Positions 1 to 36,980 of a stretch of 36,980 nt of DNA are shown piece by piece. The notes beneath the pieces were generated by a model. It was not told the DNA's origin. It saw nothing but the letters and a program-made list of their open reading frames with translations, and ran no database searches. The stretch is from Deltaproteobacteria bacterium RIFOXYA12_FULL_61_11 (GTDB taxonomy: Bacteria; Bdellovibrionota_F; JAHFAK01; YA12-FULL-61-11). The position numbers were made by a program, and so were the translations under genes. The stretch is taken from NCBI GenBank assembly GCA_001799195.1, contig MGSU01000191.1, forward strand, positions 1 to 36,980. Direction: 5' to 3'. Position 1 is the stretch's first letter, and every line of letters starts with the position of its first letter.

Positions 1-2
1 TC

Positions 3-59
3 CTCGCGCTCGGTTTGGGTCTGGCTTGGAACAGATCACGGCTCGATATCCACGAGTAA
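3..59 (+). CDS. possible 3' end of a gene truncated by the window edge
   Basis: Frame 3 is open from the first base and ends at a TAA at 57-59, encoding about 18 residues (LALGLGLAWNRSRLDIHE). A hydrophobic stretch followed by a charged tail would fit the C-terminus of a membrane protein. Too little is visible to name a family, and a chance open frame of this length is quite possible. The downstream position of repeat copy 1 is consistent with this being a gene end. Confidence 0.25.
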   Translation, partial: LALGLGLAWNRSRLDIHE

Positions 60-108
60 GGTCCGGGTGGTCCTCCTCCTTATCCAAGCGTACTCTTTCC
101 GTATCCAT

Positions 109-245
109 ACAGTCTTGGGATGGATTGAAGGTTGTTCTTCACCACGTTGGGGTGGCACCGACGGGGGTCCCCCGCCACGCGCAAGGATGAGCATGGTGGG
201 GGTGAGAGGTGACAGGACCCCTTACCCTACCACCAAGACTGAAGG
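109..245 (+). repeat. intergenic inverted-repeat-bounded element, copy 1
   Basis: Copy 1 of a three-member family. The left end carries CAGTCTTGG at 110-118 and the right end CCAAGACTGAAGG at 233-245, an imperfect terminal inverted repeat. The inner core (about 149-202) is almost identical to the cores of the copies near 14.93 and 32.51 kb. It contains CCCCCGCCA and TGGTGGGGG arms enclosing a loop with GCAAGGATGAG. It lies upstream of the PAP2 gene. There is no coding potential shared with the other copies, so a structured non-coding element or non-autonomous mobile element is the better reading. Confidence 0.85.
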
Positions 246-336
246 CATTCCTCTTTCCAGACCTTCGGGGGTGTACGTCGTCGCGTGACGTGCTATGCTC
301 GGGCCGCTTCCATGCAGCCGAGCGAGTCCATCAATA

Positions 337-1269
337 ATGACCGGTACCGACCTCCTGGACAGCTTTTTCCTCCAAGGTCTTGAGCAGATCCGTTGGCTGC
401 AGCAGTACCGGCACCCCCTTGTGGACCGGCTCATGCTCGGCCTGACCATGCTCGGCAATGAGCGAGCGTACCTCCTTGTATTGCCGCTCCTGTGGTGGGT
501 GTGGTCCCGCCGCCGCGGGGCGACCCTCGCCCTCGCCTTCTTCGCCTCGGCCTATGTGAACACCGCCCTCAAGCTGTGGTGGCAGCAACCACGGCCCTTC
601 CAGCTCGATCCGGCTGTCGGGCTGATCACCGAGCGCGGCTATGGCCTGCCCAGCGGGCACGCGCAGTTCGCGGTCTTGATGTGGGGTTATCTTGCATGGA
701 GGTCGAAGTGGCGAGGAGCGCGACCTGCGGCCTTCCTGCTGGCCTTGGGTATAGGGCTTTCCCGGATCTGGCTGGGGGTGCATTTCCCGTTCGACGTCGC
801 GGTTGGGTTCGCTCTTGGAGCAGTCCTGCTCGCCCTCGTCGTGTCCAGCGAAGACCACGTGCACAAGTGGTGGTCGCTTCGTCCGCGGCATTTCCGCGTT
901 GGCCTTGTCGCCGGCTTGATCCTGCTAGCCTCCCTCGTGGCCTGGGGCCACGCGAACCTCGTGGTGTGCGCGATCAACGGGGCGTTCGCTGGCACTGCGT
1001 TGGGTCTACTGCGGCCGAGGCTTCCCGGCGCCCGGGACCATATTCCCTTCAGCCACCGCTCTGCGTTAGCCTTCCTTGGCGTCACTGCGCTCCTTGGTTT
1101 GGTGTATGTCCTGGGGAATTGGCTACTGCCCCTGCCGAATACCCCGTGGTTCCTCCCGGCCGTCTTCACGCGCTACTTCATCATCGGCGCGTGGGTCTCT
1201 ACCGGTGCGGTCCTCGTTCTCGATCGAGTGCTTGTATCCTTGCAGGAAAAGGACCTCCGGATAGTCTGA
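337..1269 (+). CDS. PAP2-family membrane phosphatase
   Basis: An integral membrane phosphatase of the PAP2 (type 2 phosphatidic acid phosphatase) superfamily, about 310 residues. All three signature motifs are readable in order: KLWWQQPRPF (KxxxxxxRP), PSGHAQ (PSGH) and SRIWLGVHFPFD (SRxxxxxHxxxD), which together form the phosphohistidine active site. Several hydrophobic segments surround them, and the C-terminal third adds more membrane helices than a minimal PAP2 protein. Family members dephosphorylate lipid phosphates such as phosphatidate or undecaprenyl pyrophosphate; the substrate here cannot be told. The ATG at 337 is preferred over in-frame 295 because homology-like sequence begins there, although no strong ribosome site is visible. 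ppdK follows 141 bases downstream on the same strand. Confidence 0.93.
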   Translation: MTGTDLLDSFFLQGLEQIRWLQQYRHPLVDRLMLGLTMLGNERAYLLVLPLLWWVWSRRRGATLALAFFASAYVNTALKLWWQQPRPFQLDPAVGLITERGYGLPSGHAQFAVLMWGYLAWRSKWRGARPAAFLLALGIGLSRIWLGVHFPFDVAVGFALGAVLLALVVSSEDHVHKWWSLRPRHFRVGLVAGLILLASLVAWGHANLVVCAINGAFAGTALGLLRPRLPGARDHIPFSHRSALAFLGVTALLGLVYVLGNWLLPLPNTPWFLPAVFTRYFIIGAWVSTGAVLVLDRVLVSLQEKDLRIV

Positions 1270-1308
1270 GAGCGCATCGGCACATTCTTGGCTGGTGTGA
1301 AAAAGTTC

Positions 1309-1337
1309 TTGCACCTTCTCGGCTCGGGGTGTATGCC
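1309..1337 (+). promoter_or_regulatory. putative sigma-70-type promoter for ppdK
   Basis: TTGCAC (1309-1314) and TATGCC (1332-1337) are separated by 17 bases, upstream of the ppdK start at 1411. Both boxes match the consensus only partly, so this is a tentative call. Confidence 0.3.
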
Positions 1338-1410
1338 GATCCCAGGAAAGGAGTCCGGCACGGAGCATTCTCCGCCGGGCTGTCCTGGCATTTCACGCGA
1401 GGAGTACACG

Positions 1411-4125
1411 ATGAGTAAGTATGTCTACCTGTTCGGGGTCGAGAAGACCGAGGGCAACGGCAAGATGAAGAATGAGCTCGGTGGCAAGGGTGCAGGGTTG
1501 GCAGAGATGGCCAACCTCGGTATTCCCGTACCCGCCGGTTTCACCCTCACCACCGAAGTCTGCACCTATTATTACGCAAACAACAAGACATATCCCTCGA
1601 CCCTGAAAACCACGGTCGAGGAAGCGCTGCGCAAGGTCGAGAAGACCATGAGCACCACCTTCGGCGATGCCGCCAACCCGCTGCTGGTGTCGGTGCGCTC
1701 CGGCGCTCGCAAATCCATGCCAGGCATGATGGAAACCGTGCTCAATGTTGGCCTCTGCTCGGCCACCATCCCGGGGTTGGTGAAGAAGACCAACAATCCG
1801 CGCTTCGTCTTCGATGCCTATCGCCGCTTGATCATGATGTACAGCGACGTGGTCATGGAAAAGGCGGCCGGGATCGAACCGACCGAGGGCAAAGGTATCC
1901 GCCAACAACTCGACCAGATGCTCCACGAGGTAAAGAAGGCAAAGGGGTATCATAACGATACGGATCTCACCGTCGACGACCTCAAGGACCTCTGCGCGCG
2001 TTTCAAGGCGAGGGTGAAGGAGGTTCTGGGCAAGGACTTCCCCGATAATCCGAAGGATCAACTCTGGGGCGGCATCGGTGCCGTGTTCCAATCCTGGAAC
2101 GGCAAGCGTGCGGTGTCGTACCGGCGCATCGAGGGTATTCCCGAGGAATGGGGTACCGCGGTGAACGTCCAGGCCATGGTCTTTGGCAACATGGGCGACA
2201 CCTCGGCCACCGGCGTGGCCTTCACGCGCAATCCGGCCAACGGCGAGAACAAGTTCTTTGGAGAGTGGCTGCCCAACGCGCAGGGCGAGGACGTGGTGGC
2301 GGGCATCCGCACCCCCAACCCGCTCAACGAATCGACCAAGAGCGAGTATAACAAAGCCCTGCCGTCGCTCGAGACGGCCATGCCCAAGGTCTACCAAGAA
2401 CTCGACACCATCCAGCGCAAGCTCGAGAAGCACTTCACCGACATGCAGGACATTGAATTCACCATCCAGGAAGGGCGGCTGTGGATGTTGCAATGCCGGG
2501 TCGGCAAGCGCACCGGTACCGCGGCGCTGAACATGGCCATGGACATGCTCGCCGAGAAGCTGATCGACGAGAAAGAAGCCGTGATGCGCGTTGCCCCCAA
2601 TCAGCTCGACGAACTGCTCCATCCCTTGGTGGATCCGGCGGCCGAACAGCGAGCCACCTGCTTGGCAAAAGGCCTCCCGGCCGGTCCCGGCGGGGCGAAC
2701 GGTCAGCTCGTCTTCACCGCTGCCGACGCGGTCGCTTGGGTCAAAAAGGGCAAGAAGGTCATCCTGGTCCGCGAAGAAACCAACCCCGAGGACGTCGAGG
2801 GCATGCGCGCGGCCGAGGCCATTCTCACAGCCCGCGGCGGCATGACCAGCCACGCCGCGCTCGTAGCGCGGGGTTGGGGCAAGTGCTGCGTGGTCGGGTG
2901 CACGGCCCTGAATATCGACGTGCACCAGAAAAAGGTCACGGTCGGCGGCAAGACCTTCGGCGAGGGCGATTGGTTCACCCTTAACGGGACCCGCGGCCAC
3001 GTCTACGAAGGCCAGTTGAACATGATCAGCGCCACCGAGAACCCGCTCTTCGTCGAGTTCATGAAGATCGTCGACAAGCACCGCAAGTTGGGTGTGCGGA
3101 CCAACGCGGAGACGGTGGAAGATTCTCGCCGGGCCCGCAACTACGGCGCCGAAGGCATCGGCCTGTTCCGCACCGAACACATGTTCTACGGCAAGGGCAG
3201 CGAGGAGCCGCTCTTCTACCTGCGTAAAATGATCCTCTCCAACACCGAGGAGGAGCGCAAACAGGCACTCACGGAACTCTATCCCTTCGTCAAGCGCGAC
3301 GTGAAGGCGACCATGGAGGTCATGGACCCGCTGCCGGTCACCTTCCGCCTGCTCGACCCGCCCCTGCACGAGTTCGTGCCGCAGAGCCCCGAGAAACAGG
3401 CGGAATTGGCGAAGTCCCTGCATATTCCCTTGGAGGACGTGAAAAAGCGCGGCGATGCGCTGCACGAGTCCAATCCCATGATGGGGCACCGCGGAGTGCG
3501 CTTGGCCATCACCTACCCCGAGATCAGCGAAATGCAGATCAGGGCGATGCTCGAGGGTGCTGCGGAATTGATTCAGGAAGGTAAGCACCCCCACGTCGAA
3601 CTGATGGTGCCGGTCACCGGTGATGTGGTCGAACTCGACCTGCAGAAACCGATCGTCGACCGGGTCATGGCCGAGGTCAAGGCCAAGACCGGCGTAAAAG
3701 ATATTCCCTTCAAGTACGGCACCATGATCGAGATTCCACGGGCCTGCCTGACCGCCGATGACATGGCCAAGACGGCCGAGTTCTTCAGCTTCGGCACCAA
3801 CGACCTGACCCAGATGACCTACGGTTACAGCCGCGACGATATGGGTGGGTTCCTGCAGGATTATCTGGACAAGAAAGTCTTACGCGTGGATCCCTTCCAG
3901 ACCATCGATTTCGAGGGCGTCGGGCAACTCATGACCATGGCCGTCACCAAGGGCCGGGCAACCCGCAAGGACCTCAAGGTCGGGATCTGCGGTGAGCAGG
4001 GCGGCGATCCCGCCTCGGTCGAGTTCTGCCACAAGCTCGGCCTCAACTATGTGAGCTGCTCGCCGTTCCGCGTGCCCATCGCCCGTTTGGCCGCTGCCCA
4101 GGCAAACCTACGCGACAAGGGCTGA
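1411..4125 (+). CDS. ppdK: pyruvate, phosphate dikinase
   Basis: Interconverts pyruvate, ATP and phosphate with phosphoenolpyruvate, AMP and pyrophosphate, in central carbon metabolism in the cytoplasm. The protein is 904 residues, slightly longer than the roughly 875 usual for bacterial PPDK. The N-terminal ATP-grasp domain starts FGVEKTEGNG with GGKGAGLAEM. The central phosphohistidine domain carries GGMTSHAALVARGWGK, where the His is phosphorylated and the preceding Thr-Ser is the classic regulatory site. The C-terminal PEP/pyruvate TIM barrel contains FFSFGTNDLTQMT and GICGEQGGDP with the catalytic Cys. The ATG at 1411 is chosen because of GCGAGGAG just upstream at 1397-1404 and because family similarity begins there. 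No PPDK regulatory protein is encoded nearby. Confidence 0.98.
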   Translation: MSKYVYLFGVEKTEGNGKMKNELGGKGAGLAEMANLGIPVPAGFTLTTEVCTYYYANNKTYPSTLKTTVEEALRKVEKTMSTTFGDAANPLLVSVRSGARKSMPGMMETVLNVGLCSATIPGLVKKTNNPRFVFDAYRRLIMMYSDVVMEKAAGIEPTEGKGIRQQLDQMLHEVKKAKGYHNDTDLTVDDLKDLCARFKARVKEVLGKDFPDNPKDQLWGGIGAVFQSWNGKRAVSYRRIEGIPEEWGTAVNVQAMVFGNMGDTSATGVAFTRNPANGENKFFGEWLPNAQGEDVVAGIRTPNPLNESTKSEYNKALPSLETAMPKVYQELDTIQRKLEKHFTDMQDIEFTIQEGRLWMLQCRVGKRTGTAALNMAMDMLAEKLIDEKEAVMRVAPNQLDELLHPLVDPAAEQRATCLAKGLPAGPGGANGQLVFTAADAVAWVKKGKKVILVREETNPEDVEGMRAAEAILTARGGMTSHAALVARGWGKCCVVGCTALNIDVHQKKVTVGGKTFGEGDWFTLNGTRGHVYEGQLNMISATENPLFVEFMKIVDKHRKLGVRTNAETVEDSRRARNYGAEGIGLFRTEHMFYGKGSEEPLFYLRKMILSNTEEERKQALTELYPFVKRDVKATMEVMDPLPVTFRLLDPPLHEFVPQSPEKQAELAKSLHIPLEDVKKRGDALHESNPMMGHRGVRLAITYPEISEMQIRAMLEGAAELIQEGKHPHVELMVPVTGDVVELDLQKPIVDRVMAEVKAKTGVKDIPFKYGTMIEIPRACLTADDMAKTAEFFSFGTNDLTQMTYGYSRDDMGGFLQDYLDKKVLRVDPFQTIDFEGVGQLMTMAVTKGRATRKDLKVGICGEQGGDPASVEFCHKLGLNYVSCSPFRVPIARLAAAQANLRDKG

Positions 4126-4329
4126 ACCTGTCCTCTCGTTGAAGCCCCTTTCCTCCTGCGATCATCCTACCAAGTGAGCTATTTCCCTCGCTCCCGAGCA
4201 TTCTCCTAGCGGTTCTTCTCATGCTTCCATCCTCTTTGCCCTCATCGAAGACTCGTGAGCGGTAACTGACAATCGGATTTTACATTATCAACCGTCATTA
4301 ACGATCGTGTTGGAGTGAATTCTAATAGA
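4126..4329. other. non-coding region between ppdK and the DUF4382-like lipoprotein
   Basis: Together with the leader that follows, this makes a 398-base gap. The first part is pyrimidine-rich, with no clear T-tailed hairpin behind ppdK. From about 4260 it becomes markedly AT-rich compared with the rest of the window, leading into the promoter-like boxes at 4330-4358. No gene or RNA was recognised. Confidence 0.6.
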
Positions 4330-4358
4330 TTGGTATTAATGCATTAAATATATATTAT
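4330..4358 (+). promoter_or_regulatory. predicted sigma-70-type promoter for the DUF4382-like lipoprotein
   Basis: TTGGTA (4330-4335) and TATTAT (4353-4358) are separated by 17 bases within an AT-rich island in an otherwise GC-rich window. Transcription from about 4365 would give a leader of roughly 160 bases before the ATG at 4524. The leader contains a small hairpin, GTGTAC-TGAG-GTACAC, near 4393-4408. A leader of this length could be regulated, but it matches no riboswitch I recognise. Confidence 0.5.
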
Positions 4359-4523
4359 GCCTTGATGGCGCCTGTAGATCGGGAGAAATATTGTGTACTG
4401 AGGTACACGGAAAGTTCGAGAAAAGGGACTTTTGACCTTGTATTTCGCTACCTGCTTGGCGTACTGTTGCTCCGTGGTAGAGGGGGCGACCCCGAGAAGG
4501 TTACTTGTTTTTGGAGGTGGGAA

Positions 4524-5912
4524 ATGAAAGCGATCATTCTCTTGACGGCATTACTAGCTCTGACGCTGGGATGCACGAGCGAAGACACCGATGAGGTGAA
4601 TACCGGAGACCAGACCCAGGACCAACAACTTGATGATCAGGCAAGGGAACAGCAGGCGGAGGCGGATGCTGCTGCCATCCTGGCTGATCTGGGTATCCAA
4701 AACGTCGAACAGATGTCCACGCAACAGATCGAACAAATCACCACGGTGGTGAAATCCCCGGCCTTCGCCTCCACGGGCATTATGACCAAAGACCAAGCAG
4801 CCCAAGTGCTCGTCTCCGGTGAAGGCAACAACTTTGCCATGCTCTTGACCGATGCCCCGCTGAAGGTCAACGGACAAGACGTGCAGAAGGTCATGATCCG
4901 GGTCAAACGGGTCGAGTTGCTCAAAGCCGGTTTCGAGGGTTTACCTGATCCCGAGGTCGAGGCAGAGACTCCGACCGCCTATTTCCTCGCTCCGGGACAA
5001 CCCGAGGGTGCCGGTGATCAAGGCGGGGATCAGAGCGGCGATGCGGCCGAGGGCGAAGACGAGACGGCCGATGAAGAAGAGACCGAGGACGGTACCGCTG
5101 ATGAAGCCGAAGAAGAGGAGACAGAGGATGTTGGGCCCGGCACCGGTAAGGGCGGCGAGCACGGCCAGGCCGATGGTAGCGGTGATGTCGGTGAGGGTGA
5201 AATAGAGAAGAACGCCAACGCCGATGACGATGCTGAAGACGAGGAAGAGGATGAAGTCGGAGAGGGTGAAGAACTGGGCGAGACCGAGCGTGAAACCGAG
5301 CAAAACGCCAACCACGCCGGCCGGATCATTCTCGTCGACGAAACCAAAGAGTACGACCTGCTGCAACTCCGGGACGACGTGACCGCGGCCCTGGGCGGTG
5401 GCGAACTGCCGCTGGGCCGGTATCACCAAATCCGGTTCATCCTTGAGGACGAGGGTCATTACGTCCAAGTCGGGGACGAGACCCATGACTTGACCGTGCC
5501 GAGCGGTGACAAGAGCGGTGTCAAGATCATCGGCAAGTTCGAGATTAAAGAAGGTGAGAAGCTCATCCTCACGCTCGACTTCGATGCCGAGAAATCGATC
5601 CACGTGACCGGCCAGGGCGAATGGATGATGAAGCCCGTGATCAAAATCAAGTCCCTCGAAGAGGTCGACAAGGAAGGCAAACGTGCAGCCCGGGCCTTCG
5701 AGGGCGACAAGGTCGAGGACGACACCCAGCTCGGCAACAAACCCGCAGAGGCCGGTCAGCAGACCGGTAATAAACCTGCCGATGCCGGGAAAACGGGAGA
5801 GGACCCCGAAGAAGACGGAGAGGACGAGGAGCCGACCGAGCCCCCGGTCGAAGAACCGGTGGATGAACCCGAGGATCCACCAGTCGTGATCGATCCCGAT
5901 ACCAATCAGTGA
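4524..5912 (+). CDS. DUF4382-like lipoprotein with acidic insert and tail
   Basis: A 462-residue predicted lipoprotein. The hydrophobic signal ends at Cys17 (LTLGC). The start at 4524 has a clear GGAGGTGG ribosome site at 4513-4520. Two blocks, roughly residues 104-139 (starting MLLTDAPLKVNGQDV) and 265-382 (LLQLRDDVTAALGGG onward to MKPVIKI), resemble the start and end of the DUF4382 beta-sandwich seen in bacterial surface lipoproteins. Between them is about 125 residues dominated by Glu, Asp, Gly and Ala. The C-terminal 75 residues are another acidic, proline-rich tail. The acidic stretches may bind cations or act as flexible surface spacers (inference). No enzymatic motif was seen. The next lipoprotein gene lies 131 bases downstream. 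Confidence 0.85.
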   Translation: MKAIILLTALLALTLGCTSEDTDEVNTGDQTQDQQLDDQAREQQAEADAAAILADLGIQNVEQMSTQQIEQITTVVKSPAFASTGIMTKDQAAQVLVSGEGNNFAMLLTDAPLKVNGQDVQKVMIRVKRVELLKAGFEGLPDPEVEAETPTAYFLAPGQPEGAGDQGGDQSGDAAEGEDETADEEETEDGTADEAEEEETEDVGPGTGKGGEHGQADGSGDVGEGEIEKNANADDDAEDEEEDEVGEGEELGETERETEQNANHAGRIILVDETKEYDLLQLRDDVTAALGGGELPLGRYHQIRFILEDEGHYVQVGDETHDLTVPSGDKSGVKIIGKFEIKEGEKLILTLDFDAEKSIHVTGQGEWMMKPVIKIKSLEEVDKEGKRAARAFEGDKVEDDTQLGNKPAEAGQQTGNKPADAGKTGEDPEEDGEDEEPTEPPVEEPVDEPEDPPVVIDPDTNQ

Positions 5913-5964
5913 CCCGCTCCCGTGTTCTCCCCCTCCCCTGGGCAACCCGCCCGATCATCAGGCA

Positions 5965-6000
5965 TTGACCGCCAACCTACCTTGACAGTACAGTCCTGTA
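5965..6000 (+). promoter_or_regulatory. possible promoter and short palindrome upstream of the VWA lipoprotein
   Basis: TTGACC (5965-5970) and TACAGT (5989-5994) are 18 bases apart. The second box overlaps the perfect inverted repeat TACAG-TC-CTGTA (5989-6000), a plausible operator position. A separate TTGACA at 5982 lacks a good partner. Low-confidence call. Confidence 0.28.
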
Positions 6001-6043
6001 TGAACCTCGTTCCGACTCGTCCACCAAACCTGGAGGACTGATC

Positions 6044-8041
6044 ATGTACCGTTTCGCTGTTCCCGTGGTGTTGGTCCTGCTTGGGCTCTTGGCTGCTCTT
6101 GGTTGCAGTGAGGATCCAAGCTTCGTGGCACGTGAGGATAACGGCCAGGTCGACCTCGTCACCGAGGGTGACGAGAGTGCGGACGCCCTGGAGGACCGAG
6201 GAGGAACTCCCGCTGAGGATCCGAAGGAGGGAAACTCGGAAGGCGACGCCTCGCAGGATGCGGAGCAACCTGACGGGGAGGACGAACCTGAGGATCCCGG
6301 AGATGAAATGGGAACCGTTGCCCTGACCGGTGCCCTCACGCCGCGATTGGACTGCCTGGGCGACATCGAGGTCGGACACCTGTTCGAATGCCAGGTCCGG
6401 CTCGGAGCTCTCGAGGTCGACCCGGTCTTCTCTCTCGGTCCAGGGGCTCCCCCTGGGATGAGCATTGATCCAGTAACGGGCAAAATCACATGGGAGCCTA
6501 CCTCGGAAGAGCTCGGGCAGCACTTCATTCCCGTCTCTGCCACGGCCGAGGGGGTGACCGGAACCTCGGACCTCACCCTGGACGTCCTTTCTCTCGACCT
6601 CAATCCCGAATTCGACGATCCACCGGTGCTGATCGCCCTTCCCGACCGCAGTGTGGACCTCCAGGAATTGGTGTCGTTCCGTGTATCGGCAAGTGATCCA
6701 GAAGGAGCCCCGCTGACCTTTACGGTTTCCGGACTACCCGAAGGCGCGACGTTCGACCAAGAGACCAGAACCTTCTCCTGGATACCCCAGACCGGTCAGT
6801 CGGGTACCTACGACAGTATCACCCTCTCGGTCAGCGATGGCGAGAATGTGGTCGACCAAACCTTCTCCATCGAAGTACGACCGATCCAACTCGAGGTCCA
6901 AGAGACCGAGACTATACCACCGCATCCGGTGATCGCGCTGGATGTACTGTTCGTTATCGACACCTCCGGCTCGATGAACTATGTCGCCACCGGCGTGGCC
7001 GAGTTCTTGGGGTCTTTCCTTGCCACCCTGGACGATAACAACACGGTCGATTACCAGTTGGCCATGCTCTTAGCCCACAGCAAAGCGCCCTGGGCCGGAC
7101 GCCTTTTCCACAACGGAACTACTGCTTCGGTGTTGCGCAAACAGGATTTCGCCACTACCAACTTGCTAAGGGCAGCCTTCTCTGACAATTTCACCCATTT
7201 CATCGGAGGTGACCCTGATGGTGGTGAGGCGAGCCTGTACTCGTTGAACAAAGCCGTTACCGATGTGCTCGAAGCCCGTGATAAGGGGACCGAGGCGACC
7301 GTATCCGAATTGGATGCCTTTTTCAGGGAAGGGGCAGCGTTGGCGATTGTCTTCCTGGCTGACGAGAATGATGTCTGCTATCGCAGCGAATATAGTGAGG
7401 ATTTTCCCCTGGGTAAGGATACCGATGTCGGTGGAGGCGAACGCTTGGGCTACCTCGAGGTGTGTTTCCCCGATGGTCTGCTCGAGGCGGAGAAGACCGA
7501 GAATAGACGGTCGATCACCGCTGGTACTGTCTACGACAATCTCCAGCGCCTCAAGGGCCGGCAACCTGTCAGTATCACCGGGATCATTTTCAACGACCTC
7601 GGTGATCCTACCCTCTACGACCAGCAGTTGCTGGCGTTGGAAAAACCCAAACTCAATGTAGAGAATGAAACCGGGCGGGGTTACAAAGAGATGATCAAGA
7701 CGTGCCTGGGTGCCCCCGGTATCGCCGATGATGATCCAGCGTATATGGCTCAGGTTGTGGATTTGATCGATATCAACCTCAACCGGGTCGATTTCGATGA
7801 TTCGTTGAGCAAACTCGGAGAGGCCGTCGTCACCACGGATATTACCCTGACCTTGGGACAGCGTCCGATCAAGGAAAGTCTGGTGATCCGGTTGATTGCC
7901 GTGGATGGTGAAACCCTGGCAGCACCGGTCCTCTTACGGGTTCGCAAGATCATCGGGCGCTATGTCAGCGTGATAGTGCCCGAAAACTACTATCTCTCTC
8001 AGATCGAACTTGCCATCAGTTATGAGGTCGAGCTCGAATGA
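6044..8041 (+). CDS. Ig-like plus VWA domain lipoprotein
   Basis: A 665-residue predicted lipoprotein whose signal ends AALGC (Cys21). The ATG at 6044 follows GGAGG at 6031-6035. An acidic linker (about residues 25-88) leads into two cadherin/putative-Ig-like modules, around 95-195 and 198-285; the second has the typical SDPEGAPLTFTVSGLPEGATFD pattern in pieces. A von Willebrand factor A domain then begins near residue 302, with the metal-ion adhesion motif DTSGSM preceded by LDVLFVI. The domain continues for about 250 residues and includes several Asp-rich loops. Such proteins are extracellular or surface adhesion/binding proteins; the ligand is unknown. It sits directly after another acidic lipoprotein gene on the same strand and may be co-regulated. 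Confidence 0.9.
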   Translation: MYRFAVPVVLVLLGLLAALGCSEDPSFVAREDNGQVDLVTEGDESADALEDRGGTPAEDPKEGNSEGDASQDAEQPDGEDEPEDPGDEMGTVALTGALTPRLDCLGDIEVGHLFECQVRLGALEVDPVFSLGPGAPPGMSIDPVTGKITWEPTSEELGQHFIPVSATAEGVTGTSDLTLDVLSLDLNPEFDDPPVLIALPDRSVDLQELVSFRVSASDPEGAPLTFTVSGLPEGATFDQETRTFSWIPQTGQSGTYDSITLSVSDGENVVDQTFSIEVRPIQLEVQETETIPPHPVIALDVLFVIDTSGSMNYVATGVAEFLGSFLATLDDNNTVDYQLAMLLAHSKAPWAGRLFHNGTTASVLRKQDFATTNLLRAAFSDNFTHFIGGDPDGGEASLYSLNKAVTDVLEARDKGTEATVSELDAFFREGAALAIVFLADENDVCYRSEYSEDFPLGKDTDVGGGERLGYLEVCFPDGLLEAEKTENRRSITAGTVYDNLQRLKGRQPVSITGIIFNDLGDPTLYDQQLLALEKPKLNVENETGRGYKEMIKTCLGAPGIADDDPAYMAQVVDLIDINLNRVDFDDSLSKLGEAVVTTDITLTLGQRPIKESLVIRLIAVDGETLAAPVLLRVRKIIGRYVSVIVPENYYLSQIELAISYEVELE

Positions 8042-8054
8042 TGCGGCCTCGTCC

Positions 8055-8106
8055 CTAGCGGTCCTCTCTAGCGGTCCTCTCTAGCGGTCCTCTCTAGCGG
8101 TCCTCC
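8055..8106 (+). repeat. 13-bp tandem repeat, four copies, overlapping a stop codon
   Basis: The unit CTAGCGGTCCTCT occurs at 8055-8067, 8068-8080 and 8081-8093, and with one mismatch at 8094-8106. The array lies between two convergent genes. The last unit encodes, on the minus strand, the final residues and TAG stop of the receiver-HDOD gene. Because 13 is not a multiple of three, each unit shows the minus-strand TAG in a different frame. It probably arose by duplication of the gene's 3' end. Confidence 0.95.
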
Positions 8107-9425
8107 CCGAAAAATAGAGTCATCGCCTTCGTGCGGCGTTGGGCAACGGGGAGCAAGGTTTCCGTAATTCTTCGCAGAAAGGGATCCTCGGAGATCGAGG
8201 CGGTCAGGTGTTCGAGAGTACCTCGGTTGGCAGGTACGAGCGATGCTTCGGCGAAATCGGCAAGGCTGTCACAGAGTGCTATGGCTTTGAGCAGGGAACG
8301 GTAGGTCGCCCCCGGATAATCCCGATGGTTGTGGTGATAGTAGCACACCACCTGGAAAATCCTGGGCAAACCCCAGCGTTGGGCTGCCAGGACCCCGAGG
8401 TCGCAGTGAGTCTGGTTAAAATGAGCCCGTTCCAAGGCCGGGAGATCTTGCCCCTCGGTTCCGGATTGCCGATAAACCTCCAGATACGCACGGTCAAGAC
8501 GTAAGGCCATGAGCAGAATACCGAGGTCGTGCAGCAGGGCGGCGGCGAACAACTCGAGATCGGTAGATCCCTCGACGTTCGGAGGTTGGACCAGACGGTA
8601 GACATCGGGTAGTAGGTTCGCCACGAAAAGGCAATGCCGCCAGAACCGCACTTGATCGAGAGCTATCGGTAAGGCTGCGCTTGCTTGCACGAGTTCGTGA
8701 AAGAGGATGATCGAACCGAGGTCGAAGGTTCCGAGGCGAGGAAGGACCTGAGCGATGGTGGTGGCCTCAGTTGGTTCGCCACGCCGGAAATAACGGGTGT
8801 TACCGGCGAGCAGGATGCTGTGGGAGAGTCCCTGGTCGCGACTGATGGCCAAATGGAGATCGTTGCTATCCCGGGGGAGTTCGACGAGCGCCAAAGAAGT
8901 GAGCCAGGCCCTGTAGCGATCGAGCAGTTGCCCATGTCGGGCCAGGAGGGTCTCGAGTTCGAGCGGAGGAAGCGTGGCCGCTCGTTGAGCTCGGACCGGC
9001 AAGGGGGTCGCAAGCGCGGGTGGCGACGAGGTAGGTGCGACGGTCCTCGACCTCAAGAGGTCCAGGAGGATCTTACTGAGCTCCGTATCATAGAAGGGAC
9101 GTTCGATTTTGATGATCTGGCGGAAAGGGGAAACGAGACCAGTCAGATCGTGTACCCTGTTGCCGGAAATGGCTACGATCGGTAGGGAGGCGAAGTTCTG
9201 ATCGCTCCGCAGCAGCTTTTGTAAACTGCCCCCGTCCTGCAGGAGGATGTCGAGGTCGAGAATGAGGAGGTCGGGGGGAGTGGTCATGAGCGAGGCCGCG
9301 GCCGCACGACTGTCCAAGCTGGAAACCAGACGCAGGTCGAGTTGCTTGGCGACCTGCCTGACGAGCGTCTGATCAGCGAGTTCGGTGCTCGCCAGGAGGA
9401 TGGTATTGTTGTCGGTCCGCCGCAT
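8094..9425 (-). CDS. degenerate receiver plus HDOD domain protein
   Basis: A cytoplasmic 443-residue signalling protein. Residues 1-125 look like a response-regulator receiver: LLILDLDIL places Asp57/Asp59 at the phosphoacceptor strand. The usual N-terminal acidic pair is missing (NTILLAST), and the conserved Lys-Pro region reads KIERPF, so phosphorylation may be lost. Residues about 240-430 are an HDOD domain, with FWRHCLFVANLL, AALLHDLGILL, HCDLGVLAAQRWGLP and a YYHHNH-type helix. HDOD domains are HD-fold modules without reliable hydrolase activity that act in signalling. The final residues and stop codon are built from the 13-bp tandem repeat. The cupin-like gene lies 116 bases upstream on the same strand. 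Confidence 0.9.
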   Translation of the reverse strand: MRRTDNNTILLASTELADQTLVRQVAKQLDLRLVSSLDSRAAAASLMTTPPDLLILDLDILLQDGGSLQKLLRSDQNFASLPIVAISGNRVHDLTGLVSPFRQIIKIERPFYDTELSKILLDLLRSRTVAPTSSPPALATPLPVRAQRAATLPPLELETLLARHGQLLDRYRAWLTSLALVELPRDSNDLHLAISRDQGLSHSILLAGNTRYFRRGEPTEATTIAQVLPRLGTFDLGSIILFHELVQASAALPIALDQVRFWRHCLFVANLLPDVYRLVQPPNVEGSTDLELFAAALLHDLGILLMALRLDRAYLEVYRQSGTEGQDLPALERAHFNQTHCDLGVLAAQRWGLPRIFQVVCYYHHNHRDYPGATYRSLLKAIALCDSLADFAEASLVPANRGTLEHLTASISEDPFLRRITETLLPVAQRRTKAMTLFFGEDR

Positions 9426-9541
9426 TGGCCCTCTCTGCAGGCGTTCCTCGGAGCTCGGAAAGGATTTCCCAAGTGTACCATGAACGTCCAGAGGGCACTA
9501 TCGGGCAAGGAACTTCACTGTAGGCGTGGGTGGAACGACCC

Positions 9542-9946
9542 TCAACTCCGACCTGGGGAGGGTTTCCTCTCGCGGTACCAGGTGGTGAAGCGGTCGCGTT
9601 CGACCACGAAGGCGGTTCCGGTATGGGCACCGTCGGGGCAAAAACCTGCATGCCAGGTCGTGACCAGGATGGGCCGGTGCAGGGGCAAGGGCACCAGCCG
9701 TTCTTCTGCGCCCTCGTCGAGGAGAAGCATGAGGGAACCTGTCAGCAGGAGGAAGATCTCGGGGCAGGAGTGCCGTTCCAAGTACTCGAGGTCTTCGATC
9801 TTGGTCGCGGCCGGCGAATAGAATCCGCAGCGATAGTGTCCCGGATCACCACAGAGGACTTGCCAGGTGGTTCCCGGCAGGCCTTCGAGCGCGAGATGAG
9901 GCGTCACCGAGGGGAAGGATGGGGGAAGGACTCGGAGGCGGCGCAT
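9542..9946 (-). CDS. cupin-like small protein
   Basis: About 134 residues from the ATG at 9946; an in-frame TTG at 9967 would add seven more. The central part (CPEIFLLLTGSLMLLL followed by a basic, Pro-rich turn and a strand ending TAFVVERDRFT) has the beta-strand rhythm and Gly turn of a small cupin domain. The metal-binding histidines are not clearly all present. It may be a sugar- or organic-acid-binding or lyase-type cupin; function is unassigned. The minus-strand neighbours (unknown protein 38 bases or more upstream, HDOD protein downstream) suggest an operon but not a role. No strong ribosome site distinguishes the two starts. Confidence 0.6.
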   Translation of the reverse strand: MRRLRVLPPSFPSVTPHLALEGLPGTTWQVLCGDPGHYRCGFYSPAATKIEDLEYLERHSCPEIFLLLTGSLMLLLDEGAEERLVPLPLHRPILVTTWHAGFCPDGAHTGTAFVVERDRFTTWYRERKPSPGRS

Positions 9947-10005
9947 AGGATAGCTCGTTGAGATCAATGACGGCTACTATCGGCTTCTTCCCGAGAAACG
10001 GCAAG

Positions 10006-10374
10006 TCAGATTCTGATCGAGACGTGTTGACCTTTCTCCCTCGCCGGGGATGGAGGCACTGCGCCCGGGAAGCCCGGCCGACCATATACCCTGGAGACCA
10101 TGGACACACCCCCGATCTCCGGTAGTGGAGCCGGTGTAAGGGCAAGAGCGGTGGCAGCAGGAGCGACTTCCGAGAAGGCGGCACTCCTCGGCTCTTGTTC
10201 CTCTCGGAACAAGGGGGGACGATCCGGAGCTTGGATCTTCTCTTGTTGCCTAGTCGATCGGGGAGCGAGAACGAGCTGCTCGAAATCGCCGGTGTCATGC
10301 TCGACGATGCGTGGTCGAGTGGGTACCGCGAGGATGTCTTGATAGAGGGCCAGGCGTGTGGCGCTGAGGTTCAT
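10006..10374 (-). CDS. hypothetical protein, unknown family
   Basis: A reading frame of about 122 residues starting ATG at 10374 (an in-frame GTG at 10380 is the alternative; GGTGA lies just before the ATG). The N-terminal 40 residues (MNLSATRLALYQDILAVP and onward) look like an ordinary folded helix-rich start. The rest is rich in Pro, Ala and Arg and could be disordered. No known domain recognised. Support is limited to position, strand agreement with its neighbours and plausible codon use. A competing overlapping frame on the same strand looks less protein-like. Confidence 0.45.
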   Translation of the reverse strand: MNLSATRLALYQDILAVPTRPRIVEHDTGDFEQLVLAPRSTRQQEKIQAPDRPPLFREEQEPRSAAFSEVAPAATALALTPAPLPEIGGVSMVSRVYGRPGFPGAVPPSPAREKGQHVSIRI

Positions 10375-10513
10375 GGTCACCCGTGAGAACTATCAATGCC
10401 GGAGAAATGCTTACGAGAAGTGTTCCAGGAGACGGAAAAATGCAACTCCCTGTAATCACTGGTAATCTGCATCTCGGTGGCGGTTACGGTGTCGGGTAGG
10501 TGACGCAGGGGTG

Positions 10514-11239
10514 TCAAGGTGGAGTGTTCTGGAGAGAACGCAGCCGTTCGGGATGATCGGTGAAGAGACCGTCCACACCGAGGTCCATACAACGCTGGAG
10601 GTCGGCGGGCTCGTTGACCGTATAGACCAACAAACGGAAACCTGCGGCATGAACTCGATCCACGGTGGTCGGTTCGAGAGCACGAAGGCTACAATTCACC
10701 GACCAGGCCCCCAGTTCGGTTGCGACGGCAAGCGTCGTTCGGGTGACCTTCGAGGTGAGTACGGCCAGAGGAAGTCCACTGGCCCGCAAGACCGGATCGC
10801 GGAGTTCGGTATAGAGGAAGGAGCTGACGAGGTAGGGAGGAACTTCGTCTCTTCGCGCAGGGCTGGGCCATCGCGCTAGCAAGGCTGCTACTGCAGCGGC
10901 AGTACCCCGAGCCTTGAGCTCGATATTGAGGCCGAGGTGTCCGCTGAAACGCTCGAGCACCTCCTGGAGGGTCGGGATCTGTTCACAGCGAATCGACAGG
11001 CGACGCAGGTTGGCGAGAGTTTGGCGTACTACCAATCCATGTCCGTTGGTCAAGCGCGACACATGGTGATCGTGGAAGACCACGAGCTCACCGTCGATGG
11101 TACGCTGCACATCGAGTTCGATCATATCCGCGCCACAGACCACGGCGAGGTGAAAAGCCGTCAGGGTATTCTCCGGCGCCAAGGTCGAAGCACCTCGGTG
11201 GGCGATGTTCAAACCTTTCCAGGTCGAGGGTCGGTCCAT
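10514..11239 (-). CDS. glycerophosphodiester phosphodiesterase
   Basis: Hydrolyses glycerophosphodiesters (deacylated phospholipids) to sn-glycerol 3-phosphate and an alcohol. The 241-residue protein has the GDPD TIM-barrel hallmarks near its N-terminus: HRGAS, PENTLTAF, MIELDVQRTIDGELVVFHDHHVSRLT, which supply the metal-binding Glu/Asp and the catalytic histidines. LGLNIELKARG and the late VYTVNEPADLQRCMDLGVDGLFTDHP-type segment follow in the expected order. No signal peptide, so it is cytoplasmic. The ATG at 11239 is preferred over in-frame 11287 because the promoter-like TATACT box lies between them. Its operon-mates, if any, are the minus-strand genes starting 133 bases downstream. It is divergent from the hybrid kinase gene. 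Confidence 0.93.
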   Translation of the reverse strand: MDRPSTWKGLNIAHRGASTLAPENTLTAFHLAVVCGADMIELDVQRTIDGELVVFHDHHVSRLTNGHGLVVRQTLANLRRLSIRCEQIPTLQEVLERFSGHLGLNIELKARGTAAAVAALLARWPSPARRDEVPPYLVSSFLYTELRDPVLRASGLPLAVLTSKVTRTTLAVATELGAWSVNCSLRALEPTTVDRVHAAGFRLLVYTVNEPADLQRCMDLGVDGLFTDHPERLRSLQNTPP

Positions 11240-11269
11240 AGTGGTTCCATCATCCGGGGATAGGGCACC

Positions 11270-11297
11270 AGTATACCGATCTAGCAATGAAACGGGA
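11270..11297 (-). promoter_or_regulatory. putative promoter of the GDPD gene
   Basis: Read on the minus strand, TATACT at 11275-11270 matches the -10 consensus at five of six positions. A weak TTCCCG box lies 17 bases upstream. Transcription would start about 24 bases before the ATG at 11239, excluding the longer start at 11287. Confidence 0.4.
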
Positions 11298-11324
11298 ATC
11301 CTGACCCGGGACCGGCTGGCCGCG

Positions 11325-11354
11325 TTGACAAAGGTCCACGCGAGAGGCTAGATA
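11325..11354 (+). promoter_or_regulatory. putative promoter of the hybrid kinase operon
   Basis: A perfect TTGACA box at 11325-11330 is followed after 18 bases by TAGATA (11349-11354). The kinase ATG lies at 11387. The -10 box is weak. Position in the divergent intergenic region supports the call. Confidence 0.4.
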
Positions 11355-11386
11355 GGCTGCTCGTCCACCACGACCAGCCCGAGGCC

Positions 11387-13306
11387 ATGGCACAACGTTC
11401 TATCGTGATCGTCTGGGGAGAGGGTCGGGAACAGCTCGTCAACGATATACTCCTGAGCGACGCTCGGAACGTTCTGGTGGTGGGACCGGAGGACGACCTC
11501 GAGGACCTGCTGCGAGCCGAACGGCTGGAACTGGTCATCCTGGACACGACCATGGACGAGTCTCTTTGGAAAAGCATGCTCCAGCATTTCGTCACGGCGC
11601 CCTGCCGTCCCCACGTCTATCTCGCCTGTGCCGAAGCTACTCTCCCGGCAGCTCTCGACGTCTTGGCCAACGGGGAGGCGGACCGGATCATTCCTCGCGA
11701 GGCCCCGTGGTCCTGTATGGGGTTGGGATCCGATGGCCTCGATAGCGTCGGATCCCATCGGAGTGCCATCTGCTCTCGCGTCATCGTAGACCTCGGAGAG
11801 CGTTGTCGGCAATTACGTTCGGAGATCGACCGACTGAGGCGCTTGAGCGATCTCAAGTCCGAGTTCCTCTCGAACGTCTCGCACGAACTACGTACACCGC
11901 TGAGCGTGATCATCGGGTACAACGAGATCCTCTTGCGTCAACTCGCAGGGAGCATTAGCGAACGGCAACTGGGATACCTGGAGCACACTCGGCGTAATGC
12001 GAGCCACCTGTTGTCCCTGATCAGCAATTTACTCGATCTCTCCAAGATCGAGGCTGGGAAGATCGATGTCAGCGTCGATCTGTTCACCCTCTCCGAGTTG
12101 GTCGAGGACCTCCGCCACGTTCTCGGAGGTCTCTTGGTGGACCACGAGGTTACGGCCGAAGTCCGGGCCGAGGGTGAGCAGTTCATTCTCTCTACCGATT
12201 ACAAAAAAGTTCGCCAGATCGCCATCAACCTCCTCAGCAACGCGGTCAAATTCACCCCTGCTGGTCATATCGAGGTCAGGGCGCACTTGGACGGCGATAC
12301 GCTCGAACTTCTGGTGAGCGATACTGGTCGAGGTATTTCGGCTGCAGATTGCGAAAAATTGTTCGAGGTGTTCAGTCAAGTCGGAGAAGCTCAGGTTGGT
12401 GGTACGGGGTTGGGTCTCGCCATCGCCAAGAAGTTGACCACCATGCTCGGAGGCACCATCGAGGTCGATAGCACTCCGGGCAAAGGCTCTACCTTCACTG
12501 TTCGGCTGCCCGCACAGCTCGATCCCGCGACGGGTTCGGACGAAGAGGTTTGGGAACGCTACGAACGCCTGGAACCGGAACGTACCGTCGTGGTGCTGGA
12601 CGATGATCCCACTGGGCCCGAAATGATCCGGACGGTTGCCGATCAACTCGGCTTGGAAATGGTCCACCACCGCGACGGACGGGAGTTCCTCCAGGTGCTG
12701 CACCGCTTCCGACCTCTGGTGGTCTTCGCCGACCTGGGCATGGAATTCCCCACCTTCAAGAGCATGCTCAAACTGTTGCGAGGAGAAAACCTCGAGGTCG
12801 TGGCTCTGGCCGCCGATGAAGGGCAAGCCAATTCTCTCGGCAAGAGTACGGTCCGAGAAGTGCTACTGCGGCCTCTGGATTTCTATCAGGTCCGACGCAT
12901 CCTCCTCCAGAGTATCGGAGGCGACGTTTCCGTGCTCCTGGTCGATGACGACCAGCGCATCATCAAGGCCTATTCCAGAATTCTCTTCCGCCTCGGCTAT
13001 AGGGTCCATCTTGCTTACAATGGATTGGACGCAAAGGAGATTCTCGAACGACATAGTGTTGATCTGGTGTGTGTGGACATCATGATGCCACGTATCTCCG
13101 GCTTCGAGTTGATCCGTACCCTGCGCGAGGATGAACGTTTCAAAGAACTGCCGGTGATCGCCATCACCGGAAAACATTTGGAGGCCGAAGAACTCGACTT
13201 CTTACAGCGTTCAGGTGTGGAATGGCTCGATAAAGGAGATTTCAACACGGCGGCTTATGAGAGCGCGGTGGTTCGCGCCTTGGACAAGCGCCAGGAGGAT
13301 GGATGA
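11387..13306 (+). CDS. soluble hybrid histidine kinase with two C-terminal receivers
   Basis: A 639-residue cytoplasmic two-component protein with no transmembrane segment. Residues 1-115 form a receiver-like N-terminal domain (VLVVGPEDDLEDLL, VILDTTMDE). A short coiled coil (LRSEIDRLRRLSDLKSEFL) leads to the H-box SHELRTPL with phospho-His166. The ATPase domain has the N-box NLLSNAVKF, DTGRGIS and GTGLGLAIAKKL. Two receivers follow: the first around 395-500 with VVFADLGM (Asp449), the second around 510-630 with LLVDDDQ, CVDIMMP (Asp564) and a late Lys (WLDKGDF). The input signal is therefore likely cytosolic or comes from a partner protein. The stop overlaps the start of the MCE gene (ATGA), implying translational coupling. 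Confidence 0.95.
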   Translation: MAQRSIVIVWGEGREQLVNDILLSDARNVLVVGPEDDLEDLLRAERLELVILDTTMDESLWKSMLQHFVTAPCRPHVYLACAEATLPAALDVLANGEADRIIPREAPWSCMGLGSDGLDSVGSHRSAICSRVIVDLGERCRQLRSEIDRLRRLSDLKSEFLSNVSHELRTPLSVIIGYNEILLRQLAGSISERQLGYLEHTRRNASHLLSLISNLLDLSKIEAGKIDVSVDLFTLSELVEDLRHVLGGLLVDHEVTAEVRAEGEQFILSTDYKKVRQIAINLLSNAVKFTPAGHIEVRAHLDGDTLELLVSDTGRGISAADCEKLFEVFSQVGEAQVGGTGLGLAIAKKLTTMLGGTIEVDSTPGKGSTFTVRLPAQLDPATGSDEEVWERYERLEPERTVVVLDDDPTGPEMIRTVADQLGLEMVHHRDGREFLQVLHRFRPLVVFADLGMEFPTFKSMLKLLRGENLEVVALAADEGQANSLGKSTVREVLLRPLDFYQVRRILLQSIGGDVSVLLVDDDQRIIKAYSRILFRLGYRVHLAYNGLDAKEILERHSVDLVCVDIMMPRISGFELIRTLREDERFKELPVIAITGKHLEAEELDFLQRSGVEWLDKGDFNTAAYESAVVRALDKRQEDG

Positions 13307-14304
13307 AAGAAGGAACGCGGAACCTCCTCGGAGTCGTGGCGCTTCTCGGTCTCGCCGGTCTGGCTCTCGTCTATCTCCTTTACAGTATCGGTGCTCTCGG
13401 TACCCTCGGCTCCTCTCGAAGTTATCGGATCGAGGTCGCAGATGCGAGAGGTCTGGTCGAAGGTGCTGACGTCCGCCTGGCCGGGGTCAAGGTCGGCCGC
13501 GTTGCCAGGGTCGAACCCGAAGAGCAACACGCTGCCATCGACATCGAGGTCGGAGAACGCTGGAGCCTGACCGATACGGTGCGCTGCCGTATTGTGGCCA
13601 GGAGTCTGCTCGGCGAGAAAGTGGTGGCCCTGGAACGCGGGGCTTTGCCCGGCCGGCTGTTGCAATCCGGGGACCGTCTGACCGAGGTCGAGGATGTCCA
13701 CGAAGTCAGCGAGGTGGTCGATGCCCTTGGAGACCTGCTCCAGGCCGTCGATCCCAAGACATTGTCCGGAGCCATGGACGCTCTCGGGGCTCTGCTCGGA
13801 ACTGACGCCAGCGATGACCGGAACGTTATGGTCTCGAGTCTGCAGGGGGTGGTCGAGACTCTCAACGGAGAGGGGTTGAACCAAACCCTCGCGAGCCTGG
13901 CCCAACTCGGGAAGAGCGTGCAGCAACTCGAACGCCGCGCCATCGCCCTGATGGATGCGCTGCAATCCCCCCTGCTCGCGGTGACGACCAAAGCGGATAC
14001 TGCCTTGAACCTGTATCTCGTGGAAGACCGCGGCAGGTTGACGGCGACGCTCGCCCGGCTCGACACCGTCCTCGACCAACTCGGCGGAGGAGAACGACCA
14101 GAACTCGTCGCTTCTCTCCGCGAACTGCGCACGCTGGCTGAGGCCCTACAAGTCCGTTTGAGCACCTACGATCGATTGGTCGCAAGCCTGGAGACGCTCA
14201 GCAAGAAACTCGGCACCACCTTGGACGAGAACGATCTCAAACAAGTACGCGCCGAGTTCATGCGCCTGTTCAAAGAGCAGGGCATCAAGGTCCAGCTCTT
14301 CTGA
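13303..14304 (+). CDS. MCE (MlaD-type) domain protein
   Basis: A 333-residue inner-membrane-anchored lipid-transport type protein. It has one N-terminal membrane helix (LLGVVALLGLAGLALVYLLY), then an MCE domain around residues 38-115 containing DARGLVEGADVRLAGVKVG and ARSLLGEKVVALERG. A long predominantly helical region with coiled-coil character follows to the C-terminus, as in MlaD/PqiB-like subunits that form hexameric periplasmic rings. It overlaps the kinase gene by 4 bases and precedes rsmD by 16. It is separate from the mlaEFD operon 14 kb away, so it may be an alternative substrate-binding subunit for that transporter or for one encoded elsewhere (inference). Confidence 0.93.
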   Translation: MKEGTRNLLGVVALLGLAGLALVYLLYSIGALGTLGSSRSYRIEVADARGLVEGADVRLAGVKVGRVARVEPEEQHAAIDIEVGERWSLTDTVRCRIVARSLLGEKVVALERGALPGRLLQSGDRLTEVEDVHEVSEVVDALGDLLQAVDPKTLSGAMDALGALLGTDASDDRNVMVSSLQGVVETLNGEGLNQTLASLAQLGKSVQQLERRAIALMDALQSPLLAVTTKADTALNLYLVEDRGRLTATLARLDTVLDQLGGGERPELVASLRELRTLAEALQVRLSTYDRLVASLETLSKKLGTTLDENDLKQVRAEFMRLFKEQGIKVQLF

Positions 14305-14320
14305 ACCGCGAGGTCCCGGA

Positions 14321-14917
14321 ATGCGCATCATCGCTGGGAGCTATAAAGGCAGACGAGTGCAGTTGCCCCGCGAATGCCGTTGGCTCCGCCCCACCTCGGA
14401 CCGGGTTCGCGAGGCCCTGTTCAGTATCCTCGGACAGTGGGTAGGGGAGAAAGAAGTTCTCGATCTCTTCAGCGGGACGGGTTTGCTCGGGTTCGAGGCG
14501 CTCAGCCGGGGAGCCGCACGGTGCCGGTTTGTCGATCAACGCAGCGGGGCAATGATTGAACGCATGGCGACCTCGCTCGGTCTCGGTCCCGAACGGTACA
14601 AAATCTACCCCCAAGATGTGGCAGCCTTCCTCAAGCGCGATAGAGAATCGGCAGACCTCATCCTGTCCGACCCCCCCTATGACCTGACCTGGCTCGAGGG
14701 CCTCGTCGAGGACGTCCTCACGGGACCCAGGTTGCGTGCGGGGGGGGTGTTCGTACTCGAGACCTCTCGTACCTCTCCACCTCCGATGAAATCGTTGCCC
14801 GAGGGGATAAGGGTCGATCGCCGCTGTTACGGTGCTACGCAACTCTTCTTGTTCGAGCGCGGTAAGACCCAAGATGAACCGGGGGGTGTAATACTTGTGG
14901 AACCCGAAGAGGGATGA
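14321..14917 (+). CDS. rsmD: 16S rRNA (guanine(966)-N2)-methyltransferase
   Basis: Methylates N2 of G966 of 16S rRNA in the small ribosomal subunit using S-adenosylmethionine. The 198-residue protein has the full RsmD pattern: MRIIAGSYKGRR start, RPTSDRVREALFSIL, the SAM-binding LDLFSGTGLLGFEALSRGA, and the catalytic-loop DPPY at SDPPYDLTW. Length matches the family. The C-terminal 20 residues after the FLFERG strand are an extra acidic tail. The ribosome site is the region ending CCCGGA. It is the third gene of the kinase-MCE-rsmD run, and repeat copy 2 begins 12 bases after its stop. Confidence 0.95.
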   Translation: MRIIAGSYKGRRVQLPRECRWLRPTSDRVREALFSILGQWVGEKEVLDLFSGTGLLGFEALSRGAARCRFVDQRSGAMIERMATSLGLGPERYKIYPQDVAAFLKRDRESADLILSDPPYDLTWLEGLVEDVLTGPRLRAGGVFVLETSRTSPPPMKSLPEGIRVDRRCYGATQLFLFERGKTQDEPGGVILVEPEEG

Positions 14918-14929
14918 TCACCTTGTATT

Positions 14930-15122
14930 CCTTCAGTCTTGGAGTGAATTGCAGGTTATTTATCACCACCTTGGGGTGGCGCCGACGGGGGACCCCCACC
15001 ACGCGCAAGCATGAGCATGGTGGGGGCGACCGCAAGGATGCGGACCTCCATGCGCCGCGCAGGATGCAGCGGCGTCGGTGTGAGAGGCGACAGGACCCCT
15101 TACCCCAACCCAAGACTGAAGG
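14930..15122 (+). repeat. intergenic inverted-repeat-bounded element, copy 2 (with 52-bp insert)
   Basis: The ends CCTTCAGTCTTGG (14930-14942) and CCAAGACTGAAGG (15110-15122) form a perfect 13-bp inverted repeat. The core matches copies 1 and 3, but with CCCCCACCA instead of CCCCCGCCA, which turns a G-U pair with TGGTGGGGG into A-U. The loop GGA has become GCA. A unique 52-base insert at 15027-15078 adds two hairpins: CCGCA-AGGA-TGCGG (15030-15043) and one at 15053-15074 with GGA at its tip. The element lies between rsmD and the PilZ-like gene. Confidence 0.9.
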
Positions 15123-15227
15123 GACATTACCCTGTTGTTTCCCATTGACCTGGACCAGGCCCGGGGACATCATGGGAGGTCGTCGCCGAAGGTCGGCCCC
15201 GATCGTTCCGGTCCCAGGGAGGAGCGC

Positions 15228-15587
15228 ATGCCCAGTTTCGAGAAGAGGACCTCGCAACGCTTCGGTCTGGAGCGTCAGCCCGCCTTCCGGGCCGAGTTGC
15301 GCACCGAGAGCGCGCAGGAATTGCACGGGATCATGGTCGATTTTTCCTATGAGGGGTTCTCCTGCCGTTTCGCCGGCGATCCCGGGTTGCAAGGAGGAGA
15401 CATCGTCCAGGCCGTCATCTATTACTATCGCTTGCCGCTCTACTCCGGCCAAGTCCGGGTCGCCCATCTCGGCAGTGGCGTGCTCGGTTTCGAATTGCTC
15501 ATGTCCTATCATTACCTCTCCTCAGAACATTTCGACGAGTTCGTGACCAAGCTGTTCGAAGAGGACAGGGCCGAATTCGCCGGCTGA
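15228..15587 (+). CDS. PilZ-like domain protein
   Basis: A 119-residue, probably single-domain protein with the two-part c-di-GMP signature of PilZ domains: an arginine motif RTSQR (RxxxR) near residue 7 and DFSYEGF (D/NxSxxG) around residue 38. Beta strands typical of the PilZ barrel follow (DIVQAVIYYYRLPLYSGQVRV, GVLGFEL). The C-terminus is helical. The ATG at 15228 is chosen because of the AGGGAGGAG ribosome site at 15216-15224. It may sense cyclic di-GMP and act through a partner. It converges on the glycosidase gene and follows repeat copy 2. Confidence 0.85.
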   Translation: MPSFEKRTSQRFGLERQPAFRAELRTESAQELHGIMVDFSYEGFSCRFAGDPGLQGGDIVQAVIYYYRLPLYSGQVRVAHLGSGVLGFELLMSYHYLSSEHFDEFVTKLFEEDRAEFAG

Positions 15588-15606
15588 GGTAAAGGTCGGG
15601 GATCGA

Positions 15607-17829
15607 TCATTCCCGCCAGTGATACCCCTTCTGGAAAACGGCGTGCGAGCGTCCATCGAGGCGCAGGGTGGTGCGGCCCCCGCTACGCTCCAGAGTGAGC
15701 ACGTGATCCCGCCAGGGGAGATCGGAGAGCCGCCACTCGGACACGGAGGGACAGAGGGATTCGATCGAGAAACCGCCGTCGAGATCCGGTCGGAAACCGA
15801 CCACGTACTTGATCAAGAGGTCCACGATCCAACTGTGGAGATAGTCGTCCACGCCGCGGTAGAGACAAGCGGTACCGGTGAGCGGGTTGTAGTGCTCAAA
15901 GCAGTTCGGCCGACGCGGGTCGCCATCGTAACACATCATGGTCAGGAAGCGTTCTAGGAGATGCTCGAGCCGAGGGGTCAACCGGGGATCGAGGGTCATG
16001 GCGACGTGGGCAAGGGCCTCACAAAGGTGGCTGTTGGTCATTGGCCAGACCCTTCCGTTCCATGGGCAGTAGCGCCGTTTCCCCTTCCAATAGCCCTCGG
16101 CCGAGAAGTAGGGATCGTCAATCGAGAGGGTCGGCACCGGCCAGGGAGTCCAGAATTTCCGAGGATCGAACAGGTTGCTCTCGAGGCCGGCCACGTGCTC
16201 GCTCCCCACGAGGTCCGTGAAGTAAGGGTAGAAATTGGTTGCGGCCATAACCGTGGTCGGGCAGAGGTCTGCGCCGAGATCGTGAAAACTGCCGGTGCGG
16301 GCCACCCACATGCGCTCGCGGATGGCCTGACGGGTCAAATCGGCTTTTCCCGCGAAGGTGGTGGCCACGTCGTTCTGGCCGAGCAGACGAGCGATGACGG
16401 CGATCGCCGAGGCCAATTTATAGTGGTAGACCGAGGCATCCACACCCTTCATCGACAAGGTGTCCTGCCAGTCTTCGCGGTCCGCGTCCGGGGCTATCGC
16501 GATGTAGCGGGGGGAGAATTCCTGACCGGTCTCGAAGTGATTGAGGACGTCGCACAGTCCGCTGCCGACACTGTCCCTCACCCGCTCGCAGTAACCGTGG
16601 TAGGCGATCAATGAAGGCAAGGCCTTGGCGAGGAAGGCTTGATCGGGCGCTCGTTCGTGGAGGCAGAGCACGGTTTCGCCCCAATCAGCAAGGTAGAAGT
16701 CGCTGTGGCGCAAGGTGTCCTGGTAGATGCGGCCGGGGTAGGAACCGTCCTCGCGCTGCTGTTCGAGGAAATTCGACACCATCCCTCGGGCCAGCTCGGG
16801 GTCGCGATGCCAGCGGAGATCGCGCACAATGGCTTGGGTGCTGTAGGAAATCGGGGCATGGAAGAAGCCGATGCCCTCGGCCACGGCCGGGTAGCGGTGA
16901 TTGCCCACGCCTCCCGGATTAAGCAACAGCTTGAGACAATAGATCCGGTAGCGGAAGTGGTGTTCGAAATAGGGGTTATTGCAGGAGAAGCGCGGGAAGT
17001 TGGCGAAGAATTCCTGCCAATTCCGGGTGGTGGTCTCGGCCGCTTCCGAGGCATGGCTCAGGGCTTTGGGAGTCGCGGTCGGCAAGGTCTTGGCGAAGCG
17101 GTTGGCCGAGAAGTCGGCGCCGAAACGTAGGGTCCGGCTGGTGCCAGGGAGAAGTTCGAGTTGCACGGTATTGAGGTAGTAGACGCTCCCGTCGACCGAG
17201 GTCAGATCCAGGGTCTCTGGACTCTCGCAGGTTGGTGAACAGCCGGTCTCGAGAAAGGGGCTGGTGTGCCACCAAGGTTGGGAGAGACCCAATCGACTGT
17301 GCCGGACAAGACTCCTAGTGGGATACTCGCAGAACACGGTGAAACGCAAACGGCGGCGGTTGTCCAGGCGCCCAGGTACTTCGCGCTCCAGGGTTAGTCC
17401 ATACTCGTTACGCCACATGGTGCAGGACTCCTTCCCGAGGTCCTGCTTCCCCCATTGGGCCAGGATCAGGGAACGCGGTCGGTCGCCTCGATTGACCAGG
17501 GTCAGTTCCGACCAGGCGGTGTCCTCGGAATCGACGAAGCGATCTTCGAGGAGGTGGAGCGCTTCTCCGGGGAGGTGGTAGCGCGCGCGGAGACGATGGG
17601 GATGCCAGTGTCGCGAGTACTGTCGTAGGCTCAACGGAGAGCAGGGCGAGCCGGCATCGAACACGTCGATGCAAAACACCTGTGAGAGGTGGTGAATGTC
17701 GTACGTGAGGAGATCCCAGAAACCGAGGTGGTGAAGATGGACGGGATGAGGGGGAGCGAAGAGGAGTTGGTGCCCCCCCCCGAGCTGATGTTTGTCGGTT
17801 CTTCCGAGGAGTCGCAGCGAATTGTCCAT
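15607..17829 (-). CDS. alpha/alpha-toroid glycoside hydrolase (MGH1/GH63/trehalase-like)
   Basis: A 740-residue protein without signal peptide. The N-terminal 270 residues are strand-rich, like the beta-sandwich that precedes such catalytic domains. The rest is an alpha/alpha six-barrel: GIGFFHAPISYSTQAIVRDL, QREDGSYPG, LADWGETVLCL, NFYPYFTDLVG and especially WNGRVWPMTNSHLCEAL. The last matches the W-x-G-x-V-W-P signature of glucosidase/trehalase/mannosylglycerate-hydrolase-like clans. HYNPLTG occurs near the end as expected. The substrate is probably an alpha-linked glucosyl or mannosyl compound, but is undetermined. The gene starts 15 bases after the metalloprotease stop and is likely in its operon. 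Confidence 0.85.
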   Translation of the reverse strand: MDNSLRLLGRTDKHQLGGGHQLLFAPPHPVHLHHLGFWDLLTYDIHHLSQVFCIDVFDAGSPCSPLSLRQYSRHWHPHRLRARYHLPGEALHLLEDRFVDSEDTAWSELTLVNRGDRPRSLILAQWGKQDLGKESCTMWRNEYGLTLEREVPGRLDNRRRLRFTVFCEYPTRSLVRHSRLGLSQPWWHTSPFLETGCSPTCESPETLDLTSVDGSVYYLNTVQLELLPGTSRTLRFGADFSANRFAKTLPTATPKALSHASEAAETTTRNWQEFFANFPRFSCNNPYFEHHFRYRIYCLKLLLNPGGVGNHRYPAVAEGIGFFHAPISYSTQAIVRDLRWHRDPELARGMVSNFLEQQREDGSYPGRIYQDTLRHSDFYLADWGETVLCLHERAPDQAFLAKALPSLIAYHGYCERVRDSVGSGLCDVLNHFETGQEFSPRYIAIAPDADREDWQDTLSMKGVDASVYHYKLASAIAVIARLLGQNDVATTFAGKADLTRQAIRERMWVARTGSFHDLGADLCPTTVMAATNFYPYFTDLVGSEHVAGLESNLFDPRKFWTPWPVPTLSIDDPYFSAEGYWKGKRRYCPWNGRVWPMTNSHLCEALAHVAMTLDPRLTPRLEHLLERFLTMMCYDGDPRRPNCFEHYNPLTGTACLYRGVDDYLHSWIVDLLIKYVVGFRPDLDGGFSIESLCPSVSEWRLSDLPWRDHVLTLERSGGRTTLRLDGRSHAVFQKGYHWRE

Positions 17830-17844
17830 GGTCGTTGTCGGGGA

Positions 17845-19356
17845 TCAGTGGTCTTTGAGGACTATATAGGAAAGTTTGGACTCTTTACCAGCACGCAGTT
17901 GCATGGTGGCGCTTTCACCGGCGGGCACGGTCACACGATAGGTCCTTGCGCCGAGCGACGAGAGGGTTCCTCGCGTAGCGGTGGTGAGGGCAAGCCGACG
18001 TACCGGTTCGAGTTCGACCCCCTTGCCTCCGCTCCCCAGGGTGTGGTGCCCAGGTCGGGGCACGCCGGTGAGCAATCCGCTGACCGGATCGGTGAGGGGT
18101 TCGGCGAATTGGAACCGGGGATTGTAGCTCTCGCTGGAGCCATAATAGGTCATCGCGGTGAAGAAATCGGCGATCAGGTCCGCGAGATCGGTCTTGGTCC
18201 CGGAAATCGCCGAGAAGGTTTCCGCTAGGTGACGGTAACCGACTTTGCGGCTGGCCGCGAGGGAGGAGAAGAATTCTTTGGCCGGAGCGTTGGTCAAGGA
18301 GTGGTCGCTCTCGAAGCGGCCACCTCCCAGCCGATCGAAGAGGTAGCGGATGAACAGGTAGTTACCGGCCCGGGCGACCAGGGCCTCTTCTAGATCCTCG
18401 TCGCTCTCGTATTGCAGGGAAGCCCCATCGAAACCCTCGAGGTAGTAGCGGACCAAGCCGGGCAGGTTGCAGCCATACCCGAGCACGTCCTCGGCGAAGT
18501 GGCTGAGTCCCTCGTTGATGCCGCGCTCTTCGTAGGGGATATCCAACTTGAGGCGATAGGTTCCATCCTCGTTGGTCATGTATTTGGACGAGAAGAAGAG
18601 GAGATGTTGCAACTCGTGGGCGAGGTTCTCGAGCAGATCGGCCTCGCTGCGTTCAAGCGTGAGATAAAGGATTTCCTGGAGGTTGGGGTGATGGTCGGGA
18701 TTGTCCGCGTTCTCGGGCAGGAGATCGATGTGATTGAAGAAACCGCCCAGGTTGCGGTTGTGGAAGCTGGTGAAGAGAACTGCGATTTTCTCGTCGCCGT
18801 TGATGTCCGAGGGGGTTCCGAACAGGGCGGTTGCCCGCGGGTAGATGACTTCGTCGAAGACCTTGGCCACCGCTCGGATTTTACGTTCCGCTGATTCGTC
18901 GAGCAGGGTGGTTTCCACCAAGAAAGCGGCATGATCCAGTACCGTGAGGGCCGTTGCTTCTATCTCGCGCTGATGGTCTTTTTCCGGAACGTGGAGACGG
19001 TAGGTCGCTCCTTCGTCGTAGCCGTGAGCCTGAGGATCGTCGAGTACATATTCGATAGTGCCTTTCCCGGCCGAGGAACGGCGGCGAGGCGCAGTACCCA
19101 GGTTGATTTTCGAGGAGGCCGAGCTCGCCTCTTCCTTGGGCAGGAAGGAAAATTCGAGCGAGAAGTCAAAGGGTTTCTTGTCAGTGGTGGGATTGTACAC
19201 GAGTAAGGTGTACGGCCGGGCTTGGTCGGCGGCGGGGAAGGTGAAGGTGCCGATGCCGCCGCGGGTCTCCAGCTTCAGGGCAGCCTGGCGCTGATCACCG
19301 AGTTGGCGGTTGCAAGCGCCAACCAGGACCAGGAGGATGAGGCAGAGGTGTCGCAT
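17845..19356 (-). CDS. M30-like zinc metalloprotease lipoprotein
   Basis: A 503-residue predicted lipoprotein; the signal ends LVLVGAC. The ATG at 19356 is chosen because GAGG lies just upstream and the lipobox fits; a long in-frame upstream extension looks non-coding. The catalytic core is NLAHELQHLLFF, an HExxH zinc motif (residues 247-251), with NEGLSHFAED placing the third ligand at about Glu282. This arrangement and spacing fit gluzincins near peptidase family M30 (hyicolysin-like). SLTNAPAKEFF and a C-terminal beta region (ATMQLRAGKESKLSYIVLK) follow. It is probably anchored facing the periplasm or cell surface. It lies upstream of the glycosidase gene. Confidence 0.85.
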   Translation of the reverse strand: MRHLCLILLVLVGACNRQLGDQRQAALKLETRGGIGTFTFPAADQARPYTLLVYNPTTDKKPFDFSLEFSFLPKEEASSASSKINLGTAPRRRSSAGKGTIEYVLDDPQAHGYDEGATYRLHVPEKDHQREIEATALTVLDHAAFLVETTLLDESAERKIRAVAKVFDEVIYPRATALFGTPSDINGDEKIAVLFTSFHNRNLGGFFNHIDLLPENADNPDHHPNLQEILYLTLERSEADLLENLAHELQHLLFFSSKYMTNEDGTYRLKLDIPYEERGINEGLSHFAEDVLGYGCNLPGLVRYYLEGFDGASLQYESDEDLEEALVARAGNYLFIRYLFDRLGGGRFESDHSLTNAPAKEFFSSLAASRKVGYRHLAETFSAISGTKTDLADLIADFFTAMTYYGSSESYNPRFQFAEPLTDPVSGLLTGVPRPGHHTLGSGGKGVELEPVRRLALTTATRGTLSSLGARTYRVTVPAGESATMQLRAGKESKLSYIVLKDH

Positions 19357-19457
19357 GTAGCCTCGAATCATCATTCCAAGGGTGGGTGTCTGCATACTTG
19401 GGGCCATTCTAACGAATTGAGCAACAATGCTGTTTGGCCATAGGAGGTGGGGAGTAC

Positions 19458-20303
19458 TCAACTCAGCACGGTAAGGCTGAGACGACCATAAGGGGTTGAG
19501 AAGTGAAGGTGGAGTCGTATCGCAGCTCCTTGCACGGGGGGAAAATGGAGCCCGAACGAGGGTACGCTCATCTCGGTTTCGAGCCCCATCGCGCTCATGC
19601 GAGTCGCCAGCGCACCACAGAGTACATTGGTGAGCTCGGCGAGGTTGTCCTGAACTAGGGGGTTTGTTTCGGACAAAGCAGGATCCTCGAGGAAGTTGCG
19701 AGCAGCGTTGAGGGCAAAGGTTCTCGTGGTGCCGAGCCTCAGAACGAAGCTCAGGGCGCCGGTGAAAGAAATACAGGCCCCGAGTTCCAGGAGGTCCTCC
19801 TGTGGTCCCAGCACCCACCGCTCTTTGCGGGTGTAGATCCTCGTCACGCGGATGACATAGCGTTCGACCAGATCGAAGAGGGCCATCCAGATCGTACGGT
19901 TGGGAAGATCTGCGGGTAATTGTTGCCGTTGACGCTCCTCGAGACGTTTACCTGCCGTGAATTGTTCGAGCTCGTTCTCGAGGCTTTCCTTGGATAAGAC
20001 GTCAATACTGACCAGCGCTTGTCCAATGAAGAGGTGTTCGCGACGTTGGTGCTCAAGGAGCTCCTCGACCTGGGACTCGGTGAGGAGACCGAGGTCGACC
20101 GCGAGCTCCCCGAAGCGTTTGCCGCTCGATTTCTGATACGTGAGAATACGATTGACATCGGTGAGTTGGAGCAACCCTTGTTTCATGGCATATTCGCCGA
20201 CCGAGAGGTTGAAGCTGCGCTGGAGTTGAATGGCTTTCTGGAGTTCCTCGGGGGTGACGATGCCTCGATCGACCAGGTATTGACCAAAAAAATCTGGTTT
20301 CAA
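19458..20303 (-). CDS. MshEN-like repeat protein with CheX-type C-terminus
   Basis: A 281-residue cytoplasmic protein starting at a TTG (an in-frame stop lies close upstream, and no ATG fits). Residues 6-115 comprise four tandem repeats of exactly 29 residues. Each has a 23-residue motif of the form xGxxLxxxGxLtxxxLxxxLxxQ followed by a 6-residue linker; units begin at residues 6, 35, 64 and 93. This motif is that of MshEN/GspE N-terminal domains, some of which bind c-di-GMP. The C-terminal half (ISFTGALSFVLRLG, AELTNVLCGAL with the ExxN pair, then SVPSF) matches CheX, the CheY-phosphatase fold. It may link a second messenger to phosphatase-like output (inference). It is divergent from the subtilase gene. 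Confidence 0.85.
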   Translation of the reverse strand: MKPDFFGQYLVDRGIVTPEELQKAIQLQRSFNLSVGEYAMKQGLLQLTDVNRILTYQKSSGKRFGELAVDLGLLTESQVEELLEHQRREHLFIGQALVSIDVLSKESLENELEQFTAGKRLEERQRQQLPADLPNRTIWMALFDLVERYVIRVTRIYTRKERWVLGPQEDLLELGACISFTGALSFVLRLGTTRTFALNAARNFLEDPALSETNPLVQDNLAELTNVLCGALATRMSAMGLETEMSVPSFGLHFPPVQGAAIRLHLHFSTPYGRLSLTVLS

Positions 20304-20304
20304 T

Positions 20305-20323
20305 GCAGGTGACCTGCTAGGTC
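20305..20323. promoter_or_regulatory. overlapping palindromes in a 39-bp divergent intergenic region
   Basis: Two perfect inverted repeats share bases: GCAGGT-G-ACCTGC (20305-20317) and GACCT-GCT-AGGTC (20311-20323). They lie between the divergent CheX-type gene (start 20303) and the subtilase gene (start 20343). They cover the leader and ribosome site area of the minus-strand gene, so they could be an operator or form alternative RNA hairpins. Function is inferred only from position. Confidence 0.35.
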
Positions 20324-20342
20324 AAAGGGGAGGGAGAACACC

Positions 20343-21530
20343 ATGCGCAGCACACTCCTCGGTCTTCTGGTTCCTACGTTCCTTCTCCTCGATGGGGGAT
20401 GCACGGGGGGAGGGTCTTCTGGAACCACCCCGAGCTTCATTCTACCAGACGACCCCGCCTTCACCAACCTGGAGCAATGGGGACTCTACAACCTCGGTCA
20501 AGACGTCGGGGTGGTGGATGGGATCATCGGCAGCGATATTCGCATCATTTACGCTTGGCCCGATGCTTGGTCCGGGAAGCCGGTGCTTGTGGCGCTGCTC
20601 GATTCCGGTTTGTTCTTCGAACATCCTGATCTCAATGGCTCGCTCTGGGAGAATCAAGACGAGCAGGCGGGCAATGGTCTCGACGATGATGGCAACGGCC
20701 TGATCGATGATCTCCATGGTTGGAACTTCTTGGAGAACAATGCGGACTTGACCGATCGGGTAGGGCACGGCACGCACGTCGCGGGTATCATCGGTGCAGG
20801 AGTGAACAATGGTATCGGTATCGCCGGGGTCGTTCCGCGGGTACGGCTCCTGCCACTCAAAGTGTTCGACCGCTATGGGAGCAGTGAGGAGCTGGGGGCT
20901 GTAACGGATGATGCCCACTACCTCCGAGCCTTGCACTACGCGATCGAGATGGGGGCCCGCGTGATCAATAACAGTTGGGGGGGGATACCGTCGAGTTCTC
21001 AGGTTGGTGCCTTCCTCGACGACCATCCCGAAACGGTTTTCGTGTTCGCCGCAGGGAACCGCAACCACGACCTCGAAGCCTTTCCTTACTACCCGGCCAG
21101 CTTCCCCTGCAAAACCTGCCTGGTGGTCGCTGCCGGCAACAATCGAGATGAACTCTGGAGCCTAAGCAATTACGGTGCCGTGAGTGTGGATATCGCCGCG
21201 CCCGGTTACGAAATCCGCAGCACCTTGTCCGGGGTGGAGGGGCGCTACTACGGTGAATTGAGCGGGACCTCGCAGGCCGCCGCCTTCGTCAGTGGAGCAG
21301 CGGCCTTGTTGTGGAGCGTCCAGCCCACGGCTACGGCCGCCGAGATCTGCGCAGCGCTGCTCGAGGGAGCTGATAGAGTACCGGGGCTGCAGGGGAAGGT
21401 GGTCGCGGGGAGATTGAACGTTACGAGTGCCTTACACAGCTTACGCGATGGTGCAGGGATCGAAGACCTCGCTTCCTCTCACTTCTTCTTCTCAGGATCG
21501 CCCTTCTTGCTCTTGAGCAGGGTGCGGTAG
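20343..21530 (+). CDS. subtilisin-like (S8) serine protease, exported
   Basis: A 395-residue S8 peptidase. The catalytic triad is visible as Asp87 in ALLDSG, His142 in GHGTHVAG and Ser310 in SGTSQAAAFVSG, with the oxyanion Asn239 in FAAGN. The N-terminal EQWGLYNLGQ and the Asp-rich DDDGNGLIDD loop are usual in bacterial exported subtilases. A hydrophobic signal ends GGC at Cys20; the lipobox is imperfect (DGGC), so lipoprotein processing is uncertain. There is a strong GGGGAGGGAG ribosome site at 20327-20336. The last 52 bases overlap the 3' end of the convergent lipoprotein gene; the C-terminal residues after the peptidase fold (DLASSHFFFSGSPF) come from that overlap. Confidence 0.93.
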   Translation: MRSTLLGLLVPTFLLLDGGCTGGGSSGTTPSFILPDDPAFTNLEQWGLYNLGQDVGVVDGIIGSDIRIIYAWPDAWSGKPVLVALLDSGLFFEHPDLNGSLWENQDEQAGNGLDDDGNGLIDDLHGWNFLENNADLTDRVGHGTHVAGIIGAGVNNGIGIAGVVPRVRLLPLKVFDRYGSSEELGAVTDDAHYLRALHYAIEMGARVINNSWGGIPSSSQVGAFLDDHPETVFVFAAGNRNHDLEAFPYYPASFPCKTCLVVAAGNNRDELWSLSNYGAVSVDIAAPGYEIRSTLSGVEGRYYGELSGTSQAAAFVSGAAALLWSVQPTATAAEICAALLEGADRVPGLQGKVVAGRLNVTSALHSLRDGAGIEDLASSHFFFSGSPFLLLSRVR

Positions 21531-22723
21531 GAGCTCTTGTAATTGACGAAGCCGGCTCCTTCTCCGCTGAGCTGGAAATTCCCGGTCATGGTCCTGCTGA
21601 TGGAGGCAATCCCTTCGCCGTCGGGAATACTGCTGAACTCGGAGGCCTTAAGTGCAACCTCCCCCGTGTCCTTGGCATAGATCACCAATCTGCCCAGGAG
21701 CATGGGCTTCTCGTTGTGCGTCTTGCGGATCTCGATGGTGATGGTGATAATGCTCTCAGGATCGGGTCCCGGTTCCCAGGTCAGTTTGAAGTCTTCGCCG
21801 TTGGTGAGGGAGAGCGTTCCTCCCTTCCCATTCTCGCTGGTCAGCTTCACCGCTGCCCTGGGGAAGGCGAAAGACTGGGCAAAGGCGGGAAGAGCAGAAC
21901 CATTTTCGAAGACCCTGACCATTTGATAGGTGCCTTCACCGTGCTTGCGCTTAACCGAGGGTAGGAGGTCCGCGGCATTGCCCGGGGTCAGGTAATAGAC
22001 CATATTCTTCTTGTTCACCTGTTCGCTGATCTGGACCTGGCTACCTTCGATCGGCACCATTTCTTTGCTCGTGGGAGGAGTCGGGTCATCGGTCGGCTCC
22101 GGATTGCTCGGATCATTGGTCGGCTCCGGATTGCTCGGGTCGTTCGAAGGATCCGGGTTACTCGGGTCGTTCGAAGGGTCCGGGTTGCTGGGATCATTGC
22201 TGGGCTCCGGATTGCCCGGATCATTCGAAGGGTCCGGGTTGCTCGGGTCATTGGTGGGCTCGCCATCGGCGAGGAGTTCGGGCTCGGTCTCTTCGTCGTC
22301 CGCCAGGGCGTAGTCGCTGATGGCGTTCGAAGGCAGGGCGGTGGTGTCGATGTGTTTGATCTCGGTGCGGACGGTTTTCTCCTCGGCCTCGTAGAACTGG
22401 ATGGTCGGTCCAACAGAATGGAAGCTGAACTTGGTGAGATCGGCTCCTGGGGAGAACATGGGGTTGGTCTCGGCCGCATCAAAGAAGGAAGCCTCAACAA
22501 AGAGCTTGGGCGAAGCCTGACCAACGATCTGATTCTCTTCGTAGCGGAAATTGCCGACGATGTTCTTGGGCGCGAAGTCGGGTTTGATGCTCCCCGCGCC
22601 GCCGGCCTTGTTGACCTGGCGGACCACCGGGTTGTCGAGCTTCTGGTCCTTCTTGAAAACCGCGCAGGCGGAAAGGAAGAGGACCAGGATCAAGCTCATG
22701 CTGGTGAACGTCTTCGTGCTCAC
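21479..22723 (-). CDS. lipoprotein with NDPSNP repeat linker
   Basis: A predicted 414-residue lipoprotein starting GTG at 22723, with GGAGG correctly spaced at 22733-22729. The signal ends LFLSAC. The N-terminal domain (about residues 25-155) and C-terminal domain (about 240-410) are separated by a hydrophilic linker of six 9-residue units of the form NDPSNP(D/E)P(S/T), encoded at 22091-22252. The C-terminal domain is strand-rich and ends in a Lys-rich tail. No known family recognised. It is the second gene of a pair with the beta-barrel protein (16-base gap), so it may be that protein's partner in the outer membrane. Confidence 0.82.
   Translation of the reverse strand: MSTKTFTSMSLILVLFLSACAVFKKDQKLDNPVVRQVNKAGGAGSIKPDFAPKNIVGNFRYEENQIVGQASPKLFVEASFFDAAETNPMFSPGADLTKFSFHSVGPTIQFYEAEEKTVRTEIKHIDTTALPSNAISDYALADDEETEPELLADGEPTNDPSNPDPSNDPGNPEPSNDPSNPDPSNDPSNPDPSNDPSNPEPTNDPSNPEPTDDPTPPTSKEMVPIEGSQVQISEQVNKKNMVYYLTPGNAADLLPSVKRKHGEGTYQMVRVFENGSALPAFAQSFAFPRAAVKLTSENGKGGTLSLTNGEDFKLTWEPGPDPESIITITIEIRKTHNEKPMLLGRLVIYAKDTGEVALKASEFSSIPDGEGIASISRTMTGNFQLSGEGAGFVNYKSSYRTLLKSKKGDPEKKK
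22091..22252 (-). repeat. 27-bp coding minisatellite, six units
   Basis: Six consecutive 27-base units encode the 9-residue Asn-Asp-Pro-Ser-Asn-Pro-(Asp/Glu)-Pro-(Ser/Thr) linker repeats. Units differ at a few positions, mostly synonymous or Asp/Glu and Ser/Thr exchanges, so the array is not newly expanded. Because 27 is a multiple of three, copy-number change would keep the reading frame. Confidence 0.95.
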
Positions 22724-22738
22724 TGCTTCCTCCACACC

Positions 22739-23848
22739 TTAGAAGGACGACGAGAGACTGAGGTACATCGTCTGCTCGTTGTAGTTCCTGCCGTCCATGT
22801 TGCTGAAGTTGAGGTGCCACAAGAACCCGGTGCTGACACTCAGGTTCGTGTGCAATTCTTGACCGAGTTCGACGCTGAACTCGTGATAGAAATCGCGGCG
22901 GAAGTACGTATCGTCGGCCTCGATGTTGTCGAAGTTGGTGACCGAGAGGGAGTAGCCGAGATCGGTCGAACCACCCTCCCAGAAACCCTTGCTGACACCG
23001 GCATCGAACGTGTTGCCCCACTTGTCGCGCTTGATGTTGTCCGAGATGCGCTTGGTCAGGGTGTAGCCCCCGCTCAAGGAGGTTCCATCCGGAAGATCGA
23101 ACGAGGCGCTCGGGCTGAAGTCGAGGACGTGATCGATGACCGAACCCGTGGCCGGTACGACCTGGGAAGCCTGGACATAGGTCGAATCGCCGGAATACCC
23201 GCCAAAACCGGGGTCGGCGAAAATGGATTGGCTTATCACCCCTCGATCACCGATGAATTCGATACTATCCTTCCCGGTCGGGGATCCCTCGCCGATCGGT
23301 TCGGCGTCGAGCTGGGTGTTGATCCAGTCCAAGGCCGTGTAGGCGACCCTCACGTCGATGGAGAGATTCTCGAGGGCCTGGATCGAGGTGCTGGTATTGA
23401 GGTTGAAGGCATTGGTATCGGTCCACGTATAGGGAACCTCATCGAACGAGTTGATACGGAAGAAACTGATCGAACCGCCGAGGCTGAGACTGATCAGGTC
23501 GGTCACGCCGAGCTTGAGACTGCCTTTGAAAGCATTCTTGAAATCCCTCTGGTCGGGGGTCGAGGGGGTCGGGTCTTCTGCCAGATATTCCTGATACGTG
23601 AAGGTCCAACTGGTCGAAACCTTGAGATCATACCCGCTACCGGTCTTGAGGGTGGTGCTCACCCCGAGACCAGGGGACGCATTGAAATTGTTTGATTTGA
23701 AGGACCGTTCAAGACCTACTCCGATCGAAGGTTTCAGGCTGATGGGGTCCTGAGCCGGTGCGGCCGGTGCGGCAGGCGCTGTGGTCTGGGCCTGGGCGAA
23801 ACCAACCCACAGAACTGCGATCACGACAAGGCCGATCCTTCCGTTCAT
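22739..23848 (-). CDS. outer-membrane beta-barrel protein candidate
   Basis: A predicted 369-residue exported protein with an N-terminal signal (MNGRIGLVVIAVLWVGFAQA, then a cleavage-compatible AQA-QT). A Pro/Ala linker and a series of alternating amphipathic strands follow, such as LKVSTSWTFTYQEYL, LSLSLGGSISFF, TSLSGGYTL and STDLGYSLSVTNF. The C-terminus is YLSLSSSF, ending in Phe as expected for BAM-inserted barrels. No channel or transporter family is recognised. The ATG at 23848 is preferred over 23920 because the likely promoter lies between them. It is first in a two-gene operon with the NDPSNP lipoprotein. Confidence 0.8.
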   Translation of the reverse strand: MNGRIGLVVIAVLWVGFAQAQTTAPAAPAAPAQDPISLKPSIGVGLERSFKSNNFNASPGLGVSTTLKTGSGYDLKVSTSWTFTYQEYLAEDPTPSTPDQRDFKNAFKGSLKLGVTDLISLSLGGSISFFRINSFDEVPYTWTDTNAFNLNTSTSIQALENLSIDVRVAYTALDWINTQLDAEPIGEGSPTGKDSIEFIGDRGVISQSIFADPGFGGYSGDSTYVQASQVVPATGSVIDHVLDFSPSASFDLPDGTSLSGGYTLTKRISDNIKRDKWGNTFDAGVSKGFWEGGSTDLGYSLSVTNFDNIEADDTYFRRDFYHEFSVELGQELHTNLSVSTGFLWHLNFSNMDGRNYNEQTMYLSLSSSF

Positions 23849-23882
23849 CGCGCGTCTCTCGGGAGAGATAGGATCAAATGCT

Positions 23883-23911
23883 TTCCTATCATTTTTTACG
23901 CGGCATGTCAA
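23883..23911 (-). promoter_or_regulatory. putative promoter of the beta-barrel/lipoprotein operon
   Basis: On the minus strand, TTGACA (23911-23906) and TAGGAA (23888-23883) are 17 bases apart, giving a leader of about 28 bases before the ATG at 23848. The surroundings are AT-rich. The -10 box is weak. Its position inside the longer in-frame extension argues against a start at 23920. Confidence 0.45.
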
Positions 23912-24069
23912 CACGGCCAAACCTCCCGAAACTCAAAGGGTATTACTGCAGAATCGGTGCCAAAAATACCCTCATGTATCTGTGATACTTATTCATGCTG
24001 TTGGGGTCGACAAGGGGCAGGTTCGGTGAGCACAGGGGCCACTGCGACCTTAGTATCCCAGGGCGAGGA

Positions 24070-26745
24070 TTATGACAAGCTGCGTCCGAGCTTGGAGAGA
24101 ATAAGGAGGGCGTGGCGGCGTAACTCGGGCAATTGAGCAGGTTCCGGGAGTTCAGGAAGGAAGAGGCAGTGTTCGAGCTGGAGTAAGGAACGCAGGAATT
24201 CGACCTCGTTCGGCAATTCGGGGAGCAGCGCAGGGAGGAGTTGGTCACCGAGTTGAAGATCCTGGCCGAAGATGGTCGCAGTAATTGCCCAACGGGTCAG
24301 GGAACGCCAGGGCTCCCTGCGGTCGGTCGGTGAAGGTGAGAGGTCGGCGCACAGTTCGGACAAGAGAAGGTCCGCGCTGTCGTGGAGGTAGTCGCGCAGC
24401 TCTTCGAGTCCGGTCAAGGGGGTCGCGAGGACTAGGTCGAGCAAACTCCCACGGTGACGTTCTATCCAAGAGATCAGGTAGTCATTGCGATAGAGACGCT
24501 CGATCGGCGCGAGGGTAGGCTCCGGCGCAGGTGTATCCTCTCGGCCGATCGGTCCGAGGAAGCGTTCTTCGAGGACGAGGTGGATGGTCCGGCGCAGCGC
24601 TTGGGCTCGGGTGAGGGGATCTCCGTCGGCGTGTTCGAAGAAGGCCCAGAGGCCTTGCGCGGGTTGAGACAGGGCAAGGGGGAGCGAACTTTCCGGCGGC
24701 TCGGAACCATCGTCGAGGTCAGACCAAACGAGGCGGAAAAGGTGGTCGTCGAGAATCTCCCAGGTCCTGCTCGGCCGGATGCGGGAACGCACACCTACGA
24801 GCATAATCCGGACCGCCGAGGGCGAGCTGAGGGTCCAGGAAGTGAGTACGCGATCCAGGACCTCGGGGGTCGGCCCAGGTTCATGGAGCAGGAGTTCGAG
24901 GAGTTCACGGTGAGGAGGCAGGTGGCCCAGCGAGGGCAAGAGAGAGGCACGGAGCTCGGGCTCCAGGGGAAGGCGTTCGAGGATGGTAGAAGAACGACGA
25001 TCGTCCACCTGCCTGCACGTCATCAGGCTCTCGAGGATGTGGACCTGGTGGTACTGGGAGGAACGGGCCAGCTCGAGGAGGAAATCGACAACCTCGGGAT
25101 CGGGACACAACCGACAGAGCTGGATCACTCGAAAGCGGAGCCGTGGATCGTCGAAGCGGTGGTAGAGGTCACGCAACAGGGGGAGCCCCAGGGAGAGCCT
25201 GGCCTCTTGGACGCAATCGAGCAAGGCGAGAGCTTGGACGAGGAACTCGCTCCTACCGAGCTGTTCGAAGAGTTGGTGCCTTCCTCGTTCGTCCTCGATC
25301 TGGGCCAAGGTCCAATAGCCCCAGTGTTTATAGGGAACGTCCTCCTTGAGGAAGTCGAGCACCGAGGGGAGGATGTCGATGCGACGCAACTCTCCCACGA
25401 GCCAAGCCGCGCGAGAACGCACCAACGGATCTTCTTCCGGATCGTCCAGGATCGTTCGCAGGACCTGATCCAGCCGTTCGAGGTGCTCCACGGTGAGCGA
25501 GTCCGTCTTGGCCCTGGTCTTGAGCACGCGCAAACTCTCCAAGCGGGTGCTGCTTTCTCCCGGTTGAGCGAGGAGGTCCAGGAAGAAGAGGTCGAGGTCT
25601 TTGTCCTCGAGTTTGGACAGGGCGAGCATGGCGGCTCGTTGCAGAGCCCCGGAGGTCAGCGCGAGGAGACTTCTATAGAAGGGTAAATACTCATGCACCC
25701 GCATGAGGTCGAGTACCTGGAGAGCCTCGAGGCGGAGTGCAGGGTCTTGTTCCTGTTGAAAGAAGACCCGCAGGGGTTGGTGACAGCTCTGGGTGAGCCG
25801 CAGGATGTGCAAGAGATTGCGTTTGACCCGGGGGCTTACGTCATTATGCAGGAACTGTTCGAAGAGACTGCAGAGCTCTGCCTCGGGGAACAGGCGCAGG
25901 ACCTTGAGTTGGTCCTCGTGGCGGCAGAGTTCCTCCGCCTCGAGGAAACGACGGATGAAGATGGTCAGGTCGAGGGCGCTGTGTTCGAGGGCTCGTTCAA
26001 TGGCGAGGGTCGCAAGGCGCTTGTGAAAAAGATCGGGATACTGGTCCTTGAGCCTCCGGAGCCGGGGAACCTCCTCTTTCAGACAGATCGCTCCGGCGCA
26101 ATGAAGCGCTGCCGGAATGAGTCCGGGATCGGGTCCCTCCGCGACCTCCAAGACCAGTTCGAGAGGTTCTCTGGAACGCAAACGGGCAAGGGCCAGGAGG
26201 ACCTCTCTGCGGTCGAGTGGGGAAAGGTCCGGATAGAGTGCGATGAGCTTGCGGCAGCAAAAGCGGCCACCCACGTAACCCAGGCAGCGCAGGCACAAGG
26301 TCAGAGTTGGGCCCTGGGCTTGGTCGAGCAGGTGCAAAAGATAGACAGTGGCTCGATAGGATCCAGAGCGAGCGATCGATCGAAGCGCTTGATGCCGGAC
26401 TTCTTCGTGCTCGTCGTCCATACAACGCACGAGCGTCCGGGTTACCAGTTGGTTGCCGATGAAATGGGCCAGGAGTTCGAGATAGCGCACCCGCACGTGC
26501 GAATCCAGGGCGAACCGGGCCTTGCGACACAGGAGCTGGGCTGCCTCGGGTGTGTTGAGAGATATCAGGAGCCGATAGTGATACTCGTTCTCTTCGCCTC
26601 GCTCGAGCATGTCGGTGATGCGCTCGAGAAGCATGATCTTATCGGTCCGTTCAGTCGAATCGAAGAGTTGCTTCCGCAAGCCGTGGTCCCCGTGGCCGGG
26701 TCGAGGTAGGTGGGGGGTGAAAGAATCGAGGGGTTGCTCCGACAT
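24070..26745 (-). CDS. large HEAT-repeat protein
   Basis: About 891 residues from the ATG at 26745 (an in-frame ATG at 26784 adds 13; neither has a convincing ribosome site). Almost the whole length is amphipathic helical pairs of HEAT/PBS-lyase-like type, for example EVRHQALRSIARSG, LRLEALQVLDLMR and LVRSRAAWLVGELRRI. The last 250 residues are less repetitive. There is no signal peptide, membrane helix or enzymatic motif, so a cytoplasmic scaffold or adaptor is likely. It is divergent from the GspE_N pair. Very high Leu, Arg and Glu content and long open frames on the opposite strand are by-products of its GC-rich codons. Confidence 0.88.
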   Translation of the reverse strand: MSEQPLDSFTPHLPRPGHGDHGLRKQLFDSTERTDKIMLLERITDMLERGEENEYHYRLLISLNTPEAAQLLCRKARFALDSHVRVRYLELLAHFIGNQLVTRTLVRCMDDEHEEVRHQALRSIARSGSYRATVYLLHLLDQAQGPTLTLCLRCLGYVGGRFCCRKLIALYPDLSPLDRREVLLALARLRSREPLELVLEVAEGPDPGLIPAALHCAGAICLKEEVPRLRRLKDQYPDLFHKRLATLAIERALEHSALDLTIFIRRFLEAEELCRHEDQLKVLRLFPEAELCSLFEQFLHNDVSPRVKRNLLHILRLTQSCHQPLRVFFQQEQDPALRLEALQVLDLMRVHEYLPFYRSLLALTSGALQRAAMLALSKLEDKDLDLFFLDLLAQPGESSTRLESLRVLKTRAKTDSLTVEHLERLDQVLRTILDDPEEDPLVRSRAAWLVGELRRIDILPSVLDFLKEDVPYKHWGYWTLAQIEDERGRHQLFEQLGRSEFLVQALALLDCVQEARLSLGLPLLRDLYHRFDDPRLRFRVIQLCRLCPDPEVVDFLLELARSSQYHQVHILESLMTCRQVDDRRSSTILERLPLEPELRASLLPSLGHLPPHRELLELLLHEPGPTPEVLDRVLTSWTLSSPSAVRIMLVGVRSRIRPSRTWEILDDHLFRLVWSDLDDGSEPPESSLPLALSQPAQGLWAFFEHADGDPLTRAQALRRTIHLVLEERFLGPIGREDTPAPEPTLAPIERLYRNDYLISWIERHRGSLLDLVLATPLTGLEELRDYLHDSADLLLSELCADLSPSPTDRREPWRSLTRWAITATIFGQDLQLGDQLLPALLPELPNEVEFLRSLLQLEHCLFLPELPEPAQLPELRRHALLILSKLGRSLS

Positions 26746-26855
26746 GGACGGCTCTGTCCTACTTCGCTCAGGAAGTCGCTCCATACCATGTTCGCGGGGC
26801 TCTGCCTAGAGTTGCTTCGTCGGGTTCAGAGCAACTCGTGCCGGTAAGCCCGAAC

Positions 26856-26884
26856 TGGACAGGGTACGTGGTGGCGAGTACACT
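26856..26884 (+). promoter_or_regulatory. predicted promoter of the tandem GspE_N genes
   Basis: TGGACA (26856-26861) and TACACT (26879-26884) have the ideal 17-base spacing and match consensus at five and four of six positions. The start point would fall about 26 bases before the ATG at 26917. Confidence 0.5.
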
Positions 26885-26916
26885 CGGACCTTCGGAGCCT
26901 CTAGCAGGCATGAGAC

Positions 26917-27660
26917 ATGAGCGCGATCCCCGGATTCGAGACCATTCTGGTCGAGGTCGGTATTCTGACTGAAGCCGACCTCGACCAGGCCCGCGAAGTC
27001 GCCGCACACTGGGACGAGAGTCTCGGCAATGTTCTGGTGAGGCTCGGTCTGATCTCCGAGGACGTGTTGCTCGAGGCAAAAAGCCTGTACCACGATATTC
27101 CCAGGATCCACATCGACGATGTGACGATCAAAGAAGAGTTCCTCAAGGTCCTCCACCCCTCGATCGTCCGGCGCTACCGGGTCTTTCCGTTCGGGATGGT
27201 CGACGAGGGAGAAGAAGTGCTCCTCAAGCTCGCACTCTTCGAACCAGAGCAAGATCTCATGTACCAGGCGGTCGAGCGGGAATCGGGGATGAAGCTCCAG
27301 CCCTATCTCCTCCGTGAACAGGACCTGAACCAGCTCGTCTCTACCTATTACGAGGGTGGCAGCAGTATGACCGATCTGGGCGCAGGCCCCTCCGCCTCCT
27401 TCCAGATGATCAAGGCCATGGGGATCGACGAGGTCAGCCAGCTCGACGTCGCAGGGCCTGAGCGCAGACGGTACAATCCCCAGTTGCTGGCAGCGGTACG
27501 GGGATCGCTCCAGGGACTTGTCGATCAACTCCGACACCACCCGCGCCCCGAAGAAGAGGAGTTCAGCAATCTCCTGGAAGAATACCATCGGCTACTCGAA
27601 GTCCTCCTCGAGAAAGGAGTCCTCGTCGAAACCGAGGCAACCGCCTTGCGCAGGAATTGA
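26917..27660 (+). CDS. orphan GspE_N/MshEN domain protein
   Basis: A 247-residue cytoplasmic protein whose first 140 residues follow the type II secretion ATPase N-terminal domain: VEVGILTEADLDQAREVAAHW, LGNVLVRLGLISEDVLLEAKSLYHDIPRIHID, then FLKVLHPSIVRRYRVFPFGM and a TYYEGG end. The ATPase domain that normally follows is absent. Instead there is a linker and a helical C-terminus ending LLEVLLEKGVLVETEATALRR. Related domains bind c-di-GMP or partner proteins; neither can be shown here. Two bases separate its stop from the next, paralogous gene, so the two are surely co-transcribed. Confidence 0.88.
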   Translation: MSAIPGFETILVEVGILTEADLDQAREVAAHWDESLGNVLVRLGLISEDVLLEAKSLYHDIPRIHIDDVTIKEEFLKVLHPSIVRRYRVFPFGMVDEGEEVLLKLALFEPEQDLMYQAVERESGMKLQPYLLREQDLNQLVSTYYEGGSSMTDLGAGPSASFQMIKAMGIDEVSQLDVAGPERRRYNPQLLAAVRGSLQGLVDQLRHHPRPEEEEFSNLLEEYHRLLEVLLEKGVLVETEATALRRN

Positions 27661-27662
27661 CC

Positions 27663-28235
27663 ATGCTCGATCCATCCGTACTCGGAGCCTATCTCTTGAA
27701 GCGAGGGGTACTCGATGAGTCTCTGCACCGCTTCATCTTCTTGGAACAGAAGGTCGCACCGCACAGGATCAAGCCCTTCTTGCTCGAAGGGGGCTACCTC
27801 GAAGAGACGGAATTCCTCTCCTTTGTGGCCAAGCTCTACCAGCTCGAGATGGTCAAAGAAGACGAACTCACCACCATAAGCCAGGAATTGTTCAAGGTCG
27901 TACCGCTCAAGATCATGTGCCGGCACCTCGTCCTCCCGCTGCGCCTCGTCCGGCACCGGCGCCGGAAGCGTATCCTCTTAGCCGTCGAAAATCCTTTCCG
28001 GGTCAAAGTGATCGAAAAGATCAGGGCCATGTGGGACGTGGGCCTCGAGCTGATCGCCAAAGACGAGTTGCAGGAATTCCTCGAAGATCGCTTCCCGGGG
28101 CAAGAACTTCCTTTCAGCACCTCCCCCGAGACCGAAACCCTGCAACAAGAATTCGCCGACCTCTTGTTGCGCTTGGTCGAGCAGGGCATCTTAACCCGCC
28201 TCGAGGTCCTGACGAGAGTGCGGTCCTTGAGCTGA
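27663..28235 (+). CDS. second orphan GspE_N-like protein
   Basis: A 190-residue paralogue-like partner of the preceding gene. It contains LGAYLLKRGVLDESLHRFIFLEQ, FLSFVAKLYQLEMVK, a PLKIMCRHLVLPLRLV strand-helix segment and LAVENPFRVKVIEKIRAMWDVGLEL. These fit the order of a GspE_N domain (lacking a separate first subdomain of full length). It also has a C-terminal helix pair LLLRLVEQGILTRLEVLTRVR that matches the end of its neighbour. No ATPase domain, signal or membrane helix. The ATG at 27663 is used; an in-frame TTG at 27657 overlaps the upstream stop. It converges on mlaD. Confidence 0.8.
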   Translation: MLDPSVLGAYLLKRGVLDESLHRFIFLEQKVAPHRIKPFLLEGGYLEETEFLSFVAKLYQLEMVKEDELTTISQELFKVVPLKIMCRHLVLPLRLVRHRRRKRILLAVENPFRVKVIEKIRAMWDVGLELIAKDELQEFLEDRFPGQELPFSTSPETETLQQEFADLLLRLVEQGILTRLEVLTRVRSLS

Positions 28236-28291
28236 GAGCTGACCTTTCCAACCTTGGTGGCGAGGAACCATGGATGCGGTGAAGGGGGTAG

Positions 28292-29779
28292 CTACATGCT
28301 CGGGGTCGGGAGTGAGGTCAGGACGGTCTTCAGGTCGTCGTCGGTGAAGCGGAGGCCGAGGCCTAAGAATGCATTGTAGAACATATGTTTGTCGGAGTTG
28401 GAGTTGATCAGGTCGTCGATACCCGCGGCCAGTAGCAGTTGCCGGTAGAGGTTGAAGGTGAGCAACGAACGCAGGTGAGGACGGTCCGTACGGGTGAAAT
28501 CGAAGGCCTCGAAGGTCAGGGTCAAGCGTTTGTCGAGGAGATGGTAATCGAGGGCGATCCCGCCCTCGGAGCGGAGCAGGCCGAAGCGGAAGGTCATGTC
28601 ATAGAGGGTCTTGCAGAACTGCAGGGAGAAGGTCAGGTCGTCGTCCGAGGTCCGTTCGATCAATCGGGTGGGCTCATCACTGCCCTCCAGTTCCCATTCG
28701 GTCTGGGTCACCTTGAGATCCCCGAAGGACGGAGAGTCCACGAACTCGAGGAGGAAATACTTGTCCGGGCGAGGTTGCAACGTGATCTGGACGATATTCT
28801 GGATCTCTTGTTCGTCGCCCAGGAATTCGCCGCGATACCCGATCGAGGTGGAGAGCTTGCGTCCTCGGTCGAGGTATTCGTTGACCCCGCGGATGGCCTC
28901 GGTCAACTCCAAGCCAATCTCTTCGTCGCTCAGCAGCTTACCCGCAGTGCCCTTGCCCTCGCTGATGCGGTCGACCAACCCCTCGACCTTCTCGGCGATG
29001 AGCCGTACCCGCTCGGAGATGGCGGCGAGATCGGCGCTACCGGTCTTCACCAACTCGCTGCCCTGGTTGGAGATCGTCTCGACGTTCTCCATGGTCCTGG
29101 TGATTTTCGGCGTGGTCTCGTGGAAGAGTTCGATAAGGTCTTTGGAGAGGATGTCGAGCGAGGTGGTGATGCTGTCGAATTTGCGGTCGCTGTTGACGAT
29201 GGTCCGGTCCATGCTCAGCACCACCTTGTGCACGGCCTGGGTGATCACCTCGAGGTTGGCGAGCAGGGTCTTGATCGCCTCACGGCTGATGTCCTCCCGC
29301 AAGATGGTATCCAGGTTGGCGGTGATGCTCTCGATGTACCCGGCAATGCTCTCAAACTTCTCGAACGCTTTGGCCATGGGGGAGGAAGATTCCGCGTTGC
29401 GGATGGTGTCCTGGTCGGGCAGGACGCCCCTGCTCTTAGTGCCCGGGAGGATATTGAGGTATTTCTCACCCAGGATACCGCGGTCGCGGATGGTCACCGA
29501 GGCATCTTGGTAGATGATCACTTTGGGGTCGAGGGCCAGGGTCACGCGGGCTTTCGCACCCTCGAGGTCGATAGCCTTGATGAAACCGACGCGGATACCG
29601 GCGGTCTCAACCGGGGTTTTGTCCAACAACCCGGTGGCATCCTCGAAGAGCACGGAGTGGATCTTCCAGCCGCCAGAGGTCTCGGGCGTGTCGTCGACCC
29701 GGGAGATCATCCAGAACACGATACCGAAGACCGAGAAGAAGAAGAGGCCGACCTTGAACTCGGTGGTACTCAGAGTCAT
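28292..29779 (-). CDS. mlaD: MlaD-type MCE protein with strand-rich C-terminal extension
   Basis: The substrate-binding, periplasm-facing subunit of the Mla-type phospholipid transporter, 495 residues and much longer than E. coli MlaD (about 180). An N-terminal membrane helix (VGLFFFSVFGIVFWMI) leads to the MCE domain around 38-115 (GLLDKTPVETAGIRVGFI, DRGILGEKYLNILPG). A long helical/coiled-coil stretch (120-310) follows. Residues about 315-490 alternate in short amphipathic strands and end with GLGLRFTDDDLKTVL, similar to an outer-membrane-barrel-like module. The extension may let the subunit reach the outer membrane (inference). The start overlaps the mlaF stop (ATGA). Last gene of the operon. 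Confidence 0.93.
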   Translation of the reverse strand: MTLSTTEFKVGLFFFSVFGIVFWMISRVDDTPETSGGWKIHSVLFEDATGLLDKTPVETAGIRVGFIKAIDLEGAKARVTLALDPKVIIYQDASVTIRDRGILGEKYLNILPGTKSRGVLPDQDTIRNAESSSPMAKAFEKFESIAGYIESITANLDTILREDISREAIKTLLANLEVITQAVHKVVLSMDRTIVNSDRKFDSITTSLDILSKDLIELFHETTPKITRTMENVETISNQGSELVKTGSADLAAISERVRLIAEKVEGLVDRISEGKGTAGKLLSDEEIGLELTEAIRGVNEYLDRGRKLSTSIGYRGEFLGDEQEIQNIVQITLQPRPDKYFLLEFVDSPSFGDLKVTQTEWELEGSDEPTRLIERTSDDDLTFSLQFCKTLYDMTFRFGLLRSEGGIALDYHLLDKRLTLTFEAFDFTRTDRPHLRSLLTFNLYRQLLLAAGIDDLINSNSDKHMFYNAFLGLGLRFTDDDLKTVLTSLPTPSM

Positions 29780-30522
29780 GACTTGCTCACGGGTGCCCTC
29801 TCGATTCCGGCCAGGAAGAGCCGCATCATCGGGTGTTCACTCTCTTGTACCTTCTCGGGGGTGCCGAATTCAACAATTTTCCCCTCATTGAGTAACCCGA
29901 GAAAATCGGAGATGCGCAGGGAGGAGCGAATGTCGTGGCTGATGACGATGGTGGTGATCCCCAAGGCCTCCTGGGTCGTCGCGATGAGGTCGTTGACCGT
30001 GTCGGTCATCACCGGATCGAGGCCGGTGGTCGGTTCGTCGTAGATGATGATCTTCGGGTCCAGGGCCACGGCCCGGGCCAGGGCGACTCTCTTCTTCATC
30101 CCGCCGCTGAGTTCCGAAGGCATCTTCTTCTCGATGCCGGCTAGGCCGACCAGGCGCAGTTTCTCGGCTACCACGTGCTGGACCTCGGAGCGTTTGAGCC
30201 GCGTGTGCTCGAACAGGGGGAAAGAGATGTTATCGAAGACGTTCATGAAATCGAACAGCGCCGAGTCCTGGAACAAGTAGCCGAACTTCTTGCGCACCTG
30301 GAGCAATTCGCGGTCGTCCAGAGTCTCGAGGTCCTGGCCGTCAACCACGATGGTGCCGCTGTCGGGACGCAGGAGCCCGATGATGTGTTTGACCAAGACC
30401 GACTTGCCGCTGCCGCTGCCGCCGAGGATGGTGGTGATTTTCCCCTCGGCAAAAAAAATGCTGGCACCGTCGAGAACAACTTGCTGTTTGAAAGATTTGT
30501 GTAGGTCTTGGACATCGATCAC
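29776..30522 (-). CDS. mlaF: Mla-type ABC transporter ATP-binding protein
   Basis: Hydrolyses ATP to drive MCE-linked phospholipid transport across the envelope; a cytoplasmic subunit bound to MlaE. The 248-residue protein starts at GTG 30522, with GAGAGGTAG upstream. All ABC motifs are present: Walker A GGSGSGKS, Q-loop FQDSALFD, signature LSGGMKKRVALARA, Walker B IIIYDEPTTGLDP and the switch His in ISHD. The FQDSALFDFMNVFDN segment and signature with MKKR are typical of the MlaF/Ttg2A group. It starts 11 bases after the mlaE stop and overlaps mlaD by 4. Confidence 0.96.
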   Translation of the reverse strand: MIDVQDLHKSFKQQVVLDGASIFFAEGKITTILGGSGSGKSVLVKHIIGLLRPDSGTIVVDGQDLETLDDRELLQVRKKFGYLFQDSALFDFMNVFDNISFPLFEHTRLKRSEVQHVVAEKLRLVGLAGIEKKMPSELSGGMKKRVALARAVALDPKIIIYDEPTTGLDPVMTDTVNDLIATTQEALGITTIVISHDIRSSLRISDFLGLLNEGKIVEFGTPEKVQESEHPMMRLFLAGIERAPVSKS

Positions 30523-30533
30523 TGCTCTACCTC

Positions 30534-31313
30534 TCAGATGACCAGGGCGGTGATGACGTAGTCCGCGACAAAGATCGAAATGGAGGAGAGCACCACCGCT
30601 TCGGTGGTCGAGCGGCCCACACCCTCGGCGCCGCCGCCGGAATAGAAACCTTTGTGGCAACTGATGATCGCGATCAAGGCACCGAAGACCGAGGACTTGA
30701 TGAGTCCGTGGGAAATATCCCCCACGTCGACCATCCACTCGATCCGGTACACGAAAATGCCCTCGTTGATCCCCAAGAGGACCACGCCGACCACGTAGCT
30801 GCCAAGGATACCGATGAAATCGAAATAGGCGGTCAGCACCGGCATGACCAAGGTCGTGGCGATGAAGCGCGGTACGATCAGGTAATTGACCGGGTCCACC
30901 GCCATGACCATGAGGGCGTCGATCTGATGGGTCACCCTCATGGTCCCGAGCTTTGCGGCGATGGCTGAACCAGCTCTGGCGGCGACCATCAGACTGGTCA
31001 GCACCGGAGCCAACTCCCGGACGAGCGAAATACCCACGACCATGCCGGTGTATCCCTCGGCGTTGAAGAGGCGGAAGACCTTGCCCGTCTGGAGGGCGAA
31101 AACGGCGCCGGTGAAGAAGCCGGTCAGGGTGATGATGCCCATCGAATTGACTCCGATGAACTCCATCTGCTCGAGGATGAGCTTGAAGCGGTAGGGGCGT
31201 CGCAGGCTGTTGCGCAGGGCGAGGAACAACAGGATCAGGATGCTGCCCGTCTCGGTGATGAAGGTGATGATGACACGCCCGAGAGCGGCGATCGGGGCCA
31301 ACAGGTAGTTCAT
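30534..31313 (-). CDS. mlaE: Mla-type ABC transporter permease
   Basis: The inner-membrane permease of the Mla/MCE phospholipid transporter, 259 residues, with about five to six hydrophobic segments. Family hallmarks include EQMEFIGVNSMGIITLTGFFTGAV-like N-terminal interface sequence in short form, SLVRELAPVLTSLMVAARAGSAIAAKLGTM and the DALMVMAVDPVNYLIVPR segment, then the YSGGGAEGVGRSTTEAVV end. The ATG at 31313 overlaps the alr stop (ATGA), so translation is probably coupled. A start six codons upstream is possible but less likely. Confidence 0.95.
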   Translation of the reverse strand: MNYLLAPIAALGRVIITFITETGSILILLFLALRNSLRRPYRFKLILEQMEFIGVNSMGIITLTGFFTGAVFALQTGKVFRLFNAEGYTGMVVGISLVRELAPVLTSLMVAARAGSAIAAKLGTMRVTHQIDALMVMAVDPVNYLIVPRFIATTLVMPVLTAYFDFIGILGSYVVGVVLLGINEGIFVYRIEWMVDVGDISHGLIKSSVFGALIAIISCHKGFYSGGGAEGVGRSTTEAVVLSSISIFVADYVITALVI

Positions 31314-32422
31314 GCTGCCCCGTGGTAGCATCGGGGGAGTTGGGCGGACATCCCGGTCATGATTTCATAAGGGATGAGACCGCTGCGAAGGGCCAGGGCC
31401 TCGACCCGCAGGGAGGGATCCTCGGATCGGCCGAACAAGACCGCCTCTTGACCGGGACGAGGGTCGGGCAAGGTGGTCAGGTCGAGACAGAGCATGTCCA
31501 TGGAAATATCTCCGACCACGGGTACGAGCCGCCCCCCGACGAGGGCGGTGCCTCCCGGGCCGAAGGAGCGCAGGAACCCGTGTCCGTACCCGATCGGGAC
31601 CACACCTACCAGGAGGTCGTGGTCGGCGGTGAAGGCTCGGCGATACCCGATGCTCCGGCCGGCTGCCACGGGACGGACCTGGACGATGGGCGCACACAGC
31701 GACATGACGGGGCGTAAACCCAGGCGCGAACCTCCGCCCGGTTCTATGCCGTACAGGGCAATACCGGGGCGGACGTGCGTGTGATGGGCTTCCGGATGGT
31801 GCAAGAGGACCCCGGAGTTGGCCGCGTGTACATAACGCAACGCGGGACCGAGGATCGAGCGGGCTGTCCGAACCACCTCGGAGAAGATCTCCAGTTGGGC
31901 CCGGGCGGCGACGGTGCCATAATCGGGCAGGTGGGTACACAGCCCGACCACGGCCAACCCCTTGTGCGAGGTCGCAAACCTGAGTACCTCCACGAGTTCG
32001 GTCGCCGGGAACCCGAGGCGGTTCATGCCGGTGTCGATCTTCAGATGGACGGGCACCGAGGTGCCGAGGGCCACGGCGCGATCATGGAGACGGGGCAGGA
32101 GTTGGGGCGAGGTCGAGGTCAGGTGGACCTCGCTGCCGACCAAGTCCACGAGTTCGGGATCGAGGTCGTTGAGCAGGAGCACCGTGGCCTGGGGTAAGGC
32201 CTTTTCAAGAACACGGGCTTCGGAAACGGCCGAGACCGCCAAGAGCGCTGCGCCTGCCCGTGCAAGAGACGTGGCCGAGGGCACCAAGCCGTGACCGTAG
32301 GCGTTGTCTTTGACCACGGCGATCAAGCCGGTGGAAGGACCAACATAGGTTTGCAGGGCACTGGCATTGGCGGCAAGGGCAGTGAGATCGATCTCGAGCC
32401 TGGTTCTTACCTCACCTGACAT
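31310..32422 (-). CDS. alr: alanine racemase
   Basis: A PLP-dependent enzyme that converts L-alanine to D-alanine for peptidoglycan. The 370-residue protein carries the PLP lysine at Lys38 in AVVKDNAYGHG. HLKIDTGMNRLGF, CTHLPDYG and YGIEPGG follow in order, as does the SIGYRRAFTADHD segment holding the second catalytic Tyr of the C-terminal domain. VVGDISMDMLCLDLT is the usual C-terminal signature. The ATG at 32422 is preferred over in-frame 32482, because the -35-like box lies at 32477-32482 and a GGTGGAACC ribosome site precedes 32422. It is the first gene of the alr-mlaE-mlaF-mlaD operon, linking cell-wall precursor supply with lipid transport. Confidence 0.96.
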   Translation of the reverse strand: MSGEVRTRLEIDLTALAANASALQTYVGPSTGLIAVVKDNAYGHGLVPSATSLARAGAALLAVSAVSEARVLEKALPQATVLLLNDLDPELVDLVGSEVHLTSTSPQLLPRLHDRAVALGTSVPVHLKIDTGMNRLGFPATELVEVLRFATSHKGLAVVGLCTHLPDYGTVAARAQLEIFSEVVRTARSILGPALRYVHAANSGVLLHHPEAHHTHVRPGIALYGIEPGGGSRLGLRPVMSLCAPIVQVRPVAAGRSIGYRRAFTADHDLLVGVVPIGYGHGFLRSFGPGGTALVGGRLVPVVGDISMDMLCLDLTTLPDPRPGQEAVLFGRSEDPSLRVEALALRSGLIPYEIMTGMSAQLPRCYHGAA

Positions 32423-32453
32423 GGTTCCACCCGTACCACCGCCGTGGTCCGAA

Positions 32454-32482
32454 GACCTAGCGGCTCGGGGAGGAATTGTCAA
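32454..32482 (-). promoter_or_regulatory. putative promoter of the alr-mla operon
   Basis: On the minus strand, a perfect TTGACA (32482-32477) and TAGGTC (32459-32454) are 17 bases apart, with the ATG at 32422. The -10 box is weak but of the same TAGG form as at the beta-barrel operon. Confidence 0.4.
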
Positions 32483-32508
32483 CGAGCGAAGCCTTTGTCG
32501 TGTATAAG

Positions 32509-32642
32509 TTCAGTCTTGGGGGGATTGCTGATTGTTCCTGTAACCCCGTAGGGGTGGCGCCGACGGGGGACCCCCGCCACGCGCAAGGATGAGCATGGTG
32601 GGGGTGTGAGGCGACAGGACCCCTCGCCCCCCCAAGACTGAA
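32509..32642 (+). repeat. intergenic inverted-repeat-bounded element, copy 3
   Basis: The best-preserved copy. TTCAGTCTTGGGGGG at the left end and CCCCCCAAGACTGAA at the right form a perfect 15-bp terminal inverted repeat. The interior holds an ACCCC-GTA-GGGGT hairpin (32543-32555), then the shared core with CCCCCGCCA and TGGTGGGGG arms and the GCAAGGATGAG loop, then GCGACAGGACCCC. It lies between the minus-strand alr and thermonuclease-like genes, with its core in plus orientation, that is antisense to both neighbours. Confidence 0.92.
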
Positions 32643-32687
32643 TGGTTACTTTGTCGTCGTCCCCGCGAACTCGGGTGGAGCCCCGGC

Positions 32688-33272
32688 CTAGGGTTCCCCC
32701 GCACATCCCGTTGGGGCCCAGAGCCCTCGCCCGCTCTGCCTTGCCGCTTGCTCCGCCTGACTCAACTCGGTGTGGAGACTGCAGGGCGTGGTGCGATACA
32801 CATAGGTCTTCGCGTGGCCTCCGGCGACCAGGGCGAGGTTCACGAACAGGCCGTCCTCGCGATAGAGATAAGCGAGGAGGCGGTCGTAACGATCGCGCGT
32901 GTCCTGGGTGGCATCCGGCACCACCTCGACTTGTCGTCCCACGACCAGGGCTTCGAGAGCCCTCGCGGCCTCGGTCGCGTGACATTCCTCACCGTCCAAT
33001 TCCGGAGCGTCGAGGCCCAGGAGGCGGACCCGTTCTTCTCCCACCAGGGTGTCGAGCACCAGGGTATCGCCATCAATGATGCGTGCGACGGTGGAGAAGG
33101 TCTTTGCCACAGCAGACTCGTCCCCGCTCGGTTCGAGCTGCACCGCGGCTCCGTTCAAAGAAGCGAATTCGATAAGCCGAATCGGTTCGGGCTCACCCCC
33201 GTCGGTGGGAGGCTCGCTCGAGCAGGCTACTGCCAGGAAGGACAAGGCAACGAGGCGAGCGATGGTGGCCAT
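32688..33272 (-). CDS. thermonuclease-like (SNase fold) lipoprotein
   Basis: A 194-residue predicted lipoprotein; the signal ends FLAVAC and a short acidic linker follows. Residues about 60-185 form a staphylococcal-nuclease domain: VARIIDGDTLVL, RVRLLGLDAPEL (metal- and phosphate-binding residues including Arg and Glu), DRYDRLLAYLY (second active-site Arg) and LVAGGHAKTY. GRGLW ends it as usual. Likely a calcium-dependent, sugar-nonspecific nuclease anchored to the envelope, perhaps for scavenging DNA. Its catalytic residues look intact by motif. It lies on the same strand as, and 73 bases after, the DHH gene, with a hairpin between them. Confidence 0.92.
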   Translation of the reverse strand: MATIARLVALSFLAVACSSEPPTDGGEPEPIRLIEFASLNGAAVQLEPSGDESAVAKTFSTVARIIDGDTLVLDTLVGEERVRLLGLDAPELDGEECHATEAARALEALVVGRQVEVVPDATQDTRDRYDRLLAYLYREDGLFVNLALVAGGHAKTYVYRTTPCSLHTELSQAEQAARQSGRGLWAPTGCAGEP

Positions 33273-33327
33273 TGCGTACTCCTGCGACGTCGTTCAGGAG
33301 GCCGGGTTGCCAGGATCGTGCCGTTGT

Positions 33328-33344
33328 CCTGAGCCTCGCTCAGG
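33328..33344 (-). terminator. 7-bp hairpin behind the DHH gene
   Basis: CCTGAGC-CTC-GCTCAGG is a perfect 7-bp stem with a 3-base loop, starting right after the DHH phosphoesterase stop at 33346. It lacks a U-run on the minus strand, so it is not a standard intrinsic terminator. It could stabilise the mRNA 3' end. Confidence 0.4.
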
Positions 33345-33345
33345 T

Positions 33346-34323
33346 TCATTGGGCCAGGAAGCGTTTGCAGATCGCGGTACAGATCTCCCACTTGCTGTTC
33401 TCGAGTTCCACCCGGGAGGAAAAGGTTCGTCTCCCGCCCGCGGCGCCGGGATGCCCGTCGCCGAGTGCGAGTTCCTGGAAAATGGCCGCGCAATTCTTGC
33501 TGTGCTGCAGGTTGTTCGCCTTGATCGAGAGGGACATGCTGAAGATGAGGTTCGTGGTCTTGATCCCGTACTGGAATTGGTTCTTGATGAGCAGCATGGC
33601 CATGGCCTCGGGGTGATCGATCATGGCCAAGTTCTTGACCAGGGGTCCCTGGCGCTGATAGCGGGTCAGATCGATCAGCACCAACTGGTGCTCGCGGTCT
33701 TCCGGGTGGAAGGTCACGCACTCGCGCAACAGTTCGAGCATGAGTTTCTCCTCGCGGAGATAAGCCTGGTATTCGTTCTGGACCTCCTGTTCGAGAGCTA
33801 CCTCGGCCAACGAATGCCCACGCAGTTGTAGGGTCAAAAACTTGAGGAACTGCCAAGACCTTCGGGGATCTTTATCCGCTTTGATGGCCCGGTCCAGGAT
33901 GTGCGCGGGGTTCTCCCTGCGCCACTCCTCCACCGAGGTGTAATCAAAGCTGTCGATGATATTGGTCGCGACCACCAGTTCGTGCAAATGCTCGGGCAAG
34001 GCGAGCCCTTGTTCCGCGCAATAGCCGAGGATGACCTGGGCGCAGCTCTTCTCCGGCAGGAACTTACCCTTGAGGGAGGTCGGATCACCCCCTCGCAGGA
34101 GCACGTCCTGCAAGTTGCCCTCGTGGTGATCAAACCAGAGGGCGAAGCTGAGCGGGCAAGGTAGGTCACAGACGATGTCCTGCTCACCGATGGCGATGGT
34201 GGCATTGCTGACCGCATTGGGGTGGGTATAGAGGACTCGATCGAGACCAAAGGCGACACAACACAAGGCAGCAGAAGCCATGCCGTCGAAGTCGTTGTGG
34301 GTGACGATGGTTTGATAGGGCAT
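33346..34323 (-). CDS. DHH/DHHA1 family phosphoesterase
   Basis: A 325-residue cytoplasmic protein of the DHH superfamily. The first metal motif is VTHNDFDGMAS, the DHH-type motif WFDHHEGN lies around residue 66, and the C-terminal DHHA1-like segment GDGHPGAAGGRRTF supplies the Gly-rich substrate loop. In this superfamily are NrnA-type nanoRNases/pAp phosphatases and c-di-AMP or pGpG hydrolases. A role in nucleotide or short-RNA turnover is therefore likely, but the exact substrate is unknown. The gene starts 16 bases after the glycosyltransferase stop, so the two form an operon. Confidence 0.85.
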   Translation of the reverse strand: MPYQTIVTHNDFDGMASAALCCVAFGLDRVLYTHPNAVSNATIAIGEQDIVCDLPCPLSFALWFDHHEGNLQDVLLRGGDPTSLKGKFLPEKSCAQVILGYCAEQGLALPEHLHELVVATNIIDSFDYTSVEEWRRENPAHILDRAIKADKDPRRSWQFLKFLTLQLRGHSLAEVALEQEVQNEYQAYLREEKLMLELLRECVTFHPEDREHQLVLIDLTRYQRQGPLVKNLAMIDHPEAMAMLLIKNQFQYGIKTTNLIFSMSLSIKANNLQHSKNCAAIFQELALGDGHPGAAGGRRTFSSRVELENSKWEICTAICKRFLAQ

Positions 34324-34339
34324 CGCGGCTGTGCGGCCC

Positions 34340-35911
34340 TTATTTAGGCTTCGAGGTGGTAGGGAGGGATCGCCGGGGATGAATCAACGAGAAACGCCCT
34401 CTCGTCTCGCCGCCGTGCAGCAGGTAGTCGGAGATGGCCCGGGTCGAGACGAAGAGGAAGCCCGCGGCATAGATGCCGATGAAGGGAGTGATGATGTATT
34501 GGGCGTATTGCAGGTACACTACGAAGGAGAGGATGCAGTACAGACCCAAGGCCAGCTCGACGAACTGGATGTGACTGAAGTTGCTGCGGTAACTGACCTT
34601 TTTGCCCAGATCCCCGGCCTTGGGGGTACGGATGAAAGGGGACTTGCGGCCGAGGATCGCCTCGACCACAGCGCGGGTGTTTTCCAGGGCCAGCCCTACC
34701 CCCAGGACGGTCAAGAGGGGAATGATAAGAGGATTGGACCGCCTGCCGGAAAACCGGATGGCGGTCAGGTACATGAGCGAGGGAGCGAAGAGCGAGAGGA
34801 CCAGGAGGAAGGCCACCGGGATCACAACCCATCCGAGGGCGCGATCACCGAAATGGGTAAGCACGGGCAAGGCCAGGAGCGCAAGGGTCAGCATCGCGGG
34901 GTGGATCAAGTAGTGGAGGAGATGCATCGCGGCCTGGAACTTGACGAACAGAGGCAGCGACGAGGTCAGGACGCGCGGCAGGATCTTGCGCGCGGTCTGG
35001 ATGCTGCCCTTGGCCCACCGGAACTGCTGAGCTTTGAAATTACTAATGTCATTGGGAATCTCGCCGGGAACAACCTCGTCGAAGACGAAACGACCGCGAT
35101 ACCCGGCGAGCTGGAGCCGGTAGGATAGGTCCATGTCCTCGGTGAGGGTATCGCCTTCCCAATTCCCGGCGGCGCGCACCGCACTGCCCCGGAATACACC
35201 GGCAGTGCCGTTGAAGTTGAGCATCAGGCCGTTCCAAGCTCTGGCCGACTGTTCGATGACGAAGTGGCCATCGATACCGATGGCGATGGCCCGGGTGAGC
35301 AGGGAATCCCCTTCATTGATATGACCCCAGCGCGCCTGGACGAAGCCAACCGTCGGATCGGCGAGGAAGGGCTGGAGGGTGTGCCGCAGGAACCCGGGCA
35401 GAGGCGTGAAATCGGCGTCGAAGATGGCAAAATACTCGGCATCGCTCTGGGCCATGCCGTGCTTCAGGGCTCCTGCCTTGAAGTTGTCCCTCTTGACCCT
35501 GGTGATGTGGAAAATGCGAAGCTCGGGGCGCTGTTCCTGGAGCTCGCGAATGGTCTCGGCGACAATGGCCGAGGTCTCGTCCGTGGAATCATCAAGCACC
35601 TGGATCTCGAGCCGGTCGAGCGGATAATCGAGTCCTGCCGCTGCTTTGATCGAGCGGGCGACCACGTGACGCTCGTTGTAGATCGGTAATTGCACGGCGA
35701 CCTTCGGCCATTGCTCGGTAGGGAGCACCTCGCCGAGATCGACGCTGCAGCCGTGCGCGCAGGTATCATAGCGGCGCAGGAACAACCCCAGCATGAGATA
35801 ACAATTGAGGCCGAAGAGGAGGAGGAAACCACTGGCCAAGATGTAGACGAACAAAAGCCCGACTGCCACCCCTGGATCACTCCCACATCCAAACTGCCGC
35901 CTCCGTAGCAT
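34340..35911 (-). CDS. membrane GT2 glycosyltransferase (cellulose-synthase-like)
   Basis: A processive-type family 2 glycosyltransferase of 523 residues from the ATG at 35911; a longer in-frame start at 35992 would fall in AT-rich, apparently non-coding DNA. One N-terminal membrane helix (VGLLFVYILASGFLLLFGLN) is followed by the GT-A domain with VQLPIYNE, LDDSTDETS, IFDADF (DxD), TEDMDLSYRL and QQFRW (QxxRW). About four C-terminal membrane helices follow. There is no PilZ tail. The motifs fit synthesis of a beta-linked glycan or a glycolipid; the product is not known. Codes with the DHH gene downstream. Confidence 0.92.
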   Translation of the reverse strand: MLRRRQFGCGSDPGVAVGLLFVYILASGFLLLFGLNCYLMLGLFLRRYDTCAHGCSVDLGEVLPTEQWPKVAVQLPIYNERHVVARSIKAAAGLDYPLDRLEIQVLDDSTDETSAIVAETIRELQEQRPELRIFHITRVKRDNFKAGALKHGMAQSDAEYFAIFDADFTPLPGFLRHTLQPFLADPTVGFVQARWGHINEGDSLLTRAIAIGIDGHFVIEQSARAWNGLMLNFNGTAGVFRGSAVRAAGNWEGDTLTEDMDLSYRLQLAGYRGRFVFDEVVPGEIPNDISNFKAQQFRWAKGSIQTARKILPRVLTSSLPLFVKFQAAMHLLHYLIHPAMLTLALLALPVLTHFGDRALGWVVIPVAFLLVLSLFAPSLMYLTAIRFSGRRSNPLIIPLLTVLGVGLALENTRAVVEAILGRKSPFIRTPKAGDLGKKVSYRSNFSHIQFVELALGLYCILSFVVYLQYAQYIITPFIGIYAAGFLFVSTRAISDYLLHGGETRGRFSLIHPRRSLPTTSKPK

Positions 35912-35924
35912 GTCGATTGTTGAA

Positions 35925-36010
35925 TGGGAAATAATTTCTTGCAAGACCTCTGGGCCGGTGGGGACAAGGCAGAATGATACAAATAATTTCAATATATTAT
36001 ATTTACTCCA
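35925..36010. promoter_or_regulatory. AT-rich divergent promoter region
   Basis: This stretch contains the most AT-rich run near the right end (about 35970-36006), between the divergent GT2 and radical SAM genes. TATAAT occurs on the minus strand around 35997-36002, but no well-spaced -35 partner was found for either direction. The base bias alone suggests promoter activity. Confidence 0.4.
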
Positions 36011-36106
36011 AGGCGTTGGGGTGCGCGGATCGTCGCGGTTTCCCGGCTTGTTGTTCTTGCCGAGCCTGAGGTACGATACGCCCGCTTCGACGGAACGAGC
36101 AGGAAC

Positions 36107-36980
36107 ATGCCCACGCTACGTCCCGGATCCTCGCCAAATGATGCCTTCCTCTATCGACTTGCTCGGGTCAATGCGCTGCGCGCGCTCCGTTGCTGGCACG
36201 AAGGTACGGCAAGGCTGTCCAAGGCGGGGTTCCTCTGCAGGTCCTTGCGCGGCGAGAGCGAGTACAGCCTGGCGATCAACACGGATCTCAGCGTTTCTTG
36301 CAATTGCGCCGATTACCGGGGTAATGGTCGGTTGGGTAGTTTGGAACCCCAGGGCTTGCTCGAGATTCTCTCCGGACCCGTGGCGACCCGCTTCCGCCAA
36401 ACCCTGGCCGAAGGCCGCCTGCCGATCTCGCAATGCGCCACCTGCTGCGAACGCCGCACCGTCCCACGGGCTCGCGCTCTTGCCGAGCTGGCTCGGCCTG
36501 CTTCTGCGCCCGCCGGGCTGATGGTCGAAAACACGGTCCGCTGCCCCCTGGCCTGCCTTTCCTGCCCCCGCCGCCGTATTCTCGAAACCAGGGCGGGGCA
36601 CCTTGATCTCGGACTCGAGGGTTTGCGCAAGGTACTGGCCCAGGTGGCAGCGTTGGGGGTACGGAGGCTCCACTACTTCGACCTCGGGGAACCCTTCGCC
36701 AGCCCGACCATCCTCGACGAGCTGCAACTCCTCCGCTCGCGTTGTCCGGAAGTCTTCGTCCACGTATCCACCAATGCCCAGGTCCTCGACCGGCCCAAGG
36801 CCCTGGAGGCAGCCCTGCTCGTCGACGACCTGACCGTGTCTCTGCCGGGCTGCGACCAGCTCTCCCTGCAACGGTATCAGCGAGGCGCTTCCTTCGAACG
36901 GGCCTATACCAATCTCGCGAGACTGGTGTCGCGGCGGGATGCCCAGGGTTTGGTGCGCCCAAGGATAGAGTGGAAGTACG
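36107..36980 (+). CDS. radical SAM protein with N-terminal SPASM-like cysteine module (3' truncated)
   Basis: Open from the ATG at 36107 (AGGA at 36101-36104) to the window end, 291 codons without a stop. The radical SAM cluster motif CPLACLSC (CxxxCxxC, residues 146-153) follows ENTVR. GEPF and a STNA strand come later as usual for the fold. Ahead of it, residues about 57-114 (INTDLSVSCNCADYRG, LGSL, then C-x-x-C-C near 110-114) look like the auxiliary-cluster SPASM region that normally sits C-terminal of the radical SAM core. The substrate is unknown. The gene has no continuation in this window. Confidence 0.85.
   Translation, partial: MPTLRPGSSPNDAFLYRLARVNALRALRCWHEGTARLSKAGFLCRSLRGESEYSLAINTDLSVSCNCADYRGNGRLGSLEPQGLLEILSGPVATRFRQTLAEGRLPISQCATCCERRTVPRARALAELARPASAPAGLMVENTVRCPLACLSCPRRRILETRAGHLDLGLEGLRKVLAQVAALGVRRLHYFDLGEPFASPTILDELQLLRSRCPEVFVHVSTNAQVLDRPKALEAALLVDDLTVSLPGCDQLSLQRYQRGASFERAYTNLARLVSRRDAQGLVRPRIEWKY

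Follow-up and report, generated by a model that had tools for sequence, protein, structure and literature searches.

The window analysed here is a stretch of 36,980 nucleotides, contig C191 of a draft genome of 4,640,824 bases (342 contigs, 87% complete). It contains three near-identical repeats, and the question they raise is whether these are copies of a MITE-like mobile element, REP-like palindromes, or members of a family of structured RNAs. The original prediction offered all three readings and placed the repeats at about 109-245, 14930-15122 and 32509-32642. All are present, all on the + strand of the window, and each extends beyond the predicted limits, to 101-250, 14925 to about 15127 and 32502-32649. 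The features are as follows.

93..100, no strand: left target-site duplication (TSD) of copy 1, CTCTTTCC
101..250, + strand: copy 1, complete element; core variant CACC/GGTG
149..221, + strand: structured core of copy 1
251..258, no strand: right TSD of copy 1, CTCTTTCC
14925..15127, + strand: copy 2, 203 bp long and carrying one module; approximate at the right end, duplication lost
15026..15079, + strand: module B of copy 2, which adds two hairpins whose loops are CAAGGATG and CAGGATG
32494..32501, no strand: left TSD of copy 3, TTTGTCGT
32502..32649, + strand: copy 3, complete 148-bp element without module; ends GTATAAGTTCAGTCTTGG / CCAAGACTGAATGGTTAC, plus TSD
32551..32623, + strand: structured core of copy 3, GGGGTGGCGCC...GGCGACAGGACCCC, supported by the A1 and A3 alignments, the consensus fold and counts of pairs
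32650..32657, no strand: right TSD of copy 3, TTTGTCGT

Exact 8-bp direct repeats flank copies 1 and 3 and are absent at copy 2. The extra length of copy 2 is due to a 54-bp insert that carries its two additional hairpins. The common ends originally described are correct in part: the terminal inverted repeats (TIRs) are real, but the left end of copy 1 is TACAGTCTTGG and not TTCAGTCTTGG. Copy 1 is upstream of a PAP2-type gene, copy 2 has a Cons_hypoth95 gene on one side and a short ORF on the other, and copy 3 is bordered by genes for an alanine racemase and an SNase-like protein and is antisense to the two. The flanks of the copies are unrelated to one another, and the repeats are therefore not a segmental duplication.

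The family comprises about 92-100 copies in the 4.64-Mb draft genome of this deep-branching bacterium. A 78-base core query finds at least 41 places, and a covariance model (R1), built from an alignment (A1) of 44 elements, finds 92 at E<1e-3. Copy 3 scores 166 bits against the covariance model. Many elements stop at contig ends (C126, C166, C167, C170, C236, C336 and others), and the copy number is therefore a lower bound; the element probably breaks the draft assembly as well. One other genome of the same class, searched with R1, contains no copy.

The ends of the element are GTAWNCCTTCAG, often continuing TCTTGG(G), and its length ranges from 148 to 256 bp, with TIRs visible in the aligned copies. 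There are at least three end subfamilies, which have TTCAGTCTTGG, TTCAGAG or TTCAGTGAAG after GTAWN. With fixed ends, an exact 8-bp repeat is found at 12/62 elements and 7-8 matches at 20/62, compared with about 0.3 for re-paired flanks; among the exact repeats two extend to 9 bp and none to 10. When the ends of all subfamilies are allowed, 21 of 76 elements, with three end subfamilies represented, have a TIR together with a TSD matching at 7-8 of 8 positions, compared with 0-2 in controls with randomly re-paired flanks. This excess and the number of places found by R1 rule out chance occurrence. The proposal of a MITE-like repeat is thus upheld by TIRs, 8-bp target duplications, about 100 copies and the lack of a transposase inside. 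A small ORF inside the element is ruled out, as modules of 53 and 54 nt break the frame. At one locus (L004:16-335) two elements of different end subfamilies lie nearly head to tail, the second beginning right after the target duplication of the first.

IS66 elements start with GTAAGCG and have 8-bp duplications (PMC11946415), and their inverted repeats are described in PMC11946415 and PMC12888890. The ends found here start with GTAA or GTAT, with no GCG. IS66-family MITEs (PMC11946415, PMC12888890) resemble the element in having GTAA at the ends and 8-bp duplications, but they differ from it in the remainder of the inverted repeat, and an IS66 bearing the ends of the element was not found. 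The one clear IS66 transposase of the genome, on contig C91, is without these ends and is ruled out as the partner; among IS66-type transposases, the family covered in the draft genome, no autonomous partner with matching ends was found. We infer that a DDE-type transposase acts in trans on the ends in this genome.

Within the element, a core of about 73 nt is more conserved than the ends. Its consensus fold (RNAalifold) contains the pairings GGGGU:ACCCC, CGCC:GGCG (helix P2) and CCCCC(G/A)CCA:UGGUGGGGG (helix P3), the last with an apical CA-AGNA-UG. The core also has an internal loop G-R / R-C-A-G-G and an apical part GCGCA...GAGCA. P2 is CGCC/GGCG in one group of copies (44/44) and CACC/GGUG in the other (18/18), never mixed (62/62). 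The two halves of P2 are coupled at r2=1.00 and other common core polymorphisms reach at most 0.46, which indicates that the pair has been kept while the surrounding variants were reshuffled. Among 49 distinct cores from two lineages, P3 is paired in 424/441 cells, against a shuffle mean of 387, and has double changes in 5/9 pairs; 0/2000 shuffles reach either the paired count or the double changes. P3 includes 28 G-U cells and no A-C cells, and the + strand is therefore the folded strand.

The original prediction also allowed an alternative fold around the hairpin, which is borne out only in part. GGGGU/ACCCC and CGCC/GGCG do pair there, but GGGGGNCCCCC (e.g. window positions 32565-32575) is a separately conserved palindrome with a variable centre, which cannot form a hairpin alone. 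No Rfam 15 family is above the gathering threshold, and a lax search of copy 2 is empty too. At the sequence level, co-variation, the wobble asymmetry and conservation of the core in other lineages all point towards the proposed family of structured RNAs.

Constraint on the core is also apparent from the substitutions among copies. Counted as singleton changes per cell, variation amounts to 0.0044 in the core, 0.015-0.017 in the linkers and 0.0205 in the TIRs; this comparison and the next one carry the caveat that copies were partly collected via the core and that gene conversion among cores would push the same way. In old copies, whose duplication has decayed to 4/8 or fewer matches (n=27), singletons are 6/1862 in the core, 15/969 in the linkers (p=7e-4 against the core) and 15/538 in the TIRs (p=2e-6 against the core). 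Old copies retain the core while their ends and linkers decay.

Element lengths cluster at 148, 201 and 255 bp, the increments being inserts of 53-54 bp. Each of these modules consists of two hairpins, and there are two main module sites: site A lies within the apical stem, following GCCACG, and site B, occupied in window copy 2, follows GGTGGGG. The stems of module A are unlike those of module B. The first loop reads C[ANGGAN]G and has GGA in 41 of the 42 A/B modules; AGGA is present in the second loop of all 42. Module and core variants are common to different end subfamilies. A module nested inside the hairpin of another module, and a third site between GGTGGCG and CCGACG, were seen by eye (L116 at about 1519-1775, L118 from 1495 to the contig end, L120 and L121), suggesting growth hairpin by hairpin.

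The module loops bear on the possibility that transposition has spread a decoy or binding target for CsrA. Both C[ANGGAN]G and CAGGA match the CsrA sites RUACARGGAUGU and CAGGA(U/A/C)G (PMC7652899), and the genome has one csrA (L087:882-1656), near a flagellar flgL-like gene. Such a role is highly improbable because the universal hairpin is without GGA in about half of the copies; it has AGNA, with G in only 21/44. Furthermore, the majority of copies have no module, hence no series of GGA loops, the universal CAGGA sits in a bulge and not in a hairpin loop, and csrA adjoins fliW, which reportedly shows an anti-correlation with the CsrB-type circuit (PMC7652899).

Every copy had been predicted to be intergenic, and none of 77 copies in this genome overlaps coding sequence as defined by a home-made gene caller. 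Flanking genes are divergent at 35 copies, codirectional at 31 (21 sense, 10 antisense) and convergent at 1, compared with 21, 38 and 8.3 expected from element-free intergenic DNA of 20 contigs and 693 kb (p=2e-4); for convergent gaps alone, 1/67 copies against 8.3 expected gives p=0.0025. The typical copy has a stop codon no more than tens of bases away and precedes a start codon by about 75-130 bp. The proteins encoded downstream of ten copies have no function in common. This context fits survival outside genes and promoters with some preference for gene-upstream DNA, and regulation is not proven by it.

The same data can be read as those of a regulatory RNA, acting in cis on neighbour genes as a leader, terminator or processing site, or acting in trans. 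The location of 76/77 copies outside convergent gaps, most of them 75-130 bp before a start codon, the departure from intergenic DNA, the retention of the core in old copies and the + strand asymmetry of the fold are all consistent with such a role. We regard it as quite unlikely, since the sense bias of codirectional copies is weak (21/31, p=0.07), the downstream proteins lack a common function, no U-run follows the core, and copies in other genomes occur inside coding sequences in both orientations.

When run over 386 genomes, R1 has matches in its own genome and in G287 only. G287 represents a second phylum-level lineage and has about 27 copies, with the same frame, a different apical loop and flanks of 71% GC; the one other genome of its phylum that was searched has no match. 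A model derived from G287 (R2), run over 385 genomes, adds G132 and G133, whose loci are 36-43% GC and which have at least 9 and at least 7 copies, and weaker single matches in G270, G086 and G367. The shared frame is GGGUGRCGC...GCGRCAGGACCC, and nearly all members retain the GR/RCAGG internal loop; the purine pair of this loop in 40 foreign copies is G/A in 32, A/G in 7 and G/T in 1. The apical GCGC...GAGCA is common to G133, G287 and the source genome, and GGGGGNCCCCC becomes GGAGGNCCTCC in G287, still a palindrome. Five foreign members were folded, with z-scores of -3.2 to -7.3; four have the same 2x5 loop and L173 has another fold.

Direct repeats or a target duplication were looked for around the foreign copies and none were found. 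Four foreign copies, found in both orientations, occupy open frames of conserved protein genes in-frame (L230, L234 and L242 of G132 and L231 of G270, around 1516-1606). The host genes encode a UvrD-type helicase, a GAF-domain protein with the copy inside the domain, a glycosyltransferase with a C-terminal copy, and cysteinyl-tRNA synthetase (CysS) with the copy between the catalytic and DALR domains; the copies are read through as low-complexity peptides rich in Gly, Ala, Pro and Ser. In G287, at 71% GC, base composition by itself keeps frames open across most elements, and neither an intergenic nor an intragenic position is claimed.

Several other matches were rejected. An exact 22-mer hairpin, CCACGCGCAAGGATGAGCATGG, in Hydrocarboniphaga effusa (L088:3740-4290) is a single copy in a different pairing surround, the sole match in the set of genome contigs searched, with about 0.1 chance matches expected, and is probably a coincidence; judged by eye, its surroundings resemble an integron cassette without a protein. 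Viral matches to an 18-mer are apparently coding sequence, in which the 18-mer reads RKDEH, and are not the element. Viral matches of other patterns, and searches of phages and plasmids, contain no element.

The foreign members help to decide whether the element is an ordinary local MITE, probably of IS66 type, with a core uniform through recency and gene conversion and a foreign likeness due to horizontal spread. GTAA-type ends and 8-bp duplications fit IS66 (PMC11946415), and variants shared between end subfamilies imply sequence exchange. However, most stem positions are different in the foreign cores while loops and pairing are retained, which recent transfer would not give, and in old copies the linkers and TIRs decay and the core does not. 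This origin is therefore unlikely. The lack of duplications in foreign genomes would suit a REP/REPIN-like hairpin of single-stranded DNA moved by a Y1 (HUH) transposase, as would the imperfect palindrome, the conserved bulges, the favoured strand and the mostly intergenic position. We nevertheless consider this origin very unlikely: the Y1-type motif [MLIV]P[ND]HxH is absent from 1.28 Mb of DNA, part of the genomes, there is no GTAG or CGTC tag (PMC3733652), and 8-bp duplications are present in the source genome. The REP-like palindrome of the original prediction finds no support, as the size does not fit, a REP tag is lacking and the duplication is 8 bp long.

The three repeats are probably a non-autonomous element whose core characterises an old family of selfish palindromic elements, here captured between IS-type ends. 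A DDE-type transposase would cut and join the ends GTAWNCCTTCAG, leaving the 8-bp duplications that are observed. The + strand of the core, for which there is co-variation, would fold between these ends, and hairpin pairs of 53-54 bp have been added at fixed sites in the core. The spread of the core itself may depend on some factor that recognises its folded + strand, either RNA or single-stranded DNA, and in this genome the core would have been captured between IS-type ends. Copies would survive where they are least harmful, outside genes and promoters, with selfish spread the presumed reason for the pattern. Against this explanation, the avoidance of convergent gaps exceeds simple harm avoidance. 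The mobility of the foreign copies is suggested by copy number, patchy occurrence and insertion in genes, because no TSD is found there. More tentatively, and with considerable doubt, the core could define a mobile family across several phyla, whose spread needs the folded + strand (RNA or single-stranded DNA) to be recognised by an enzyme, with the loop code GR/RCAGG, and which enters genes in-frame and can be captured by DDE transposons.

Small palindromic elements that lack a transposase pose two long-standing questions: by what route they spread, and what keeps their hairpins conserved. In the present case a single hairpin frame is traceable across lineages; in one lineage it is accompanied by transposon ends and target duplications, in others it has neither, and it also occurs in-frame in housekeeping genes. 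Genes that co-occur with the hairpin can therefore be sought, and RNA and DNA can be compared as candidate substrates. The element further represents an RNA-like family that is absent from Rfam.

A search of the open-access literature for the core string found no description, and the likenesses to known systems are partial. REP/REPIN-RAYT sequences (PMC3733652, PMC3116915) are likewise high-copy extragenic hairpins, but they are 20-40 bp long with a GTAG or CGTC tag and a Y1 transposase (PMC3733652), none of which is seen here. ERIC and Correia elements (PMC2229807, PMC10969869) are structured intergenic MITEs able to affect mRNA when transcribed; they have TA termini and other duplications, and no core in common with the present element. 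The Rickettsia palindromic elements (PMC10969869) are also palindromic, without transposase, present in several copies and inserted in-frame in unrelated protein genes, the last as observed for copies in G132 and G270. They are reported from one genus, however, whereas the present source genome has no copy in a gene and has 8-bp duplications. BOX of Streptococcus pneumoniae (PMC3049150) is MITE-like and intergenic, with comparable copy number, terminal repeats, a predicted RNA fold and variable internal modules. The likeness is in plan only: the sequence is presumably unrelated, the modules of the present element each comprise two hairpins and occupy two or three fixed positions, and its core frame recurs in several phylum-level lineages. 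As judged from Rfam 15 and the open-access literature, the object is a MITE, which is a known kind, and its new part is the conserved cross-lineage core.
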